Position numbers and translations under genes: made by a program
Part shown: one piece after another, positions 1 to 64,000 of the stretch
Layout of the letters: each line of letters begins with the position of its first letter
Numbering within the stretch: the stretch's first letter is position 1
Notes under the pieces: generated by a model
Told to the model about the DNA's origin: nothing
Seen by the model: only the letters and a program-made list of their open reading frames with translations
Database searches by the model: none
Assembly (NCBI RefSeq): GCF_000812185.1
Contig: NZ_CP007026.1
Span: forward strand, 811,107-875,106
DNA: 64,000 nt
Reading direction: 5' to 3'
Origin: Candidatus Nitrosopelagicus brevis
GTDB lineage: Archaea > Thermoproteota > Nitrososphaeria > Nitrososphaerales > Nitrosopumilaceae

Positions 1-1
1 G

Positions 2-553
2 ACAAAGCCTATCATCAGTATTGAAAATGTAGTGGCATCAGCTACAGTAGACCAGAAAATGGATCTTAACGATATTACAAAAAAGTTTCCAGATGTAGAA
101 TATCATCCAGATCAGTTTCCAGGACTAGTTTTCAGATTGAAAAGTCCAAAGACAGCTACACTAATCTTCACTTCAGGAAAAATGGTGTGCACCGGTGCAA
201 AATCAGAACAAATGTCAAAAAATGCTGTAAAGACAGTTGTTGAAAAATTAAGAAAAGGGAAAATCAAGGTTAAAAAAAATGCAGTGGTAACAATTCAGAA
301 TATTGTTGCTTCAATAAACTTAGGAGGAAGAATTCATCTTGAGCAAGCAGCTAGAACACTACCAAGAAGCATGTATGAGCCAGAACAGTTTCCAGGTTTG
401 ATTCACAGAATGCTTGATCCAAAAACAGTCATTTTGTTATTTTCTTCAGGAAAGCTTGTATGTACAGGTGCAAAAAAAGAAGAGGACGTATACCGTTCAG
501 TTAATAATTTACACGCACTTTTAGAAGAAAAAAAATTAATGGTTTACGAATAA
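2..553 (+). CDS. tbp: TATA-box binding protein (TBP), 5' end cut off by the window
   Basis: General transcription factor that binds the archaeal TATA box and recruits TFB and RNA polymerase. The reading frame is already open at base 2, with residues KPIISIENVVAS reading into the rest, so the gene starts upstream of the window; the GTG at 32 is an internal valine codon. The 183 visible residues hold the two imperfect direct repeats of the TBP saddle, each with FPGL followed by an SGK(M/L)VCTGAK motif (about residues 40-65 and 130-155 of the visible part). Only a few N-terminal residues should be missing. The lysine-rich stretch between the repeats is ordinary for this family. Confidence 0.95.
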   Translation, partial: TKPIISIENVVASATVDQKMDLNDITKKFPDVEYHPDQFPGLVFRLKSPKTATLIFTSGKMVCTGAKSEQMSKNAVKTVVEKLRKGKIKVKKNAVVTIQNIVASINLGGRIHLEQAARTLPRSMYEPEQFPGLIHRMLDPKTVILLFSSGKLVCTGAKKEEDVYRSVNNLHALLEEKKLMVYE

Positions 554-557
554 GAAA

Positions 558-884
558 TTATTTGATTTTTGTTCCTGCAGGAACATCATCACTAACAGTC
601 AGCCAGAATGGTTTATCGTCAATATCAGCAGCTAATAACATTGCATTTGATTCAACACCAGCCATTTTTTTAGGCTCTAGATTTGCAACAACAATTACTG
701 TTTTCCCAATTAGATCTTCAGGGTCATAAAATTGAGCGCCTCCAATTATTACATCACGTTCTTCATCTCCCAAAGAAATTGTGCCTTTGATAATTCTTGA
801 TTTTTCAGGAATTTTTTCGGTAGATACAATTTTTGCTACACGTAGATCTAATTTTGAGAAATCATCGTATGAGATATCATCCAT
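558..884 (-). CDS. MetRS C-terminal-like tRNA-binding domain protein
   Basis: A stand-alone OB-fold tRNA-binding protein of 108 aa, like the C-terminal domain of bacterial MetRS and Trbp111. The signature runs LDLRVAKIV near residue 12, then GGAQFYDPEDLIGKTV, then VVANLEPKKMAGVES and MLLAA near residue 80. It is expected to bind tRNA nonspecifically, perhaps assisting an aminoacyl-tRNA synthetase; the partner cannot be named from sequence. It converges on the TBP gene with only four bases between the stop codons. The product is the length of the domain alone, so it is not a truncated synthetase. Confidence 0.85.
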   Translation of the reverse strand: MDDISYDDFSKLDLRVAKIVSTEKIPEKSRIIKGTISLGDEERDVIIGGAQFYDPEDLIGKTVIVVANLEPKKMAGVESNAMLLAADIDDKPFWLTVSDDVPAGTKIK

Positions 885-989
885 AATGCATCAAATATTG
901 ACGGTTTAAAATTAATTTCTAAATTTATGAACCATAATTGGCAGAAAAAATTTGATAAACCTAATATTTTCGAGTAATTGGGTTGAAAT

Positions 990-1406
990 ATGGCAGAAAT
1001 TAAAACATCTGTAACAATTAATGCAACTCAAGAAAAAGTTTGGGATGTAATATCAGATATCGATAATGAACCAAAGTTTTGGAAAGGTACGAAAGAAGTT
1101 AGAAACATTTCAAAAAATGGCAATCAAATATCAAGAGAGATTACAATTGCATTTCGTGATCAAAAATGCCTACAAGACGTAACAATTGTTCCAAAAGAGA
1201 CAATTAAAGCAGTTTTCACAGAAGGGGTCATAGTAGGAGAAAAAATTCTAACATTGAAAGATATGGAAAATTCATGTGAATTAGAAGCATTATGGGATGT
1301 AAAACTTTCTGGAAAAATGGGAATGTTCACAGGCATAATAAAAAAACACATCAAAAGTGGAACTGAGCAAGCATTGCAAGCAATTAAAGAAGAAGTTGAA
1401 AATTAA
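990..1406 (+). CDS. SRPBCC (START-like) family protein
   Basis: A 138-aa protein with the pattern of the SRPBCC hydrophobic-ligand-binding fold: an N-terminal strand with ATQEKVWDVISDIDNEPKFW, mid-protein beta strands and a long C-terminal helix (GMFTGIIKKHIKSGTEQAL). Members bind lipids, polyketides or other hydrophobic ligands; the ligand here is unknown. Its stop codon shares one base with the start of the glycosyltransferase downstream, so the two are surely co-transcribed, and a role around a lipid or isoprenoid substrate of that enzyme is a reasonable inference. No signal peptide is seen, so it should be cytoplasmic. Confidence 0.75.
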   Translation: MAEIKTSVTINATQEKVWDVISDIDNEPKFWKGTKEVRNISKNGNQISREITIAFRDQKCLQDVTIVPKETIKAVFTEGVIVGEKILTLKDMENSCELEALWDVKLSGKMGMFTGIIKKHIKSGTEQALQAIKEEVEN

Positions 1407-2617
1407 TGGCAGACATTTTCATAGATGTTTTTAATTTTATTTTTACAGTAATTTTAGTAGGAGTTTTTTTGGCATGGCTTTCATTATTGAGTTCTATGTA
1501 TCAATCATTTACCAAAACACCATTTTTAGATATATTTGAAAATAAAAGTACAACAACCCCAAAGGTATCAGTTATTTTACCAGCAAGAAATGAAGAGGAG
1601 TTTATTTCAAAATGTTTAGAAACTCTAGGTTCACAAGATTATGAAAATTTTGAGATTATAGCAATTGATGATTCTTCAGAAGATAAAACAGGAGAGATAA
1701 TTGAGAAATTTTCAAAAGAAAATTCAAAGATCATTCACGTAAGTGCAAAAGAAAAACCTGAAAAATGGATGGGAAAAAATTGGGCATGTATGGAAGGATT
1801 CAGAAAAGCTACTGGAGAGATATTGTTATTTACAGATGCAGATACAAAATTTAAAAAAAATGTAATCACATTAGCAGTATCACACCTACAATCAGAGAAC
1901 CTTGATGCATTAACAGTAATTCCAAGACTTCGTTGTATTGATACAATTACAAAAATAACCTTACCAATGCTATCAACATTTCTGCATTCAAGATATTCTG
2001 CCCTAAATGTGAACAATCCAAAAAAGAAGGTAGGATATTTTTTTGGAAGTTTTTTCGTGATTAAACGAAAGGTGTACGAAGAGATCGGAACCCATGAGAA
2101 AGTTAAACAAGAAATAATTGAAGATGGTGCATTGGGCAAGATTACAAAAGAGTCAGGTTATGCATTAAAGATGGTCAGGGGCGAACACTTGATTGAAGCG
2201 TTGTATTCACGAAGTGCAAAAGAGATGTGGAATGGATTGAAACGTCTAATGGTTCCATTGTATCATCAGAGTTCTTCAACAGCGGTAGGAGTGTTTTTTG
2301 CCGTATTATTCATTTTATTTATGCCGATTCCATTATTGGGATATTCAATAATTGCATTTGAACCAAACATATCATTCACAACTTTGTTGATTTCTGCAAT
2401 TATTTCAACAATAACAATTTTTTCAGCATCTATAATGGAAGCCAAAATGGGATTAAACATAAGCATAATAAATTCAACATGTGCACCTATTGGAGGAATA
2501 ATTGTAGTACTTGGTTTTCTTTCAGGTATCTTGCATGCAAACAAATCTTCAGCAGTATCATGGAGAGGAAGAAAATATTCAGTCAAAGAATTTTCTCAAA
2601 ACTATCTCAAAGTATGA
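1406..2617 (+). CDS. membrane-bound family 2 glycosyltransferase
   Basis: GT-A fold glycosyltransferase of 403 aa. Residues about 8-30 form an N-terminal membrane segment. The GT2 domain follows, with VSVILPARNEEE at 54-65, the nucleotide-binding IDDS at 87-90 and the metal-binding DAD at 144-146. The EDGALG motif near 235 and the RLMVPL segment further on resemble the catalytic and Q/RxxRW regions. The C-terminal third holds three or four hydrophobic segments. This layout resembles bacterial carotenoid or polyprenyl glycosyltransferases such as CrtQ-like enzymes, so a membrane lipid or isoprenoid acceptor is likely but unproven. It overlaps the preceding SRPBCC gene by one base. Confidence 0.8.
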   Translation: MADIFIDVFNFIFTVILVGVFLAWLSLLSSMYQSFTKTPFLDIFENKSTTTPKVSVILPARNEEEFISKCLETLGSQDYENFEIIAIDDSSEDKTGEIIEKFSKENSKIIHVSAKEKPEKWMGKNWACMEGFRKATGEILLFTDADTKFKKNVITLAVSHLQSENLDALTVIPRLRCIDTITKITLPMLSTFLHSRYSALNVNNPKKKVGYFFGSFFVIKRKVYEEIGTHEKVKQEIIEDGALGKITKESGYALKMVRGEHLIEALYSRSAKEMWNGLKRLMVPLYHQSSSTAVGVFFAVLFILFMPIPLLGYSIIAFEPNISFTTLLISAIISTITIFSASIMEAKMGLNISIINSTCAPIGGIIVVLGFLSGILHANKSSAVSWRGRKYSVKEFSQNYLKV

Positions 2618-2671
2618 TATATTGTAGCAAAAATCAGTAAGGGTTATAGTTTAATCACACATAATTTTGTT

Positions 2672-3802
2672 ATGGCAAATAATGGAATTGTTGTTGGAGG
2701 AGTAATTGCAACTGCAGCAATAATATTTGCAGTTTTTGTATCATTCAATTCAATTGCAGATAACGACACAGGTGAACTAATTGTTACAAATGGAAATTAT
2801 GGTGAAACTGTAGGAGAAGTAACAGGAATAGAAAGAAGCTATGAGTATTCACTAATTGATATTTTTGAAAAATCTGAGGAAAGTATTGTACAAGTAAGTG
2901 TTCTAAGAGGAGAATCTGATGGAGGAATGGGTTCAGGATTTGTATATTCAGATGAAGGATATGTAATAACTAATCAACATGTGGTGCAAGATGCAAAGCG
3001 AGTGATGATCACATTTCTCGATGGAGAAGCATACATTGGAAATGTCATAGGTACTGACAGAGATTTAGATATTGCAGTTGTTAAAGTCGAACCAACCAAT
3101 ACATACCTACAACCAATCAAAATAGGAGATTCATCAGAACTAAAAGTTGGTGAGAAAATTGCAGCCATAGGAAATCCATTTGGATTATCCGGTTCTATGA
3201 CATCAGGGATTGTAAGTCAGATGGGACGATTGTTGCCACAAGAAACAGGATATTCAATTCCAGATGTAATACAAACTGATGCCGCAATAAATCCTGGAAA
3301 TTCAGGAGGACCTTTAATCAATATGAAAGGAGAAGTTGTGGGAATTAATACAGCCATACAATCAGCAACAGGGGAATTTTCAGGAATTGGATTTGCCGTT
3401 CCATCAAATACCGTGAAGAAAGTGGTTCCAGTTCTAATTCAAGATGGAGAGTTTAAGCATCCATGGATGGGAATTTCAGGAACAGATGTCGACCCAGAGC
3501 TCGCTGAAGTAAGAGGATTGAATAGTTCAAAAGGATTCTTAGTTGTATCAGTAATTGAAGGCAGCCCTGCAGAGACAGCAGGATTACTAGGAGTTACAGA
3601 AACAAAAGAGACAGATGGAAGAGAATTTGCACTAGATGGCGATATAATATTATCAATTGATGGAGAAACCGTAAGAAAGATCTCAGACATATTGGTTCAC
3701 TTACAAAGAGAGAAATCTGTAGGAGATGAAATGGTTCTTTCTGTCAATAGAGGTGGGGAGATTTTAGAATTGACCATGGTTCTTGAGGAAAGACCTCAAT
3801 AG
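2672..3802 (+). CDS. membrane-anchored HtrA/DegP-like serine protease
   Basis: A 376-aa S1C-family protease that should face the outside of the cell and degrade or refold damaged envelope proteins. Residues 5-25 form a signal anchor. The trypsin-like domain follows with the catalytic triad visible: His103 in ITNQHVV, Asp133 in RDLDIAVV and Ser211 in NPGNSGGPL. One PDZ domain covers about 265-370, with GFLVVSVIEGSPAETAGL. All catalytic residues are present, so the enzyme should be active. It stands alone, with 54 bases upstream and 42 downstream. Confidence 0.92.
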   Translation: MANNGIVVGGVIATAAIIFAVFVSFNSIADNDTGELIVTNGNYGETVGEVTGIERSYEYSLIDIFEKSEESIVQVSVLRGESDGGMGSGFVYSDEGYVITNQHVVQDAKRVMITFLDGEAYIGNVIGTDRDLDIAVVKVEPTNTYLQPIKIGDSSELKVGEKIAAIGNPFGLSGSMTSGIVSQMGRLLPQETGYSIPDVIQTDAAINPGNSGGPLINMKGEVVGINTAIQSATGEFSGIGFAVPSNTVKKVVPVLIQDGEFKHPWMGISGTDVDPELAEVRGLNSSKGFLVVSVIEGSPAETAGLLGVTETKETDGREFALDGDIILSIDGETVRKISDILVHLQREKSVGDEMVLSVNRGGEILELTMVLEERPQ

Positions 3803-3844
3803 CATTTCTACAAAATTAAATAGACCATACTGAATTTTTAAGCA

Positions 3845-5008
3845 ATGAGTGAATTACAATTTGATTTTGAAATTATTCATAAAATTAACGAATTAAAGGA
3901 GATCAAAAAAGAAGGAATTCTTCAATTATTAAAAGAAGTTCCAAAAGAGACTATTTTTGATACTGCATCTAATTTGAGAAATGAGAGAAAAGGAAAAAGA
4001 ATCAGCTTTTCAAAAAAGGCATTTTTCAACATAATTAATCTATGCAGAGATACGTGTTCATATTGCACATACAAGGCAGAACCAAATGATGCAAAATTAT
4101 CAATGATGAATTTAGAGACAGTGAAAGGATTATCAAAACTTGCAAAGAAATACAATTGTACTGAAGCGTTATTTGTTACAGGTGAAAGACCTGAACAAAA
4201 ATATTCAGAAGCAAAAAGATGGTTAAAGAATGAAGGTTTTTCATCGACAGCAGAATATTTGATTCATTGTTCCGAGATTGTACTGAATGAAGGTGTTTTT
4301 CCACATACTAATGCAGGAAATCTTACCAAAAGTGAAATGAAAGAACTTCAAAAAAGTAATGTAAGCATGGGAATAATGCTTGAAAATTCTAGTACACGAT
4401 TAAGAGAAAAAGGAATGCCTCATGAAGATGCACCAAGTAAAGAACCCAAAGTAAGATTAAATGTTTTGAGAAATGCAGGAGAATTAAAAATTCCAATGAC
4501 AACTGGAATTTTAGTAGGGATTGGAGAAAGCATGGAAGAATGTATTCAATCAATTTTAGATATTAAACAAATTCATGAAAAATATGGCAACATTCAAGAA
4601 ATCATTTTACAAAATTTCCATCCAAAACCTGAAACATTGATGTCTAATCACAACACACCAAAAGAAGATTATTTCAAGACAGTTGTCGCATTATGCAGAA
4701 TTTTGATGCCAGGCGCAAATATTCAGATTCCGCCAAATTTATCACCTAATAATTATCATGAATTTTTAACCATAGGAATTAACGATTGGGGAGGAATTTC
4801 CCCAATAACATCAGATTATGTAAACCCAGAATTTTCTTGGCCAAATATTCAAAATGTTGAAAAGAAATGTAATGACTTGGGTTTTTCCTTCAAAGCACGA
4901 TTTCCAGCATATCCAGAATTTATTCCATTAGTTAATAATGAATTGAAACAAAGAATATCTTTAATTGCTGATGAAGAAAATTATGTAGAAGAGAGTTACT
5001 GGAAATGA
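3845..5008 (+). CDS. cofG: FO synthase subunit 1, CofG (F420 biosynthesis)
   Basis: Radical SAM enzyme that, with CofH, makes FO (7,8-didemethyl-8-hydroxy-5-deazariboflavin), the chromophore of coenzyme F420, from a ribityl-aminouracil and tyrosine. The 4Fe-4S motif is Cys67, Cys71 and Cys74 (CRDTCSYCTYK). Other CofG features are the VTGERPEQKY stretch, HTNAGNL and the GISPITSDYVNPE segment near the C-terminus. At 387 aa it has full length. Its stop overlaps the start of cofH by four bases (ATGA), so the two subunits are translationally coupled. Confidence 0.95.
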   Translation: MSELQFDFEIIHKINELKEIKKEGILQLLKEVPKETIFDTASNLRNERKGKRISFSKKAFFNIINLCRDTCSYCTYKAEPNDAKLSMMNLETVKGLSKLAKKYNCTEALFVTGERPEQKYSEAKRWLKNEGFSSTAEYLIHCSEIVLNEGVFPHTNAGNLTKSEMKELQKSNVSMGIMLENSSTRLREKGMPHEDAPSKEPKVRLNVLRNAGELKIPMTTGILVGIGESMEECIQSILDIKQIHEKYGNIQEIILQNFHPKPETLMSNHNTPKEDYFKTVVALCRILMPGANIQIPPNLSPNNYHEFLTIGINDWGGISPITSDYVNPEFSWPNIQNVEKKCNDLGFSFKARFPAYPEFIPLVNNELKQRISLIADEENYVEESYWK

Positions 5009-6273
5009 ATTTAGAAAATAAAGATGTAGACGGAATTTTGCAGTATGCAGACCCAGTAATTGCAGCTATTCTCAATAAAGCAATTTCTGGAAAAGATATT
5101 ACTTCAAGAGAAGCATTAGTTCTATTTGATGCAAAAGGGATTGATTTTCAACTTGTAGGTAGAGTTGCAGATTATTTACGAAAAGAGAAGGTAGGAGATA
5201 CAGTAACGTATGTTGTTAATAGAAATATCAATTTCACAAATGTATGCATAAAACAATGTGGCTTTTGTGCATTTAGTAGAGATTTTAGAGAAGAAGAAGG
5301 ATATACACTACCTATTGAAGAAATTACAAGAAGAGCAAAAGAAGCATACACCTATGGAGCCACAGAAGTATGCGTCCAAGCAGGACTTCCACCAGATATG
5401 GATGCAGGGTTGTACGAGAATATTTGTAGAGAAATTAAAACTGAGGTTCCAGATATACACATACATGGATTTTCTCCAGAAGAAATTCTTTATGGTGCAA
5501 CCAGATCTAAGATTTCAACAAAAGAATATCTAAGTAGATTAAAAGATGCAGGAGTAGATACGATTCCAGGAACTGCAGCAGAAATACTCAATCAAAAACT
5601 ACGCGATAAAATTTCTCCAGGAAGAATTACAGTCAAAGACTGGACAAACGTAATAAAAACTGCACATAAGATGGGAATAAAATCCACATCAACGATGATG
5701 TTTGGCCATTTAGAAACAAATGAACATCGAGTCAATCATTTGGATACAATTCGTGAAATTCAAAAAGAAACAGGAGGATTTACAGAATTTGTTCCGCTTA
5801 ATTTTGTATATTCAGAAGCACCAATGTATAAACATCAACTTCATGAGGGTATCAGAAAAGGTGCAAGTTCAAATGATGCACTTCTAGTCCATGCAATCTC
5901 ACGAATAATGCTAAACAATGTAATAGATAATATCCAAATGTCATGGGTCAAAGAAGGACCAAAGTTTTCACAATTACTTCTCAATTGGGGCGCAAATGAT
6001 TTCGGAGGAACATTAGTCAACGAAAGTATATCAACTGCAGCAGGTGCCGAATTTGGTCAGCTGTTAAGACCAAAAGAAATACGACATTTGATCAGAAGTA
6101 TAGGAAGAATTCCTGCTGAAAGAGATACAACATATAAGAAAATCAGAGAATATCAAGTAGAACCTATAGATTCAGAAGGATTGGATAATGTTGAGGATAC
6201 AAAGAAGTTTGGCTCATATTTTGAATTAATTAAAATCAAAAAATATCAATACCAAAATCCTAGAAAAAATTAA
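5005..6273 (+). CDS. cofH: FO synthase subunit 2, CofH (F420 biosynthesis)
   Basis: Second radical SAM subunit of FO synthase; it joins a tyrosine-derived fragment to the ribityl-aminouracil before CofG closes the ring. The cluster-binding cysteines are 81, 85 and 88 (CIKQCGFCAF). Further family features are VCVQAGLPPDMDAGLYE, HIHGFSPEEI and the NWGANDFGGTLVNESIS motif near the C-terminus, which MqnC and MqnE relatives also share in part; adjacency to cofG decides the assignment. It is 422 aa long and overlaps cofG by four bases. It converges on the exchanger gene with a four-base overlap of coding ends. Confidence 0.95.
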   Translation: MNLENKDVDGILQYADPVIAAILNKAISGKDITSREALVLFDAKGIDFQLVGRVADYLRKEKVGDTVTYVVNRNINFTNVCIKQCGFCAFSRDFREEEGYTLPIEEITRRAKEAYTYGATEVCVQAGLPPDMDAGLYENICREIKTEVPDIHIHGFSPEEILYGATRSKISTKEYLSRLKDAGVDTIPGTAAEILNQKLRDKISPGRITVKDWTNVIKTAHKMGIKSTSTMMFGHLETNEHRVNHLDTIREIQKETGGFTEFVPLNFVYSEAPMYKHQLHEGIRKGASSNDALLVHAISRIMLNNVIDNIQMSWVKEGPKFSQLLLNWGANDFGGTLVNESISTAAGAEFGQLLRPKEIRHLIRSIGRIPAERDTTYKKIREYQVEPIDSEGLDNVEDTKKFGSYFELIKIKKYQYQNPRKN

Positions 6274-7232
6274 ACTAAAAGACTTGCAAGATATACCACA
6301 AATGCTATTGCAAGACCAACTCCAACAACTCTTGGAATGTATTTTCTAAATCCAATGAATAAAACAAGACTAAATGCAATCATTATGTAATAATTAGAAA
6401 ATACATCAGGTACAACAGGTATTCCAACTATAGCAGAAGAAACCCCCAATATCAATAAAATATTGTAAATGTTACTACCAACAATATTTCCTACACCAAT
6501 ATCGGTTTGTTTTTTTGCTATTGCGATAATAGATGTGATTAATTCTGGAAGTGACGTACCAATTGCAACAATTACAACTCCTATAACTAGTTGAGATAAT
6601 CCTAAAGTTTCAGCAATATTTACAGCACCATCAACTGTAAGATGGCCGCCAATAAACAGCACTATTACTCCAGCTACTATCAGACCAATCGATTGAGGGT
6701 AAGTTTCAATTTTATATCTTGATAAGAAATATTCCCCTTCAAGCGCTTCATTTTCTATGGTCTCATTTTGTTGAATTTTTTGTTTTTTGACAGTTTTGAT
6801 AGTATAAGCTGTAAATCCAATGAGTGCAGCAATCAATATGACACCATCAACCTGTGAGATTTCCCCATCATATGACATAGCCACAACTAATAACGATACA
6901 CCAATCATTATCGGAATCCATCTACTAACAGTAATTTTACTAATTAGAAGAGGTGTAAAAATGGCAGAAATTCCAATCACCATTCCAACATTGCTGATAT
7001 TACTTCCAACAATATTTCCAAGAATTAATTCAGTGTGAGAGTTGAAAGCAGCGAGTAACGAAGCTGCTAGTTCAGGGGTAGAGGTGCCATATGCCACTAC
7101 TGTTAAACCAATGATCATACTACTAATTCGAAGTTTCTTTGCAAGAGAAACACCACCAGAAACTATTGCATAGCCTCCAATACATAGAAGGATTAATCCT
7201 GCGAGTACACTTCCAATATGAAGTACGTCCAC
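6270..7232 (-). CDS. CaCA-family sodium/calcium exchanger
   Basis: Integral membrane antiporter of 320 aa, YrbG-like, expected to exchange Na+ or H+ for Ca2+. It shows the internal duplication of the family: an alpha-1 repeat with GTSTPELAAS at 49-58 followed by GNIVGSN, and an alpha-2 repeat with GTSLPELITS near 226-235, again followed by GNIVGSN. About ten hydrophobic segments are present, split by a short charged loop near residue 150 (KKQKIQQNETIENE). Length and motifs are complete. The gene is monocistronic by position. Confidence 0.92.
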   Translation of the reverse strand: MDVLHIGSVLAGLILLCIGGYAIVSGGVSLAKKLRISSMIIGLTVVAYGTSTPELAASLLAAFNSHTELILGNIVGSNISNVGMVIGISAIFTPLLISKITVSRWIPIMIGVSLLVVAMSYDGEISQVDGVILIAALIGFTAYTIKTVKKQKIQQNETIENEALEGEYFLSRYKIETYPQSIGLIVAGVIVLFIGGHLTVDGAVNIAETLGLSQLVIGVVIVAIGTSLPELITSIIAIAKKQTDIGVGNIVGSNIYNILLILGVSSAIVGIPVVPDVFSNYYIMIAFSLVLFIGFRKYIPRVVGVGLAIAFVVYLASLLV

Positions 7233-7379
7233 AACAACTATGCCAAGATATCTTGTTTAAATCACATTCCTTCCGTATATTTCACAATTCTAACAAGGAA
7301 AATAGATATGATGTTTACCCAAGTTTAGGAAAACTGATCAAATAGCTCAACAAACCATGACTTAACCTTAATATGGTAA

Positions 7380-7390
7380 AGTACGGTACT
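7380..7390. promoter_or_regulatory. possible operator: 5-bp inverted repeat before the winged-helix gene
   Basis: AGTAC-G-GTACT is a perfect inverted repeat with a one-base centre, ending seven bases before the ATG at 7398. A TATA-like TTAATATG lies about 28 bases before that ATG, so a leaderless transcript would place this repeat between TATA box and start site, where a repressor could act. Autoregulation by the winged-helix protein is an inference; the repeat is short enough to arise by chance. Confidence 0.3.
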
Positions 7391-7397
7391 ATACTGT

Positions 7398-7745
7398 ATG
7401 AGAGCAAGATTGACATATGTGCCATTAGAAGTTGCAGAACGTTTTGAAGGATTCATAATTCAACGAGACGAACAAGTATTAGATGCAGTGAGAGCAAAAA
7501 CAAAAGATTTCAGCACACTATCTTTATTGAAATTACTGTATCAACTAAACTCAAACCCAATGACATTTTCAGACCTGTATTCAAAATCAAAGATTAGAAT
7601 GAAAAAGTCGTTTCTAAACTATCTACATTTTTGTGTAGAATACAAATTCATAGAAAAAGAAAGGGTTGGATCAAATGTGATCTATACCATCACAGACAAA
7701 GGAAGAGTAATGTTAGAATTATTTACAATAAATGAGAAAAACTAG
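7398..7745 (+). CDS. winged-helix DNA-binding protein
   Basis: A 115-aa protein whose C-terminal two thirds read as a winged helix: STLSLLKLLYQLNSNPMTFSDLYSKS forms helices 1-2, RMKKSFLNYLHFCVEYKFIEKE the recognition region, and SNVIYTITDKGRVMLELF the wing and last helix. It resembles small archaeal MarR/PadR-like regulators but I cannot name a subfamily. The first 35 residues are distinct and may serve in dimerisation. It stands alone behind an AT-rich leader with a short inverted repeat, which suggests autoregulation. Targets are unknown. Confidence 0.7.
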   Translation: MRARLTYVPLEVAERFEGFIIQRDEQVLDAVRAKTKDFSTLSLLKLLYQLNSNPMTFSDLYSKSKIRMKKSFLNYLHFCVEYKFIEKERVGSNVIYTITDKGRVMLELFTINEKN

Positions 7746-7756
7746 ATCAGAAAATT

Positions 7757-7831
7757 CTAGATGTATAGATAAATTACAAAAAGAATTGAACCAATTCCAA
7801 AAATTAGCATTCGGATCATACTACGAGACAT
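7757..7831 (-). CDS. possible tiny membrane protein (24 aa)
   Basis: A short frame starting ATG TCT CGT AGT encodes a basic N-terminus (MSRSMIRM) and a single hydrophobic helix (LIFGIGSILFVIYLYI) running to the C-terminus. The shape matches the other very small one-helix proteins in this window, and it lies in the gap between two convergently placed plus-strand genes. An upstream extension without ATG stays open. Nothing but composition supports it; it could be chance. Confidence 0.3.
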   Translation of the reverse strand: MSRSMIRMLIFGIGSILFVIYLYI

Positions 7832-7888
7832 ACGAGTCAATATTTCTGATGAAGCGAACAAGTAATTAAACAAAACATAGACAACAAA

Positions 7889-8617
7889 GTGTTGCAGCAA
7901 AACATACCTGAAGCAGAGATCTACGAAGTAGGAAAAAATAAGTTGAAAAATCCTACAATTTTTGTTGGTTTTGTGGGAGCAGGATTAGTTGGAACTATAG
8001 CAGTGGATCATATGATAAACGAATTGGATATGAAAGAGGTAGGTTTTCTCCGCTCAAAACATTTGCCACCATCAACAGTATTCATGCAAGGTAGACTAAG
8101 ACATCCATTTCGGATTTATTCAAACAGCGATGGAAGTATCTGTGCAATAATTTGTGAAATAGTAATCAGTCAAGATGGGATTTACAATATCGCCATGGCG
8201 ATTCTAGATTGGGCTGAAAAAAAAGGTTCAACTGAAATTATAGTGTTGGATGGTGTTGCCGACAAAAAACACGATGGAAATGCATTTTTTGCAGCAGAAG
8301 TTGACCTGTGTAGAGTTATGGAGGAAAATGATATCCAAATGGTCCCTCAAGGATTCATTACTGGAATTTCAGGAGGAATACTAAATGAATGTCTAATTAG
8401 AAAAATTCGTGGAATTACATTGCTTGCAAAAGCGGACGAATTAACACCAGATCCTGTCGCAGCAGCCACAATTATTGATGCAATTAACAGAGTTTACGAT
8501 ACAGAAATTAATACAAAAAATTTAAAGAAACAAAAAGAGCAGATGAGCACAGATTTGAAAGAATTATCTGATAAATATTCGGAACATAAAAAAATTGATT
8601 CAAATATGTACATGTAG
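7889..8617 (+). CDS. PAC2 family protein (proteasome assembly chaperone-like)
   Basis: A 242-aa archaeal PAC2/DUF75 protein. The fold shows in NPTIFVGFVGAGLVGTIAVDHMI (about residues 25-47), the VFMQGRLRHPFRIY segment, the ILDWAEKKG and IVLDGVA strands near 110-130, and the FITGISGGILNECL motif around 155. A short coiled coil ends the protein (NLKKQKEQMSTDLKELSDKY). Relatives form trimers; a chaperone role for archaeal proteasomes has been proposed, but the function here is not established. The start codon is TTG. purM follows within ten bases, so they are probably co-transcribed. Confidence 0.85.
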   Translation: MLQQNIPEAEIYEVGKNKLKNPTIFVGFVGAGLVGTIAVDHMINELDMKEVGFLRSKHLPPSTVFMQGRLRHPFRIYSNSDGSICAIICEIVISQDGIYNIAMAILDWAEKKGSTEIIVLDGVADKKHDGNAFFAAEVDLCRVMEENDIQMVPQGFITGISGGILNECLIRKIRGITLLAKADELTPDPVAAATIIDAINRVYDTEINTKNLKKQKEQMSTDLKELSDKYSEHKKIDSNMYM

Positions 8618-8627
8618 GTGATTGGAT

Positions 8628-9650
8628 ATGACAATAAGTTACAAGAAAGCAGGGGTTGACATAACTGAGATAAAAAAAAGTCAACGTGCAATCGGTAAAC
8701 TGATTGGCTCAACTCATAATTTACAAAAAATGGCAAAGATGACACATGGATTTGGGCATTATGCAGGAATTGTTGAAATTCCAGGTGGAAAATTATTAGC
8801 AACACATACTGACGGAGTAGGAACCAAAGTTATGATTGCAAATTTAATGAAAAAATATGATACAATTGGAATAGATTGTATTGCAATGAATGTGAATGAC
8901 ATTATTTGTATTGGTGCAACGCCAATTTCATTTGTAGATTACATTGCTGCAAACAAAAATGATCAAAAAATTTTCAAACAAATAGTATCAGGATTGGTCA
9001 AAGGTGCAAAAAAATCCTCAATGCCAATTGTAGGTGGAGAAACTGCAATAATGTCAGATTTAATTGCAGGCAAAGGTTTTGGATTTGATCTTGCAGGGAT
9101 GGTAGTAGGGATGCTTTCAAAAAAAGACATGGTATTGGGAGATAAAATAAAACCAAATGACGTAATTATTGGAATTAAAAGTTCAGGATTACATTCTAAC
9201 GGATACTCATTAGCACGTAAAGCACTTTTAACAAAATATTCAGTTAAAGACAATATCAAAGGAATTGGAAATTTAGGAAATGCACTTTTACGTCCAACAG
9301 AGATTTACGTCAAACCAGTTTTAGAAGCAGTAAAAAAATGTAAAATTCACGGACTGGCACACATTACAGGAGGATCATTTACAAAATTATTGAGACTAAA
9401 ACAAATTGGATATAACTTGGACAGTATGCCTAAAACTCCAGCATTGATGCAATTAATTGAAGATTCAGGAGTGAAAAATGAAGAGATGTACAAGACATTC
9501 AACATGGGAATAGGATTTTGTATTATCGCTCCAGAGAATCAAACCAAAAATATTCATAAAATTTTCAAAAAACATAAGACGAAATCTTATGAAATCGGCA
9601 GAATCAGTAAAAACAAGGGCGTTTTTATTAATAAATTGAAAATTGCATAG
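8628..9650 (+). CDS. purM: phosphoribosylformylglycinamidine cyclo-ligase, PurM
   Basis: AIR synthetase, fifth step of de novo purine synthesis, closing the imidazole ring of FGAM with ATP. Family features are SYKKAGVDI at the N-terminus, HTDGVGTKVMIA, DCIAMNVNDI, the glycine-rich GGETAIMSDL and GIKSSGLHSNGYSLAR, then HITGGSF and FNMGIGF. The frame is open six bases further to a TTG at 8622, but the ATG at 8628 gives the usual N-terminus and is preferred. About 340 aa, full length. The upstream neighbour is the PAC2 protein. Confidence 0.93.
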   Translation: MTISYKKAGVDITEIKKSQRAIGKLIGSTHNLQKMAKMTHGFGHYAGIVEIPGGKLLATHTDGVGTKVMIANLMKKYDTIGIDCIAMNVNDIICIGATPISFVDYIAANKNDQKIFKQIVSGLVKGAKKSSMPIVGGETAIMSDLIAGKGFGFDLAGMVVGMLSKKDMVLGDKIKPNDVIIGIKSSGLHSNGYSLARKALLTKYSVKDNIKGIGNLGNALLRPTEIYVKPVLEAVKKCKIHGLAHITGGSFTKLLRLKQIGYNLDSMPKTPALMQLIEDSGVKNEEMYKTFNMGIGFCIIAPENQTKNIHKIFKKHKTKSYEIGRISKNKGVFINKLKIA

Positions 9651-9681
9651 AAATCAATACAAAAAAATTTACTAGATTTGG

Positions 9682-9690
9682 CTTATATGA
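9682..9690 (+). promoter_or_regulatory. TATA box of the antiporter gene
   Basis: CTTATATGA is centred about 28 bases before the ATG at 9714. In Nitrosopumilus-like archaea many transcripts are leaderless, so this spacing fits a TATA box placing the start site at or next to the start codon. Confidence 0.4.
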
Positions 9691-9713
9691 CGTAATCCTA
9701 AAAATCTTAGATA

Positions 9714-10931
9714 ATGGCAGCAGAAGCAGGCTTCATTGAAGTTATCATTGCAGTAGGAATCTTACTAGCAGCTGCAAAGCTAATGGGCGAATTATTCAGT
9801 AGGATAAAACTCCCAATTGTTTTAGGTGAATTACTAGCCGGAATGATAATTGGACCGTTTGCATTAGGTGCATTTTTGCTTCATCCAGAAACAGGAGAAT
9901 CAATTTTAAAAATTGGACCAGAACTTAGAACCCTAGGAGAAATTGGTGCAATTGTAATTTTGTTTATGGCAGGATTGGAAATGACACCAAAAGAATTTCT
10001 TCGAGGTGGAAAGGCATCATTTACAGTAGGAACCTTAGGAGTTATAGTTCCATTCTTTGCAGGACTTTTAGTATTTCAAGCATTTGGATACGATGCATTA
10101 CAGGCAATGATGATTGCTACAGCACTTACTGCAACAAGTATAGCAATTTCAATTCAGGTACTAAAGGAGTTTAATAAAATTAAATCACCAGAGGCTCGGT
10201 TAATTATAGCAGCTGCAGTTGTAGACGATATTTTGGCAATCGCAGTACTATCAGTTGTTACATCATTAGGAAGTGCAGAGGCAATAGACAATATTGATTT
10301 ACTTGACGTTACATTTACAATTCTTAAGGTATTAGGATTCTTTGCAGCAATTCTGATTGCAGCCATTTTCATACTTCCAAAAGTCATTACACCAAGAATA
10401 TGGAAATCAACTGGAAGTGTAGAAGGAATAGCAACCGCATCATTCTTTGGAGCAGCTGCAATTGCAGGAACTTTAGGATTATCCCCAATTGTAGGAGCAT
10501 TTGCAGTAGGAATGGCACTATCAGCAACAAAAGTGTTTGAAAAAATAGAGAATTTCATTAGTAGAATTGGATTAATTTTTGCGCCGTTGTTTTTTGCGAT
10601 AATTGGTGCGCAAGTAGACTTTAGAACGGTAAACTTGGACGTATTAATGCTAAGTGCAGTAGTTATTGCAATTGCAATTTCGACTAAATTACTTGGATGT
10701 GGATTACCATCAATTCTATTTTTGAAAAATAAAACTGCAGGAATGAGAGTAGGAATAGGAATGATCTCAAGAGGAGAAGTAGGATTAATTGTTGCAGGAG
10801 TAGGATTATCATCAGGAGTGTTAACAGGAGATGTATACACAACTATTGTTCTCATGGTAGCTGTCACCACAATAATCACACCAATTTGGCTCAAGATGGA
10901 TTATAGAAAAGAAGTAGCAAAAGTAGAATAA
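9714..10931 (+). CDS. CPA2-family cation:proton antiporter
   Basis: Membrane antiporter of 405 aa with 11-13 hydrophobic segments, related to KefB and NapA. The N-terminal part holds LPIVLGELLAGMIIGP and GAIVILFMAGLEM, both typical of CPA2. The ion-binding aspartate pair is at residues 171-172 in VVDDILAIAVL, which in this family marks electrogenic Na+/H+ (or K+/H+) exchange. The segment MISRGEVGLIVAGVGL near the C-terminus is also conserved. No RCK/TrkA domain is attached. A role in pH or sodium homeostasis at the cytoplasmic membrane is likely; the ion cannot be decided. Confidence 0.9.
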   Translation: MAAEAGFIEVIIAVGILLAAAKLMGELFSRIKLPIVLGELLAGMIIGPFALGAFLLHPETGESILKIGPELRTLGEIGAIVILFMAGLEMTPKEFLRGGKASFTVGTLGVIVPFFAGLLVFQAFGYDALQAMMIATALTATSIAISIQVLKEFNKIKSPEARLIIAAAVVDDILAIAVLSVVTSLGSAEAIDNIDLLDVTFTILKVLGFFAAILIAAIFILPKVITPRIWKSTGSVEGIATASFFGAAAIAGTLGLSPIVGAFAVGMALSATKVFEKIENFISRIGLIFAPLFFAIIGAQVDFRTVNLDVLMLSAVVIAIAISTKLLGCGLPSILFLKNKTAGMRVGIGMISRGEVGLIVAGVGLSSGVLTGDVYTTIVLMVAVTTIITPIWLKMDYRKEVAKVE

Positions 10932-10944
10932 AGAAATGCAGCTC

Positions 10945-10966
10945 AAATAATTTTTAAAAATTATTT
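10945..10966. promoter_or_regulatory. 22-bp perfect AT-only palindrome
   Basis: AAATAATTTTT followed by its exact complement in reverse forms a 22-bp palindrome without spacer in the 61-bp gap between the antiporter and the lysine-rich gene. Its right arm runs into the TATA-like ATTATTTAAA some 25-30 bases before the ATG at 10993. It may combine promoter and operator, or end the antiporter transcript. Low sequence complexity makes a chance origin possible. Confidence 0.35.
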
Positions 10967-10992
10967 AAATCATAGCAATTCAAGAAACAACC

Positions 10993-11442
10993 ATGAGTGA
11001 AAAATCAAGAGAAGAACTCCTTCTAGAATATGAGAAAGAATATCTGCAGAGATTAGCCAGTGAGGGAAAACTGAAAGCTGACGATGTTCAAAAAAGTGAA
11101 GAAGTTAGAAATGAAATGACAGTGGAAGAAGCTGAAAAAGTACAAGCCGACGCTGCTGCACAAGTGCAAGCTTCATCAGCTGCAAAAAATCAATCAGAAG
11201 ATGAACAGAAAAAGAAAGAAGAATTTGATAATGAAGTAGCAAAAATTAGAAAAGAATTACAATTACTGAAAGAAATGGCCACTTTAACTGAAGAACTAGA
11301 ATCTCTGAAAAAAGATCTTAAAAGACCATCTAAACGAAAGGCTACTAAAAAGAAAGCAGCTCCTAAACGAAAGGCTACTAAAAAGAAAGCAGCTCCTAAA
11401 CGAAAGGCTACTAAAAAGAAAGCAGCTCCTAAACGAAGATAA
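10993..11442 (+). CDS. lysine-rich repeat-tailed protein, possibly DNA- or RNA-binding
   Basis: A 149-aa protein of two halves. Residues 1-110 are acidic and helical, with Ala/Gln-rich and coiled-coil character (EEAEKVQADAAAQVQ, then a Lys/Glu heptad-like stretch). Residues 112-149 are three exact copies of KRKATKKKAAP and a final partial copy. Such tails resemble histone H1, bacterial AlgP or Hc1-like proteins and bind nucleic acid by charge, so a chromatin-associated role is plausible but inferred. No known domain is recognised. The DNA repeat is perfect, implying recent expansion. Confidence 0.75.
   Translation: MSEKSREELLLEYEKEYLQRLASEGKLKADDVQKSEEVRNEMTVEEAEKVQADAAAQVQASSAAKNQSEDEQKKKEEFDNEVAKIRKELQLLKEMATLTEELESLKKDLKRPSKRKATKKKAAPKRKATKKKAAPKRKATKKKAAPKRR
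11331..11438 (+). repeat. 33-nt tandem repeat, 3.3 copies, in frame
   Basis: Three identical 33-base units start at 11331, 11364 and 11397, followed by a partial fourth copy. Each encodes the same 11 residues. There is not one base of divergence between full units, so synonymous positions have had no time to drift. It lies wholly inside the C-terminal coding region of the lysine-rich protein and keeps the frame. Confidence 0.95.
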
Positions 11443-11485
11443 AATTCATTTAAACCATTTTATGTTGCAATGATTTGCATAGATC

Positions 11486-13066
11486 ATGCAGAAATTAAGT
11501 GAGAATTTTTTACATGCATGTAGAGAAATATGTGAAAGATTATCTGAAATTGAAAATCTAGAAAAAAATCAAATTAAAAATGAAATTAAAGAAACATGTT
11601 CAAAATATTCATTAGAAAGATTACCTAGAAATTCAGAGATATTATCAGCTGCAACTGAAGAACAATTTCCTATTCTTCAAAAAGTTTTACTGAAAAAACC
11701 AGTAAAATCAGCTTCAGGGGTTACTGTAATTGCAATAATGCCAAAACCTTTTGCATGTCCTCACGGAAGGTGTACTTTTTGCCCAGGAGGAACAGAAATC
11801 AATACACCAAATAGCTATACAGGTAAAGAACCTGTCACACTCAGTGCAATTGAAGACAATTATGAACCAGGAGTCCAAATTAAAAGAAGAATTGAACAGT
11901 TAATTGCATTCGGTCATGATCCTACAAAATTAGAGCTGGTAATTGTTGGAGGAACATTTCTGTTTATGCCAGATGACTATCAACGCAATTTCATAAAATC
12001 ATGTTATGACGCAATAAATGGATTTGAATCAGTTAGTTTGGAAGATGCAAAAAGAAATAATGAAAAAGCAAAAATGAGAAACGTTGGTTTCACAATAGAA
12101 ACAAAACCAGACTATTGTCAACAAAAACATGTTGACATGATGTTAGATTATGGAACAACTCGAGTAGAAATTGGAGTTCAGAGTTTGACTGAACGAGTTT
12201 ATAAGATTGTCAACAGGGGACATAATTTACAACAAGTGATTAGCTCATTTCAGATTGCAAAAGATGCAGGATACAAAATTGTAGCACATATGATGCCAGG
12301 ACTTCCAACTATGAGTCCAGAAGAAGATATTGCAGATTTTAAGAAATTATTTGAGATGGAAGAATTCAGACCAGATATGTTAAAGATTTATCCTGCATTA
12401 GTACTAAAAGATACACCACTTTATGAGGATTACAAATTAGGAAATTACAAACCATATTCTACAGAAGAGATGATTAATGTTTTAACTGAATCTAAAAAAA
12501 TTATACCAAAATGGGTTCGAATTATGAGGGTGCAAAGAGAGATTACAATGGATGAAATTGTCGATGGGCCAAAAATGGGAAATTTACGGCAAAAAGTTCA
12601 TGAAGAATTAGCAAAACATGGAACATCATGCAAATGTATTAGATGTAGAGAAGCGGGTCTTAATAATAAAAAGGAATTTTCTGAACTAAAATTGGAAAGA
12701 ATTGATTATGATGCATGTGGTGGAAAAGAGGTATTTTTGTCATTTAATGACGCAGACGATTTGACGTATGGATTTTTGAGACTAAGAAAACCTAGTGAAA
12801 AGGCACATAGAGAAGAAATTACAGATAAAACGTCAATTGTAAGAGAACTACATGTATTTGGAAAAGCAATCAGTATTGGTGAACAAGAAGAATTTAGTTT
12901 TCAGCATCAAGGAATAGGAAAAAAATTGATGATGGAAGCTGAAAAAATTGCTGCAACTGACCTATCATCAAATAAGCTATGTGTAATCAGTGCAGTTGGT
13001 ACAAGAGAATATTATAAAAAATTGAATTACAGAATTAATGGACCATATATGGCAAAGGAGTTGTAA
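11486..13066 (+). CDS. elp3: Elp3-type tRNA uridine-34 modification enzyme
   Basis: Radical SAM plus acetyltransferase protein that starts the 5-carboxymethyl modification of wobble uridine in tRNA. At 526 aa it has family length. The cluster motif is Cys91, Cys96 and Cys99 (CPHGRCTFC), the Elp3-specific CX4CX2C. VGGTFLFMPDDY and the FTIETKPDYC segment belong to the SAM domain, and a CKCIRCREAG cysteine cluster near 380 precedes the GNAT domain (HQGIGKKLMMEAEKIA, about 470). Archaea carry Elp3 alone, without Elp1 or Elp2. lysS follows six bases downstream, so the two are probably one transcript. Confidence 0.95.
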   Translation: MQKLSENFLHACREICERLSEIENLEKNQIKNEIKETCSKYSLERLPRNSEILSAATEEQFPILQKVLLKKPVKSASGVTVIAIMPKPFACPHGRCTFCPGGTEINTPNSYTGKEPVTLSAIEDNYEPGVQIKRRIEQLIAFGHDPTKLELVIVGGTFLFMPDDYQRNFIKSCYDAINGFESVSLEDAKRNNEKAKMRNVGFTIETKPDYCQQKHVDMMLDYGTTRVEIGVQSLTERVYKIVNRGHNLQQVISSFQIAKDAGYKIVAHMMPGLPTMSPEEDIADFKKLFEMEEFRPDMLKIYPALVLKDTPLYEDYKLGNYKPYSTEEMINVLTESKKIIPKWVRIMRVQREITMDEIVDGPKMGNLRQKVHEELAKHGTSCKCIRCREAGLNNKKEFSELKLERIDYDACGGKEVFLSFNDADDLTYGFLRLRKPSEKAHREEITDKTSIVRELHVFGKAISIGEQEEFSFQHQGIGKKLMMEAEKIAATDLSSNKLCVISAVGTREYYKKLNYRINGPYMAKEL

Positions 13067-13072
13067 TGAAAT

Positions 13073-14662
13073 ATGTCTGAACAGAACGTTATAGGAAAAG
13101 GAACATGGATTGACAAACTTGCATCAGAATTAATTGAAAGAGAGAAACAACTAGGTAGAGACACTAGTCTAATCAGAGTTGAAAGTGGATTAGGTGCATC
13201 AGGTATTCCTCATATCGGGAGTTTAGGAGATGCAGTTAGAGCATACGGAGTAAAACTTGCTTTAGAAAATATGGGATACAAATCAGAATTAATTGCATAT
13301 TCAGATGACCTTGATGGATTAAGAAAAATTCCAGCAGGATTTCCAGATTCACTTGAAGAACATATTGGAAAACCAGTATCACTAATACCTGATCATACAG
13401 GAGAACACGAATCCTATGGAATGAATATGAGTAGTAGGCTTTTGGATGGATTAGAAAAATTAGGAATTGAGTACACCTTCAAAAGAGCAAGAGATACCTA
13501 CAAAGAGGGTTTACTGCAAGAACAAATTCATACAATTTTAACACAAAGTGAAAGAATTGGAGCAAAAATTGAAGATTTAGTCGGACAGGAAAAATATCAG
13601 AAATTCTTACCATATTTCCCTGTATGTGCACAATGTAGCAGATTGTATGTTGCAGAAGCCACAGAATATCTACCAGATGAAAGAAAAGTTCGTTACAAAT
13701 GTTGTGATGCAGAAATTGGTGGAAAGAAAATCAAAGGATGTGGATATGAAGGAGAGGCAGATATTAAAAAAGATCTTGGGAAATTAGCATGGAAAGTAGA
13801 ATTTGCTGCAAGATGGAGCGCGTTTGATATCAGATTTGAAGCATATGGAAAAGATATCATGGATTCAGTCAAAGTTAATGATTGGGTTGCAGATGATGTT
13901 TTGAATTTTCCACACCCACACCACATAAAATATGAAATGTTTTTGGATAAAGGTGGAAAGAAAATATCAAAATCATTAGGCAACGTTGTAACATCTCAAA
14001 CATGGTTGAAATTTGGAACGCCAGAATCAATACTTTTGTTACTATACAAGAGAATCACAGGTGCAAGAGAATTAGGATTTGAGGATATACCATCACTTAT
14101 GGATGAATACAATGAACTTGAAAAAATATTCTTTGGCAAAATTAAACTTGATAATGAGGCAAAATTGGTAAAATCAAAAGGATTGTACGAATATGTCAAT
14201 CTATTATCGCCTCCAAAACAGATGCCAGCTCAAGTAAGTTATAGACTTCTTTTAGAATTATCTAAAATTTTCAAAGAGGATAGAATTTCTAGAATAAATA
14301 AAAAACTAGTAGATTACCGTGCAATCAAAGAGACATCACCTGAAATTGACAGATTAATTGAGATGGCAGGAAACTTTGCAGATGAATTTGACATATCAGA
14401 TGAAATTGATATAGATATTGATTCAAAGATCAAAGGTGCACTAAGTAAACTAATTATCGTTTTAGAAAAAGATGGAGAGATTGAAGATTTGCAAAATGAG
14501 ATATATCAAATTGCAAAGGGCGACGATATAGAACCAAAAGACTTTTTCAAAGTACTATACCAAATTATTTTGTCAACTACTAGAGGCCCAAAAATTGGTC
14601 CATTCATTTTAGATATTGGAAAGAAAAACGTAGCAGAAAAAATTGGCAAGTACGTGAAATAA
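13073..14662 (+). CDS. lysS: class I lysyl-tRNA synthetase
   Basis: Charges tRNA-Lys with lysine using the class I Rossmann catalytic domain found in most archaea. The HIGH motif appears as HIGS at residues 47-50 (ASGIPHIGSLGDA) and the KMSKS loop as KKISKSLGNV near 297-306. A cysteine-rich zinc-binding insert lies around 185-225 (CAQCSRLYV, then CC and KGCGYEG). The C-terminal helical anticodon-binding part is complete at 529 aa. The small membrane protein gene starts directly at the next base after its stop codon. Confidence 0.95.
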   Translation: MSEQNVIGKGTWIDKLASELIEREKQLGRDTSLIRVESGLGASGIPHIGSLGDAVRAYGVKLALENMGYKSELIAYSDDLDGLRKIPAGFPDSLEEHIGKPVSLIPDHTGEHESYGMNMSSRLLDGLEKLGIEYTFKRARDTYKEGLLQEQIHTILTQSERIGAKIEDLVGQEKYQKFLPYFPVCAQCSRLYVAEATEYLPDERKVRYKCCDAEIGGKKIKGCGYEGEADIKKDLGKLAWKVEFAARWSAFDIRFEAYGKDIMDSVKVNDWVADDVLNFPHPHHIKYEMFLDKGGKKISKSLGNVVTSQTWLKFGTPESILLLLYKRITGARELGFEDIPSLMDEYNELEKIFFGKIKLDNEAKLVKSKGLYEYVNLLSPPKQMPAQVSYRLLLELSKIFKEDRISRINKKLVDYRAIKETSPEIDRLIEMAGNFADEFDISDEIDIDIDSKIKGALSKLIIVLEKDGEIEDLQNEIYQIAKGDDIEPKDFFKVLYQIILSTTRGPKIGPFILDIGKKNVAEKIGKYVK

Positions 14663-14860
14663 ATGGCTCATAACGAACACAACAGACAGAAAAAAGGTGG
14701 AGGATTTTTTCTTATAATTTTTGGAGCATTACTATTGTTTTTAGCACCAAATCTTTACACAGATAATCCAGAATTAGGAGTCGTATGTCTAATTTCCGGA
14801 ATTTTAGTCGGATCAGTTGGATTCTATACCAGATTCATTAAAAAACCAAAGAATAGGTAG
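14663..14860 (+). CDS. small two-helix membrane protein
   Basis: A 65-aa protein with a charged N-terminus (HNEHNRQKKGG), two hydrophobic segments (FFLIIFGALLLFLAP and LGVVCLISGILVGSVGFY) and a basic C-terminus. The ATG follows immediately after the lysS stop codon, and a coiled-coil gene follows within ten bases, so the three form one operon. I do not recognise the family. Confidence 0.65.
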   Translation: MAHNEHNRQKKGGGFFLIIFGALLLFLAPNLYTDNPELGVVCLISGILVGSVGFYTRFIKKPKNR

Positions 14861-14867
14861 AATTGGG

Positions 14868-15551
14868 ATGGGATTATTTAGTAAAAAGAAATCAGAGGTT
14901 GCTCAGGATACAAATACAAATTTACAAAAAATCAAAGATGACATAGAAGAGGAGATTGAAGGTTTAGAAAGTAAGATTAAAGAAAAAAATGAAAGACTAC
15001 ATTCAATTATAGAAAAAATTGAATTATCAAGAAAAGAATATGATGAAATCATAGGCAAAATAATTCAATCCAAAAAGGAATTACGTTCACTTGAAGGTTC
15101 TGAATCAAAATCAAATGACGTGATAAAACCAAATAATGAAAATATAGAAAAAATCTCAAAAGAAATAAGCAATTCAGAAAATAAACTAAAAGAAATTCAA
15201 GAAGAAATTACAAAAAATTCAAAAATCAATAATGAATTAGAGGAAAAAATTAAGAAAAATGCACCTTCCGTTTCAGATTCAGAAAATGAAAAAAAGAAAA
15301 TTGACGAGGAATTGAATCAAAGAAAAAAAGAATTGGAAATTATGAAAAAAAGATTAGTAGAAATGAAACAAATAAATTCAAAAAATAAAGGTGAAGATGA
15401 TTCAAAAAATGTAGTGGAAGCAGCTAGCCAAATAATTTCAACAACAAACAAGAGATTACAAGATACTATGAAAGAGCTAGAGGTTATTAGACAATTATTA
15501 GATAAAGAAAGAAAAGCGCATAGTGAAACAAAAAAGAAGTTACAAAATTAG
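14868..15551 (+). CDS. coiled-coil protein of unknown function
   Basis: A 227-aa highly charged protein that is almost entirely alpha-helical: Lys/Glu-rich heptads run from about residue 20 to the end with a short break near 140 (KNAPSVSDSEN). The N-terminus MGLFSKKKSE resembles the start of many archaeal cytosolic helper proteins. The frame extends upstream to a TTG at 14817, but that would overlap the previous gene, and ATG 14868 preceded by GAATTGGG is preferred. No transmembrane segment is present. Function unknown; a structural or SMC-like scaffolding role is speculation. Confidence 0.7.
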   Translation: MGLFSKKKSEVAQDTNTNLQKIKDDIEEEIEGLESKIKEKNERLHSIIEKIELSRKEYDEIIGKIIQSKKELRSLEGSESKSNDVIKPNNENIEKISKEISNSENKLKEIQEEITKNSKINNELEEKIKKNAPSVSDSENEKKKIDEELNQRKKELEIMKKRLVEMKQINSKNKGEDDSKNVVEAASQIISTTNKRLQDTMKELEVIRQLLDKERKAHSETKKKLQN

Positions 15552-15988
15552 TCGTAGTACTGTTTCCATTTTTTTACTAAATCATCTCTTTTAAGACCTA
15601 GATCATATGACGGAGATGTTATTTCAGAAAAAGATTTTACATCTATCACAACTATGTGTGAAATAGTACTTTTGATGCCTTTTTGTTTAAAGTAATCAAG
15701 AATGCTTGCAAAATCTTCACCGTCAGAAAGAATTTTGGCCAATCCCTTGAATCTATAACCCATTCTTGAGAAAGGATCAATTACATTGATTTCAATTGAC
15801 GGATTATTGGTGAGGTTTTCAATTGTTTTAGGAGAACGAATATTTGCAAATACTAATCTTGAATCATCAAGAATTGCAATTGTTCCTTTTGGGGAAAGGT
15901 TTGGAGTCCCATCGGAAGAAACAGTTGCAACGTACCCTAATTTTTGAAAATTTACTAATTTTTTTAGTTCATCATCAAATTCAATCAT
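15548..15988 (-). CDS. pyridoxamine 5'-phosphate oxidase-fold (PPOX) protein
   Basis: A 146-aa split-barrel flavin-binding-type protein. The opening KLVNFQKLGYVATVSSDGTPNLSPKGTI region, written here as its pieces GYVATVSSDG and PNLSPKGTIAI, and LVFANIRSPKTIENLTNNP are the FMN-binding strands of small PPOX or general stress proteins. It could bind FMN, F420 or heme; with cofG/cofH present in the genome an F420-dependent role is possible but not shown. It converges on the coiled-coil gene with a four-base overlap. Confidence 0.8.
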   Translation of the reverse strand: MIEFDDELKKLVNFQKLGYVATVSSDGTPNLSPKGTIAILDDSRLVFANIRSPKTIENLTNNPSIEINVIDPFSRMGYRFKGLAKILSDGEDFASILDYFKQKGIKSTISHIVVIDVKSFSEITSPSYDLGLKRDDLVKKWKQYYD

Positions 15989-16024
15989 GAAATTGATTAG
16001 ATTACATGTAATTAAATTCGTAAA

Positions 16025-16123
16025 TTATCTCATTACTTCCGCTGCAATGCCATAAAATATGAAGAATCCTATCCCACCTGCAAGAATTGCAATCCATATG
16101 GCAATATCTTTACGCTTTGGCAT
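16025..16123 (-). CDS. tiny one-helix membrane protein (32 aa)
   Basis: An ATG-started frame begins MPKRKDIAIW, continues with a glycine-containing hydrophobic helix (IAILAGGIGFFIFYGIA) and ends AEVMR. Basic residues before the helix suggest the N-terminus stays inside. It lies in the 400-base stretch between the PPOX gene and nurA and is divergent from the next small gene. Similar tiny proteins can be subunits of membrane complexes, but I do not recognise this one. Confidence 0.5.
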   Translation of the reverse strand: MPKRKDIAIWIAILAGGIGFFIFYGIAAEVMR

Positions 16124-16171
16124 ATACTCACAAGAAATATGTCTTAATAATAATGCATTCCAGATCAGAAT

Positions 16172-16315
16172 ATGTCAAAACTTGGAATAATAGGCAGAGG
16201 TTTTATGTTCGTAGTAGTAGGACTAGTTACAATAATTGTAGGCTCATTTTTGTTACGTGGAAATATGCACATGTGGGACAAAGTGGATCCAGATAAATCA
16301 AAAGATAAAAAATAA
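16172..16315 (+). CDS. small one-helix membrane protein (47 aa)
   Basis: The frame from the ATG at 16172 encodes SKLGIIGRG, a hydrophobic helix (FMFVVVGLVTIIVGSFLL) and a polar, charged tail ending in KSKDKK. The start is 48 bases from the divergent 32-aa frame, with an AT-rich promoter-sized gap between them. Together these two frames account for most of the otherwise empty stretch 15989-16389. Function unknown. Confidence 0.55.
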   Translation: MSKLGIIGRGFMFVVVGLVTIIVGSFLLRGNMHMWDKVDPDKSKDKK

Positions 16316-16389
16316 TATTGAGTTCTGACAAACAGCCAGCTCATTTTCTACCCTAATGTTCATATTCATGAAAACCAGAATTAGTTATT

Positions 16390-17226
16390 ATGCTAAATAC
16401 CGTATTCAAAGACGCAATAATTAACCGTGAAAAAACATTATCTATTCTAAAAGGTCCAGAATATGAAAAAATCATACAAAAAGCAAAAGAAAATTGGATT
16501 GACTATACGCCAAAAAAACAAGAAGTAGTTTCTGCAGGAATAGATAGTAGTTTTAACAGTACAAAATTTCAAGGTGCTGAACTTTGGGCTGTAACAGCAG
16601 TCTCAATAAAATCAGATGGAGAAATAATTGCGGACTTGCATGATTTTGGGTTGGATACAAACCCAGTACTTGCATCACTTGCAAGCAAAATGGAGATAGA
16701 TGCATGTAACATGTCAATTGATAATGCAGACTTAGTTTTGATGGATGGTTCACTTTATTCACAATTTATGACAAGACAAGCATCATTAACAGAATCCATG
16801 GTTAATGCAATGAAAAAAAGAAACAATGTAGTATTTGTTTCAAAGACATCAAATACAAGAAAACAGTTTGAAGATTTAGGAGCTATTGCAGGAGACATTT
16901 TTTACTATAATCATGCTGCAAGAACTCCAGGATTTAGTAAAATATTTGAAGATGAAAAATTTGGTAAAGATAAAATCATTACATCAATTTTTGCAAGATT
17001 AGCTGATTCATTACCATTGATTAAAGTAGAATTATTTGGAACAGGTTATTCAAATGATGATTTCAAGCGAGTATTAAACAAGATTTACAAAAATAGTATT
17101 AGTGGATACCCATATTCTCTGAAACTTGCCCACAACAATTGTAAGATTTCAGGAAAAGATCTTGCAAAATTAGCTAGTATACATGGACTTTCAAATGAAA
17201 TTGGTTCAAGGGAGGTATTAGGATGA
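16390..17226 (+). CDS. nurA: NurA 5'-3' nuclease
   Basis: Nuclease that works with HerA to resect DNA ends for homologous recombination. The 278-aa protein shows the RNase H-like NurA core: AGIDSSFNS with the first catalytic Asp near residue 49, LVLMDGSLYSQFM near 117-130 with the second Asp, and the VFVSKTSNTR segment. The C-terminal SLKLAHNNCKIS region is also family-like. It is the first gene of the nurA-herA-mre11-rad50 run and overlaps herA by four bases. Confidence 0.9.
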   Translation: MLNTVFKDAIINREKTLSILKGPEYEKIIQKAKENWIDYTPKKQEVVSAGIDSSFNSTKFQGAELWAVTAVSIKSDGEIIADLHDFGLDTNPVLASLASKMEIDACNMSIDNADLVLMDGSLYSQFMTRQASLTESMVNAMKKRNNVVFVSKTSNTRKQFEDLGAIAGDIFYYNHAARTPGFSKIFEDEKFGKDKIITSIFARLADSLPLIKVELFGTGYSNDDFKRVLNKIYKNSISGYPYSLKLAHNNCKISGKDLAKLASIHGLSNEIGSREVLG

Positions 17227-18749
17227 GTTTAGGATTTGTTGTAGGAGAATCAAAGCCAAATGTAGTAACAATTCAGTCATCAAGAGCACTTCCAATAGGA
17301 GAATATGTCATAATCGAGGTAGAGGAAGGAAAAATTGTAGGATTAGTAGAAACATCATTTGTCACAAGTGCAGCATTGTCAGATGTAAGAAATTATGATG
17401 AGGCAGAAGAGAGTATAGAACTTGCAGAATTAAACAAACGTGATAAGAGCTATACTGGGAAAATTTTGATTTTAGGATTCTTAGAGATGTTACGAAAAGG
17501 AAAAGCAATACTTCCTGCAATTCCACCATTACCAGGTACCAAGGTAATCAAAGCAACAAAAACAGATTTAGGAGAAATTTTTGCGCCTGAGAAAAACGAA
17601 TGGCTAAAAATTGGAAACCTCTTAAGAAATCAAGACATTGACTCGAAGATTAATCTTAACAAAATTGTTTCGAGACATCTAGGAATTTTAGCAATGACTG
17701 GAATGGGAAAAAGTAACCTTGTTTCACTACTTGCATCAAAAATTGCAGCATTGAGCGGAACAGTAATTATTTTTGATTATCATAATGACTATGCAGATTT
17801 AGACATACCAAAAATTAATGTGATTGATGCAAAAATCAATCCGAGATTATTGGATGCTGAGACATTATCAGAAGTTTTAGAGATTAGAGAAGGTGCAGAC
17901 ATTCAACAAAGAATTTTACGAAAAGCATTCACGCCAGAAGTAAAAGAATCTGCTAATTTTTGGGAGGCACTTGATCAACAAGTCCAGTATATTGGAAGTG
18001 ATCCAGAAAGAAAAGAAGAAAGACATTCAGCAGATAGAGTTCAAGATAAAATTGATGATGCACGAAATAGATTTGCAGATATTTTAGATCCTGATATGGT
18101 ATATCCTGTAGGATTAATCAAAGAAGGAAGATTAAACATTCTAAATGTTTCAGAATTTAGTGACAAGCAAGCAAATGTTGCGCTAGGTTACTATCTTCAA
18201 GAATTACTTAATGATAGAAAAGCCGCAAGTAATGCAAAAAGTGCAAAAAGTAAATCAAAGAAAAATTATATGTTCAACAGTCCAATCTTTGTGATTATTG
18301 AGGAGGCTCATGTTTTCATTCCTAAAGGAGAAGATGCCAGAGCAAAATATTGGGCAACGAAAATTGCTAGAGAAGGTCGTAAGTTTGGATTAGGATTGTG
18401 CGTAGTTTCACAAAGACCACGAAATATTGAGCCTAGTATTCTCAGTCAAATGGGCTCTTTAGCTGTAATGAAAATGGTTCAAGAAGATGACCAACATCAA
18501 ATTGCATCTGCATCTGAATCAATTAGTAGAGATTTGATTGCTCAATTAACATCGTTAAATGTTGGTGATGCCGTATTGGTAGGTCAATGGGTCAACTTAC
18601 CAGCAATAATTCACATTGATGAAATGAAAGGTAAGATAATCGGTTCAGACCAAAATGCAGTAGACCAATGGACTATTGCAAAAAAGTTTGAAAATGAAAA
18701 TAAGGCACAAGCTCAAGGAACAGTACAAAAAGACTTGTTATTAGATTAA
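17223..18749 (+). CDS. herA: HerA hexameric DNA translocase
   Basis: FtsK/HerA-type ATPase that pumps DNA through the NurA nuclease. At 508 aa it has an N-terminal HAS-barrel (SLGFVVGESKPNVVTIQSS and following strands), the P-loop MTGMGKSNL near 158-166, Walker B FVIIEEAHVFI near 355, and a sensor region IAREGRKFGLGLCVVSQRP with the arginine finger region after it. It overlaps nurA by four bases, and mre11 begins one base after its stop, which indicates tight co-expression of the resection machinery. Confidence 0.95.
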   Translation: MSLGFVVGESKPNVVTIQSSRALPIGEYVIIEVEEGKIVGLVETSFVTSAALSDVRNYDEAEESIELAELNKRDKSYTGKILILGFLEMLRKGKAILPAIPPLPGTKVIKATKTDLGEIFAPEKNEWLKIGNLLRNQDIDSKINLNKIVSRHLGILAMTGMGKSNLVSLLASKIAALSGTVIIFDYHNDYADLDIPKINVIDAKINPRLLDAETLSEVLEIREGADIQQRILRKAFTPEVKESANFWEALDQQVQYIGSDPERKEERHSADRVQDKIDDARNRFADILDPDMVYPVGLIKEGRLNILNVSEFSDKQANVALGYYLQELLNDRKAASNAKSAKSKSKKNYMFNSPIFVIIEEAHVFIPKGEDARAKYWATKIAREGRKFGLGLCVVSQRPRNIEPSILSQMGSLAVMKMVQEDDQHQIASASESISRDLIAQLTSLNVGDAVLVGQWVNLPAIIHIDEMKGKIIGSDQNAVDQWTIAKKFENENKAQAQGTVQKDLLLD

Positions 18750-18750
18750 A

Positions 18751-19887
18751 ATGAAATTTTCTCATATTTCAGATACACATCTTGGATTAGTCCAATATGG
18801 ATTAGAAGAAAGGGAACAAGACATCTATAATTCATTTAATCAAGCAATTGATATTTCAATAAATGATAAAGTTGATTTTGTGATTTTTGCAGGAGATGTT
18901 TTTCATACACCAACGCCAAGCGGTACTGCAATTTTGCAAATGGCAAATGCACTAAAGAGATTAAAACAAAATGGAATTGAATCATTTTTTGTCTTAGGTG
19001 AGCATGATATTAGCAGAGTTCGCACTACTCCAATTCCATATGTCTATCATAATTTAGAATTTTCAAAATATATTGGGAGAGAGGAACCAGTATATTACAA
19101 AAATGTGATGATCATAGGCCTTGATAAGATTAGGAAGAATGAGATGGAGGGGTTAGAAGAAAAATTTTCAAAATTAGAATCACTAGCAAGTAAACATGAT
19201 GGACATAAAATTTTAGTTTTACACCAGGGTATTACTGAAGTAAACAAATTTGCTGGAGAAATAAATTCTACTGATCTTCCAAAAAATTTCACATATTATG
19301 CAATGGGTCACCTACACGATAAATTTCTAAAACAGTATGAGCATCTGAAAGGACCTCTTGTGTATCCAGGGTCTACAGACATGACATCAAATCAAGGAGA
19401 TGTAGAAAAAGGATTTTTTGAAGTTGATATTTCAGAAACTGATGCAAAACCTGAATGGAAAAAACTTGATACAAGATTACAAATTATAGAAAAAATAGAA
19501 TTTGAAAAAATAGATTCAGGAATTCAAGAATTAAATGAAAAAATTTCAAAATTAGAAAAAAAACCAATAATAAAAATAAAGATCAAAGGGGACAATTTAG
19601 AACGAGATGTTATAGAAAGAAAATTTACAGAATTAGCCTCAAAATCATTACATTTTTCATGGGAACTATCTAAAGAGGAGGATGAATCATCCGTATTTTT
19701 AAACAGACCAGCACAAATTGATCAAGAATTATTCAAACTTGCAGTAAATGCTTTGAAATCAGAAAAATTAGCCCATATTGCAATAAATGAATTATTACCA
19801 TTATTATCAACAAGACAAGTAGATAGTGCAACACAAGTGGTTATAGAAAATTTTAGTAATTTTTCGGAGAAAGAAAATGATTCATAG
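18751..19887 (+). CDS. mre11: Mre11 double-strand-break nuclease
   Basis: Metallophosphoesterase that, with Rad50, recognises and trims DNA ends. Motifs in order: SDTHLG with Asp8 and His10, FAGDVFH with Asp49, LGEHDISR with Glu84-His85-Asp86, LVLHQGI, and AMGHLHD. The third motif is normally GNHD: the Asn that ligates the active-site metal is Glu here. The remaining residues are intact, so the enzyme is probably active with altered metal binding. At 378 aa it includes the capping domain and the C-terminal Rad50-binding helices. Its last 11 bases overlap rad50. Confidence 0.93.
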   Translation: MKFSHISDTHLGLVQYGLEEREQDIYNSFNQAIDISINDKVDFVIFAGDVFHTPTPSGTAILQMANALKRLKQNGIESFFVLGEHDISRVRTTPIPYVYHNLEFSKYIGREEPVYYKNVMIIGLDKIRKNEMEGLEEKFSKLESLASKHDGHKILVLHQGITEVNKFAGEINSTDLPKNFTYYAMGHLHDKFLKQYEHLKGPLVYPGSTDMTSNQGDVEKGFFEVDISETDAKPEWKKLDTRLQIIEKIEFEKIDSGIQELNEKISKLEKKPIIKIKIKGDNLERDVIERKFTELASKSLHFSWELSKEEDESSVFLNRPAQIDQELFKLAVNALKSEKLAHIAINELLPLLSTRQVDSATQVVIENFSNFSEKENDS

Positions 19888-21958
19888 TATAGAACTAATA
19901 GATTTCTTAGCACATCATAACACAAAGTTAGACTTTAGTAACGATGCAACAGTATTCGTTGGACAAAATGGAGCAGGAAAATCAAGCATAATTGATGCAA
20001 TAACATTTTCACTATTTGGAGCACACACGAGAAAAAACAACAAGAGTTTGATAAGAAGAGGGGCAAACAAATCATTAGTTAAAGTAGATTTTTCTGCAAA
20101 CGGAAAAAATTACAGAACAGTTAGACAAATTGATGCCAAAGGAACGTTAACTGCACAATTTTTAGAAAAAAATGGTGAAGACTTTATCCCTATTGCAGAA
20201 GGAGAAAGAAAACAATTTGGCGAATCCATGACAGAAGAAGTTGAAAAAGTATTAGGAATAAATTTTGAAAAATTAAAAATTGCTTCAATAGTTCAACAAG
20301 GAGAACTGAATTCAATCATAAAAGCAAAACCAAAGGAATTCAAAGAATTATTGAATACAATCATTGGAATTGATAGATTAGATGTAGCAGTGGAATCTAT
20401 GAAAGAAGTTTTGAAAGAATTTAGGAAAGATATTCAAACAAAACATGGTTTTGATGATACACAAATTGAACTATTAGAAAATAGAATGAATGAATTTCAA
20501 AATGAAATAACTAATTCAAAACCAATGATGAAGAAGTTAGAAGAGGAAAAACAGGTTAGAGAAACAAAAATAATACAAATTGAACAAGAAGTTGAAAAAG
20601 ATAGTGTTAAAGAGATTCAATTAAGAGAATTAGAGGATCAAAAAGAAGAATTAGTATCATACGCAAAAGAGACAATTAAAAAAATTCAAAGAGATGTAAT
20701 GGAAGAAGAAAGAAAAGTTAACGAATGTAAGGGATGTTTTTCAATTGTTAGTAAGAGAGGAGAGATAGAAAGCAGATTATTCAAACTCGAGGAAGAATTA
20801 CAAACAATTACAAAAGAATTAGTTGAATCTGAGAAAAAGAAAATTCGTTTTGAAGAACAAGGGGAGTTTGCAAATAGATTAGAGTTAAAAGATGGAAAAT
20901 GTCCAGTATGTGATTCCAAGGTTGATCATTTGAATCCACTATTTCAAAAAGAGCATTTGGAAGAAGAAATTAAGACACTTGACAGAAAAATTTCACAAAC
21001 AAAAGAAAAACAAGTAGAGTTAGAAGATTCAATTGAAAAAGTAAATGATGAACTAAGAGAGGCGGAAAATGCCGATATCAAATTAAAGACACATAACATT
21101 TCAACTGAGACAGAATTAGAGCAAATTGCTGCAACAATCAAAGAGAAAGTAAAAAAAATTAAAGATATACCAATTACAATTAACTCAGGTCAGCTTTTAG
21201 AAGCATCATCAATTGATGCACATGCAAAGATGAAATATGAAAAAATTTTACAAATTGAAAAGACTACTAGTGGATTTAATCAAGATGAGTTTCTTTTAAA
21301 GAAGAAAGATTTGATTCAAAATCGTGATAGATTACGTCAGATTGATCAAGAGTTTGGTGCAACATCTAACAGAATAGAAAATGCTGAACAACAACTCGAA
21401 AGGAATAGAATAATTTTAGATGAACTACACAATGTAAGAAAATATGTCATAGAATTAGAGAATATTCAAAAAAATGTTTACAGCATAGATGGGCCAGTAG
21501 CAAAGAGTCTACGTTCATGGGCATTAGATATAATTTCTGAAAAAGCATCAGAATATTTGGAGAGATTAAACACAAAGATTCAGAGAATTTCACTTTCCCA
21601 AAAAACACGAGATGTGAATATTACATGCTATGCTAGATCAACAATGTTAGAATTAGAATCACTTAGTGGAGGAGAGCAAGTAAGTATTGCTTTGTCATTA
21701 AGATTAGGAATGGCACATTTGTTAGGTGCCTCAAATCTGAATTTCATGATATTGGATGAACCTACCACACATCTTGATAGCGAACGAAGAAAAGCACTTG
21801 TAGGAGTATTGTCACAATTAGCAAGTATTAGAGGTGAAGAGGCTTCAATGCAATTTATTATAATATCTCATGACGCAGAAATTTTTGAAGATTCATCTGT
21901 AGAGAATATTTACAATTTTGAATCAGCAATTAATGGAACGCTAGTTAATCCACTTTAG
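19877..21958 (+). CDS. rad50: Rad50 ATPase with zinc hook
   Basis: SMC-like ATPase partner of Mre11. Walker A is GQNGAGKSS at residues 29-37, the signature LSGGEQVSIALSLRLG lies near 596, and Walker B MILDEPTTHLD near 622. The zinc-hook CPVC sits near residue 342, flanked on both sides by coiled coil. The protein is 693 aa, shorter than well-studied archaeal Rad50 of nearly 900 aa, because both coiled-coil arms are short. Start ATG lies within the end of mre11, so translation is coupled. Confidence 0.95.
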   Translation: MIHSIELIDFLAHHNTKLDFSNDATVFVGQNGAGKSSIIDAITFSLFGAHTRKNNKSLIRRGANKSLVKVDFSANGKNYRTVRQIDAKGTLTAQFLEKNGEDFIPIAEGERKQFGESMTEEVEKVLGINFEKLKIASIVQQGELNSIIKAKPKEFKELLNTIIGIDRLDVAVESMKEVLKEFRKDIQTKHGFDDTQIELLENRMNEFQNEITNSKPMMKKLEEEKQVRETKIIQIEQEVEKDSVKEIQLRELEDQKEELVSYAKETIKKIQRDVMEEERKVNECKGCFSIVSKRGEIESRLFKLEEELQTITKELVESEKKKIRFEEQGEFANRLELKDGKCPVCDSKVDHLNPLFQKEHLEEEIKTLDRKISQTKEKQVELEDSIEKVNDELREAENADIKLKTHNISTETELEQIAATIKEKVKKIKDIPITINSGQLLEASSIDAHAKMKYEKILQIEKTTSGFNQDEFLLKKKDLIQNRDRLRQIDQEFGATSNRIENAEQQLERNRIILDELHNVRKYVIELENIQKNVYSIDGPVAKSLRSWALDIISEKASEYLERLNTKIQRISLSQKTRDVNITCYARSTMLELESLSGGEQVSIALSLRLGMAHLLGASNLNFMILDEPTTHLDSERRKALVGVLSQLASIRGEEASMQFIIISHDAEIFEDSSVENIYNFESAINGTLVNPL

Positions 21959-22443
21959 CCGCCAGTTAATTTACCAAACTTTTCACTTTTGCACAAAGTT
22001 TTCATAAATTCCAAGTTAGATAATGCAACTACTGCAGAATGTCTTACAGACTCTTCAGGATCATTTAGTGCTTTTTCTAAAACCTCAGGTTCACCTGTAG
22101 AACCAACAACTCCTAGTGCTACTGCTGCTTCATGTCTAACAAACATGCTAGGATCATTTGCAGTAGCATCTTCAAGTGGTGCAATTCCACTACTAAAGCA
22201 CATCTGACCAAGTGAAAATGCGGCTTCATGTCTAACTAGTTCATTAGGGTCATCTTTGAGAACTTTGGCAATATATTGGACCTTATCCTCACCACCTAAA
22301 TCTACAAGAATGCAAGTTGCTCTGCATCTTACAACATAATCATCATGATCTAATAATTTCACAAAATAATCGGTATCTTCTTTTTCATAATGAGATTCCA
22401 TTTCTGCAAATAGATCAATTCTAGATTGTGGTACTACTTCCAT
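21955..22443 (-). CDS. HEAT-repeat protein
   Basis: A 162-aa alpha-solenoid of four or five HEAT repeats of the PBS-lyase type. Repeat cores read DDYVVRCRATCILVDLG, PNELVRHEAAFSLGQM, PSMFVRHEAAVALGVVG and EESVRHSAVVALSNL, each with the conserved VRxxAxxAL pattern. The repeats resemble deoxyhypusine hydroxylase, but the HE metal motifs of that enzyme are not placed as expected (HEA occurs only as part of the helix), so a binding or scaffold role is more likely. It converges on rad50 with a four-base overlap. Confidence 0.8.
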   Translation of the reverse strand: MEVVPQSRIDLFAEMESHYEKEDTDYFVKLLDHDDYVVRCRATCILVDLGGEDKVQYIAKVLKDDPNELVRHEAAFSLGQMCFSSGIAPLEDATANDPSMFVRHEAAVALGVVGSTGEPEVLEKALNDPEESVRHSAVVALSNLEFMKTLCKSEKFGKLTGG

Positions 22444-22528
22444 GTTTGACGTCTTTTCCAGTCCTTTTTAATTCCTTTTTTTTAAAATGTCAGTTATCTT
22501 TTTAATGGAAATGTAGATCAGAAAATTT

Positions 22529-23185
22529 ATGGTAGCAATTGGAGAAAAAGCACCGAATCTCAAATTAGGAAAATGGGTTCAAGGAATGGAGACAAACTTT
22601 GACAAAGAAGGTGATAATGTAAAACTGGTCGAGGTGTTTCAGGTTAACTGTCCAGGTTGTTTTATGCATTCAATTCCAGAAATTATCAATATTTATCAAA
22701 AATTCAAAGGAGACGGATTGACGGTGATGGGAGTAGCTACTGCATTTGAGGATTATGACAAAAATACATTGGAGAATTTAGAAATGCTTTTGACAACAGG
22801 AGAAGTTGTCGGCGATACAAAACAAGCATTATCACAATATGGTCAACTCAAAGATGGGAAATTACCATACAAAATTCCATATCCAGTAGCAATGGATTCC
22901 CTAGTAAAAGAAGGAGGAGAACCAACAAAAGAAAAAATGACTGCATTTATCAAGAATCAGCTTCCAGATTTTGATTCACAACCAGAAGACTACAAACAAC
23001 AAATTTTTGAGCGTGTTAAAGGATATTTCAAATCAAAAGAATATTCTGCGGAGACATTTGAAATGTACTCACTGCAAGGTACGCCTTCAACTATCTTAGT
23101 AGATAGAAAGGGAGTTTTACGAGACGTGTCATTTGGTCAAACTGTAAATCTTGAATCAATGATACAGAAATTATTAAGCGAATAA
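22529..23185 (+). CDS. thioredoxin-fold redoxin (AhpC/TSA or TlpA-like)
   Basis: A 218-aa cytosolic thiol protein. The thioredoxin fold starts with GEKAPNLKLGKWV; the redox pair is Cys41 and Cys44 in VNCPGCFMHSIPE. It has a long insertion of about 90 residues before the cis-proline strand (QGTPSTILVDRKGVLR, around 190), larger than in TlpA. It could reduce disulfides or peroxides, or serve another redox role. No signal peptide is present. It converges with the next gene, the coding ends overlapping by 12 bases. Confidence 0.8.
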   Translation: MVAIGEKAPNLKLGKWVQGMETNFDKEGDNVKLVEVFQVNCPGCFMHSIPEIINIYQKFKGDGLTVMGVATAFEDYDKNTLENLEMLLTTGEVVGDTKQALSQYGQLKDGKLPYKIPYPVAMDSLVKEGGEPTKEKMTAFIKNQLPDFDSQPEDYKQQIFERVKGYFKSKEYSAETFEMYSLQGTPSTILVDRKGVLRDVSFGQTVNLESMIQKLLSE

Positions 23186-23953
23186 TTTTTTGTATTTTCT
23201 TAGAACAATCAAACCAATAAATGAAGTTGCAAGAACTAGTGGTGCAATTTCATAAAATTCAGGCACTACATATGTTCCAATAATTTCAATTTTTTCATTA
23301 TCAGAATTAAATGAAATGTTCATAGTATTGTCTTCAATAGTGTAATCAGACTCAACGCCATCAATCATCACAATAAAAGAACCATCATCAAAAGGAGTAA
23401 TTACATCATCAGATAATGTAAATGATAACACGCCATTATCACCTGGATCAAATAATGTAAAAGTTAAGGAACTTGTAGATTGATTTTCATCAATATTATC
23501 AACATAACCATCAGTTATACGATAATCAATTATATCCCTAATGTTAAATGTATCAAGATATGTTGTCCCAAAAATTTCAATTTTATGTTTTCCCATTCCT
23601 GAAAAATCCATTGTTAGAAAGGTAGTATTACTTCCAGCCTTTAAGTCTGGCATGAATTTGTCACCATCAATAAATATAGAATAATCACCACCAATCAATT
23701 GGTTACGAAAGCTAATTTCTAGTGAATTATTTTCTAAGGAACTTAGAACAAACAATGTGATTGATTTTTTGTCTTTATCAAAATCAAGATTGGTTACATC
23801 TAGATTTCCAGTAACTTCAACTACAAATGAATGTCCGTCAGTTTTTACAGGAAATGTGAATTTAAGACCAGTTTTATCAGAAAGTGGTACAGCATCAGCA
23901 AGTGGAATAGTTATTGATAAGACTATTAGAAAAATTAATAATTTTTTTATCAT
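23174..23953 (-). CDS. secreted protein with PEFG-CTERM-like tail and two beta-rich domains
   Basis: A 259-aa exported protein. An N-terminal signal peptide (KKLLIFLIVLSITIPLADA) leads into two related beta-sandwich-like units, each ending in an IEI-F/I-GT motif (near 130 and 222). The C-terminus is VVPEFYEIAP, a hydrophobic helix and a basic end (RKYKKLFA), the layout of PEFG-CTERM sorting signals, with Tyr for Gly. Such proteins are thought to be processed by an archaeosortase-type enzyme at the surface. Its start overlaps the end of the L15e gene by four bases. Function unknown. Confidence 0.75.
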   Translation of the reverse strand: MIKKLLIFLIVLSITIPLADAVPLSDKTGLKFTFPVKTDGHSFVVEVTGNLDVTNLDFDKDKKSITLFVLSSLENNSLEISFRNQLIGGDYSIFIDGDKFMPDLKAGSNTTFLTMDFSGMGKHKIEIFGTTYLDTFNIRDIIDYRITDGYVDNIDENQSTSSLTFTLFDPGDNGVLSFTLSDDVITPFDDGSFIVMIDGVESDYTIEDNTMNISFNSDNEKIEIIGTYVVPEFYEIAPLVLATSFIGLIVLRKYKKLFA

Positions 23954-24417
23954 GCAGCGACTTTGATTACTCTTTTTCTTAATTCTTTGTCATTTACAAT
24001 ACTTGGATGTGATGGGTCTGCTAATATTACCTCATACCAGTAATGTTTGCCGTCTTTGTACAGAAAATAAGAACCTAAAAGTTTCATATTTGGATATTTC
24101 TCAAGTACACGTCTGTTTGCTACAGTTTTCATATTATCGTCTTGTTTGATTCTAGTTACACCCAGATGTTTTGGACGTCTTCCACCTCGTGGTCTTTGAC
24201 GTCTCATTCCTCCAGTTCCAACTCGCATTCTAATTACAACGATTCCTTGTTTTGCTTTGTAACCAAGTCGTCTTGCGCGTAAAAGTCTACTAGGTCGCTC
24301 AATACGTGTAGCGGCGTCTTCTTTTCTCCAAACAATTGCACGCTCTCGCAATACGATAGAATTTTCCTTCCACATTTTGTACCATACAGTGTCTTGGTTA
24401 GTTGTCATTAGATTCAT
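23950..24417 (-). CDS. rpl15e: ribosomal protein L15e, short form
   Basis: Large-subunit protein. Core motifs are RIERPSRLLRARRLGYKAKQ (written as RIERPSRL and RARRLGYKAKQGIVV), KHLGVTRIKQDDN, VLEKYPNMKLLGSYFLYKDGKHYWYEVIL in pieces LEKYPNMKLLGSYF and YWYEVILADPSHPSI. It stops after 155 aa, lacking the last 35-40 residues of typical archaeal L15e with the HRGRxFRGLT segment. A GGGGAT ribosome-binding site stands eight bases before ATG 24417, supporting that start over the in-frame ATG nine bases later. Confidence 0.92.
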   Translation of the reverse strand: MNLMTTNQDTVWYKMWKENSIVLRERAIVWRKEDAATRIERPSRLLRARRLGYKAKQGIVVIRMRVGTGGMRRQRPRGGRRPKHLGVTRIKQDDNMKTVANRRVLEKYPNMKLLGSYFLYKDGKHYWYEVILADPSHPSIVNDKELRKRVIKVAA

Positions 24418-24494
24418 AGAAAAAAATCCCCTTAATAATCCTATGAAGAGAAAAATGTAAAATTCATTATATTATGTAGAAATTAGGTAAAGGT

Positions 24495-25160
24495 ATGAGA
24501 CAATATTTACTGTTAATTATAGGAGCAAGTATTATTTTCTCATCTAGCGCTTATGCTCAAGATGTACAAAATATTGAGATAGCGATTTCATCTCCAAGTT
24601 ACAATTATGGAGACAAATTAGATTATACTATAATTATCTCAGAGGTTACAGGAGAAGATGCGGTTATTTTTATTACAAATACTGTTGGAAATAAAAGTCA
24701 ATTATTATCAATACCAATATCACAAGAAGAATCTAGAATAATTGCACCATTTTCATTTGATAGCATAATATGGAATGAAGGTACCTACGAACTGGAATTA
24801 CAATATTCAGGGGCTACAGCTACAACATCATTTACAATTGTAAATGATGGAACAATTGGTATACCATATTGGATAAAAGATGTATCAAAGATATGGGTTA
24901 GCGGTCAAACAGATGATGATGAATTTGCAAAATCAATTCAATTTTTAATTGATGAAAATATTATTTTTAATGCTAAACCAGGAAAAGAATTACAGATACC
25001 CGATTGGTTTAAGATGACAACTGGATGGTGGGTAAATAATCAAATACCAGACACAATTTATGGAGATGCATTACAATTTTTAATTAATGAAAGAGTGATT
25101 GAGATACCAATTAATCAAAAATCATTTGATCAAGAATCATCATCAGATAAAACTTTGTGA
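24495..25160 (+). CDS. secreted protein with Ig-like domain and tryptophan repeat motifs
   Basis: A 221-aa exported protein with a signal peptide (residues 1-21, cleaved near AYA-QD). Residues 25-115 form a beta-sandwich of the kind common in thaumarchaeal surface proteins. Two helical repeats follow, IPYWIKDVSKIWVSGQ with DEFAKSIQFLIDENII, and IPDWFKMTTGWWVNNQ with YGDALQFLINERVIEI. This W-rich repeat recurs in many Nitrosopumilus exported proteins, to my knowledge without a defined function. The last 31 bases overlap the convergent gene. Confidence 0.7.
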   Translation: MRQYLLLIIGASIIFSSSAYAQDVQNIEIAISSPSYNYGDKLDYTIIISEVTGEDAVIFITNTVGNKSQLLSIPISQEESRIIAPFSFDSIIWNEGTYELELQYSGATATTSFTIVNDGTIGIPYWIKDVSKIWVSGQTDDDEFAKSIQFLIDENIIFNAKPGKELQIPDWFKMTTGWWVNNQIPDTIYGDALQFLINERVIEIPINQKSFDQESSSDKTL

Positions 25161-25927
25161 CTTTTCTTACCAATACCCCATAAGATCATCATAATCACAA
25201 TTCCAAGTGACATTCCAATTACGATAGAGTAGATTAGAGGTCCAGTTCTAAAATCAGATGCATTTTTTTCCATAGGAGATAAAACACATTCTCCGTTTTC
25301 ATAGACAGTACCATCACCACAAGTATTCATCATATTTTCAATTTTTTCTTCTTCAGCATTTTTTACGTCAATTTCTGCTTGTGCTTTTGCTGCGGCTTCA
25401 GCTTCTGCTTTTGTGTCAGATTCTGCTTGTGCTTTTGCTGCGGCTTCAGCTTCTGCTTGTGCGTCAGCTTCTGCTTGTGCTTTTGCTGCAGCATCAACAT
25501 CTTGTTGTTTTTGTTCTATCAGAAATGAATTGTTTGCAAGAATTGTTCCAATAATTTCTATTTCTTCAGTTCCTGCAGAAAGTGAGAATGACAAAGTTCT
25601 ATATTCATCAGTTTTTACTTCTTCAAACTCAATTTCGTCACCGTCAGATAAGATAAAGAAATCATCGTCAGAGTATCCAAGTTTTGCATCAAAAAAGTCT
25701 CTTTGAAAAGTGATAGATACATCACCATCAGAGCCAGATACTTCTGTTTCAAAAATTAGAGATATGAAATCAAGATCAGCAGTGACAGATTTCAAAACTA
25801 CATTATTTGCGTTATAATCAATATCATAATTGGCATTATCAATTTCAGTTGAAACCGTATCAGCAAATGCTGGTGGAATGACTAATGAGAAAAATAGTAC
25901 AGTAATGTATGCAATCTTTGGTTTCAA
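25130..25927 (-). CDS. exported protein with beta domain, Ala/Glu coiled coil and C-terminal anchor
   Basis: A 265-aa protein: signal peptide (KIAYITVLFFSLVIPPAFA), one beta-rich domain (about 25-130) ending in EEIEIIGTI, then an alanine/glutamate/glutamine repeat coil (AKAQAEADAQAEAEAAAKAQ and onward, about 145-200), a two-cysteine motif (CGDGTVYENGEC), and a transmembrane helix near the C-terminus (IYSIVIGMSLGIVIMMIL) followed by a short cytosolic tail. The coil may act as a stalk holding the domain away from the membrane. The beta domain resembles those in the genes at 23174 and 37463. Function unknown. Confidence 0.7.
   Translation of the reverse strand: MKPKIAYITVLFFSLVIPPAFADTVSTEIDNANYDIDYNANNVVLKSVTADLDFISLIFETEVSGSDGDVSITFQRDFFDAKLGYSDDDFFILSDGDEIEFEEVKTDEYRTLSFSLSAGTEEIEIIGTILANNSFLIEQKQQDVDAAAKAQAEADAQAEAEAAAKAQAESDTKAEAEAAAKAQAEIDVKNAEEEKIENMMNTCGDGTVYENGECVLSPMEKNASDFRTGPLIYSIVIGMSLGIVIMMILWGIGKKSHKVLSDDDS
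25372..25493 (-). repeat. degenerate Ala/Glu-coding tandem repeat
   Basis: Blocks of about 30-48 bases built from GCTTCTGCTTGTGCT and TTTGCTGCGGCTTCA recur several times within the coding region of the stalk protein, encoding the AKAQAEAEA coil. Copies share long identical stretches, so length variation between strains is likely. Confidence 0.7.
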
Positions 25928-25929
25928 TC

Positions 25930-26862
25930 CTAAGTAACGCCTCTAAGGATTTGTATTATCTTTTCTGCTATAACATTTGCAGCTAAAGACTGAGCTTCTT
26001 TTGTCTGAGCGCCCATATGAGGCGTAGAAATGAAGTTTGGTAGGCTTGCCAGCTTGTTTGAAGTAGCAGGTTCAACCTCAAATACATCCAATGCAGCCCC
26101 TCCCAGTTTACCATCCTTTAGAAATTCGTATAATGCTTCCTCATCTATTACACCCCCACGAGATGTATTGATTATGCGAGAAGTGTTTTTCATTGTGCTC
26201 ATTTTTTCAGCATTAATCAAGTGTTTCGTACTGTCCAATAATGGAACATGTAATGAGACATAATCAGAACTTGCAAGTAGAGTTCCGAGATCTGCTTTCA
26301 TCAATCCAACCTCACTTGAAAATTCTTCATCAATTGGGACTACATCATAACCAATAATATTCATGTTTAATGCTCTGGCAAGACGACCAAGTCTTTTTCC
26401 AATATTTCCTAATCCAACAATTCCCAAATATTTTCCACGTAACTCGGTACCCATCAATTCTTTTTTAATCCAATTTCCATTTCTTACTTCCCTGTCAGCT
26501 CTTGGAATTTCTCTTGCTAAGGATAACATTAAACCTAGAACTAATTCTGCAACAGCATTCATTGCACCTTCAACTGCATTAATTACACGAATGTTTTTTT
26601 CTTTAGCAGTTGTTTGATCAATATTATCTAGACCAACACCAACTCTAGCTATAATTTGACATTTGTTTGCTTTTTCAATCATGTCTTTGGTAATTTTTGT
26701 TCTACTTCTAACTATGATGACTTCAAAATTTTCAATTTTTTCTAAAATTTGGTCAGGAGTAATTTCAGGCTCGTATGTAATTTGTAATCCATTTTTCTCT
26801 AAAATTTCATTTAAGACCGGATTTACTTGATCACATATCAGGACAGATTGATTCATACTCAT
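25930..26862 (-). CDS. serA: D-3-phosphoglycerate dehydrogenase (short form)
   Basis: D-2-hydroxyacid dehydrogenase expected to oxidise 3-phosphoglycerate in serine synthesis. The NAD motif is GIVGLGNIGKRLGRLAR near 148, the catalytic Arg lies in NTSRGGVIDEEAL, and the catalytic His in FISTPHMGAQTKEAQ near 283. At 310 aa it has only the catalytic and NAD domains and lacks the ACT regulatory domain of long SerA forms. Other 2-hydroxyacids are possible substrates, but RVGVGLDNID and the serine pathway are the usual match in this lineage. Two in-frame ATGs two codons apart could start it. Confidence 0.88.
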   Translation of the reverse strand: MSMNQSVLICDQVNPVLNEILEKNGLQITYEPEITPDQILEKIENFEVIIVRSRTKITKDMIEKANKCQIIARVGVGLDNIDQTTAKEKNIRVINAVEGAMNAVAELVLGLMLSLAREIPRADREVRNGNWIKKELMGTELRGKYLGIVGLGNIGKRLGRLARALNMNIIGYDVVPIDEEFSSEVGLMKADLGTLLASSDYVSLHVPLLDSTKHLINAEKMSTMKNTSRIINTSRGGVIDEEALYEFLKDGKLGGAALDVFEVEPATSNKLASLPNFISTPHMGAQTKEAQSLAANVIAEKIIQILRGVT

Positions 26863-26941
26863 GCAACAAGCCTGAATTCATTTAATATAATGATTTTGAA
26901 AGTTGAGAATTACTAAAATTATCTGCTTACTTTAAACAAAC

Positions 26942-27037
26942 ATGGAATTTGATTTTGTTCAGATTATTCCAATTGTGTGTATTATAGCAGCAGTAGGAAT
27001 TTTTGTTGGTACCAGAATCTGGATTATGTTCAGATAG
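26942..27037 (+). CDS. tiny one-helix membrane protein (31 aa)
   Basis: The frame from ATG 26942 gives MEFDFVQII, a hydrophobic helix (PIVCIIAAVGIFVGTRIWIMF) and a final Arg. It lies in the 247-base gap between serA and nirK, which otherwise shows only AT-rich promoter-like DNA and the nirK terminator. A conserved helix with GTR at its end is typical of small respiratory-complex subunits, but nothing more specific can be said. Confidence 0.5.
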   Translation: MEFDFVQIIPIVCIIAAVGIFVGTRIWIMFR

Positions 27038-27080
27038 AGACATTTTTGATATAGTGAACCCAGTATCCACTAAAGTCAGA

Positions 27081-27100
27081 GAATAAAAGGAAAAGAGGGG
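27081..27100 (-). terminator. pyrimidine-rich terminator of nirK
   Basis: On the minus strand the DNA just past the nirK stop reads CCCCTCTTTTCCTTTTATTC, a C-then-T-rich tract without a hairpin. Archaeal polymerases terminate at T-rich tracts, so this is the likely end of the nirK message. Confidence 0.35.
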
Positions 27101-27109
27101 TATGGTGGT

Positions 27110-28531
27110 TTATCCTTGTGCTGCAGCAATTACTGCAGGGATTACTTCCCATAGAGGTAAAGCGCCGTTTTCAATAGCTGCGTTTGCAACATCATCTGTA
27201 CATAAACAGTGGACGTTCAATGCTGGGTGTGCAATTGTGTTTGCTCCTGCTGGAGGAACTGCATCGTGTGGGTTACCTAAGACACCTGCATATGAACCAG
27301 CATCTACTGCACCTTGAACTACGCCAAGGGAGGTTGCTGCTTCATTTACTGGGTCTAATGGAAGACCTGCAACGAAGATTGTTGCTGCACCACTATAGAT
27401 AGCTGCATAATCATGGTTTACTGCTGCATAAATGCCTGGTTCATCAAATACGACATCTACAATCATATTTTGTGAGCCACCGAGTAGCCATGTTTCAGTA
27501 CCTTGTGCTTGAACTCTGTTTGCTTGTGTTACTCTGTCGAGGATTTCACCGACAATGTGCCAATAGACTGGTTCGTTACCTTGATTCTCGATAAAGAATC
27601 TAACGTGTTCATCAGTTGGTACGAAGAGTAGTTGTGATTGATATTGTTTTAAGTCCATAGAATTCCATGGTTGTGCTAAGAAGATGTTCTTGTTTGCATC
27701 GCCGAACATGAGTAAGTTATGGATTCCGTTTGGAACATAACCAAATGCTTGTCCGTTAACAACAGTTTGAGATGTTGAGTGACTCATCATCTTTCCCATG
27801 TCGTAAGTACCAGCGTCAGTTAAGTACAACTGGTTGTATTGCAATTGGAACTCTAGAGCATCAGCATCATAGAATTTTTTGTCCTTTACAACTTCACCGC
27901 CTTGTAGTGCTGTTTTTTCCACCATTAGTCTTTTGTAACCATCGAGTGGGTCAACAATGGTGATACCATACATACCAGAAAGTACGTGTTGGTCCATTGC
28001 TGCAATGTTAACACCAGAGCAGTGATATTTGAAAACACCTGGAACTTCAGCAATAAAGCAGTATTCACCAGTTTCACCGATGTTTACTGCACCCATGTAA
28101 GGTTTTGATGACATTTGTGATGCATGCATGTCATTTCCGTGTTGAGTTACCTCATCACCTGGAATTGTCAATGTCATGTGAACAACGTCACCTTGTGTAA
28201 CTCTTAGTGTTGGTCCTGGGACTTGTTCACTAAAAGTCATTGCACTGTAGGTACTTCCAGTCATTGTTGGAAGATCGACACTTACACCAGTAAGGTCAAA
28301 GTTTACTACAGGTCGACCTGAGTCTAATAGGTCTGAACATGGGCCTGCTGCATATGCTTCAGGCATCATTAGTTCTAAACCGCCCATAGCAGCAACTTTT
28401 GCAAGTGGAGATGTCTCTACTTCCATTGTTGAACCTGCATTTAGAGGAGCAGTGAAAGAACTTCCGAATAGTGCGCCGCCCATAACTGCAATTGCAGCTA
28501 CGGTCATGATAGTACTATAACGTCTATTCAT
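27110..28531 (-). CDS. nirK: NirK-type copper nitrite reductase (multicopper oxidase)
   Basis: Exported two-cupredoxin-domain copper protein, abundant in ammonia-oxidising archaea, where its part in nitrite reduction to NO or in ammonia oxidation itself is debated. All ligands are visible: His131, Asp134 and His136 (HGNDMHA), His170-Cys171 (KYHCSG), His182 and Met187 (QHVLSGM), then His in EPVYWHIVGE and in AVNHDYAAI. Spacing matches type 1 and type 2 sites of bacterial NirK. The start at 28531 gives the signal peptide MNRRYSTIMTVAAIAVMGGA; the longer frame is rejected. The 473-aa protein has an added C-terminal tail with CLC. Codon use is GC-richer than neighbours, fitting high expression. 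Confidence 0.93.
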   Translation of the reverse strand: MNRRYSTIMTVAAIAVMGGALFGSSFTAPLNAGSTMEVETSPLAKVAAMGGLELMMPEAYAAGPCSDLLDSGRPVVNFDLTGVSVDLPTMTGSTYSAMTFSEQVPGPTLRVTQGDVVHMTLTIPGDEVTQHGNDMHASQMSSKPYMGAVNIGETGEYCFIAEVPGVFKYHCSGVNIAAMDQHVLSGMYGITIVDPLDGYKRLMVEKTALQGGEVVKDKKFYDADALEFQLQYNQLYLTDAGTYDMGKMMSHSTSQTVVNGQAFGYVPNGIHNLLMFGDANKNIFLAQPWNSMDLKQYQSQLLFVPTDEHVRFFIENQGNEPVYWHIVGEILDRVTQANRVQAQGTETWLLGGSQNMIVDVVFDEPGIYAAVNHDYAAIYSGAATIFVAGLPLDPVNEAATSLGVVQGAVDAGSYAGVLGNPHDAVPPAGANTIAHPALNVHCLCTDDVANAAIENGALPLWEVIPAVIAAAQG

Positions 28532-28553
28532 GTTCTTCGATGCTTGAACTAGA

Positions 28554-28562
28554 TTATATAAA
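28554..28562 (-). promoter_or_regulatory. TATA box of nirK
   Basis: On the minus strand TTTATATAA lies 23-31 bases before the nirK ATG at 28531. This places the start site at or within a few bases of the ATG, so the message is probably leaderless, as is common in these archaea. The match is the clearest promoter in the window and fits a highly expressed gene. Confidence 0.6.
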
Positions 28563-28696
28563 ACATACACTTTTTTGAGAAATCTACTAGATGTTTTCGG
28601 ATCTTAGAATATGGAATAATTTGAAAAATAATTCAAAAAAAGGGATCGGACTTGGTAATAAATTCAATTTTTATTCCTGAATGTTTTAGGGTAGAT

Positions 28697-30058
28697 GTGA
28701 AATACCGATCAGACAAAGATTCTCTGGGACCAGTAAAAATTCCTGCCGATGCATATTATGGTCCATTTACGGGAAGAGCAATCAAACAGTACAATGTGAC
28801 AGGTAGACCATCTCATCATAATTTGATAAAGTCATTTGTTATGATAAAACGCTCTGCAGCAGTTGCTAACATGAAAACTAAAGCAATCAACAAAAAACAA
28901 GGAACTATAATAGTAAAAGCCTGTGATAAGATTCTTTCAGGAAAACACATTGATCAATTTGTCGTAGACATGGTAAACTCAGGTGCCGGAACAGCGTTCA
29001 ACATGAACACTAACGAAGTAATTACAAACGTAGCACTGAAAGGATTAGGTAAGAAACAAGGTCAGTATGAATTTCTTCATCCAAATGATCATGTAAACAT
29101 GTCACAATCAAGTAACGATACATATCCTACTGCAATGCACATGGCAATACTATTTTCATTCAAAGAAATGATTCCTGTTATTGACAAATTAATAAAATCA
29201 ATTAACAAAAAGGCAAAGCAATTTTCTAAATACAAAAAACTTGGTCGTACTCATTTGATGGATGCATTGCCAGTTACACTTGGAAGTGAGTTTGCAGCTT
29301 ATGTAACCTCATTAACAAATGCTAGAAATCAGATTATTGCATCACAAAAAGAGTTGGAACAAGTTGCATTAGGCGGTACAGCTGTAGGTACAGGTGCAAA
29401 TACACCAAGAGGATACAGGAAAGCTGTAATTATCGAATTAAGTAGAGTATCAAAATTATCACTTAAACCACAGAAAGATATGCAATATGCATTACAAAGT
29501 AAATTTCCGGTTGCAAATGCATCATCTGCATTGAAAAACTTTGCAATAGAATTAGGTAAAGTCTCAAATGATGTTAGATTGATGGCATCAGGACCAATTG
29601 CAGGTTTATCAGAGCTAGGAATACCAGCAGTTCATGCCGGTTCATCAATTATGCCAGGAAAAGTCAATCCATCTTTAGCAGAATGTATGAATATGATTTG
29701 TTTTAGCGTAATAGGAAATGATACTACAGTTTCATTTGCAGCACAAGCAGGCCAGTTTGAACTTAATGTAATGTTACCAGGAATGTTGAAGGCAGTTTTA
29801 GATTCAACAGATATGCTGACAAACTTTTTGCCAATATTTTCTGCAAACCTAATTGACGGGTTAACTGCTAATCAAGCAAAACTTAGAGAGAATATTGAGA
29901 ATAGTCCTGTAATTGTAACACTGCTTACACCAAAAATTGGTTATCTCAAATCTGCAGACTTGTTCAAAGAATCTCTCAAGACAGGAAAAACAATCAGAGA
30001 ATTAGTAGTCTCGAAAAAATTAATGACAAATAAAGAAGTCAGCTCGTTGTTAGGTTAA
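28697..30058 (+). CDS. class II fumarase / aspartase family lyase
   Basis: Homotetrameric lyase that adds water to fumarate, or ammonia if an aspartase. Signatures: SGAGTAFNMNTNEVI, MSQSSNDTYPTAMH, the GRTHLMDALPVTLG region and the catalytic loop GSSIMPGKVNPSLAE. The PGK form of the loop favours fumarase over aspartase (PAK). Fumarate hydration would link succinate from the 3HP/4HB cycle to malate and oxaloacetate. The frame opens at TTG 28652, but GTG 28697 with an AGGG upstream gives the usual N-terminus (VKYRSDKDSLGPVKIP) and is preferred. 453 aa. Confidence 0.85.
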   Translation: MKYRSDKDSLGPVKIPADAYYGPFTGRAIKQYNVTGRPSHHNLIKSFVMIKRSAAVANMKTKAINKKQGTIIVKACDKILSGKHIDQFVVDMVNSGAGTAFNMNTNEVITNVALKGLGKKQGQYEFLHPNDHVNMSQSSNDTYPTAMHMAILFSFKEMIPVIDKLIKSINKKAKQFSKYKKLGRTHLMDALPVTLGSEFAAYVTSLTNARNQIIASQKELEQVALGGTAVGTGANTPRGYRKAVIIELSRVSKLSLKPQKDMQYALQSKFPVANASSALKNFAIELGKVSNDVRLMASGPIAGLSELGIPAVHAGSSIMPGKVNPSLAECMNMICFSVIGNDTTVSFAAQAGQFELNVMLPGMLKAVLDSTDMLTNFLPIFSANLIDGLTANQAKLRENIENSPVIVTLLTPKIGYLKSADLFKESLKTGKTIRELVVSKKLMTNKEVSSLLG

Positions 30059-30059
30059 G

Positions 30060-31328
30060 ATGGCAAAAATTTGGGTAGAGGCTTATGGCTGCTCTGCTAG
30101 TTATTCAGACTCTGAAATGATTTCAGGTTTGATTGTTAATGGAGGTCATACCTTAGCAGAAAATTCAGAAGATTCAGATCTTAACGTCATAGTTACTTGT
30201 TCAGTAAAAGATGCCACAGCAGATAAGATGATTCGTAAAATCATGGATTCCAGTTCAAAACCACTAGTTGTTGCAGGATGTTTGCCAAAAGCAGAAAAAA
30301 CCAAAGTGGAAAAATTTGCAGAAAATGCAAGTCTAATGGGTCCAAATTCAATTGGTAAGACACTACAAGTTATTCAATCTACACTTGATGGGAAAAAAAC
30401 CATCGCCTTAGAGGATTCGGATTTATCAAAAGTAGGATTACCAAAGATTCGTCTTAATCCAGCAGTTGGAATTGTTGAAATAGCAAGCGGATGTATGAGT
30501 GAATGTACATTTTGCCAGACAAAAATATCAAAAGGAGATTTGCAAAGTTACAGAGTAGGAGACATTGTAAGACAGGTTAAAACCGAATTAGCAGATGGAT
30601 GTTGTGAAGTATGGCTAACATCAACAGACAATGGATGTTATGGTTTTGATATTAATTCAGATTTACCAGAATTAGTAAATACTGTATCACAAATTCCAGA
30701 AAAATTCTTCATGAGAGTAGGAATGATGAATCCAATGTATATGCCAAGAATACGTGAAGGATTGCTAAAATCATTTGAAAGTAGCAAAGTTTTCAAATTT
30801 TTACATGTGCCAGTTCAAAGTGGAAGTGACAAAGTTCTAAATGACATGAAAAGAGGACATACAGCAAAAACTTTCAGAGATGTTGCACAACAATTCAGAG
30901 AGAAGTTTGGTAAATTTACTATTTCAACAGATATCATAGTTGGATTCCCAACTGAAACAGAAGAAGACTTTCAGATGACAATGCAGTTGTTAGAAGAAAC
31001 AAGACCAGATATCGGCAACTTATCAAGATATAGTCCAAGACCAGGAACAGACGCTGCAGAAATGCCACAAATCGACATGGTAGAAATGAAGAGAAGAAGC
31101 AAGTTGGCTTATGAATTAATCTGTAAAATTTCAAAAGAGAATAATGAAAAATGGATTGGTTGGAAGGGTGAAGCAGTTTTTGATGAGGAATTTGAGAATC
31201 AGAAAAGAGGTAGAAATTTTGCATACAAACCAATTTTCGTCAATGAAGAACCAAAAATCGGGGATGTCAGAACAGTAGAAATTACTGACGCCACCGTTCA
31301 TAGCCTAATTGGGAAGATTATCAGGTAA
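30060..31328 (+). CDS. MtaB/CDKAL1-type tRNA methylthiotransferase
   Basis: Radical SAM enzyme that adds a methylthio group to t6A37 in tRNAs decoding ANN codons. The N-terminal UPF0004 domain has its auxiliary cluster Cys at 11, 47 and 74; the radical SAM motif is Cys145, Cys149 and Cys152 (CMSECTFC). STDNGCYGFD, HVPVQSGSDKVL and DIIVGFPTETEEDF are family motifs, and a TRAM RNA-binding domain closes the 422 aa. The sequence fits the archaeal/eukaryotic e-MtaB branch rather than MiaB. It starts one base after the fumarase stop, implying co-transcription. Confidence 0.9.
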   Translation: MAKIWVEAYGCSASYSDSEMISGLIVNGGHTLAENSEDSDLNVIVTCSVKDATADKMIRKIMDSSSKPLVVAGCLPKAEKTKVEKFAENASLMGPNSIGKTLQVIQSTLDGKKTIALEDSDLSKVGLPKIRLNPAVGIVEIASGCMSECTFCQTKISKGDLQSYRVGDIVRQVKTELADGCCEVWLTSTDNGCYGFDINSDLPELVNTVSQIPEKFFMRVGMMNPMYMPRIREGLLKSFESSKVFKFLHVPVQSGSDKVLNDMKRGHTAKTFRDVAQQFREKFGKFTISTDIIVGFPTETEEDFQMTMQLLEETRPDIGNLSRYSPRPGTDAAEMPQIDMVEMKRRSKLAYELICKISKENNEKWIGWKGEAVFDEEFENQKRGRNFAYKPIFVNEEPKIGDVRTVEITDATVHSLIGKIIR

Positions 31329-31405
31329 AGGACTCAAGAATTTTAGATCGGAATTATAATCAAAACTAAGTAAAGAGTTTTTTATCAGAAATCGCGATAC
31401 TGTAC

Positions 31406-32350
31406 ATGACTTTCGAGATTAAAGAGCCAGTACTAGTAGTAGGGCTAGGCGGAGCAGGCATCAAATTAGCCTCAGAAATGAGAGACGTTTTAGATGCAGA
31501 TTTACTAAAAATTAGTCAAGATAAGAAAGACGTTTCAGAACACAATTCAATTCACATTTCTACAAAATCCATCATAAACCCATCAGTTCAATTGATTCGA
31601 GGTTGCGCTATGGAACAAAGTGAAAAAATTGAAGAACATATGAGCACATATGAAACAGTCATCATCATGGCAAATCTTGCAGGAAAATCAGGTGCTGCAT
31701 TAGCCCCAGTAGTATCATCAATCTGTAAAGAACAAAACAAAAATGTTCTATCATTTGCAATAATGCCTTTCAAATTTGAGAAAAATAGAATTTTCCAATC
31801 TGGAATATCATTGAAAAGATTGAGAATGAATTCAGATTCAACAATAATCATTGATAATGATGCAATATTGGATAGTAACCCAGACTTTACTGCAGAAAAA
31901 TGCTATGATGTGACAAATAATGCAATCAAATGTCTTGCAACATCAATCAAATCATCATCATTAACAGACGACACAAATATCATGTCAACATCACGCAGTA
32001 CAGAAAATATTGAAGAATCAGTAAAAGATTCAATCAAAATGTTATACGAGGATGCACCACCAAATAGCATCAAACGTTCTATGTTGTACGTTTATGGAGC
32101 AGATAAAATTCCAGTTGGAGTAATTAATTCAATTTCAAATATACTTGGAGGTATTTTTGATGAAGAAAATTCTCAAGTGGATATGTCAACATCTGGAAAT
32201 ACAAACGTCGTTTTGTTAAGTGCAATTGCAGGAGAAACACGCTTTGACAAATATGATCCATTAGGAGTTATTTCAAAAGATAAAACATTAGACTGGGATG
32301 AACCAGAAACTAGTTTTAACTGTGAATTAGATTTACCACAAATAGAGTAA
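31406..32350 (+). CDS. divergent FtsZ/tubulin-like protein
   Basis: A 314-aa protein with the outline of an FtsZ GTPase domain: VLVVGLGGAGIKLAS at 10-23 (T1), MANLAGKSGAALAPVVSSI near 88-106 where T4 should be, AIMPFKFEKNR (T5) and TIIIDNDAIL (T6). The T4 GGGTGTG signature is replaced by LAGKSGAA, and no NxDxxD T7 loop is found, so GTP hydrolysis is not expected. Thaumarchaeota divide with Cdv proteins, and such FtsZ relatives have no clear division role. The acidic C-terminus ends in short LDLPQIE. Function unknown; membrane or scaffold roles are open. Confidence 0.75.
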   Translation: MTFEIKEPVLVVGLGGAGIKLASEMRDVLDADLLKISQDKKDVSEHNSIHISTKSIINPSVQLIRGCAMEQSEKIEEHMSTYETVIIMANLAGKSGAALAPVVSSICKEQNKNVLSFAIMPFKFEKNRIFQSGISLKRLRMNSDSTIIIDNDAILDSNPDFTAEKCYDVTNNAIKCLATSIKSSSLTDDTNIMSTSRSTENIEESVKDSIKMLYEDAPPNSIKRSMLYVYGADKIPVGVINSISNILGGIFDEENSQVDMSTSGNTNVVLLSAIAGETRFDKYDPLGVISKDKTLDWDEPETSFNCELDLPQIE

Positions 32351-32356
32351 TAATTT

Positions 32357-32944
32357 TTATTCTTTAGATTTTGGCTTTGATTCTTTAGCTTTTGGCTTTG
32401 GTTTTTCTTCTTTTGGTTTTGATTCTTTAGCTTTTGGCTTTTCTTCTTTTGGTTTTGATTCTTTAGCTTTTGGCTTTGGTTTTTCTTCTTTTGGTTTTGA
32501 TTCTTTAGCTTTTGGCTTTGGTTTTTCTTCTTTTGGTGCTACTTCTTTTGGTGCTACTTCTTTTGGTGCTACTTCTTTGAGGGTTTCCTCTGTAACTTCA
32601 ATTGCATCAGGATCATCAGTTTGTGGTTCAACTTTTTGTTTGATCTCAGGAGATTTCTTGGAATCTTTTTCATCAGATTCTACATCGTCTTCATAATTAG
32701 TAACTAAAATGTAACCATCATCAGTTTTTGTCATTTTGACACGAATCTTACGTGGAGGGCTTCTAACACCTTTAGACCAAATCAAATGAGCTACTTCTTC
32801 ATCAATTTTAATTTCCTGAGTTTTCATATGCTTTCGGGCAAATTCACGGATCATGTTAATTGCTCTAACTGCACGATGTTGACTTTGAGAAAGAAGTACT
32901 TTTCCTAGAGGAATTGTATAAACACGTTCAAGTTCTTGAGACAA
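32357..32944 (-). CDS. rpl31e: ribosomal protein L31e with long repeat tail
   Basis: Residues 1-85 are L31e (VYTIPLGKVLLSQSQHRAV, then AINMIREFARKHM, IDEEVAHLIWSKGV, PPRKIRVKM), a protein near the peptide exit. Residues 86-195 are added: an acidic linker, three KEVAP copies and about four copies of a Lys/Glu/Pro unit containing KPKAKESKPKEEK. The tail is low in complexity and presumably disordered. The start is TTG directly after the rpl39e stop codon, with no spacer, so the two genes are coupled; no better start exists. The pair converges on the FtsZ-like gene. Confidence 0.9.
   Translation of the reverse strand: MSQELERVYTIPLGKVLLSQSQHRAVRAINMIREFARKHMKTQEIKIDEEVAHLIWSKGVRSPPRKIRVKMTKTDDGYILVTNYEDDVESDEKDSKKSPEIKQKVEPQTDDPDAIEVTEETLKEVAPKEVAPKEVAPKEEKPKPKAKESKPKEEKPKPKAKESKPKEEKPKAKESKPKEEKPKPKAKESKPKSKE
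32363..32577 (-). repeat. in-frame tandem repeats in the rpl31e tail
   Basis: Two arrays join here. Nearer the C-terminus, 42-base units (one shortened to 36 by loss of a Pro-Lys pair) encode KPKEEKPKPKAKES four times. Next to it, three 15-base units encode KEVAP. Units within each array are nearly or fully identical at DNA level, pointing to recent slippage. Confidence 0.9.
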
Positions 32945-33103
32945 CTATCCAACCTCCACATCAGTTCTACGCCATGCTCTAGCCTTTGGATTTGTTCTGA
33001 CTGAACGTTTGGTCTTTAGAATAACCCATGCTGGAACGGCAGATGCTTGTTTTTGTTTCTTGATTAATCTGATTTTTCTACCAGAGTGTTTTCTAGCTGC
33101 CAT
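32945..33103 (-). CDS. rpl39e: ribosomal protein L39e
   Basis: Small basic large-subunit protein of the exit tunnel, 52 aa, below the size usually listed. It begins MAARKHSGRKIRLIKKQ, with the conserved VPAWVILKTKRSVRTNPKA and the closing RAWRRTDVEV. The stop codon abuts the TTG start of rpl31e, the classic archaeal L39e-L31e pair. A TATA-like TTTAAAAAG lies about 27 bases before its ATG, so the pair has its own promoter inside the methionine-synthesis side of the cluster. Confidence 0.95.
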   Translation of the reverse strand: MAARKHSGRKIRLIKKQKQASAVPAWVILKTKRSVRTNPKARAWRRTDVEVG

Positions 33104-33150
33104 AAAGTTTCGAACAAATTTTCCTCTTTTTAAATCAAGCGTGATTTTTA

Positions 33151-35652
33151 CTATAAAACAAAGTATTCTGCTTCAGGATGATGAACAACTATTGCTGCAG
33201 TTGACTGTTCAGGTATAATTTGTCCAGATTCTGTCAGCTCCATTCCAGATTTTTCTCCATGAATTAATTTCCATACAAGATGTTGTTGAGTTGTATCAGG
33301 ACAACTTGGATATCCCCAACTATATCTCAAACCACCTTTATCAGATAATTCAAGTTCGGTTTTAATTTTTTCATTTATCCATTCTGCCATTGCTTCAGCT
33401 GTTTCAACAGCAAGACCATGTAGATAATATGCATCAGTATACTTGTCTTCTTTATCCCATTTTTCAATCAATTCAGCAGCTTTTGTACCAACAGTTACAG
33501 ACTGAAATGCCACTATGTCATTTTCTCCAAAATAATCTGTTAAACACAGATGTTTAGTTTTTGATGAACGAGGAAAATCAAAAACTATGTCTTGACCGTC
33601 TGAGCCATCTACAACTAATTTATCATCACGATTATGACATGAGAAATATCCGTAAACAGCTTGCGGTTCAAAGAGATTATCTTCAATTACACGTTTTTTC
33701 CATTCAGCGAGAAGTTTTTCAGGATCATCAATTGTATCAGTTTTTGAGTTTCCTCTAATTCCCCATGATAGTTTGAAAAGTGATTTTTTATTCAAATGAT
33801 TCCAGATTTCATTTAGATCAAAATCTTCAGGTCTTAATCTGATAACTTCATTAAGTTGTGGCGGAGTTGGTGGAGAAACAGGTTTGATATCGCTATGAGG
33901 AAGATTCTCAGAGTCAACTTGCTGAACTTTAGTTTCCTTCCAGTTTGATAATTTATCTTTCCAATTATTTACAAATTCATCTTTTTCGTCAGAAACTAGT
34001 TTATCCATTGTTTTAAGACCGTCAAACATGGTGCCACAGTAAAACATTCCAGGTTCATAGATTCCATCTTGTTTTGCAATTCGGTTAATGTAATTACTGT
34101 TTATTGCAGCACCGCCACATAGTATTGGAATATTGACATCAGTTTTTCTTGCATGTTCGACAAAAAATTGCATTTGTTTTGATGTTGATACTAATAGTGC
34201 TGAAAGACCTACAGCATCAGGTTTTACCTCATTAATTTTTTCTACAAATTTTTGTAAAGGTACCTGTTTTCCTAAATCATGAACAGTGTATCCATTATTT
34301 TCAAAGATTGTTTTTACCAAGTTTTTACCAATATCGTGAACGTCTCCATACACGGTTCCTAGAACCAAAATACCCTTACTGGTACCCTCTTCTTTTAGTA
34401 GGTATTTTTCTAATTCCTTAACAGCAGCTTTCATGCATTCTGCAGATTTTAGTACGAAGGGAAGAATTAATTCTCCAGCACCAAATTTGTCACCAACAAT
34501 TTTCATCGCAGGTAAAAGATCATCATTTAATGTTTGAATTGCTCCTTGGTGTGTAACTTCTTTTGTGGCGTTTATCGATAAAACACCATCATTATCCACA
34601 AGAATATCCTTTTGAGATAGTTTTTCTACAATTGCAGATACAACATCATTTTCTATTCCATCTTTTAATCTGTTAATAATTCTAAAATTTGAGCGCTGTC
34701 CTGCAGGCCATGTTGGATCAACATCAACTTTCTTGGTTTTTGATGATGAATCCTGAGTTTGATTTTCAAAATGAGTAATTAAGTCGGATAACGCATTTGG
34801 ATGTTTATTGAAGATCAAATCTTCAACTATCTTCTTTTCTTTTTCATCGATTTCAGTATACGGAGTAATTTCACGTGCATTTACAATTGCACTGTCAAGG
34901 CCATTTTGTACAGCATGATACAAAAATACTGAATTTAATACGCGTCTGGCTTGAGGGGCAAGACCGAAGCTGATGTTACTTAAACCAAGAGTGGTAAATG
35001 ATGTTGGAAATCTTTCTTTGACAAGTTTAATTCCTTCCAAAGTATGTTTTCCTGCATCAAGAAATTCTTCTTCACCAGTAGCAAGAGTGAATGTTAGGAC
35101 ATCAAAGATGAATTGTTCTGGACGTAAACCATATTTTTTTCCAGATTTATACAATAGTTCAGCAGTTGCAACTTTTTGTTCAGGAGTTTTTGCCATTCCA
35201 TCAGGACCAATACATAATGCGATTGCAGGAATTCCATATTTTGCCATCAATGGGGCTAATGCTTTGTATCTACTTCCATCACCTTCTAGATTGATAGAAT
35301 TTATGATTGGTTTACCAGGAATTTGTTCAATTGCAGATTCAATAACTTGAGGATCTGTAGAATCAATAACAAGAGGAGCATCAATTTCAAGACTTAGACT
35401 TTTTACAAGTTTTAGAATAAACTCTTTTTCATCTGAACGTTCAGTTGTTGCAACACATACATCAATACAATGGGCTCCATCTTCAACCTGAGTTCTTGCC
35501 AAGTCAACCAACCCATCAAAATCATCATTGAGAACTAATTCTTTTGCTTTTTTAGAACCCTGGGTGTTAAGTCTCTCACCAATTATTAGAGGACCTACCT
35601 CTTGTTTCAAATCAACGGATTTGATTGAAGAACTTACTCTAGCCTTTAACAT
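33151..35652 (-). CDS. metH: cobalamin-dependent methionine synthase, C-terminal part
   Basis: 833-aa protein carrying the last three MetH modules: pterin-binding domain (LIIGERLNTQGSKKAKEL, about 23-40, onward), B12 cap and cobalamin domain with DVHDIGKNLVKTI near 435 (His ligand of cobalt), and the AdoMet reactivation domain with YSWGYPSCPD near 780. It transfers methyl from methyl-tetrahydrofolate or -methanopterin-type donor to the cobalamin and repairs oxidised cofactor. The homocysteine-binding module is a separate gene 39 bases upstream, so the enzyme works as two polypeptides. Thaumarchaea make B12 and depend on it here. Confidence 0.93.
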   Translation of the reverse strand: MLKARVSSSIKSVDLKQEVGPLIIGERLNTQGSKKAKELVLNDDFDGLVDLARTQVEDGAHCIDVCVATTERSDEKEFILKLVKSLSLEIDAPLVIDSTDPQVIESAIEQIPGKPIINSINLEGDGSRYKALAPLMAKYGIPAIALCIGPDGMAKTPEQKVATAELLYKSGKKYGLRPEQFIFDVLTFTLATGEEEFLDAGKHTLEGIKLVKERFPTSFTTLGLSNISFGLAPQARRVLNSVFLYHAVQNGLDSAIVNAREITPYTEIDEKEKKIVEDLIFNKHPNALSDLITHFENQTQDSSSKTKKVDVDPTWPAGQRSNFRIINRLKDGIENDVVSAIVEKLSQKDILVDNDGVLSINATKEVTHQGAIQTLNDDLLPAMKIVGDKFGAGELILPFVLKSAECMKAAVKELEKYLLKEEGTSKGILVLGTVYGDVHDIGKNLVKTIFENNGYTVHDLGKQVPLQKFVEKINEVKPDAVGLSALLVSTSKQMQFFVEHARKTDVNIPILCGGAAINSNYINRIAKQDGIYEPGMFYCGTMFDGLKTMDKLVSDEKDEFVNNWKDKLSNWKETKVQQVDSENLPHSDIKPVSPPTPPQLNEVIRLRPEDFDLNEIWNHLNKKSLFKLSWGIRGNSKTDTIDDPEKLLAEWKKRVIEDNLFEPQAVYGYFSCHNRDDKLVVDGSDGQDIVFDFPRSSKTKHLCLTDYFGENDIVAFQSVTVGTKAAELIEKWDKEDKYTDAYYLHGLAVETAEAMAEWINEKIKTELELSDKGGLRYSWGYPSCPDTTQQHLVWKLIHGEKSGMELTESGQIIPEQSTAAIVVHHPEAEYFVL

Positions 35653-35691
35653 ATAGAATTGTGGATGAAATTTTTGTAAATACTTATCTCA

Positions 35692-36642
35692 TCAATCTTT
35701 CTTTTGCTGGTCAATAATTTTTCTTAATTGTTGAATATGCTCAGGATCTGTACCACAGCAACCACCAATTATGTTAATTTGTGGATATTCCTCTATGAAT
35801 GAATTTAGTGCAGATGCCATTTTTTCAGGTGTCATTTTGTATACTGCTTGACCTCCAACATTTTCAGGCATTCCAGCATTTGGAATTACTAACAATGGCT
35901 TGTGTTTTTGATCATTCAACCATTGTATGCTAGGCTCCATTTCAATTGGACCCGTAGAACAATTCAGACCAAATACATCAATTCCCATTTCAGAAACAGT
36001 GGTATATGCTGATTGAACATTTGTTCCAAGTAACATTTTTCCATATTGATCTAAAGTAACATTTGAAATCAATGTTACTTTTTTTCCAGTTTTCTCCATT
36101 GCAATATGAGATGCTTCAACTGCTAATTTCACTTCTAGTATATCTTGACTAGTTTCAATTAGTAAAGCATCTGCGTTTCCTTTGATTAGTCCCTCGGCTT
36201 GTAACTCAAATGCATCTCTAATTTGAGACAAAGGCATCTGTCCAAGGTCAGCATCATTAGAACTAGGTAAATAACCAGTAGGACCCATAGAGCCAATAAC
36301 AAATCTCTGTCTGTCTGTAAATTCATCACAGACACTTCTTGCAAGTTCTGCATTTTTTTGATTTAGTTCAACAGTTTGTGAACCAAATCCATATTCATCT
36401 AATTTAATTTTGTTTGAACCAAAGGTGTTAGTTTCAATGCAATCTGCACCTGCAGTAAGATATTTTCGATGAATTTCCTTTATCCAGTCAGGTTTTGTCG
36501 TAGATAATCCATCATTAAATCCATCTTTCCCATCTGGAAAATCTTCAGAGTTTGGTTGATACCTTTGAATTTCAGTTCCCATTGCTCCATCAAAAAGAAG
36601 AATTCTGTTTTCTAATGCTTCTGCAAATGTTTCTTTATTCAA
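35692..36642 (-). CDS. metH: homocysteine methyltransferase module of split methionine synthase
   Basis: 316-aa TIM-barrel equal to the N-terminal MetH module, which binds homocysteine through zinc. LLFDGAMGTEIQRY opens the protein; zinc ligands are Cys in GLNCSTGP and the Cys pair in GGCCGTDPEHI near the end. GADCIETNTFGSNKI is also characteristic. It starts with TTG overlapping the MTHFR stop as TTGA, so the two are coupled. Together with the 833-aa partner it forms a complete MetH; a role as independent S-methyltransferase is less likely given the operon. Confidence 0.92.
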   Translation of the reverse strand: MNKETFAEALENRILLFDGAMGTEIQRYQPNSEDFPDGKDGFNDGLSTTKPDWIKEIHRKYLTAGADCIETNTFGSNKIKLDEYGFGSQTVELNQKNAELARSVCDEFTDRQRFVIGSMGPTGYLPSSNDADLGQMPLSQIRDAFELQAEGLIKGNADALLIETSQDILEVKLAVEASHIAMEKTGKKVTLISNVTLDQYGKMLLGTNVQSAYTTVSEMGIDVFGLNCSTGPIEMEPSIQWLNDQKHKPLLVIPNAGMPENVGGQAVYKMTPEKMASALNSFIEEYPQINIIGGCCGTDPEHIQQLRKIIDQQKKD

Positions 36643-37373
36643 TTTTGTAATCGAGTTAAGAAGTCTAATGCTCCTTTAAAATCATTTGGAGAGGTTAGTA
36701 AAACATCACCAGTAATACTCTCAATTTCAAGAACGAAAGATGAGAAATTATCTTCATAGTTTGACCAATCAAGGTTAAGAAATTGTGCAGAGCGTGAATT
36801 TTTTTGTGAAGGGAACAACAAACAGGGAATAATTTCAAAGTTTTTTGGATTTAGATAATCATGTAGTCTTTTTACTTGAGAAATATCATGAACTACCTGA
36901 GTTACAAAACCATTTGGTTTAGATTCCACTTTTTTAGAAATTTTTTCAAAATTTGGCTTACTTGGAAGCGATAAAAAGAGATTAATTTTTTCATTAAATC
37001 CATTTTGAATTAGATGTTTTACTGCAAAGCTTGGAATAACTCCAGATTTGTAATCATTTTCAGGAGATGGATCACCCATCAAAATTAAAATTCCATCGAT
37101 GTTGGCATTAATGGCAGAATCAACGATGTCAGTGATCTCTGAAATTGTTTTATCAATTACTCGTAGGCTAATAGTAACATTCAGTTTTGGATGTTTTTGC
37201 TTGATTTCTGCACCGATAAGTAATGGAGAAATTCTTTCAATCCCTAAAACAGAATCAGTTACATGAATTCCATCACAAAATTTACTGATTTGCTCAATTC
37301 TCTCATCTAGTAACTCAATTCGTGAGGGAGGATCAGACACCTTTGGAGGATTAATCTCATATCGGATTGTCAT
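36639..37373 (-). CDS. methylenetetrahydrofolate reductase-like protein
   Basis: A 244-aa TIM-barrel of the MTHFR family, expected to supply the methyl donor for the MetH pair directly downstream. Visible features: RYEINPPKV at the N-terminus with the catalytic Glu, GIHVTDSVLG, and NIDGILILMGDPSPEN, the flavin-binding strand. It is shorter than bacterial MetF (about 290 aa), losing mainly C-terminal helices, so cofactor and pterin specificity are uncertain. The four-base overlap with the homocysteine module argues strongly for a joint C1-methionine operon of three genes. Confidence 0.8.
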   Translation of the reverse strand: MTIRYEINPPKVSDPPSRIELLDERIEQISKFCDGIHVTDSVLGIERISPLLIGAEIKQKHPKLNVTISLRVIDKTISEITDIVDSAINANIDGILILMGDPSPENDYKSGVIPSFAVKHLIQNGFNEKINLFLSLPSKPNFEKISKKVESKPNGFVTQVVHDISQVKRLHDYLNPKNFEIIPCLLFPSQKNSRSAQFLNLDWSNYEDNFSSFVLEIESITGDVLLTSPNDFKGALDFLTRLQN

Positions 37374-37383
37374 ATGTGAAATG

Positions 37384-37418
37384 ACTAAACACTTGATTAA
37401 AACTTCTCTATGTTTAGT
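37384..37418. promoter_or_regulatory. inverted repeat between the methionine operon and a secreted-protein gene
   Basis: ACTAAACA (37384-37391) and TGTTTAGT (37411-37418) form a perfect 8-bp inverted repeat with a 19-base spacer, starting 11 bases upstream of the MTHFR start codon in an 89-base divergent gap. It could be a dimeric-regulator site for the methionine operon; the wide spacer makes this uncertain. Confidence 0.3.
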
Positions 37419-37462
37419 GATTTACTGATTAGGTTTTTATCTAATTTTCACAGATTTAGCGT

Positions 37463-38923
37463 ATGAGAAAATTTGCTTTTACAGTAGTAGCATTAGCATT
37501 GTTTTCAGTATTTTATCCAGGATTGGCCGATGCAGGGATGTACGGAGAAGTATACATCCCAGATCACGAGTTTGTAGGATTTTATGATGAAGCCGGTGTG
37601 TACACAGTATTTGCAGGTGTTAAAAATAAGGAATATTTCACAATACAACCAACCATTACACTTTCTGTTATGGATGGTAATCAGAGATTTGAACAAACAC
37701 ACAAGTTAGCTGCAATTGAACCTGACAAAATGCTTCCATTGAAATTACAATTTCCTGGTGTCACCGGTCCGTCACCAGTTTTAGAGGAACCATCGATAAC
37801 ATATGAAGAAACAGTAAACCAATACATTGGAGGATACGTGCTTTACGATTCTTTAGACATACAAGAAGATGGAAGTATTGTTGGAAAGATTAGAAACGGC
37901 GGAGAAGAAACATTTGAAAAATTTAGAATTTATGCGTTGATTAAAGATAAAGATGACAACATATTGGATGTTTCATCATCAGAAATATTTCAGACAATGA
38001 AACCAGGAGAAGTTTTTGAGTTCAAAATGCTTGCTTCACCGCATATTTCACAAGACGTTGATTACTACAGTTGTTTTGCATTCGGAGATGATTCAATTAT
38101 GCCTTTGACAGCAAAACAAAATGATGGAACGTTTACCTTTAGATATACTGCAAATGCATGGTTCAAAGATGCAGAATTTACTGACGATGGTACAGAATTA
38201 AACATGTATTCAACAAATGGATTTCAACTCCCAGTTGTAGGAAGTTTTGAATTTCCTACAAATTCCATTAATGAAAAATATGAAGTAATTTTAGATGGAG
38301 AGAAAATGGCTAAAGGTGCAAGTGCAAAAGATCCTAAAATTAAATTTACAGAATCAGTCGAAACGTTACAAAGTATAGATGAAATGGGAAATTGGCATCT
38401 TTACTTTGAAGTACCAGAAGCATTTCAAGGAAATGTAAAAATTTCTGGATTCATGGAAAATGATGGAACAGTAGCAGTACCTGATGAGATTGATTTGACA
38501 ACTCTAATTTATTATGAAATTGAAGGAGGAGAGATTTTAGATATCACTGCTATGCCAAAAAAAGCATCATTAGTCATTAACATGGATTCCACCGATGATG
38601 GAGAATTATCATTGAAAATTAATGATTTTCTTGTAAGGCCGTTTGATAATGGGGAATTTATTGCACAAATTCATTCTGAACCAGGTTTGTTTAGTGATGA
38701 AACAGAAACATTGTACATAACAGATGAATTTGGATTTGAGAAGGGATTGACAATTACAATTCCATTCAAGAAAGGTACTGAAAAAATAGAGATTTTTGGC
38801 AGTTATGTTGTACCAGAATTTGGTCAGATGGTCATGATAGTCTTAGCAGTGACAATTATTGGAATTGTGATTATTTCAAGAAAGACAAACTCATTTAGTA
38901 ATTTGTTTTACACAAAAATGTGA
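37463..38923 (+). CDS. PEFG-CTERM surface protein
   Basis: A 486-aa exported protein. The signal peptide is KFAFTVVALALFSVFYPGLADA. Several beta-rich segments follow, including a region near 100-230 that resembles FxLYD-like domains (GGYVLYDSLDIQEDGSIVG, VGKIRNGGEETFEKFRIYAL in pieces). Residues about 360-460 repeat the beta domain found in the genes at 23174 and 25130, ending EKIEIFGSYVVPEF. The C-terminus PEFGQM, a hydrophobic helix and RKTNSF is a clear PEFG-CTERM sorting signal. Surface attachment is expected; the function is unknown. The Nudix gene overlaps its stop by four bases. Confidence 0.8.
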   Translation: MRKFAFTVVALALFSVFYPGLADAGMYGEVYIPDHEFVGFYDEAGVYTVFAGVKNKEYFTIQPTITLSVMDGNQRFEQTHKLAAIEPDKMLPLKLQFPGVTGPSPVLEEPSITYEETVNQYIGGYVLYDSLDIQEDGSIVGKIRNGGEETFEKFRIYALIKDKDDNILDVSSSEIFQTMKPGEVFEFKMLASPHISQDVDYYSCFAFGDDSIMPLTAKQNDGTFTFRYTANAWFKDAEFTDDGTELNMYSTNGFQLPVVGSFEFPTNSINEKYEVILDGEKMAKGASAKDPKIKFTESVETLQSIDEMGNWHLYFEVPEAFQGNVKISGFMENDGTVAVPDEIDLTTLIYYEIEGGEILDITAMPKKASLVINMDSTDDGELSLKINDFLVRPFDNGEFIAQIHSEPGLFSDETETLYITDEFGFEKGLTITIPFKKGTEKIEIFGSYVVPEFGQMVMIVLAVTIIGIVIISRKTNSFSNLFYTKM

Positions 38924-39465
38924 ATTTAGGAAAAATTAGAGATTCATTAACATCTGAAATTAATCCGAATTTAGTTAACAATAATGAAACTAAATTAGCA
39001 TCAGTTTTAATTATAATTTTTGCCGAATCACCAAAAATTCTCATGATAAAAAAACCAATTACAATGAACCATCATGGAGGTGAAATAGCATTTCCAGGAG
39101 GAAAGATATCTGATGAAGATAATGATTTGCTAGATACTGCACTTAGAGAAACTAAAGAAGAAACGGGCATTACTGTTGAACGTGAAAAAATTATAGGTCA
39201 GTTGGAACCTGTTACAACATTAAATTCAGGATTTACAATTTTACCATTTGTTTGTATTTTAGATAAAATTGAAAATTTAATGCCGAATTCAGAAGTGGAT
39301 GAATTTTTGGAAATTCCTTTGATAACATTTTTAGAAACTCTCGCAAATGATTCAGATCCAGAGCATAATTCAATTCAAGAAATGTACACGTTTACATTTG
39401 AAGATCATTTGATATGGGGAGCATCAGCTAGAATGTTAAAGCAAATTACAACTAAATTAAAATAA
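38920..39465 (+). CDS. Nudix hydrolase, CoA pyrophosphatase-like
   Basis: A 181-aa Nudix enzyme. The Nudix box is G-x5-E-x7-REUxEExGU, seen from GGKISDEDND to ALRETKEETGI near residues 60-82, with the three catalytic glutamates present. The preceding MNHHGGEIAFPGG matches the CoA/acyl-CoA pyrophosphatase subgroup (NudL-like), so cleavage of CoA or a related dinucleotide is likely. The GTG start at 38920 overlaps the stop of the PEFG protein as GTGA. Confidence 0.85.
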   Translation: MNLGKIRDSLTSEINPNLVNNNETKLASVLIIIFAESPKILMIKKPITMNHHGGEIAFPGGKISDEDNDLLDTALRETKEETGITVEREKIIGQLEPVTTLNSGFTILPFVCILDKIENLMPNSEVDEFLEIPLITFLETLANDSDPEHNSIQEMYTFTFEDHLIWGASARMLKQITTKLK

Positions 39466-39514
39466 GAACAAATTGTACCTCTTCTTTCAAATTAGGTAAA
39501 AAAATAAGAAATAT

Positions 39515-40642
39515 GTGTTACAAAGAGATAATCTAAATAATCTAGTTAGAGGTACGACCTTTTTCCAACATTCTGGAATAGCAATTACATTTGTTTTTAT
39601 GCCAATTATTGCAAGTGTTGTCGCAAAATCTGTTTTTGAAATTGGAATAATTGTTGCATCATTTGCATTTGCACAAATTTTAACTGAAACATATTTCGGT
39701 CGTATGTCAGACAGAAAGGCAAAACGATTGCTTTTCATTAGAGTGGGCTTTATTTTATGTGCAATTACATTTGGTTTGCATTATTTTGCAGATAATACCA
39801 CATACTTAATCATAGCAAGATTGGGTGCAGGAATAGCATCAGGAATAATGATTCCACCAATGTTAGCATATGCATATGAGGCAGGAAAAGGAAAGTCCAA
39901 GGTTGCATCAGTAATATCATTTCATGCATTAGGATGGCTTGCAGGCATAGTTGCTGCAGGAATAGCAAATGATGAAAAATTAATTTTCGTGGTGAGTAGT
40001 TGTTTTTTCATTATAGGATTTCTCATTTCATTGAAGCTTCCTAAGATACAGACAGAGAAAATTGTTGAGAAAGGAATTATCAAAAAGATTATTGTGAAAA
40101 ACAAATTTCTTTTTTCATCATTATTGGTTCGCCATGTAGGAGCAGCTGCAGCATGGACAGTTCTGCCAATTATGTTAATGGAATACTTTGGTGCAGAATT
40201 ATATCAGGTTTCAATGGTATACGTTGCAAATACGCTAACCGCATTTCTTGTTATGAATCTGATGTCAAAGAGAATTCAGATTCAAAATATAACAAAATTC
40301 AAGATTGGAATAGGAATGACAGTCATAGTATTTGTTGGACTAGCACTAATTACAGAGTGGTGGATGGCATGGCCATTTATGGCAATAGTTGGATGTTCAT
40401 GGGCATTTTTATTCATTGGAGGGAACTTCCACCTAATGGAAAATAATCCAAGATCAACGTCAACTGCAATTTTTAGTTCTACACTAGCAATTTCTACAGT
40501 AATTGGTCCAGTAATTGCAGGAAGTATCGCATACTATACAGACTATACAGCAGTTATGGTTTTTGCAATTATAGTTTCATTTTCAGCATTTATAATTTCA
40601 ACTAGGATGAAATCAGAAAAACCTAACGAAGTCCCCATTTAG
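39515..40642 (+). CDS. MFS transporter
   Basis: Major facilitator of 375 aa with 11-12 hydrophobic helices. The MFS signature between helices 2 and 3 reads TYFGRMSDRKAKR, and ARLGAGIASGIMIPPM is helix 4. The substrate is not recognisable; drug-efflux-like members share the pattern. The start is GTG, with an ATG two bases earlier in another frame. Its end overlaps the end of the ABC permease gene by 20 bases on opposite strands. Confidence 0.85.
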   Translation: MLQRDNLNNLVRGTTFFQHSGIAITFVFMPIIASVVAKSVFEIGIIVASFAFAQILTETYFGRMSDRKAKRLLFIRVGFILCAITFGLHYFADNTTYLIIARLGAGIASGIMIPPMLAYAYEAGKGKSKVASVISFHALGWLAGIVAAGIANDEKLIFVVSSCFFIIGFLISLKLPKIQTEKIVEKGIIKKIIVKNKFLFSSLLVRHVGAAAAWTVLPIMLMEYFGAELYQVSMVYVANTLTAFLVMNLMSKRIQIQNITKFKIGIGMTVIVFVGLALITEWWMAWPFMAIVGCSWAFLFIGGNFHLMENNPRSTSTAIFSSTLAISTVIGPVIAGSIAYYTDYTAVMVFAIIVSFSAFIISTRMKSEKPNEVPI

Positions 40643-41381
40643 TCATAACTTTGTCTTCTATTTTTTTAAAGACAAAGCCATCAATTAAAATTCCAATTCC
40701 CATAATTACCAACATCATTGCAATAACTTGAGATACATCATTTAGTTGTCTTCCAACATTTAACAAGAATCCAAGTCCTAAAAATGAAAAGAGAAGCTCT
40801 GCACCAATTACGCCTCTCCATGCAAATGCCCATCCCTGTTTGAATCCTGTGATCATGTATGGAAATGCAGCAGGTATGAGAATTGTTGTGACTAATTGGC
40901 CACCTTTAGCACCCATATTTCTTGCTGCTTCAATGAAAGATGGATCAATATTTTTCACTCCAGTGTATGTATTGATAGTAACTGCAAATATTGCACCAAT
41001 CGCTGTAACAAAGATAATTCCCGAATCAGTCAAACCAAACCACAGAATTGCAAGTGGTACCCAAGCCACAGAAGGAATTGATTGTAATCCAAGTACAAGT
41101 GAACCAATCGTTTGATTAACAGTTTCAACACGAGCCATGAATATTCCAAGCATCATTCCACCTCCAATTGCAATTGCTAGACCAATAATCAAACGCCACA
41201 TACTAGTTCCAATTCCATAAAACAAACTACCATCAGAGATTCCATACAGTAAGTCTTCTCCAACTTCTATAGGAGAAGGAAATATGTTATCGGGCCATAT
41301 GTCTGCGGAATCAATTCCTTGCCAAACAACTATGATTAGCACATAGAATGCAATTTTTTTACCAAAGAGATTTGCTTTCAT
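40623..41381 (-). CDS. NitT/TauT-family ABC transporter permease
   Basis: Six-helix permease of 252 aa related to SsuC and TauC. The EAA loop lies in EAARNMGAKGGQLVTTILIPAAFPYMITG (seen as EAARNMGAKGG and TILIPAAFP, near 155-178), which docks to the ATPase. LGLQSIPSVAWVPLAILWFG is also typical. It is the third gene of a permease-ATPase-binding-protein operon read from the binding protein down. Substrates of the family are nitrate, sulfonates, taurine, or pyrimidine precursors; none can be chosen here. Confidence 0.9.
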   Translation of the reverse strand: MKANLFGKKIAFYVLIIVVWQGIDSADIWPDNIFPSPIEVGEDLLYGISDGSLFYGIGTSMWRLIIGLAIAIGGGMMLGIFMARVETVNQTIGSLVLGLQSIPSVAWVPLAILWFGLTDSGIIFVTAIGAIFAVTINTYTGVKNIDPSFIEAARNMGAKGGQLVTTILIPAAFPYMITGFKQGWAFAWRGVIGAELLFSFLGLGFLLNVGRQLNDVSQVIAMMLVIMGIGILIDGFVFKKIEDKVMTKWGLR

Positions 41382-41391
41382 CTAATTACAC

Positions 41392-42147
41392 CTATTTTGG
41401 CCCCTGGTGCCTTAATGCGGCAAGAATTTGTTTTTCGAATTGTCCCAAGTTTTCATCTTCTGCAACACGAGGTCGTTTGTAATCAATATCAAGTGATTTC
41501 TTTACTACTGAAGGTCGATGACTGAATACAGCAACTCGTGAACCAAGTACAGCTGCTTCAGGTACATTATGCGTAACAAAAATTATGGTCTTTTTTGTTT
41601 TCTGCCAAATCATTTGCATTTCAACTAGAAGCAAGTCTCGAGTTTGAGAATCAAGTGCAGCAAATGGCTCATCCATCAATAATACGTCAGGATCCATCAC
41701 AAGAGCACGAGCAATAGCAACACGTTGTTTCATTCCAGTTGATAATTGGTATGTGTATGAATTAGCAAATTGAGATAATTGCATCATGTCAAGATATCTT
41801 TTCGATATCTCATGACGCTCCTTTTCAGGTATACCTGCAACCTTCAGACCATACTCAACATTATCTTCCACAGTCAACCAAGGGAACAATGCTCCTTCTT
41901 GAAACACCATGATTCTATCAGGTCCAGTATTGACAAGTTTTTTTCCATCAAGTAATATTTCACCATCGTCTGGTTTTTCCAATCCAGCTAATATTCTAAG
42001 AAAAGTTGATTTTCCACATCCTGATGGACCAACAATACATACAAACTCTCCATCATTAACAGTGAGATTTACTCCACCAATGGCCTTGAGAGGTTTTCCA
42101 TCATGTTCAAAATATTTTATAATATTTTTAGCTTCTATCTTACCCAT
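41392..42147 (-). CDS. NitT/TauT-family ABC transporter ATPase
   Basis: ATP-binding subunit of 251 aa like SsuB and TauB. Walker A is GPSGCGKSTFLRILAG near 37-52, the Q-loop is VFQEGALFPWLTV, the signature LSTGMKQRVAIARAL, Walker B VLLMDEPFAALD, and the switch His lies in FVTHNVPEAAVL. The signature motif has STGMKQ in place of the usual SGGxxQ, a mild change common in this subfamily. It overlaps the binding-protein gene by eight bases. Confidence 0.95.
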   Translation of the reverse strand: MGKIEAKNIIKYFEHDGKPLKAIGGVNLTVNDGEFVCIVGPSGCGKSTFLRILAGLEKPDDGEILLDGKKLVNTGPDRIMVFQEGALFPWLTVEDNVEYGLKVAGIPEKERHEISKRYLDMMQLSQFANSYTYQLSTGMKQRVAIARALVMDPDVLLMDEPFAALDSQTRDLLLVEMQMIWQKTKKTIIFVTHNVPEAAVLGSRVAVFSHRPSVVKKSLDIDYKRPRVAEDENLGQFEKQILAALRHQGPK

Positions 42148-43171
42148 TATGATTTTCCTCGTTTGATGTTAAAGATATGTTTTCATGATAAAAAAGTCCA
42201 TCAAGTGTATAACCATCACGTCCAAGATACCCAAGAGCATCAGCGCGTTCAGCAAATGTATAGATTGAATTTTCTACAGGTTGTGATGTAATTATGATAT
42301 TAGAAAATGAGTCTTGAACAATTTTTTCTGGTAATGTTTTACCCATGTATCCTTTCATGAATTGATTATAGAGTTCTTTTGATTTATCAGGATTATTATT
42401 AATCCACTGTACTGTTTCCTTATTTGCATTAATCCAGTTTTTAATTATTTCAGGATTTTTTTCAATATAATCAGACCGTCCAATTAGTAATACAGACGAA
42501 AATTTGTTTTCGGGCCAAATTTCATTTTCATCAAATAAACGAACTCCATCTAATTCTTCAACTAACATAGTTGCCCAAGGTTCTGGAACCCATGCACCAT
42601 CGATGTCACCTTTAGCAAATAGTGTGTAGATATCAGGATTTGCTATATTCAGAACAAAAACATCTCCACCCTTTTCAGCAGGGGTTAAACCGTTTTGTGC
42701 AAGATAATGTCTGAGAGAAACATCCTGAGTATTGCTAATTTGTGGTGCCGCAACTCTTTTTCCAGAATAATTTTCAATTGATTCTAAACCAGAATTTTTT
42801 TGTATAATAAAACTAGCACCGCCATTAGCAGCACTTGCAAGAATTTTCAAGTCCTTTCCGTCAGATTTCAAATAACCATTGATTACAGGACCAGGTCCGA
42901 CATAAGCAAGGTCAACAGAATTTGAGAAGATTGATTCAATAACCTGAGGACCACTATCGAATATTTTCACTTCAATATTCATGTCATCGTCAAGATTATC
43001 TGCAAAAGTTTGATTTTCCATTCCTACGATTGGAACTGCATGAATAATACTTGGGAAAAATGCAACACGGATTTTATTTTGAGAATCATCAACAGTAGAT
43101 TGAGATAACCCTATGACTGCGACGAGTCCAATTATCACAATTCCAATACCAACCAAATATGGAATTTTCAT
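42140..43171 (-). CDS. NitT/TauT-family substrate-binding protein
   Basis: A 343-aa SsuA/NMT1-like binding protein. The N-terminus (IPYLVGIGIVIIGLVAVIGL) is an uncleaved-looking membrane anchor without a lipobox cysteine, so it is tethered outside. The fold begins IRVAFFPSIIHAVPIVG and continues with DLAYVGPGPVINGYL, AAPQISNTQDVSLRHYL and DGAWVPEPWATML, all typical of the family. ATPase and permease genes follow. The ligand is unknown: taurine, aliphatic sulfonates, nitrate/nitrite, bicarbonate or a vitamin precursor are all possible. Confidence 0.88.
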   Translation of the reverse strand: MKIPYLVGIGIVIIGLVAVIGLSQSTVDDSQNKIRVAFFPSIIHAVPIVGMENQTFADNLDDDMNIEVKIFDSGPQVIESIFSNSVDLAYVGPGPVINGYLKSDGKDLKILASAANGGASFIIQKNSGLESIENYSGKRVAAPQISNTQDVSLRHYLAQNGLTPAEKGGDVFVLNIANPDIYTLFAKGDIDGAWVPEPWATMLVEELDGVRLFDENEIWPENKFSSVLLIGRSDYIEKNPEIIKNWINANKETVQWINNNPDKSKELYNQFMKGYMGKTLPEKIVQDSFSNIIITSQPVENSIYTFAERADALGYLGRDGYTLDGLFYHENISLTSNEENHNG

Positions 43172-43305
43172 AAAACAGCGTTATGTCTGAAAGTTAAATA
43201 GCCATCGAATTTTAGCTCTAGCTATTCATTTTTAGATCATATAACGAGCCCAAAAATTGTTTATCATAAAAGATAAATGCCCACATACATTCAAACAGTT
43301 GCATT

Positions 43306-44481
43306 ATGAAACAAAAATCAATACTTGCATTTTCTGGCGGACTTGATACATCAGTCGTTGTCAAATACATGCAAGACATGCACAATATGGATGTAATTAC
43401 AGTAACAGTTGACGTAGGTCAAGGAGACGATAATAACAAAATTGCAAAAAAAGCAAAAAAACTTGGAGTGAAAAAACATTACAACATTGATGCAAAGAAA
43501 GAATTTGTTACAGAGTATATTTTCCCAGCAATAAAAGCTAATGCACTTTATCAAAAGAAATATTGTCTTGCAACAGCACTTGCAAGACCATTAATTGCAC
43601 ATAAAGTACTCGAGATTGCAAAAAAAGAAAAAGTTTCATCATTAGCACATGGTTGTTCTGGAAAAGGTAATGACCAAGTCCGTTTTGATAATACATTAAG
43701 GTCTGGTTCAAACTTACCAATAATAGCACCTATTCGAGATATGAATTTAGATCGTGAAACAGAATTAAAATTTGCAAATAAACATGGAATAGAGATTGAT
43801 ACTGTTGCAAAAAAATTTAGTATTGATCAAAATTTGTGGGGGAGGGCAATTGAAGGAGGAGTATTAGAAAATCCATTTAATGAACCTCCAGATGACGCAT
43901 TCATTTGGATTAAAACAAAAAATTTGCCTGAAAAACCTTCCTATTTGAAAATTAAATTTGTTAAAGGAGTACCGACAGAAGTTGATGGTAAGAAATTACC
44001 TCCTGTAAAATTAATTGAATATATCAATAAAAAAGCAGGAAATAATGGTGTTGGAATTGTTGATCATATTGAAGATAGGGTGGTCGGAATAAAATCACGT
44101 GAAGTATACGAAACACCAGCCGCAATTTGTCTGATAGAAGCACATTCCGATCTTGAAAAAATGGTACATACAAAACATGAAACAAAGTTCAAAACATTAG
44201 TTGATGACGAATGGGCATGGATGGTTTATTCGGGTTTGTGGGATGACCCATTAAGAAAAGAATTAGATCAATTTATCGAACAATCTCAAAAACGTGTTAC
44301 TGGTACTGTAAAGCTAAAACTTCACAAAGGAAATGTCAGGGTAGTCGGAAGAGAATCAAAATATTCACTGTATAGTCACGACATAGCCACTTATGGAAAG
44401 GATTCCACGTTTGATCAGAAATTAGCCAAAGGTTTCGTTGAATTGTGGGGAATGCAGTCAACAGAAGCTAATAAATTCTAG
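43306..44481 (+). CDS. argG: argininosuccinate synthase
   Basis: Joins citrulline and aspartate with ATP in arginine synthesis. The PP-loop is AFSGGLDTSVV at residues 8-18. TVDVGQGDD, HGCSGKGNDQVRFD, and WGRAIEGGVLENP are conserved ArgG motifs, and the C-terminal helix for tetramerisation is present at 391 aa. It heads a run of genes for LysW-linked ornithine/lysine synthesis and fits beside the ArgX-like ligase, tying this half of the locus to arginine. Confidence 0.96.
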   Translation: MKQKSILAFSGGLDTSVVVKYMQDMHNMDVITVTVDVGQGDDNNKIAKKAKKLGVKKHYNIDAKKEFVTEYIFPAIKANALYQKKYCLATALARPLIAHKVLEIAKKEKVSSLAHGCSGKGNDQVRFDNTLRSGSNLPIIAPIRDMNLDRETELKFANKHGIEIDTVAKKFSIDQNLWGRAIEGGVLENPFNEPPDDAFIWIKTKNLPEKPSYLKIKFVKGVPTEVDGKKLPPVKLIEYINKKAGNNGVGIVDHIEDRVVGIKSREVYETPAAICLIEAHSDLEKMVHTKHETKFKTLVDDEWAWMVYSGLWDDPLRKELDQFIEQSQKRVTGTVKLKLHKGNVRVVGRESKYSLYSHDIATYGKDSTFDQKLAKGFVELWGMQSTEANKF

Positions 44482-44501
44482 AGATTGGTGCAAAAAAAAA
44501 T

Positions 44502-44669
44502 ATGAATTGTCCAGAATGTGACGCAAATATGAATATCCCAGAGGATGCCGCTGTAGGCGAAATAGTTTCTTGTGGAGATTGTGGTGCAGACTACGAGATC
44601 GCAAAGAAAGAAGGTTCTGATATTGAGTTAAAAGAAGCTGAAACAGTAGGCGAAGACTGGGGAGAGTAA
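44502..44669 (+). CDS. lysW: LysW amino-group carrier protein 1 (EDWGE end)
   Basis: A 55-aa acidic carrier, too short for routine gene lists. Its zinc ribbon is CPEC near residue 3 and CGDC near 24. The C-terminus EDWGE ends in the glutamate whose side-chain carboxyl is joined to the amino group of glutamate or alpha-aminoadipate, which protects it during the pathway. The stop codon is directly followed by the TTG start of the ligase gene. It lies next to argG, so it probably serves ornithine/arginine synthesis first. Confidence 0.93.
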   Translation: MNCPECDANMNIPEDAAVGEIVSCGDCGADYEIAKKEGSDIELKEAETVGEDWGE

Positions 44670-45524
44670 TTGCAAAAAATTTGCATAGTATTTGATAGAT
44701 TAAGAACTGAGGAAAAACTACTGCAGAAAAAGGCAGAAGAGCTTGGTTATGAAACATCAATGATAGATGCAAAGATTACAAGTTTCGATACAGACAGTAA
44801 ACCAGAAAATTTTGATTTTGGTGATGTTGTTTTAGAACGTTGTGTGAGTTATTACCGTGGACTACATTTTACAGCTTGTTTAGAATTTTTGGATATTCCA
44901 GTAATTAACAAATTTGATGTTGCCAATACATGTGGAAATAAAATGATAACATCCATGTTATTAAAAAAAAATAATATTCCTACACCAAAAACATATTTCT
45001 CTTTTTCAGCAGAAACAGCATTAGAAAATTTTGAAAATATAGGATACCCACTTGTAATAAAACCAATAATTGGAAGTTGGGGAAGAAGTGTAATGCCAAT
45101 TAAAGACAAAGATACTGCCGAAGCTGTAATTGAAAATAGACAAGTAACCGATGGACCACAAGATAGAATTTATTATTTGCAAGAAATGATTGACCGACCA
45201 CCACGAGATATACGAGTCATTACAGTTGGAGATCAGGCTGTATCTGCAATGTATAGAAAATCATCAGGAGGTTTTAAAACAAACATAGCATTAGGAGCAG
45301 ACCCAGAGCTTTGTCAAATAACAAAAGAGATGGAGGATTTGTGTGAAAAGACATCAAAGGCAGTGGGTGGAGGAATATTAGGAATCGACTTGATGGAAGA
45401 CAAAGAAAAAGGCTTGGTTGTTCACGAGGTCAACAATACTGTAGAGTTTAAGGGGTTAGTCAAAGTCTCAGAAAAAAACATTCCAAAAGAGATGATCGAC
45501 TATGCGGTTCGTAATATCAAGTGA
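44670..45524 (+). CDS. argX: LysW ligase, ArgX-like (first copy)
   Basis: ATP-grasp ligase of the RimK/LysX family, 284 aa, attaching an amino acid to LysW. LDIPVINKFDVANTCGNK, VIKPIIGSWGRSVMPI and the LGIDLMEDKEKGLVVHEVNN metal-binding region are visible. Around the substrate pocket it has SGGFKTNIALGA, unlike the WxTNTxxGG of lysine-type LysX, so glutamate specificity (ArgX) is inferred, supported by neighbouring argG. The TTG start follows the lysW stop without a gap. Confidence 0.85.
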   Translation: MQKICIVFDRLRTEEKLLQKKAEELGYETSMIDAKITSFDTDSKPENFDFGDVVLERCVSYYRGLHFTACLEFLDIPVINKFDVANTCGNKMITSMLLKKNNIPTPKTYFSFSAETALENFENIGYPLVIKPIIGSWGRSVMPIKDKDTAEAVIENRQVTDGPQDRIYYLQEMIDRPPRDIRVITVGDQAVSAMYRKSSGGFKTNIALGADPELCQITKEMEDLCEKTSKAVGGGILGIDLMEDKEKGLVVHEVNNTVEFKGLVKVSEKNIPKEMIDYAVRNIK

Positions 45525-45567
45525 TAATATCAAGTACCGTTAAATTATGCTTCGTTAGGAAAATATT

Positions 45568-46614
45568 ATGAAAGTAGGAATTGTCGGTGCATCCGGTTAT
45601 GTAGGAGGAGAAGTTCTCAGACTATTACTTAGCCACCCTAAAGTTGAGGTTTCAATGGTTACATCAAGACAACACGTAGGAAAATTTCTGCATAGGGCAC
45701 AACCTAGCCTCAGAGGCTTTACCGATTTGAAATTTTCAGAATTAGATTATGAAAAAATGAGTGACTCTTGTGACTTAGTTTTCACAGCAGTGCCACACGG
45801 AACTGCAACTGATATTGTCAAAGCATTGTATGACAGAGGAATGAAGATTATTGATTTGAGTGCAGACTATCGTTTGCACAACCCAGAAGATTACGGAAAA
45901 TGGTACGGATGGGAACATCCACATCCAGACTATTTGGAAAAATCTACATTTGGCGTTCCAGAATTACACAGAGAAGAGATTAAAAAATCACAATTAGTTT
46001 CTTGCCCAGGTTGTATGGCAGTTACATCAATGCTTGCATTAAATCCATTAATCAAAAATGATTTGATTGATACTGATCACATTATTGTTGATTCAAAGAT
46101 AGGTTCGTCTGGTGCAGGTGCAGGTGCAGGTACATCACATGCAATGCGTGCAGGAGTCATACGACCATACAAACCAGCAAAACACAGACACACTGGAGAG
46201 ATTGAACAAGAACTAAGTCAAACTGCTGGTAAGAAGATTAAGGTAGCAATGAGTCCACATGCAGTGGATGTGGTAAGAGGAATTTTATGTACAAATCATA
46301 CATTCCTCAAGAAAGATATTGATGAAAAAGAACTTTGGAAGATTTATAGATCAGAATATAGTGAAGAACGATTTATCAGACTGATTAGAGATAAAGAAGG
46401 TCTACATAAATTCCCAGACCCAAAGTTTTTGGTTGGTTCAAACTTCTGTGATATTGGATTTGACCTAGATAGAGACAACAATAGGTTAATTGCATTATCG
46501 GCATCGGACAACCTAATGAAGGGTGCAGCAGGTTCTGCAATTCAAAACATGAATGTCATGTCAGGATTTGATGAGTTCGAAGGAATTATGTATTCCCCTC
46601 TAACACCTGTATAA
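45568..46614 (+). CDS. lysY: LysW-linked acyl-phosphate reductase (ArgC/LysY)
   Basis: NADPH-dependent reductase that turns the LysW-bound gamma-glutamyl or aminoadipyl phosphate into the semialdehyde. GIVGASGYVGGEVLRLL is the dinucleotide fold at residues 3-19; the catalytic Cys sits in SCPGCMAVTSM near 149, and the His in GTSHAMRAG region is near 210. At 348 aa it is full length. Only one copy is in the window, so it presumably serves both arginine and lysine branches, as in Sulfolobus. Confidence 0.92.
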   Translation: MKVGIVGASGYVGGEVLRLLLSHPKVEVSMVTSRQHVGKFLHRAQPSLRGFTDLKFSELDYEKMSDSCDLVFTAVPHGTATDIVKALYDRGMKIIDLSADYRLHNPEDYGKWYGWEHPHPDYLEKSTFGVPELHREEIKKSQLVSCPGCMAVTSMLALNPLIKNDLIDTDHIIVDSKIGSSGAGAGAGTSHAMRAGVIRPYKPAKHRHTGEIEQELSQTAGKKIKVAMSPHAVDVVRGILCTNHTFLKKDIDEKELWKIYRSEYSEERFIRLIRDKEGLHKFPDPKFLVGSNFCDIGFDLDRDNNRLIALSASDNLMKGAAGSAIQNMNVMSGFDEFEGIMYSPLTPV

Positions 46615-46617
46615 TAG

Positions 46618-47418
46618 ATGATTACAATAAAAATTGGCGGCAGTGTTGTCGATAACTTACATCCATCAACAATAGCTGATATCAAAAAAGTTGCACAAAA
46701 AGAGGGAGTGATACTGGTTCACGGAGGAGGTAAAGAAGTAACCAAAGTTACAGAACAGTTAGGTAAAGAACCAAAATTTGTTGTGTCTCCAAGTGGAATA
46801 AAAAGTCGATATACCGATAAAGAAACTTCAGAGATTTTTACAATGGTAATGTCAGGAAGAATAAACAAGACCATTGTTCAGATGCTACAAAAAAACGGAA
46901 TAAATGCAGTTGGTCTTTCAGGAATGGATGGAAAAACAATAGAAGCAAATCGGAAAAAGAAACTGATGATTATGAACGAAAAAGGAAGAAAACAGATGAT
47001 TGATGGAGGATATACAGGTAAGATTTCAAATGTAAACTCAGAATTGATCAAAACAATCATGGAAAAAGGCTATACGCCGGTCATCTCTCCAATAGCGATT
47101 AGCGAAGAATCAGAATTTCTTAATGTAGATGGAGATAGGGCAGCAGCAAATGTTGCAGGCCATGTGAATTCGGATAAGGTGTTATTTATTACAAATGTAG
47201 ACGGATTACTCATGGAAGACAAGTTGGTGGAAAAATTATCCCTTGAGAAGGCAAAAGAAATAATGCCAAAGATTGGATTTGGAATGGAGAAAAAAATACT
47301 TGCTGCAACAGAAGCACTTGAGATGGGAGTATCAGAAGCACTAATTGCAAATGGACAAAGAGAAAATCCAATTTCATCAGCAATAGAACATAACAAATGC
47401 ACGGTGATTTCTAAATGA
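46618..47418 (+). CDS. lysZ: LysW-linked amino acid kinase (ArgB/LysZ)
   Basis: Kinase of the carbamate/acetylglutamate family, phosphorylating the side-chain carboxyl of LysW-bound glutamate or aminoadipate. KIGGSVVDN opens the protein, LVHGGGKEVTKV near 32-43 binds substrate and ATP, and VDGDRAAANVAG is the nucleotide region near 176. It is 266 aa. Three bases separate it from lysY and it overlaps lysJ by four bases. Confidence 0.92.
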   Translation: MITIKIGGSVVDNLHPSTIADIKKVAQKEGVILVHGGGKEVTKVTEQLGKEPKFVVSPSGIKSRYTDKETSEIFTMVMSGRINKTIVQMLQKNGINAVGLSGMDGKTIEANRKKKLMIMNEKGRKQMIDGGYTGKISNVNSELIKTIMEKGYTPVISPIAISEESEFLNVDGDRAAANVAGHVNSDKVLFITNVDGLLMEDKLVEKLSLEKAKEIMPKIGFGMEKKILAATEALEMGVSEALIANGQRENPISSAIEHNKCTVISK

Positions 47419-48596
47419 GTGAAGATAAATTCCTTGGGAATCTCTACCAAAGGTTTCCTGTAACTGTTGATAGAGGAATAGGTGCACATGTTTGGGACAC
47501 GAATAACAAAGAATACATTGACTGTATGGGAGGATATGGAGTAGCATTACTTGGACATCAAAATGAAAGAGTGACAAACGCACTAAAATCACAATTAGAA
47601 AAGATCATTACAGTTCATAGTTCATTGTATAACAAAACACGAGAAGAGTTTCTAGAAAATCTTTTCAAGGTAGCACCAAAGAACCTATCACAAGTCCATC
47701 TAAACAACAGCGGTGCAGAAGCAATTGAAGCAGCAATGAAATTTGCACGCAAGTTTACAGGTAAAACTGAGATGGTAGCCATGAATGGTTCATACCATGG
47801 AAAGTCCATGGGCGCATTATCAATCACATTTAATCCAAAGTACAGAAAATCTTTCAAGCCTCTTATCGAGAAAGTATCATTTTCACCATTTGGAGATATT
47901 GAAAAACTTCGTGAAACAGTAAATGATCAAACATCATTTGTAATCTTAGAACCAATACAAGGAGAGAGTGGAATACATGTAGCTCCTGATGGATTTTTGC
48001 AAGATGTCAGAAAATTATGTGATGAAAAAGGAATTTTATTAATTTATGATGAAATTCAGGCAGGATTAGGACGCACTGGAAAAATGTGGGCACATGAACA
48101 TTGGGATACACCACCAGACATACTATGTTTGGCAAAAGGAATTGCAGGCGGAGTTCCAATGGGTGCAACATTAGTCAAGCCAGAGATTTTAGATTGTATT
48201 TCAAAAGGAGAACATTCATCCACATTTGGAGGAAATCCATTGTCATGCGCAGCAGGTCTTGCAACAATGCAGGCATTAACACAAGATAAGCTTGTAGAAA
48301 ATTCTGCAAATATGGGAAGATTATTTAGACAAGGATTAGATAAATTGAAAGAAAAACATCCAGTGATTAGAGAGGTTCGAGGTAAAGGACTCATGATAGG
48401 TGTAGAATTAAAATTCGAAGTGAGAGATATACTAATGGAAGGTATTGAGAAAGGATTACTCTTACTATATTCAGGAAGAAATATTCTAAGATTACTTCCT
48501 CCACTAGTAATAACTGAGGCAGATGTAACAAAATCTTTAGAAATACTAGATGAATTATTTACTAATGAGGAGAAAAGAAAAAATGCTCAAGGATAA
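47415..48596 (+). CDS. lysJ: LysW-linked aminotransferase (ArgD/LysJ)
   Basis: Class III PLP aminotransferase, 393 aa, converting the LysW-bound semialdehyde to ornithine or lysine. NNSGAEAIEAAMKFAR is the PLP phosphate region near 95, LLIYDEIQAGLGRTG carries the Asp that binds the pyridine nitrogen near 213, and the Lys forming the Schiff base lies in LAKGIAGGVPMG near 240. It overlaps lysZ by four bases and the Lrp-type regulator by 14 bases. Confidence 0.93.
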   Translation: MSEDKFLGNLYQRFPVTVDRGIGAHVWDTNNKEYIDCMGGYGVALLGHQNERVTNALKSQLEKIITVHSSLYNKTREEFLENLFKVAPKNLSQVHLNNSGAEAIEAAMKFARKFTGKTEMVAMNGSYHGKSMGALSITFNPKYRKSFKPLIEKVSFSPFGDIEKLRETVNDQTSFVILEPIQGESGIHVAPDGFLQDVRKLCDEKGILLIYDEIQAGLGRTGKMWAHEHWDTPPDILCLAKGIAGGVPMGATLVKPEILDCISKGEHSSTFGGNPLSCAAGLATMQALTQDKLVENSANMGRLFRQGLDKLKEKHPVIREVRGKGLMIGVELKFEVRDILMEGIEKGLLLLYSGRNILRLLPPLVITEADVTKSLEILDELFTNEEKRKNAQG

Positions 48597-49002
48597 GATA
48601 GATGAAAAAATTCTAGAATACTTAAGAAATGATTCAAGAGAATCTTTTGTAGAAATTGGTAAAAAATTAAAGCTTTCAGAATCTGCTGTTCGTAGAAGAG
48701 TAAAGAATTTGGTTGACAGTAAGGTTATTGAAAGATTTACTATCGAGATGGGTGAAATGAATTCTACAAGTGCAATTGTTTTGATATCTGTCGATTCAAC
48801 TACAGATACATCAAAAGTATCATCAAGATTAACAAAATTGAACGCCGTCAAAACAGTTTATGAAATAACAGGACAGTATGATATTAGTGTCATAATTAAA
48901 GCACCAAGTATCACCGAAATTAATGCAGCAATAGATGAATTAAGAAAGATACCAGGCGTTATTGATACAAACACTGTAATTATTTTAAGAACAATCAGAT
49001 AA
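48583..49002 (+). CDS. Lrp/AsnC-family regulator (LysM-like)
   Basis: A 139-aa feast/famine regulator. The N-terminal HTH reads KIDEKILEYLRNDSRESF, then LKLSESAVRRRVKNLVD as recognition part; the C-terminal RAM ligand domain runs from about residue 65 (AIVLISVDSTTDTSKV) to VIDTNTVIILRTI. The frame opens 33 bases earlier, but ATG 48583 after GAGGAG is the natural start. Being encoded at the end of the Arg/Lys run, it may sense lysine or arginine like Sulfolobus LysM; this is inference. Confidence 0.88.
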   Translation: MLKDKIDEKILEYLRNDSRESFVEIGKKLKLSESAVRRRVKNLVDSKVIERFTIEMGEMNSTSAIVLISVDSTTDTSKVSSRLTKLNAVKTVYEITGQYDISVIIKAPSITEINAAIDELRKIPGVIDTNTVIILRTIR

Positions 49003-49083
49003 ACGAAAATCGATACAAATTTTTAAAATCATACTAAATTAGATCATAAATGGTTGAATATCTGCGATGCTAGTACGATTATG

Positions 49084-49092
49084 TTTATATTA
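49084..49092 (+). promoter_or_regulatory. TATA box of the homocitrate synthase gene
   Basis: TTTATATTA is centred 30 bases before ATG 49118 within the 115-base gap after the Lrp-type gene. It marks the start of a second transcription unit of the Arg/Lys locus. Confidence 0.45.
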
Positions 49093-49117
49093 ATGATTTA
49101 TTGCAACGAAATTAGTA

Positions 49118-50299
49118 ATGACTGATCCGAATCACTATGCAGACATGTATAACGCATATGAAAAGACTCCAAAAAAAATTCATATATTGGATTCAACACT
49201 ACGGGAAGGTGAACAACACCCAGGTGTTTCATTCACAAACAAACAACGAATTCAGATAGCATGGATGTTAGATTATTTTGGAGTTGATCAAATTGAAATT
49301 TCACCAGTGGTATCACCTGATCATAGAGAAGCTACAAAAACAATAATCCAACAGGGATTAAGAGCAGATATTGTTTCGCACGGAAGAGCATTACGAGAAG
49401 ATATTGATACATCATTATCATGTGATGCAAAATGGGTAGCAGCGTATCTAGGCATATCAGATATCCATCTAAAAGATAAATTAAGAATTACAAAAGATGA
49501 AGCATTAGAACGTGCAGTAGATACAGTAACTTATGCAAAAGATCATGGATTAAAAATTAGATTTACAGTAGAAGATGGTAGTAGAGCAGAACCAGAATTT
49601 TTGCTAAAGTTATGCAGAGCAATTGAAGAAGCAGGAGTGGATAGAATTAGTCTGCCAGACACTGTTGGAATAATGAGACCAATTGGAATGTATAATTTCG
49701 TTAAAAAAATTCGTAGTGAAATTAAGACACCACTTGATGTCCACGTACACAATGATATTGGGTTTGCATTGGCAAACGCATTTTCAGCATGTGATGCAGG
49801 AGTTGATCAAATTCATACAACGATTGACGGTATCGGAGAAAGAACAGGAATACCAGCATTAGCTGAAGTAGCAGTAGCCTTGACATATCTTTTCAAATCT
49901 CCAAATGATTTTAGACTAGATATGTTAGCAGATCTTTCAAGACTCATAGAACAATATACTACAATTAAGCCATATGATTCAAAACCAATTGTAGGATCAT
50001 CAGCCTATAAGCACAAGGCAGGAACACACTTGGCGGCAATACTCAATAATCCAGCAGCCTATGAACCAATACCACCAAGAGTAGTCGGCAATAGAAGAAA
50101 GATAGTATTTGGGGAATTGGCAGGCAAAACAGGTGCTAGTTATCTTATGTCATTATTAGGAATAAGCAAGGATCCTGAAACTGCAAAAAGTGTTGCAGCC
50201 GGGCTAAAAAATCTTAGAATGGGAGATGTTTTAGAAATCCCATTAGAGGATCGCCTTGAACGTAAAATAATTAAGGATGAAAAAAAAGGAGAAAAATAG
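49118..50299 (+). CDS. homocitrate synthase-like enzyme
   Basis: Condenses acetyl-CoA with 2-oxoglutarate to enter the aminoadipate route to lysine. The 393-aa DRE-TIM protein begins with the signature DSTLREGEQHPGVSF (residues 26-40) and has HVHNDIGFALANAFSACDAG near 210-229 with the metal-binding HxH. The C-terminal part is shorter than in isopropylmalate synthase with its leucine domain. Placement in front of LysW2, LysX and the LysW hydrolase argues for homocitrate synthase over isopropylmalate or citramalate synthase. Confidence 0.85.
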   Translation: MTDPNHYADMYNAYEKTPKKIHILDSTLREGEQHPGVSFTNKQRIQIAWMLDYFGVDQIEISPVVSPDHREATKTIIQQGLRADIVSHGRALREDIDTSLSCDAKWVAAYLGISDIHLKDKLRITKDEALERAVDTVTYAKDHGLKIRFTVEDGSRAEPEFLLKLCRAIEEAGVDRISLPDTVGIMRPIGMYNFVKKIRSEIKTPLDVHVHNDIGFALANAFSACDAGVDQIHTTIDGIGERTGIPALAEVAVALTYLFKSPNDFRLDMLADLSRLIEQYTTIKPYDSKPIVGSSAYKHKAGTHLAAILNNPAAYEPIPPRVVGNRRKIVFGELAGKTGASYLMSLLGISKDPETAKSVAAGLKNLRMGDVLEIPLEDRLERKIIKDEKKGEK

Positions 50300-50305
50300 A
50301 TAAAA

Positions 50306-50473
50306 ATGACAAATTGCCCTGAATGTGATGCAAATATGAAGATCCCTGACGATGCAGTAGAAGGCGAAATTGTCACCTGTCCAGAATGCGGCGCAAGTTT
50401 TGAACTTGCTAAAGCATCCGAAGGTTTTGAGTTAAAACCAGCTCAAACAGTCGGAGAGGATTGGGGACAGTGA
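50306..50473 (+). CDS. lysW: LysW amino-group carrier protein 2 (EDWGQ end)
   Basis: A second 55-aa LysW, omitted by size cut-offs. Zinc ribbon cysteines are CPEC near residue 4 and CPEC near 24, and the protein is clearly homologous to the first copy (NCPECDANMKIPDDAV). The last residues read EDWGQ: codon CAG then TGA, so the terminal Glu that normally carries the substrate is Gln. The GTG start of the next gene overlaps the stop as GTGA. By position it serves the lysine branch. How a Gln end is loaded is unclear. Confidence 0.92.
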   Translation: MTNCPECDANMKIPDDAVEGEIVTCPECGASFELAKASEGFELKPAQTVGEDWGQ

Positions 50474-51315
50474 CCAGCAAGATTTCAATCCTTTACGATA
50501 CAATCCGTCTTGAAGAAAAATTACTAATCGAATCTGCAAAGAAAAATGATATCGCAATAGACATGGTAGATTGTAAAAAATTGTTTTTGGATTTGAATGA
50601 AAAAAATTGCTTGGACGGACCAGTATTACAAAGATGTGTTAGCTATTACAGGAATTTACATTCGACTGCAGCTCTTGAAGGTCAGGGTGCCAAAGTAGTG
50701 AATTGTTTGAATACAGGAATTTTTGCGGGAAATAAATTATTTACACATATGTTATTACAAAAGGCAGGAGTTCCAACACCAGATGCAACAGTTGCATTTT
50801 CAAAGGATTCTGCATTGGAAGCATTAGAAAAACATGGATTTCCAAAAATTATTAAACCAACAGTAGGGAGTTGGGGAAGAATGGTTTCTAAATTAAATGA
50901 CATGGATGCAGCTGAAGGAATTATAGAAGGAAGAGAAGCAATGTATCCGATTCACCACATACATTTTCTTGAAGAGTTTGTCCAACGTCCACCACGAGAT
51001 ATTCGTGTGATTGTGATAGGAGACAATGTTGCAGCTGGAATATACAGAAATTCAGGAGATGGGAATTGGAAAACAAACACACACCTAGGAGGTTCAGCAG
51101 AAACCTGTGAAATTACTAAGGAACTAGAAGACATATGCATTAAGGCAAAAGATGCAGTGTTTGGTGATATTGTAGGTATTGATCTAATGGAAAGTAATGA
51201 GAAAGGATTGGTAGTACACGAAATAAACAATACTACAGAATTTAGAAATGTTGTTAGAGTTACAGGCGTAGATATTCCAAAATTAATGTTAGAACATGTC
51301 AAGGGGTTTGCATAA
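50470..51315 (+). CDS. lysX: LysW ligase, LysX-like (second copy)
   Basis: ATP-grasp ligase of 281 aa, the alpha-aminoadipate-LysW ligase by context. LLQKAGVPTPDATVAF, IIKPTVGSWGRMVSKL and VVHEINNTTEFRNVVRVTGVDIP (in parts INNTTEFRN and VTGVDIP) match LysX. The pocket motif GNWKTNTHLGG resembles Thermus LysX and differs from the first copy. The frame opens nine bases earlier at a TTG, but GTG 50470, overlapping the lysW2 stop, is preferred. Its TAA shares a base with the ATG of the hydrolase gene. Confidence 0.87.
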   Translation: MTSKISILYDTIRLEEKLLIESAKKNDIAIDMVDCKKLFLDLNEKNCLDGPVLQRCVSYYRNLHSTAALEGQGAKVVNCLNTGIFAGNKLFTHMLLQKAGVPTPDATVAFSKDSALEALEKHGFPKIIKPTVGSWGRMVSKLNDMDAAEGIIEGREAMYPIHHIHFLEEFVQRPPRDIRVIVIGDNVAAGIYRNSGDGNWKTNTHLGGSAETCEITKELEDICIKAKDAVFGDIVGIDLMESNEKGLVVHEINNTTEFRNVVRVTGVDIPKLMLEHVKGFA

Positions 51316-52436
51316 TGGATGATCATTTAGAAACTTCCAGATATGCGATTAAAACTTTGGAAAAAGCATTAAGAATCTATACTCCATCATTAAGCGAAAA
51401 GGCATTAGCTGATTTTCTTGCAGATAGATGTGACGATTTAGGATTCAGAGATATTCATCAAGATGAAGTTGGAAATCTGATTGCAACAAAAGGTTCAGGC
51501 GAACCAAAGATAATGCTATGTGGACATATGGATGTCGTTCCTGGAAAAATTAAGGTAAGAATAGAAGGTGACATGTTGCATGGCAGAGGCGCTTCAGATG
51601 CAAAAGCCCCACTAATTGCAATGTTGTTTGCAGCTGCAAGTATAGGAGAAAATGAGGGAACAATAACATTTGTTGGCGCAGTAGATGAGGAAGGTAATGC
51701 AACAGGAATAAAAAATTTAGTGAAGAATACACCTGATGTTGATTATGCAGTTTTTGGAGAACCAAGTAGTATTCAAAAAGTTACAATTGCATACAAAGGT
51801 CGATTAGCAATTAATCTAAGAGTGAATGTGAAGGATAGTGCACATGCAAGTGCTCCATGGTTAGCAAAAAATGCAATAGAGGAAATATCATCAGTTGCAA
51901 TAGAATTAAAAAATGAGTTAGAAAGCGGCCAGGAAAATAAGACTAAAGGAATGATGCTTACTGCAACCCTTACAGAGATCCGTGGTGGTACTAGTCACAA
52001 TGTAACACCAAAAGAATGTGTTGCAACCTTAGATATCAGAATCCCAGTAGATATGAATTGTAATGATATTGAGGAAAAAATAACTAAAATAATTAATGAA
52101 ATGTCAATAAAGAGAGAAATTGAAGTTTTGTATTCAGTGATAGATGAAACAGAACCATTTGAAGCTGCACATAATTCACCATTAGTTAGAGCATTGACAT
52201 TATCAATTTTGGATGTAGAAAAGAAAAGACCAATGTTGATTAGAAAAACAGGTACAGGAGACATGAATGTAATTGGAAATCAACTAAAGATTCCAGTAAT
52301 TACATATGGTCCAGGAGATCCTCACGAAGCTCATACAATTGATGAAAAAGTTTCGATTGAAGAGTTTGTTAAAGGAATAGAAATTCTGAAAAAATCACTA
52401 CACCATTTAAAAAGACTGCATGATAGAACGAAATAA
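51315..52436 (+). CDS. lysK: LysW-lysine/ornithine hydrolase, M20 family (LysK/ArgE)
   Basis: Zinc peptidase that frees lysine or ornithine from LysW. The 373-aa M20 fold shows MLCGHMDVVPG near 62-72 with the first zinc His and Asp, RGASDAKAPL near 92, VGAVDEEGNATG with the catalytic Glu pair near 119, and a final zinc His in PGDPHEAHTIDE near 348. It overlaps the ligase by one base and the DphB gene by one base, so the lysine unit continues into diphthamide synthesis. Confidence 0.9.
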   Translation: MDDHLETSRYAIKTLEKALRIYTPSLSEKALADFLADRCDDLGFRDIHQDEVGNLIATKGSGEPKIMLCGHMDVVPGKIKVRIEGDMLHGRGASDAKAPLIAMLFAAASIGENEGTITFVGAVDEEGNATGIKNLVKNTPDVDYAVFGEPSSIQKVTIAYKGRLAINLRVNVKDSAHASAPWLAKNAIEEISSVAIELKNELESGQENKTKGMMLTATLTEIRGGTSHNVTPKECVATLDIRIPVDMNCNDIEEKITKIINEMSIKREIEVLYSVIDETEPFEAAHNSPLVRALTLSILDVEKKRPMLIRKTGTGDMNVIGNQLKIPVITYGPGDPHEAHTIDEKVSIEEFVKGIEILKKSLHHLKRLHDRTK

Positions 52437-53473
52437 TGCTGTGGTTTATTGGATTAGGTATTTCAGGTATTTCAGAATTATCAAATAGTACGCTAGAAGT
52501 CATAAAAAATGCAGAAATTGTATACTTGGAATCTTTTACCAGTCCGATTTCAGATACAGAAAAAAAACAGCTAGAAGATATTTCAGGTGGAGAGTTCAAG
52601 ACTGCAAAAAGATGGTTGGTTGAGGATGGAAATGAAATATTAGAAAATGCAAAGAATAGAAAAACGGTGTTAATTTCATATGGTGACCCATACATTGCCA
52701 CAACACATCTAGAACTGAAAACACGAGCAATTAGAGATGATATAGAGACAAGAACAATTCATTCATCTTCAATTGTTTCATCATTAATTGGAGAAGTGGG
52801 ATTACACTACTACAAAGTTGGAAAGGTACTGACCATCATGAATGATCCAAAATCAATGATTACTCCATACAATACAATTTTTGAAAATTTGTTGGGAAAA
52901 ACACATTCAGTGATTTTATTGGAATATAATGAAGATAAGTCATTTTTCTTAGATCCAAAAGATGCTTTATCATTATTACTAAATACCGAAAAAACACAAA
53001 ATAGAAAAGTTATTTCAGAAGAAACTTTTGCAATTGTTGCATCAAGAATTGGGAAGGATAGTCAAAAAATAATTTCAGGGAACATTTCAAACCTAATTAA
53101 AAGTGATTTTGGAGAAGCACCGCATAGCATAATCATACCTGGAAGACTACATTTTACAGAATCAGATGCAGTAAAAACTGTCACAGAGTGTTTGGATGAA
53201 CCGACTGACAATTCAGCAGATGTGAAGAGTATTTCTGAACAAATGATTGAAAAATACGTTCCAATGGTAAGAGAAGCATTGGCAGAAATCAAACCACATT
53301 ATGAAAATCTTAAAGAATATGAAGATGTCTTGATAAATGCAAAATTGTACATTGATGATGCTGAGAATTTTCTTAAAGAAGGAAAAAAAGAATATGCAGT
53401 ACTAAGTATAGGGTATGCAGATGGTCTGGTTGATGCATTACGTATTGCAAAAGGTTTTGACCCAAAAATGTGA
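52436..53473 (+). CDS. dphB: diphthine synthase DphB fused to a DUF357-like domain
   Basis: SAM methyltransferase that methylates the histidine-derived residue of elongation factor 2 on the way to diphthamide. Residues 1-255 are DphB (WFIGLGISGISELSNST, then AEIVYLESFTSPIS, ISYGDPYIATTH, HSSSIVSSLIGEVGLHYYK in parts). About 80 extra C-terminal residues (from base 53230) form a helical domain with INAKLYIDDAENFL and EYAVLSIGYADGLVDALRI, which resembles the archaeal DUF357 family. At 345 aa it exceeds the usual 250-270. The fusion seems real since the frame is uninterrupted. Confidence 0.88.
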   Translation: MLWFIGLGISGISELSNSTLEVIKNAEIVYLESFTSPISDTEKKQLEDISGGEFKTAKRWLVEDGNEILENAKNRKTVLISYGDPYIATTHLELKTRAIRDDIETRTIHSSSIVSSLIGEVGLHYYKVGKVLTIMNDPKSMITPYNTIFENLLGKTHSVILLEYNEDKSFFLDPKDALSLLLNTEKTQNRKVISEETFAIVASRIGKDSQKIISGNISNLIKSDFGEAPHSIIIPGRLHFTESDAVKTVTECLDEPTDNSADVKSISEQMIEKYVPMVREALAEIKPHYENLKEYEDVLINAKLYIDDAENFLKEGKKEYAVLSIGYADGLVDALRIAKGFDPKM

Positions 53474-53500
53474 TAACGATGAGTTGAAATTGGACATATC

Positions 53501-53974
53501 ATGAATCAAAATGGTATGAAAACACTCTCAGAAATACAAAATTCTTCTTCAAAGATTGTTCTAGCAGGAGGAGTTTTTGATATAATTCATCCAGGTCATA
53601 TCAATACGTTAAATGCCGCAAAAAAACTTGGAGATATTTTAGTGGTGGTTGTAGCCACAGATAAAACAGCAGTTAAGATGAAGAAACGTGAACCTTTACA
53701 CAATGCTCAGTTAAGACAAGAGTTAGTTTCATCACTAAACATGGTTGATGTATGCATTATTGGGGATGAAGAAGATATTTTCAAGACAGTGGATTTGGTT
53801 AAACCGCAAATAATTGCTTTAGGTTATGATCAAACTCATCAGGAAAAATTCATCACAGAAGGATGCAAGAAAATTAACTTAGATGTAGAAGTGGCCAGAT
53901 TAGAATCACCAAGACCTGAAACCTCAAGTTCATCAATACAAAAAGAATACGGTAAAGACATTCACGGTCTCTAA
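53501..53974 (+). CDS. ribL: cytidylyltransferase-family nucleotidyltransferase (RibL-type FAD synthetase)
   Basis: A 157-aa enzyme with the HIGH-type nucleotidyltransferase fold: LAGGVFDIIHPGHINTL at about 22-38 with HPGH, then VVVVATDKTAVKMKKREPL and ETSSSSIQKEY near the end, the ISSTxI-like loop. Archaeal RibL makes FAD from FMN with CTP or ATP; glycerol-3-phosphate or ethanolamine-phosphate cytidylyltransferases are alternatives. It converges on the riboflavin kinase/regulator with a four-base overlap, which supports the flavin assignment. Confidence 0.82.
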   Translation: MNQNGMKTLSEIQNSSSKIVLAGGVFDIIHPGHINTLNAAKKLGDILVVVVATDKTAVKMKKREPLHNAQLRQELVSSLNMVDVCIIGDEEDIFKTVDLVKPQIIALGYDQTHQEKFITEGCKKINLDVEVARLESPRPETSSSSIQKEYGKDIHGL

Positions 53975-54663
53975 GAAAAATTATCTAAAATTGAGATTTT
54001 TACTTTAACATTTGATTTTTCAGAAATTTTTAGTGCTTTACGAATATTATGTTTTGAGATAAATTCAACTATTGTTGTATCATGATGAGTTCGTTCCAAT
54101 AAAATTAATTCACAATCGACTTTGTTATTTATTTTTGATTTGAAGCATTTTACCCATCCAAATGTTCTCTTGCCATCAGAAAATGGATTAATCTTTATTC
54201 CCTCATAATTTGATAATTGTGAAATAGCTTCAGAGAATTTTTTTTCTTTAATTTGGACATTCAAGGTTCCAGGATATGGGACGTACCCCAATTTTGATTT
54301 GAATTGTTTAGTATAGCCTTTCATTGACATGTAATATGCTCCTTCACCCATTCCAGAAGTAATAGTACCAGTAAATGTCAGAGAGTTTGAAGACTTTGAG
54401 ATTAATTTTGATAAAAGATTATGAAGTGTCGATAATTCCACGAATCCCTTATGGGTAATTTTTATTGATTGTTTTCGTCCAGATTGAATTCTTTCAATGA
54501 ATCCACCTGACTCTAATTCTTTCAAATGTAAGGATGCCGATTGTTGTGATTTACCTATTTCCTTTCCAAGAGATGTAGTAGTAACATTAACAAAATTGTG
54601 TTTTCCACCTTTTGATAAGATATGTGCTAAAGTTAGAAGGTGCTGTGTTTTTAGATCAGTCAT
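53971..54663 (-). CDS. rbkR: RbkR: HTH regulator fused to CTP-dependent riboflavin kinase
   Basis: A 230-aa bifunctional protein. Residues 1-85 form a winged-helix domain (TTTSLGKEIGKSQQSASLHL and LESGGFIERIQSGRKQSIKIT), residues 95-230 the DUF120 riboflavin kinase (FTGTITSGMGEGAYYMS, LGYVPYPGTLNVQIKEKKF in parts, RTFGWVKCFKSK, CELILLERTHHD). RbkR proteins make FMN from riboflavin with CTP and repress flavin genes. The kinase and the RibL-like gene face each other tail to tail. It overlaps the dnaG stop by one base and so is co-transcribed with it. Confidence 0.92.
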   Translation of the reverse strand: MTDLKTQHLLTLAHILSKGGKHNFVNVTTTSLGKEIGKSQQSASLHLKELESGGFIERIQSGRKQSIKITHKGFVELSTLHNLLSKLISKSSNSLTFTGTITSGMGEGAYYMSMKGYTKQFKSKLGYVPYPGTLNVQIKEKKFSEAISQLSNYEGIKINPFSDGKRTFGWVKCFKSKINNKVDCELILLERTHHDTTIVEFISKHNIRKALKISEKSNVKVKISILDNFS

Positions 54664-55811
54664 TAATTAGATGCTATACCAAGTTCTCTAAATGTTTTTA
54701 ATGAAACACCATCAGAGTTAGATAATTTTGCAGTTCTATGACCAATTATACTTTCAACACCTGCAGTTTTTGCAGCGTCTACTAATCTTTGAGTAATTAT
54801 ACCATCTAAAATTAGATATTTTATTCCAGATTGACCAGTTATTTTTCCAACTAATTCAGGAATTGCAACTCTAAAGACTTCAGTATCATTTGAATCAAGT
54901 GCAATTGCTTCTAGGGATTCATTTAATTCTGAGAATTTATTTTTACACAATTCTGCAAGAGGACCATCATCGACATTTTTAATTTCAGGTGCAGACAACT
55001 CTTCTTCCATCTGTTTTTTCACAGGTGCTAAAATCTCATCAACTCTTTTTGGAGTTAATTCTTCAACTTCAATTCCAGTATCTGCACGTAATTCAACATC
55101 AACATGTACAACTGATTTTAATTCTTTTAAGATAAATCCACCAGCTCTATCACCATCAGTGAATGCTACAACCTTTTCTTTTTGTTCACATAATTCTTTG
55201 ATTGATTCATCTATACGTCCACCTTCAAAGGCCAATGCATTGTCATAACCAGCTCTCAAAAGATTAATGATATCAGCACGACCTTCTACAAGAATTACCC
55301 ATTTAGAATCATGTATTCCAGTACTACAATGGAGTTTTTTTGGACCGTATGTTGTAATTTTTTCAGAATTATTTTCATGAACTTCTTCAAGCATTTCTTG
55401 TCCTTCACTTACTGAATTTGTTGACCATTTTTGCTTGATTTCTTTAGCACGTTGCAAGATATCCTGTTTTTTGTTTGCTCTAACATCTTCTATATCATCT
55501 AATCTGAATGAACTATCAAATGGACCAACTTTATCGATGCTTTCAATAGCTGCAGAGATTAATGAACATGTATCAATATCAGTGCTCATTGGTAACAATG
55601 CGTCACCTTTAGTAGTATTTTCAGTACTGAATGTATTTACTTCAATTCGACCGACTTTAGATACTCGTTGTAACTCATTCAGATTCATTTCAGGTCCCAA
55701 AAGACCTTCAGTTTGTCCGAATATAGCTCCGATTATATCTGCTCGTTCGACAAGTCCGTCAACTTCGAATGATAGTTTAACGTGATACTTGACAATACCG
55801 GTATATGGCAA
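54663..55811 (-). CDS. dnaG: archaeal DnaG-type primase
   Basis: A 382-aa protein with a TOPRIM domain: WVILVEGRADIINLLRAGY near 170 with the catalytic Glu, then VVAFTDGDRAGG with the DxD acidic pair near 212-218. The N-terminal VKYHVKLSFEVDGLVERADI and GPEMNLNELQRV segments are the archaeal DnaG helical domain. Archaeal DnaG is tied to RNA processing by the exosome and may also act as a primase. The rbkR stop overlap puts both in one transcription unit. Confidence 0.95.
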   Translation of the reverse strand: MPYTGIVKYHVKLSFEVDGLVERADIIGAIFGQTEGLLGPEMNLNELQRVSKVGRIEVNTFSTENTTKGDALLPMSTDIDTCSLISAAIESIDKVGPFDSSFRLDDIEDVRANKKQDILQRAKEIKQKWSTNSVSEGQEMLEEVHENNSEKITTYGPKKLHCSTGIHDSKWVILVEGRADIINLLRAGYDNALAFEGGRIDESIKELCEQKEKVVAFTDGDRAGGFILKELKSVVHVDVELRADTGIEVEELTPKRVDEILAPVKKQMEEELSAPEIKNVDDGPLAELCKNKFSELNESLEAIALDSNDTEVFRVAIPELVGKITGQSGIKYLILDGIITQRLVDAAKTAGVESIIGHRTAKLSNSDGVSLKTFRELGIASN

Positions 55812-55910
55812 TTATTTATCATCTCCTTAATATTCAATATTCAGAGATATAATTTGAGATTTATAAACGATTTGAATAAATTAAATGAAAAAGAGAGAAA
55901 AGAAAAATGT

Positions 55911-56420
55911 CTATTCGGTACTGAATGAAGAGCCACATGAACAAGATTTTGTTACATTTGGATTATTGATTTTGAAACCAGAACCCATTAGGCTTTCAAT
56001 ATAATCGACGTTTGCACCGTTCAAATGATCAATGCTCATACTATCGACTAGTACTTTGACACCATTTTCTTCAATTACTCTATCATCTTCCTCAGCTTCT
56101 TTTTCAAAGCCCATTCCGTATGATAGACCAGAACAACCACCACCTTGAACGTAAATTCTTAGGTATTGCGGGTTTCCATCTTCCTCAGCCATGAATTCTT
56201 TGATTTTTTCAGCGGCTGGGGCAGTGATTGTTACCACTTTACCTGATTGTGCTTTTGGTTGTTCCAATTCAGCAGATGCTTGTTGTGGTTTTGGAGTCTC
56301 AGTATGAGTACTGCAAGAATCACCGACTGTTTCAGTTTGAGCCTCGTGATTTGGACCACATCCACACCCATGATCACCATGTGATTCATGAGCTGCATCG
56401 TGAGTTTGTTCAGTTGCCAT
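55911..56420 (-). CDS. A-type Fe-S carrier with His/Cys-rich N-terminus
   Basis: IscA/ErpA/SufA-type carrier, C-terminal half (about 70-169): VTITAPAAEKIKEFM, YVQGGGCSGLSYGMGF with the first cluster Cys, and SCSCGSSFS with the CxC-type pair. The first 65 residues are unusual: HDAAHESHGDHGCGCGPNH followed by a Cys and Pro/Gln-rich linker, which looks metal-binding. ATG 56420 is preferred over a TTG four codons earlier at 56432. The 169-aa length is much above the usual 105-120. It should deliver Fe-S clusters to target enzymes. Confidence 0.87.
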   Translation of the reverse strand: MATEQTHDAAHESHGDHGCGCGPNHEAQTETVGDSCSTHTETPKPQQASAELEQPKAQSGKVVTITAPAAEKIKEFMAEEDGNPQYLRIYVQGGGCSGLSYGMGFEKEAEEDDRVIEENGVKVLVDSMSIDHLNGANVDYIESLMGSGFKINNPNVTKSCSCGSSFSTE

Positions 56421-56504
56421 ACAGATTTTCAATCCTCAAATTATAAGAAGCTTTTCCCCCTTTGTAGGGTATTAATAAAGAAAATAAGAAAAATAGAGTG
56501 AATT

Positions 56505-57266
56505 CTATTTTTTGGATTTATTAACAAAGTCTACCATACGCTTTTCTCTATCAGGATCAGAGAAACAGTTTCTCCAAGCCAATAGTTCGACACCTAGACC
56601 GGTATCTAGATCTGCATTTCTTCCTTTGTTAATAGCTGTTTTTGACATGCGAACTGCGAGTGTGGCATTTGATGCAATTGTTTTTGCCATGCTCATAACC
56701 TCTTCCATTAGAGATTCTAATGGAACAACATTATTGACAAGACCAATTTCTTTTGCTTCAGCTGCTTTGATCATTTTACCAGTATAAACAAGCTCTTTTG
56801 CTTTTGCAATTCCAACTATGCGCATCAATCTTTGTGTTCCACCCCATCCAGGAGGAATTCCGATTGTAACTTCAGGTTGGCCCATTCTTGCATTTTCAGA
56901 TGCTATACGAATGTCACAAGACATTGCAACTTCACATCCACCACCTAATGCAAATCCATTAACTGCAGCAATTGTTGGTTTTGAAACATTTTCAACGGTT
57001 GCAGTTACTTCTTGCCCAAGTTTTGCATATACTTCAGATTCATCAGCAGATATTTTTGACATGTATTCAATGTCTGCTCCTGCTGAGAATGCTTTATCGC
57101 CTTCGCCAGTCAAAACAATTACTTTGACGCTATCATCTTTATCGAGTTGCTCAAATGTAGAAATAATTTCTCGAGCGACATCAATGTTCATAGCGTTAAG
57201 CTTTGTTGGGCGATTAATCTTTACGACACAAACGCCTTCGTCTTTGCTTGTTGTAATCATTGACAT
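56505..57266 (-). CDS. enoyl-CoA hydratase family, crotonyl-CoA hydratase / 3-hydroxypropionyl-CoA dehydratase candidate
   Basis: A 253-aa crotonase-fold enzyme. The oxyanion-hole strand [11 protein letters not shown] lies near 61-71 and [16 protein letters not shown] near 101-116 with the first catalytic Glu; the second is in [16 protein letters not shown] near 133. In N. maritimus a protein of this family (Nmar_1308, from memory) performs two steps of the 3HP/4HB cycle. The next gene upstream on this strand is the matching acyl-CoA synthetase, which supports that reading; other enoyl-CoA substrates are possible. Confidence 0.87.
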
Positions 57267-57302
57267 GATAGGAAACGAATTGAATGTAAAATTAAATGTT
57301 GT

Positions 57303-59423
57303 CTATTTTCCACGTACTTTGCCCCATTGGGCTAATGCAGATGCTGCTGCGACCCAAGTTCTGAGGTCTTGGAAAACTGGGACATTATTTTTCTCAATCA
57401 ATTTAATCATTTTTTCAGTATATGGGCCGCCATTTCCACCACATAAGATTGGCTTTTTCTTTTTCTTTGAAAGAGCAGCTAAATAATCAACAATAGTTTC
57501 TTCAAGAGGATCATCTTGGAATACAAACCAAGGCATTGCAATGTCAATATTTTTGTCTGCCAAAAATTGTTCAAGAACAAAATTATAATCACTTGCAGTT
57601 GCGCCACCTCCGACATCAGCGGGATTTCCATTATGAATTGGAACAGTCGGTGGGAAATGTTTTTGAATTTTTGTACGAGTTTTTGAATCTAATTTTCCAA
57701 TTGTGAGTCCCAAGCGGTCTAAATGATCAATTCCACCAATCATAGGACCTGCACCGTTACTTGTCATTGCAACACGATTACCGTTTGCTGGTGGTTGCCA
57801 TGCCATTGCCTTTAAGACACCAACTAATTCTTGATAACTGTCAACTGAGATAATTCCTGCTTGCTTGAATGCACCCATAATCATTGCATTTGAACCTCCA
57901 AGAGAGCCCGTGTGAGATGCTGCTTGTTTTGCACCAGCTGCGGTTCTTCCACTCTTCCAAATAATTACTGGTTTTTTCTTTTCTTTCATTACGCGTTTTG
58001 CAGTATTGATGAATTTTCTTCCATCACCAAATCCTTCAACATATAATCCAATTACTTTGGTTTGAGGATCATTTGCTGCATACCATATCATATCTGCTTC
58101 ATCAACGTCAGAACGATTACCAAAGCTAATCATTTTTGATAAACCAAACAAATCTGCACTTTCTAACATACTAATTCCCATTGTTCCGCTTTGTGAGAAG
58201 AATGCAACGTTACCTAGTTTTGAACGAACCATTCTTGCCTGTCCTTGGAATGCGCAATCAAGTCTATTTGCTGCATTAAACATTCCAATGCAGTTAGGAC
58301 CGATTACACGAATTTTATGCTTTAATGATAATTCTTTAACTTCAGCTTCCATTGCAGCTCTATCGCCACCAAGCTCTTTTCCACCACCAGAAACAATTAC
58401 TACATTATGAATTCCTTTCTTTGCACATGTCTTCATTATTGGTCCACATGCAGAGAGATCAACACAAACAACAACAAGATCAACTTTTTCTTTTATTGCG
58501 TCTAATGAAGGATAACATTTGATTCCAAGAATTTTCTTTTGTTTAGGATTAATTGGGAAAACTTTACCTTTGTAATCTTGTTTTCCAAGTGCATCTAACA
58601 CAGAGTTTCCAATTTTACCAGGAGTTGCAGATGCGCCGACTAGTGCAACAGATTTTGGTGTGAAGAACTTCTCCATTGAGGCAATGACTGGTTTTGCTTT
58701 TGAGATAGAGTTCTTTTTGAGTTCTTTATTTAGAATGATTTTTGCATCTACTACAAAGTAAGATTTTGGATATACGATTACAGGGTTAAAGTCAATACTG
58801 TTGATATAATTTGCATTTTCAACACCAATTTTTCCAATTTGTACTAATGCTTTTGCAACCATGTTTGTATCAATTGGTGCACTTCCACGGAAACCTTTGA
58901 GAAGTTTTGAACCTTTTAGTTCATTCAACATAGATTTTGCATCAGATGTTGTAATTGGAAGCATTCTAAATGCAACATCTTTGAATACTTCAGTCATGAC
59001 TCCACCCAATCCAGCCATAATCATTGGTCCAAATTGTGGATCATTTTGTATACCTACGATTAATTCAACACCTCCTTTTGGAACCATTTTTTCCAAAAGA
59101 ATTCCTTTTACATCAACACCTTTCTTTTTAGATAATCTTCCATACATGTCATTGAATGTTTTTTTAACATCAGCAACATTGTCGATGCCAACCTTAACTC
59201 CACCAACATCAGTCTTGTGTAAAATTTGTGGAGATACAACTTTCATTACTAATGGAAATCCTAACTTTTTTGCTTGTTTTGCAGCTTCATCTGCAGATTT
59301 TGCTAGAGCAAAACCTGGTACTTTAACACCATATTTTTTTAGAATTGTTTTTGATGATTCTTCAGTTATGACTTTATGATCTGTATTGATTATTTCTTCA
59401 AAGGTATTTTTTACAAAAGACAT
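57303..59423 (-). CDS. ADP-forming acyl-CoA synthetase, 3-hydroxypropionyl-CoA synthetase candidate
   Basis: A 706-aa NDP-forming synthetase. An ATP-grasp domain comes first (about 15-230, [31 protein letters not shown]), then a CoA-binding Rossmann domain ([19 protein letters not shown] near 253) and the ligase-CoA domain with the phospho-His loop [12 protein letters not shown] near 508. This beta-alpha order occurs in thaumarchaeal enzymes that activate 3-hydroxypropionate or 4-hydroxybutyrate while releasing ADP, saving a phosphate bond (Nmar_1309 in N. maritimus, from memory). The substrate is inferred from the adjacent hydratase. Confidence 0.87.
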
Positions 59424-59478
59424 TATTCGATCGATGAAAAAATTTTTCGCTATATTAATCTTTGATCAAAATTTTTGA

Positions 59479-60753
59479 TTATGGCCAAATGCCTTTATGT
59501 TCAAATGCTTCCATGACTCTTTGAACTGCAAGAACCATTGCTGCACGTCTCATGTCAATTTTGTATTTTTTCGAAATATCGTGAGTGTCTTTTAGACCTC
59601 TAACAATATTTGCTTCCATTTTTCCTGCAACTTCATCAAAGCTCCAGTAATATCCCATGTTATTTTGTACCCATTCAAGATATGAGATACAAACACCACC
59701 AGAGTTTGCAAGTATGTCAGGAATGACCATAATTTTTTTGTTGTAAATGATTGGGTCTGCTTCAGGTAATGTTGGACCATTTGCAGCTTCTCCAATAATT
59801 CTACATTGTAATTTCTTTGCAAGTTTAGCATCAATTTGATTTTCAAGTGCACCAGGAATTAAGATCTCACATTTTGTTGTGAGTAATTGTTCAGTTGAAA
59901 CTTTCTTACTACCAGGGAATCCAACAACACTACCTTTCTTTTGTTTGTGTTCAATTAATTTACTAACTTTGAATCCATTTGGAACAATAATTGATCCTTT
60001 AGAATCACTTGCACCGATACATTTAGCACCCATTTTTTCAAGATATTCACCAGCAAAAGTGGATGCATTTCCAAATCCTTGTAATACAACTTTTGCGCCT
60101 TTAAGGTTAATTTTTAATATTTTGGCGGCACCTCTTACGCAATAAGCAGTGCCCAATCCGGTTGCAACATTTCTTGCAAGTGAACCTCCCATAGGAATTG
60201 GTTTTCCAGTAATTACTCCTGGAGAGTATTTGTTACCGTTCATCTTACTCCAAGTATCCATAATCTGTGTCATTTCTTTTCCAGTTGTGTAAACATCAGG
60301 TGCAGGAATATCTTTTTGAGGTCCAATGATTTCGCCGATTTTATATGCAAATCCTCGAGTTAATCTTTCTAATTCTCCTTCACTTAGTTTGTCTTTTTTC
60401 GGATTTACAAAAATTGCACCTTTACCACCGCCAAGTGGAACGTCAACTACAGCACACTTCCATGTCATCCAAGACGATAATGCCATAACTTCGCGTTCCA
60501 TGTATTGAACTCCGCCTTCTGGATCAAAGTATCTAATTCCACCTTTGTATGGACCACGATCGTTGTTGTGTTGTGATCTAAATCCGGTGAAGACACGTAT
60601 TTTTCCATTATCCATCTTTACAGGAATTTTAACACGGAGAACTTTGTTTGGCATTGCAAGATATTCTCGAATACCTTTATCTTTAATTTTTAAAACATCA
60701 CAAGCATCGTTTACTTGTTTTGTTGCATTAGCAAAAGGGTCATGTTTTACCAA
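59479..60753 (-). CDS. gdhA: glutamate dehydrogenase
   Basis: NAD(P)-dependent assimilation of ammonium into glutamate. At 424 aa it matches hexameric archaeal enzymes. MTWKCAVVDVPLGGGKGAI near 92-110 holds the catalytic Lys, PAPDVYTTGKEM near 145 the second active region, and VVLQGFGNASTFAGEYL near 214 the dinucleotide fold. The start codon is TTG; no ATG in frame gives the conserved VKHDPFANA beginning. It feeds the glutamate pool used by the LysW locus. Confidence 0.95.
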   Translation of the reverse strand: MVKHDPFANATKQVNDACDVLKIKDKGIREYLAMPNKVLRVKIPVKMDNGKIRVFTGFRSQHNNDRGPYKGGIRYFDPEGGVQYMEREVMALSSWMTWKCAVVDVPLGGGKGAIFVNPKKDKLSEGELERLTRGFAYKIGEIIGPQKDIPAPDVYTTGKEMTQIMDTWSKMNGNKYSPGVITGKPIPMGGSLARNVATGLGTAYCVRGAAKILKINLKGAKVVLQGFGNASTFAGEYLEKMGAKCIGASDSKGSIIVPNGFKVSKLIEHKQKKGSVVGFPGSKKVSTEQLLTTKCEILIPGALENQIDAKLAKKLQCRIIGEAANGPTLPEADPIIYNKKIMVIPDILANSGGVCISYLEWVQNNMGYYWSFDEVAGKMEANIVRGLKDTHDISKKYKIDMRRAAMVLAVQRVMEAFEHKGIWP

Positions 60754-60777
60754 GATGAATATTGTGTAATTTCAAAT

Positions 60778-60789
60778 TATACTTAAAAG
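60778..60789 (-). promoter_or_regulatory. TATA-like promoter element of gdhA
   Basis: On the minus strand CTTTTAAGTATA is centred about 31 bases before the gdhA start codon, slightly further than in the leaderless genes here. It is the best promoter candidate in the 85-base divergent gap. Confidence 0.35.
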
Positions 60790-60838
60790 TATCTTTCACA
60801 ATATCAAATTTTTTATCATCTAATAAAATAGATAATGT

Positions 60839-61717
60839 ATGAAAGTTTTAGTTACAGGGGCAGGTGGATTCATAGGCTCCAGACTAGCAAAGAAACTGAT
60901 TTTAGAAGGACATGAAGTTTATGGTACAATTCACGATTCGCCATCTCAAGTTGAAGGGATGCAAATTATTAATGCAGATTTAACAAATGATGAATTTGAG
61001 ATTCCAGATGTGAGGTTTGATGTGGTTTTTCATTTGGCAGCTGCAACTCCATTGGTTAAAGATAAGAAAAAACAAAAGAGAATCAATTATGATGGAACTG
61101 TAAATTTATTTAATAAAATTAAAGATAAAACAGAATTCATAATTTATGCATCAGGTTTAGGTGTATTTGGGAATCCAAATGGTACAGTGGACGAACAAAG
61201 CCCAATCAAACCAGATACAGATTTTGTAAAAATAAGATTAGATGCACAAAAATTTCTTGAAAATTCTTGTAAGGAGAACAATATCGGTTTTTCAGTATGT
61301 TATTTTGGCGATGTCTATGGCGATGGAAGTTGGTTTACAGAGATGGTAGTTAAAAAATTAAAGAGTGGAATGATGAAGACTCCTGGAAAAGGTGATTACG
61401 ATAAATGCTTCATACACGTTGATGATGCTGTAGGAATTTTGATATCAATTGCAAAAAATAATCTAAGAGATCAAGCATATGTTTGTGCAGATTCAACTTC
61501 TGTAACTTTTAAAGAATTTGTAGATTATACGGCAGATAAAATTGGAGCAAAACACGCAGGTGGAGTTCCAATGTTTCTAGCAAAAGGAGTGTTAGGAGGA
61601 GATTTAGTAAAGTTACTTACAACTCCAATGAAAATTTCAAATAAGAAAATTTCAGAAGTTTACAATTTTGTTTATCCTTCCTATGAAGAAGGGATCAACT
61701 CAATTCTTGATTCATAG
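60839..61717 (+). CDS. NAD-dependent epimerase/dehydratase-like SDR without YxxxK
   Basis: An extended short-chain dehydrogenase-type protein of 292 aa. The Rossmann motif is TGAGGFIGSRLAKKL at 6-20, ADLTNDEF and FHLAAATPLV follow, with YASGLGVFG near 103-111. Where the catalytic YxxxK should be, the sequence is FVKIR (Phe129, Arg133), so classic epimerase chemistry looks unlikely. FIHVDDAVGILISIA near 200 is family-like. It could be a nucleotide-binding or structural homologue, or use an alternative proton donor. It stands alone beside psmA. Confidence 0.78.
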   Translation: MKVLVTGAGGFIGSRLAKKLILEGHEVYGTIHDSPSQVEGMQIINADLTNDEFEIPDVRFDVVFHLAAATPLVKDKKKQKRINYDGTVNLFNKIKDKTEFIIYASGLGVFGNPNGTVDEQSPIKPDTDFVKIRLDAQKFLENSCKENNIGFSVCYFGDVYGDGSWFTEMVVKKLKSGMMKTPGKGDYDKCFIHVDDAVGILISIAKNNLRDQAYVCADSTSVTFKEFVDYTADKIGAKHAGGVPMFLAKGVLGGDLVKLLTTPMKISNKKISEVYNFVYPSYEEGINSILDS

Positions 61718-61777
61718 ATAGTATCTACATCTAAAAGAACTAACCCTTAAATTGACTCAGTAACTAAGTTTTTCATT

Positions 61778-62503
61778 ATGATGCCAAATCGTGGTTATGA
61801 CATGACTCCAACCATGTATTCACCTGATGGAAGAATTTACCAAGTTGAATATGCACTTGAGACTGTCAAACGTGGAACACTTGCCATAGGAATAATGACA
61901 AAAGAAGGCATTGTTTTAGCTGTTGAAGAAAAAACAAGAGCATTACAAGTTGAAGGAATTACGCAAAAGATTTTCCAAGTTGATGATCATATTGGAGTTG
62001 CAGCCGCAGGTTACATTCCTGATGCAAGAGTTCAGGTTGACAATGCAAGATATTTTTCTCAAAGTAACAAATTGACTTATGATGAACCAGTAGACATTGA
62101 AACAGTTGCAAAACATTTAGCAGATCAAAATCATCAATTTACACAATATTCAGGTGTTAGACCATTTGGTGTTGCGTTAATTATTGCAGGAATAGATAGA
62201 AAAGGAGTTAATGTTTACGTTATTGATCCTAGCGGAACCTACAACTCTTATTCTGCAATAGCAATTGGAACTGGTTCAGACGAGGTAAATGAATTCCTAG
62301 AGAAGAACTACAAAGAAGGATTAACAATTGATGAGGCTGCATCATTAGCAATTGCTGCAATCAATCTCAAGAGCGAGGAAAAATCCGGCATAGAGCACAT
62401 AAAGATGTCAAAGATACTATCAGAAGGAAAAATGATAGAGAAAATTTCTACTGAAGACCTAAAGAAGTTTGACGAGGCTGCAAAAGGCAAATTTGTCAAA
62501 TAG
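61778..62503 (+). CDS. psmA: proteasome subunit alpha
   Basis: Outer-ring subunit of the 20S proteasome. The N-terminal alpha-subunit motif is YDMTPTMYSPDGRIYQVEYA, the helix that gates the channel, and VKRGTLAIGI, AVEEKTRALQV, VAAAGYIPDAR and IDPSGTYNSYSAIAIGTG follow. It is 241 aa, full length. No beta subunit is in the window. A leaderless-type spacing with CCTTAAATT about 30 bases upstream fits a promoter. Confidence 0.96.
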   Translation: MMPNRGYDMTPTMYSPDGRIYQVEYALETVKRGTLAIGIMTKEGIVLAVEEKTRALQVEGITQKIFQVDDHIGVAAAGYIPDARVQVDNARYFSQSNKLTYDEPVDIETVAKHLADQNHQFTQYSGVRPFGVALIIAGIDRKGVNVYVIDPSGTYNSYSAIAIGTGSDEVNEFLEKNYKEGLTIDEAASLAIAAINLKSEEKSGIEHIKMSKILSEGKMIEKISTEDLKKFDEAAKGKFVK

Positions 62504-62553
62504 AACGAAATTCTTAAGAATTGAATTATTAGAGCAATGATTTTGATTTAGAT

Positions 62554-63243
62554 ATGGGTTTAGGCAGTTATTGGGGAGAAGTAATAGACGTACTTCGAGA
62601 AATCATACCAGTTTATGACAAAGTAAATTCATTCATTTCCCTAGGAAAAGATGTTGAACATAGAAACAGAGCAATCAAAGGTAGAGTAAAGAAAGGAGAT
62701 AAAATTCTAGATGCAGGTTCTGGATTTGGGAACATGTCAAAAACTGCAGCAAAGATTGTTGATAATGATTTGAAAATAATTCTTTATGATCCACTTGTAC
62801 CAATGTTAAAAAATACAGACAGACTGTTTGATAGAAAAATAGACTCTGCTTGTGGTGTTTTTGAACATGTTCCATTTCAAGATAAAGAATTTGACGCAGT
62901 ACTGTCAGGATATTCATTACGCGATGCAATTAGCTTGAAAACTGCAATTTCTGAAATGCATAGAGTTCTAAAAGAAGACGGCAAGTGGGTCATAGTTGAT
63001 TTGGGAAAACCAGACGAACCGTTTTTTAGATTTGGTGTAACATTTTATCTCAGAATGATTTTACCGGTAATAGCACTGATAGCAGGAGGAAGACTTGGAT
63101 TAAAGTTTGGTACATTGTACGGAACATACAAGCTTTGGCCACAAAATAAGAAATTGGAATCCATGTTACTTGAGAAATTTTCAAGAGTGGAATTTGAAAA
63201 AGACCTTATGGGCGGAGCTATTATGGTTGCTGCATACAAATGA
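62554..63243 (+). CDS. UbiE-like class I SAM methyltransferase
   Basis: A 229-aa methyltransferase. The N-terminus VYDKVNSFISLGKDVEHRN resembles UbiE/MenG, motif I is KILDAGSGFGNMSKTA near 51-66, and DAVLSGYSLRDAISLKTA near 113 and MHRVLKEDGKWVIVDL near 136 are further motifs. A hydrophobic segment near 170 may associate with the membrane. Quinone methylation is likely by family, and thaumarchaea use menaquinone-type or related quinones, but the substrate is unproven. It overlaps the next gene by four bases (ATGA). Confidence 0.8.
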   Translation: MGLGSYWGEVIDVLREIIPVYDKVNSFISLGKDVEHRNRAIKGRVKKGDKILDAGSGFGNMSKTAAKIVDNDLKIILYDPLVPMLKNTDRLFDRKIDSACGVFEHVPFQDKEFDAVLSGYSLRDAISLKTAISEMHRVLKEDGKWVIVDLGKPDEPFFRFGVTFYLRMILPVIALIAGGRLGLKFGTLYGTYKLWPQNKKLESMLLEKFSRVEFEKDLMGGAIMVAAYK

Positions 63244-64000
63244 ATAATAGATTAATTCTAGTTTACATAACCGGCATTTTAATTGGAATCTCATATGGGC
63301 TTCAAGGTCCTTTGTTACCAGTTTTTGCAAAAAATGTAATTGGTGCATCATATGCAGATTTAGGAGCAATAGGATTTGCAAATTTTATTCCATACATGTT
63401 CTTTCCATTATTTGTCGGAATTTTATTAAACCGTTTCAACAATGCACATTTGCTTTCGTTAGGAATTGGAATAAATTCAATATCAGTATACTTACTTTCA
63501 ATTTCACAATCAGTTCCAGAAATTATGGGCTATAGAGTACTTACAGGAGTAGCGCATGCATTTTTTTGGCCACCATGTGAAGCAATTATTTCAAATGTAA
63601 GTAAAGGAAAAACACGGGTAAGAAACATTGCAACGTTTACTGGATTTTTTACAACAGGATTTATGATTGGACCACTAATCGGCTCAGTGATATTAGAAAA
63701 CTATGATGAAAATTATAGATTCATTTTTGAAATTGCAACTTACATATTAGTAGCATCAATTGTTTCAGCCATCGGTCTATCTAGAAATAGACCAATTGTA
63801 AAAAGTGAAAAATTCTCATTTTCTTCAATCAAAGAGATAATAAAATTTCCACATGTCATCATGATGCTCATTTATTGTACTGCATCATTTGGCATAATTT
63901 TGAGCATTTATCCTGCTTTTTTGAACGACAGGGCCATGACTCCAGTCAATATTGAAATTTTATTTTTCATTTTTGGTTTATCGCGAATAATAACTCTCAT
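63240..64000 (+). CDS. MFS transporter, 3' end cut off by the window
   Basis: An open frame from ATG 63240 to the last base gives about 253 residues of a major facilitator. Helix 1 reads ILVYITGILIGISYGLQGP, and RVLTGVAHAFFWPPCEAII is helix 4, with a long central loop (SRNRPIVKSEKFS). At least seven helices are seen. The start overlaps the methyltransferase stop, so the two are co-transcribed. The substrate cannot be named. Confidence 0.82.
   Translation, partial: MNNRLILVYITGILIGISYGLQGPLLPVFAKNVIGASYADLGAIGFANFIPYMFFPLFVGILLNRFNNAHLLSLGIGINSISVYLLSISQSVPEIMGYRVLTGVAHAFFWPPCEAIISNVSKGKTRVRNIATFTGFFTTGFMIGPLIGSVILENYDENYRFIFEIATYILVASIVSAIGLSRNRPIVKSEKFSFSSIKEIIKFPHVIMMLIYCTASFGIILSIYPAFLNDRAMTPVNIEILFFIFGLSRIITL

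Follow-up and report, generated by a model that had tools for sequence, protein, structure and literature searches.

A degenerate FtsZ-like protein of Candidatus Nitrosopelagicus brevis with a conserved C-terminal tail, a candidate non-catalytic partner of SepF

Introduction

The closest described counterpart of the gene analysed here is Nmar_1262, the FtsZ of N. maritimus. Ng et al. 2013 reported that its GTP motif is not conserved (AGKAGSA) and that its T7 loop is absent, that filaments were absent in fission yeast, and that the protein with a restored GGGTGTG formed aggregates, not filaments; the protein was proposed to be losing its role and to be a 'living fossil' (PMC3684127). The N. maritimus homologue was reported to be diffuse in the cell, with no mid-cell localisation (PMC5840170, PMC7613921), and its role in cytokinesis was called unclear (PMC7613921). 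It has also been termed an atypical FtsZ (PMC5797428), and divergent FtsZs of the phylum were described as branching outside the canonical archaeal groups (PMC9871819). Thaumarchaeota are reported to have SepF as well (PMC7613921, PMC10936438). In the account given in PMC8178401, archaeal SepF is the membrane anchor of FtsZ, co-occurs with it and binds its C-terminal peptide, which has a GID motif at its centre.

Why thaumarchaea keep a non-working FtsZ while dividing by Cdv is a question left open in print (PMC3684127, PMC7613921), and our literature search, mainly of open-access papers, returned no recognised explanation of the function of the FtsZ-like gene. That such cells rely on Cdv for division, as a sequence-only reading of the present DNA had stated, is borne out by the literature. 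Here, we analysed a stretch of 64,000 nucleotides from Candidatus Nitrosopelagicus brevis (the window) that carries a gene of this kind. Judging from motif and phylum, Nmar_1262 is probably the orthologue of its product. The degeneracy of the GTP loops, the lack of polymerisation and the open function are already published for N. maritimus, and the finding itself is known. The new part is the genome neighbourhood, the conserved tail and the altered SepF, which lead to a testable idea of the role.

Results

Identity and predicted fold of the FtsZ-like protein

The open reading frame is intact (Table 1), and its reverse complement, translated in frame, is stop-rich. The protein matched the Pfam Tubulin family PF00091 at 68.1 bits (E 1.6e-18, cut-off 33), and scored 66 bits against the NCBIfam FtsZ equivalog TIGR00065, below the cut-off of 295.2. 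Its top relative in a sequence search of solved structures was FtsZ 2r6r (E 1e-11). The exact frame and the PF00091 score support the earlier naming of this gene as one for an FtsZ-like protein. It is the only PF00091 match in the host genome, a single contig of 1,232,128 bases that is 99.5% complete, and nine loci encode relatives at 93-96% protein identity. A scan for sigma-70 promoters and terminators, a method ill-suited to archaea, found nothing exceeding shuffles.

The AlphaFold2 model of the protein, built from an input of 12 sequences, reached a pLDDT of 77.1 and a pTM of 0.81. Foldseek gave M. jannaschii FtsZ as the best match to the model (E 3.1e-15, TM 0.64 by query length). VIA-align also found this FtsZ to be the nearest fold (Z 23.4, rmsd 3.9 over 275 residues), and the tubulins and CetZ1 came near the FtsZ score (Z 21-22; CetZ1 Z 22.0). 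An artubulin or a tubulin should be closer to tubulin than to FtsZ; here, FtsZ was best by both sequence and structure. The structure prediction that had been proposed as a check therefore returned a tubulin fold, and the protein is predicted to keep the tubulin/FtsZ fold.

Table 1. Coordinates of the FtsZ-like gene, its motifs and its two neighbours in the window
Feature	Position	Strand	Basis or remark
eMtaB-type tRNA methylthiotransferase	30060..31328	+	TIGR01578 441 bits; directly upstream; marker of the putative ancestral ftsZ locus
FtsZ-like, catalytically degenerate CDS	31406..32350	+	314 aa, ATG start, zero internal stops
T1 loop GLGGAG, residues 13-18	31442..31459	+	kept; motif alignment
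NPS, residues 58-60, replacing the longer canonical T3 loop	31577..31585	+	four alignment columns deleted
T4 loop LAGKSGAA, residues 91-98	31676..31699	+	replaces the canonical loop holding GGGTGxG
Acidic C-terminal tail, residues 278-314: FDKYDPL, LDW, terminal LDLPQIE	32237..32347	+	conservation
Ribosomal protein L31e	32357..32944	-	NF002258 96.7 bits; convergent neighbour, repetitive Lys/Glu/Pro-rich C-terminus

Some further features of the window were observed. The Lys/Glu/Pro-rich 3' part of the L31e gene holds a tandem array at 32369-32537 (period 42 and others), and the contigs of four related loci (L006, L007, L009, L018) break off within the ftsZ-like gene, at its residue 306, shortly ahead of this array. 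Another tandem array, of 24/48-base units encoding Ala/Glu-rich repeats, is located at 25366-25496 within the gene at 25130-25927. Positions 33151-36642 contain what we take to be a cobalamin-dependent methionine synthase split into two adjacent genes, beside an MTHFR-like gene.

GTP-binding and catalytic loops

The loops were compared in a motif table of 117 rows, comprising 75 strongly degenerate relatives (the present protein among them), 26 partly degenerate proteins of deeper lineages, 11 canonical FtsZs encoded in 10 genomes of the same class, and 5 other rows. Fragments (L046, L056, L090, L094, L104) and identical proteins were left out, and close relatives were kept unthinned. The GxGxxG pattern of T1 is present in 75/75 strongly degenerate relatives; L088 has a gap within it. 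GGGTGxG is found in 0/75 of these proteins, and so is NxDxxD (0/75), with gaps in every row at the T7 residues, whereas all 11 canonical FtsZs have both GGGTGTG and NxDxxD. The T4 loop of the strongly degenerate group is mostly AGKxGxA- or AGRxGxA-like, and its commonest forms are AGKAGSA (13), AGKSGAA (12) and AGKAGAA (8). The partly degenerate proteins have a near-canonical T4 (GGATGSG, GGKVGSA etc.) and no T7 motif. D150 and N151 are invariant among the 75 strongly degenerate relatives. The alignment thus indicates that T7 chemistry is lost throughout the degenerate family and that the decay of T4 is graded.

These loop losses agree with the sequence-only reading, in which GLGGAG was kept, GGGTGTG had become LAGKSGAA and NxDxxD was absent. 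We also observed a loss that was missing from that list: the canonical T3 loop TKGRGCGGYP is reduced to INPS in the present protein. In the strongly and the partly degenerate groups alike, the T3 forms seen most often are shortened.

Gene order and trees

We use the label type A (FtsZ-A) for the eMtaB-linked FtsZ locus of the phylum. In the degenerate family, eMtaB immediately precedes the ftsZ-like gene in the same orientation in 32/40 loci, which were hand-picked for enough flank and are partly non-independent. The comparison with other classes used loci with flanking sequence of roughly 1 kb or longer, one type-A locus being close to a contig end. There, eMtaB adjoins 14/17 type-A FtsZs, on the strand opposite to ftsZ in 14/14, and a PHP-type gene is located by 14/17. 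No eMtaB or PHP-type neighbours were found at the canonical FtsZs of the thaumarchaeal class (0/11) or at type-B FtsZs (0/4). The order ftsZ-PHP-metG is identical in L141, a degenerate locus, and in L196, a type-A locus with a full PF00091 score. Descent from an FtsZ locus is therefore indicated by the shared eMtaB-ftsZ-PHP-metG neighbourhood; the tree alone is indecisive.

Two trees were calculated, the first from 82 hand-chosen rows and the second from 51, with no known CetZ sequence among them. The strongly and partly degenerate groups join, apart from other FtsZs (100/98 including the extra row L119, and 100/100), and the canonical FtsZs of the class group with type-B FtsZs of other classes (100/100 in both trees). 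The free trees of 82 and 51 rows, in which long branches are in play, gave no sisterhood of degenerate and type-A proteins, and a tree forcing the two together was not rejected (p-AU 0.275).

A gene of the degenerate family and a canonical FtsZ were found in the same genome in 10/86 genomes searched; the former is strongly degenerate in four of them (G108, G111, G120, G143) and partly degenerate in six. Given this coexistence in 10 genomes, the simplest explanation is that degeneration preceded the loss of the canonical copy in the lineage of the host genome. We also considered whether the canonical FtsZ of the class had itself degenerated recently; this was rejected, since canonical copies coexist with the degenerate gene in 10/86 genomes and group with type B.

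Conserved C-terminal tail

The pLDDT of the AlphaFold2 model falls below 50 at residues 285-295 and 301-314 of the tail. Its conservation was calculated over the rows with a letter among the 75 strongly degenerate relatives: D284, P285 and D296 are invariant, and Y283, W297 and E314 reach 0.99, 0.97 and 0.93. A profile of 38 class members matched FtsZs of at least 10 genomes of other classes, through to its last two positions. A tail-only model, made from class members only, matched the extreme C-terminus of 11/17 type-A FtsZs with modest scores of 4.8-9.9 bits, the threshold being the best of 1020 shuffled proteins at 3.4 bits. This model had no C-terminal match in 19 type-C, 4 type-B and 11 canonical class FtsZs. 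The tail is without a GID motif and matches type-A FtsZ tails, as a candidate partner-binding peptide. Conserved and unstructured in the model, it looks like a docking peptide.

The catalytic motifs of the type-A FtsZs were also inspected. GGGTGxG is present in 14/17 and NxDxxD in 15/17, and both motifs are present in type B (4/4) and type C (19/19). L181 (type A) has GGGTGTA and a normal T7. Two type-A FtsZs of other classes keep the tail: L177 (1942-3069), with SGGTGIG, no T7 and a tail score of 7.1 bits, and L182 (351-1472), with neither the T4 nor the T7 motif and a tail score of 9.0 bits. This suggests that catalytic loss with tail retention also took place outside the class, repeatedly at the type-A locus. 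Synteny and tail point to in-place degeneration of an old FtsZ locus; thus, we concluded that the FtsZ-like gene is probably a type-A FtsZ degenerated in place, as supported by sequence and synteny.

Among other FtsZs, we observed basic-hydrophobic C-termini (e.g. KKKRFFSFLH, KKKGLFGRMFG) in L076-L079 and L120 of the canonical class group and in L185, a type-B FtsZ of another class. These tails might be direct membrane anchors.

Distribution and selective constraint

FtsZ-like homologues were found in 259/300 genomes of the thaumarchaeal class, which comprises ammonia oxidisers and related archaea; this excludes chance. Among class genomes with a completeness of 90% or higher and a contamination of 5% or lower, they were found in 197/213. 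Pairwise NG86 comparison with four close relatives gave a dN/dS of 0.046-0.077 for the FtsZ-like gene. In the same comparison, eMtaB had values of 0.026-0.037, a fumarase/aspartase-family gene 0.042-0.096 and the MetH-like parts 0.048-0.062; L31e, compared with two relatives, had 0.22-0.23, and a multicopper-oxidase-like gene had 0.094-0.277. The FtsZ-like gene is therefore within the range of its metabolic neighbours; with more distant relatives, synonymous sites are near saturation. The dN/dS check proposed earlier indicates strong purifying selection, consistent with the view that the gene is not decaying, and dN/dS together with conservation rules out a decaying pseudogene.

The gene is missing from some genomes. 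G081 (98% complete) matched none of P0001, PF00091, the A1 model and SepF, and its best Snf7-like match (25.5 bits) was under the cut-off of 27.3. G081, G189, G248 and G285, all of one family, were without the FtsZ-like gene and without SepF matches; they had Snf7-like matches, over the cut-off only in G248. The lack of both genes in these four genomes indicates that the pair is dispensable for such cells. Cdv was tried as a discriminator and rejected, as Snf7/CdvB-like matches occurred in 37/37 genomes at E up to 0.01 (21/37 over the cut-off) and did not separate the groups.

SepF as a candidate partner

SepF was found in 268/300 genomes of the thaumarchaeal class. The SepF-like gene of the host is located outside the window (G000:C1:1184270-1184488; ORF L176:1468-1746) and scored 44.1 bits against a cut-off of 27. 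It encodes a protein of 92 aa with 8 residues ahead of the core domain and no N-terminal extension. A search of 33 genomes gave 28 SepFs, with frames read from the first start codon; none was found in L224. The SepF core is preceded by 7-22 residues in 19/19 SepFs of the class versus 27-95 in 9/9 of other classes. Among the 13 class SepFs that could be scored, no helical moment exceeded 0.48 (0.40 in L211, shuffle p 0.025; 0.28 in L215, which has 17 residues before the core). A segment with a moment of at least 0.65 was found in 8/9 SepFs of other classes, with a shuffle value <0.05 in only 5/9. At the sequence level, the host SepF has no N-terminal membrane-targeting helix. SepFs of the class are without the long N-terminal extension and thus probably without a membrane anchor.

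The presence of the two genes was compared at the order level (263 genomes): 11 genomes had SepF without the FtsZ-like gene, 9 had the reverse and 5 had neither, giving a Fisher p of 0.0006 for co-presence, a value that ignores phylogeny and rests on the 5 genomes without both. Among 37 class genomes outside the order, 9 had both genes, 3 the FtsZ-like gene only, 10 SepF only and 15 neither. G008 (one contig, 99% complete) has a SepF at L221 (G008:C1:277212-277430) and no PF00091 match, indicating that SepF can persist without FtsZ. In G111 (97% complete), the tail is kept and the search found no SepF. A strict dependence of FtsZ and SepF on each other is therefore unsupported; the two genes are correlated in their occurrence, not tied.

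Discussion

Our leading reading, held tentatively, is that the protein is a nucleotide-independent adaptor that acts through its tail, plausibly together with an unanchored SepF. The FtsZ-A locus probably lost the T3, T4 and T7 chemistry in place, giving rise to a thaumarchaeal pseudo-FtsZ whose folded body would no longer undergo GTP-driven assembly. The tail would dock on a partner protein, for which the best candidate is the co-retained SepF-like protein without a long N-terminal extension. Since the SepF of the class has no such extension, the two proteins would work together in soluble form, for instance to link division or cell-cycle signals to Cdv, with no Z-ring. The evidence is explained by a retained non-catalytic part of the FtsZ-SepF module no less well than by an entirely new function.

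The alternatives differ in what they make of the lost loops. A divergent nucleotide switch is somewhat unlikely in our judgement; here, T1 and the Lys-containing T4 would bind another ligand (unhydrolysed GTP, a dinucleotide or a cyclic nucleotide) and the tail would signal the bound state. T1 in 75/75 relatives, the conserved T4 forms and the invariant D150 and N151 suggest a constrained pocket, but T3 is shortened and T7 is gone, and the N. maritimus FtsZ with GGGTGTG put back was reported to aggregate (PMC3684127). A relic, in the sense of an FtsZ on its way to being lost after division passed to Cdv, is improbable in our view. The values of dN/dS (0.046-0.077), its retention in 197/213 good genomes and the invariant tail motif argue against such drift, and the 10 genomes that pair the degenerate gene with a normal FtsZ place the change most simply before the loss of the normal copy. 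What speaks for a relic is the loss of the catalytic loops, the reported lack of polymerisation and mid-cell localisation of the N. maritimus homologue (PMC3684127, PMC5840170, PMC7613921), and the genomes without the gene, such as G081.

Two further readings move the protein away from division or from FtsZ. Its position directly downstream of eMtaB on the same strand in 32/40 loci could point to a role in tRNA modification, independent of division and SepF. However, wherever eMtaB was detected at type-A loci of other classes, it is on the opposite strand (14/14), and it is non-adjacent in 8/40 class loci, so that the adjacency looks like inherited gene order and a role tied to eMtaB is quite unlikely. 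It is hardly credible that the protein is an artubulin, a CetZ or another member of the tubulin branch. The VIA-align scores of tubulins and CetZ1 (Z 21-22) are near that of FtsZ, but FtsZ tops both structure rankings and the sequence search, the synteny is that of FtsZ, and some relatives carry distinct PF00091 matches in longer genes (frames of ~460 aa).

The adaptor reading can be extended to the whole module, a version that is possible but that we hold with doubt. In the ancestor of the class, the FtsZ-SepF module may have changed as a whole, so that a GTPase filament anchored at the membrane became a soluble pair of adaptors working without GTP: FtsZ-A would have lost its catalytic loops and SepF its anchor, with the tail and the SepF core kept. 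A second FtsZ would have persisted in lineages still needing a GTPase filament, in some cases with a basic-hydrophobic tail, and the adaptor pair would now serve Cdv-dividing cells outside a Z-ring. A putative ancestral FtsZ locus under strong constraint, its short tail and a SepF changed in the same class bear on whether an old division module gained a new use once cells came to divide by ESCRT-type machinery.

Compared with known systems, the gene is most like Nmar_1262, which has a similarly degenerate GTP motif (AGKAGSA versus AGKSGAA here), AGKAGSA being the commonest form among the 75 relatives, and which also misses T7. It differs in belonging to another genus and in the published view that Nmar_1262 is probably losing its function, whereas we found purifying selection across the class and what is probably an ancestral locus. 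The artubulin of Nitrosoarchaeum, as described in PMC3349469, is likewise a thaumarchaeal member of the tubulin superfamily, but it is encoded by a gene of its own, which is present in those genomes alongside a regular thaumarchaeal FtsZ. The type-A FtsZs with a YQME-like tail (e.g. L174, L168, L178-L182) share the neighbourhood and the tail type with the present gene; unlike it, most type-A FtsZs keep GGGTGxG (14/17) and NxDxxD (15/17), and the SepF N-terminus is longer in 9/9 cases of other classes. The FtsZ-SepF module of Methanobrevibacter smithii, as reported in PMC8178401, likewise pairs an FtsZ-family protein with a conserved C-terminal peptide and a SepF-family gene in the genome. Compared with that module, the GTP loops, the GID motif and the SepF extension are absent here, and the contact between the pseudo-FtsZ tail and SepF is a candidate interaction.

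Follow-up and report, generated by a model that had tools for sequence, protein, structure and literature searches.

A lysine/arginine carrier protein, LysW, encoded with a terminal glutamine in ammonia-oxidizing archaea

The LysW/ArgW amino-group carrier proteins (NF041070, TIGR01206, PF21344) of Thermus, Sulfolobus, Thermococcus, and haloarchaea are zinc-ribbon proteins of about 55 amino acids with an acidic EDWG tail, encoded next to the ligase LysX and together with LysY, LysZ, LysJ, and LysK. The last residue is Glu, and its γ-carboxyl carries the substrate, which is loaded by LysX and finally released by LysK. In Sulfolobus, one common Glu-ended carrier serves both the Glu ligase ArgX and the α-aminoadipate (AAA) ligase LysX (PMC10433800). 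A comparable use of a terminal Glu is found in the unrelated protein Pup, which tags proteins for degradation via the γ-carboxyl of its last residue. Pup is encoded with Gln in some actinobacteria and with Glu in other species, and the Gln form is deamidated by Dop, the same enzyme that removes Pup from its targets (PMC8599861). Dop has a glutamine-synthetase fold and is unrelated to LysK, an M20 metallo-hydrolase.

The locus examined here lies in a 64,000-nucleotide stretch (the window) of the closed 1,232,128-base genome of Candidatus Nitrosopelagicus brevis, in which a single cluster on the forward strand holds the genes of both the arginine and lysine branches, with the full set contained within 9.2 kb and the same order seen in dozens of genomes. 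The arginine half begins with argininosuccinate synthase (ASS; 43306-44481, not scanned against family models), a conserved neighbor in other genomes, followed by LysW1 (44502-44669) and LysX1 (44670-45524), an ArgX-like ligase with the G-type motif NTVEFKG. Next are a LysY/ArgC-type semialdehyde dehydrogenase (45568-46614), a LysZ/ArgB-type kinase (46618-47418), and a LysJ/ArgD-type aminotransferase (47415-48596), each present once in the cluster, as is LysK, so that sharing between the two branches is inferred, as in Sulfolobus. An Lrp/AsnC-family regulator (48550-49002) precedes a homocitrate-synthase-like gene (HCS; 49118-50299), which matches PF00682 and PF22617 but scores 369 bits against TIGR02146, below its cut-off of 413.6. 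The lysine half continues with LysW2 (50306-50473), LysX2 (50470-51315), and LysK (51315-52436). LysX2 is an ATP-grasp ligase with the N-type motif NTTEFRN, as in AAA-specific LysX (motif meaning from PMC10433800), a score of 312.7 bits against the TIGR02144 cut-off of 275.6, and solved relatives 3vpd, 1uc8, 3vpb, and 5k2m.

LysW2, of 55 residues, translates to MTNCPECDANMKIPDDAVEGEIVTCPECGASFELAKASEGFELKPAQTVGEDWGQ, with a last codon of CAG (50468-50470) and a TGA stop (50471-50473), whereas its paralogue LysW1 ends EDWGE (GAG TAA). The first-pass annotation had reported a Gln end on the carrier in the lysine half and a Glu end on the other copy, and this observation is correct. Both proteins pass NF041070 (90.0 bits for LysW2 and 86.4 for LysW1, cut-off 75) and PF21344 (49.3 bits for LysW2, cut-off 27), and they are the only two LysW copies in the genome. 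LysW2 thus has the intact zinc-ribbon cysteines (CPEC...CPEC), the EDWG tail at the extreme C-terminus, and the genetic linkage of a LysW, but the Glu that carries the substrate is not encoded. It is classified here, therefore, as a Gln-ended LysW homologue rather than a canonical LysW; attachment of substrate to its last residue was not measured. The GTG start of LysX2 overlaps the LysW2 stop (GTGA), but this overlap does not account for the Gln codon, because GAGTGA would give the same overlap and Gln also occurs elsewhere as CAA TAA or CAA TAG without it.

A private mutation or sequencing error, which the annotation had named as the finding that would overturn it, is ruled out by recurrence of the Gln end in more than 160 genomes and with both Gln codons, CAG and CAA. 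A scan of 260 genomes from the order of the window for the tail pattern (tables counted by hand) finds Gln-ended copies in 162 of 169 genomes of three ammonia-oxidizing families, namely 90 of 92 in the family of the window (inferred to be Nitrosopumilaceae), 66 of 70 in a second (inferred to be Nitrososphaeraceae), and 6 of 7 in a third (inferred to be Nitrosocaldaceae), and in 0 of 91 genomes of the other families. Named hits from the public collection are Nitrosopumilus, Nitrosopelagicus, Nitrosotalea, Nitrosotenuis, Nitrosarchaeum, Cenarchaeum, Nitrososphaera, Nitrosocosmicus, Nitrosopolaris, and Nitrosocaldus. Elsewhere in the phylum, one real case was listed, genome G109, where an isolated Gln-ended LysW (EVEGEDWGQ; locus L202, 9565-9738) lies in an arginine-type cluster. 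This is an independent case, outside the order and in a genome without AmoA, although its family had no other genome available for comparison. A pattern hit in genome G032 (contig C35, 44093) is not a LysW, and bacterial hits at loci L060, L073, and L125 are chance matches reading into TGG. The archaeal AmoA family was found in nearly all Gln-bearing genomes tested (not in the fragmented G577 nor in G109) and also in genomes G431 and G398, which have Glu on both copies. The Gln end is therefore nearly confined to ammonia oxidizers but not universal in them.

The arrangement of Glu and Gln ends (ARRANGEMENTS) varies among these lineages. Most of the family of the window has LysW1 Glu and LysW2 Gln, with both states present in 86 of 92 genomes, a pattern that might suggest that the Gln copy is a regulator or scaffold while the Glu copy does the loading. 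Two Nitrososphaeraceae genera (codes g191 and g195, the latter including Nitrosopolaris) have the reverse, LysW1 Gln and LysW2 Glu, read in six genomes, which rejects a tie between Gln and the lysine branch. Nitrososphaera and allies (genus codes g19, g16, g200, and g201) and genomes G082 and G575 of genus g8 have Gln on both. Five Nitrososphaera genomes (G459, G386, G461, G452, and G463) hold two true LysW copies each, all Gln-ended. Nitrosocosmicus (g15; Nitrosocosmicus-type loci L183, L184, and L207) has lost LysW1 but kept both ligases, so that one carrier seems to serve two enzymes; its closed genomes G322, G350, and G209 and three drafts have exactly one LysW, Gln-ended, and in the closed genomes it lies in an intact operon with LysX1, LysY, LysZ, LysJ, HCS, LysX2, and LysK. 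Genus g198 (loci L206, L283, L284, and L292) appears to have lost both LysW1 and LysX1, with only one LysX found in a whole-genome search of G489, yet keeps ASS, LysY, LysZ, LysJ, and LysW2-Gln with LysX2; LysX2 may be bifunctional here, or arginine is made otherwise. In g8, which includes a contig of a Cenarchaeum MAG (loci L196, L200, L294, and L295), LysW1 has moved away from LysX1, which sits next to ASS without it. A GC-rich 3.2-Mb relative in the Cenarchaeum genus code (G570; locus L194, 3700-4100) has GC-rich repeats before LysX2 where LysW2 should be, and only a Glu-ended LysW1 remains. By hand count, 27 of 39 Nitrososphaeraceae genomes at 90% completeness or better show no Glu-ended tail.

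Gln-only genomes keep the whole pathway. Nitrososphaera viennensis, taken here to be G459 (2,527,938 bases), grows in pure culture in artificial freshwater medium with ammonium as sole energy source and 0.1 mM pyruvate as peroxide scavenger (PMC11561398), so it should make its own lysine and arginine. A Gln-ended carrier is therefore functional in some form. A purely non-carrier role is contradicted by Nitrosocosmicus and Nitrososphaera, unless these species are auxotrophs, and by the swap of which paralogue ends in Gln, and is considered very unlikely.

PF21344 models the globular domain and not the tail, and so samples tails without bias. All 82 copies found with this model that could be read in ammonia-oxidizer genomes end EDWGQ (51) or EDWGE (31), and nothing else; the genomes were partly chosen for unusual counts, so the 51:31 ratio is not a natural frequency, and the absence of any third residue is the relevant result. 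Replacement of this Glu in a haloarchaeal ArgW (E54A) abolishes arginine synthesis (PMC10433800). The side chain matters, therefore, and the amide/acid pair is what is tolerated, favoring conversion of one into the other over a spectator side chain. These results weigh against attachment of the substrate to the α-carboxyl of the last residue, a reading that would explain why Glu and Gln interchange without changes in LysX and that has some appeal because LysX is a relative of RimK, a family named for α-L-glutamate ligases. It would also require the shared LysZ, LysY, LysJ, and LysK to change regiochemistry together, and it is considered unlikely, though not excluded.

The terminal residue has switched at least eight times, in both paralogues. 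On a tree of LysX2 plus LysK (132 rows), the LysW2 end needs at least five changes, and on a tree of LysY, LysZ, and LysJ, the LysW1 end needs at least two; a switch inside g8 (G082 and G575 against G577) adds one not on that tree. The trees were built with a quick method, so support is limited, and parsimony does not fix the direction of each change. The annotation had argued that a G-to-C change would explain the sequence but not its maintenance. Strong selection may not be needed, however, as five Q/E changes in 111 copies are not clearly rarer than four C/G changes at the third base of the preceding Gly codon in 58 C/G-bearing copies. Strong selection for Gln over Glu inside ammonia oxidizers is thus not supported, and no benefit of Gln is evident, given that ammonia oxidizers with two Glu carriers exist (G431, G398, G411, and G257). 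Outside the ammonia oxidizers, Glu is nearly invariant.

No LysX residue tracks the switch. Both ligases match the LysX equivalog, and the GSWGR motif that reads the EDWGE tail is intact in all 146 LysX2 and 87 of 88 LysX1 sequences checked; the LysX2 substrate motif follows NTTE[FY][KR]N. No LysX2 position separates Gln from Glu carriers, and the best LysX1 candidate, C58, fails because g8 keeps Cys with a Gln carrier. LysX2 of ammonia oxidizers does carry fixed differences from the Glu-only outgroup at positions 93, 168, 181, 206, and 264, with Ile181 for Phe, Leu206 where 20 of 21 related Glu-carrier archaea have Arg (Leu is also found in ArgX-type enzymes), and mostly His93 and Glu168 (the latter for Gln). 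The meaning of these substitutions is unknown, and the substrate preference of LysX2 may differ from that of canonical LysX. Glu-ended ammonia oxidizers (family code f67, G431, g191, and g195) carry the same Ile181 and Leu206, Glu-ended relatives share most of the differences, and Glu168 is absent in Gln-ended Nitrosocaldus, so they are not the switch. These comparisons bear on the possibility that LysX itself accepts Gln, via attack of the amide oxygen on ATP, as proposed for Dop and PupQ (PMC8599861), or a glutamine-synthetase-like transfer with ADP and phosphate, so that AAA or Glu replaces ammonia in one step. Such a mechanism needs no extra enzyme, and the fixed differences in LysX2 speak for it, but Glu-ended ammonia oxidizers share Ile181 and Leu206 and LysX1, which must also handle Gln carriers in Nitrososphaera, Nitrosocosmicus, and g8, shows no matching changes, and the reading is considered unlikely, although not excluded. 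Structure prediction was not used, because single-chain models could not show the LysW tail in LysX or LysK.

The explanation judged somewhat more likely than not is that the Gln-ended LysW is a working carrier made as a precursor, from which the side-chain amide is removed once after synthesis to give EDWGE, which LysX1 or LysX2 would then load on the γ-carboxyl as in Thermus and Sulfolobus. Because LysK ends each cycle by hydrolyzing the amide at that same γ-carbon, the carrier would return as the Glu form, and one slow deamidation per molecule would be enough. LysW-Gln is chemically LysW-γ-NH2 in place of LysW-γ-Lys, making LysK the first, though tentative, candidate for the deamidase, by the logic of Pup and Dop but with unrelated enzymes. 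The nearest solved structure to LysK is the [LysW]-lysine hydrolase 5xoy (E 1e-49). LysK, which releases Lys/Orn from LysW, lies next to LysX2 across Gln lineages, keeps its M20 metal-site motifs in 118 ammonia-oxidizer sequences, and is one of only two M20 proteins in the genome of the window. No deamidation has been observed, however, and LysK is also present in lineages that strictly keep Glu, so that an extra property specific to ammonia oxidizers must be assumed; substitutions in LysK fixed in ammonia oxidizers exist, also of unknown meaning. A dedicated, unidentified deamidase is a less likely version of the same explanation, suggested by the near confinement of Gln to ammonia oxidizers, as if an enabling factor arose there. 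No candidate gene sits with the cluster, where LysK is followed by a diphthine-synthase-like gene, a nucleotidyltransferase-like gene, and others, and no Pup-ligase/Dop homologue (PF03136) was found in the nine genomes searched. Insertion of Glu at the Gln codon by escape of Glu-tRNA(Gln) from GatDE is regarded as highly improbable. GatE is present in all seven genomes tested, so the mischarged intermediate should exist, but the Glu-only outgroup G334 has the same system, and the effect would be proteome-wide and give only a small fraction. Ammonia oxidizers also show a second GatB/GatE-like protein (about 470-520 amino acids) besides full-length GatE (genome G000, contig C1, 622472-623872 and 92987-94867), suggesting two tRNA-dependent amidotransferases.

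The analysis establishes directly that Gln-ended carriers are the rule in ammonia-oxidizing archaea, that some genomes have no other carrier, that the copies read end only in Glu or Gln, and that the state has switched repeatedly without a corresponding LysX residue, whereas the deamidation and the enzyme responsible are inferences. The interpretation in the first-pass annotation is partly supported. Its premise that Gln lacks a side-chain carboxyl is right and its options (deamidation, α-carboxyl use, a Gln-using ligase, or another role) are the sensible ones, but its placement of Gln in the lysine half does not generalize and another role cannot be the whole answer. A more radical alternative, that these archaea run lysine and arginine synthesis on Gln-ended carriers by chemistry outside the known LysW scheme, with LysX loading the amide directly and releasing ammonia or with the substrate on the α-carboxyl, is unlikely but not excluded. 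No paper among those searched, which did not include subscription journals, contains the string EDWGQ or discusses a Gln-ended LysW, although prior mention is not excluded. What differs from the described carriers is thus the encoded acceptor residue, in a protein that by homology is a LysW and that would work like one after, or despite, an extra step.

The terminal Glu is the mechanistic core of LysW carriers, and metabolic models of ammonia-oxidizing archaea, such as that of Nitrosopumilus maritimus SCM1 (PMC6038301), assume the standard LysW pathway. Most of these archaea encode at least one carrier with Gln in this position, and some encode no other kind, so that the cells must either convert the Gln to Glu or use chemistry not yet described for this pathway. 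The occurrence of Gln in a widespread group of archaea, sometimes exclusively, predicts a maturation step or new ligase chemistry in an essential pathway, and it would be a second, unrelated example of the logic of Pup, in which Gln is encoded and Glu is used.
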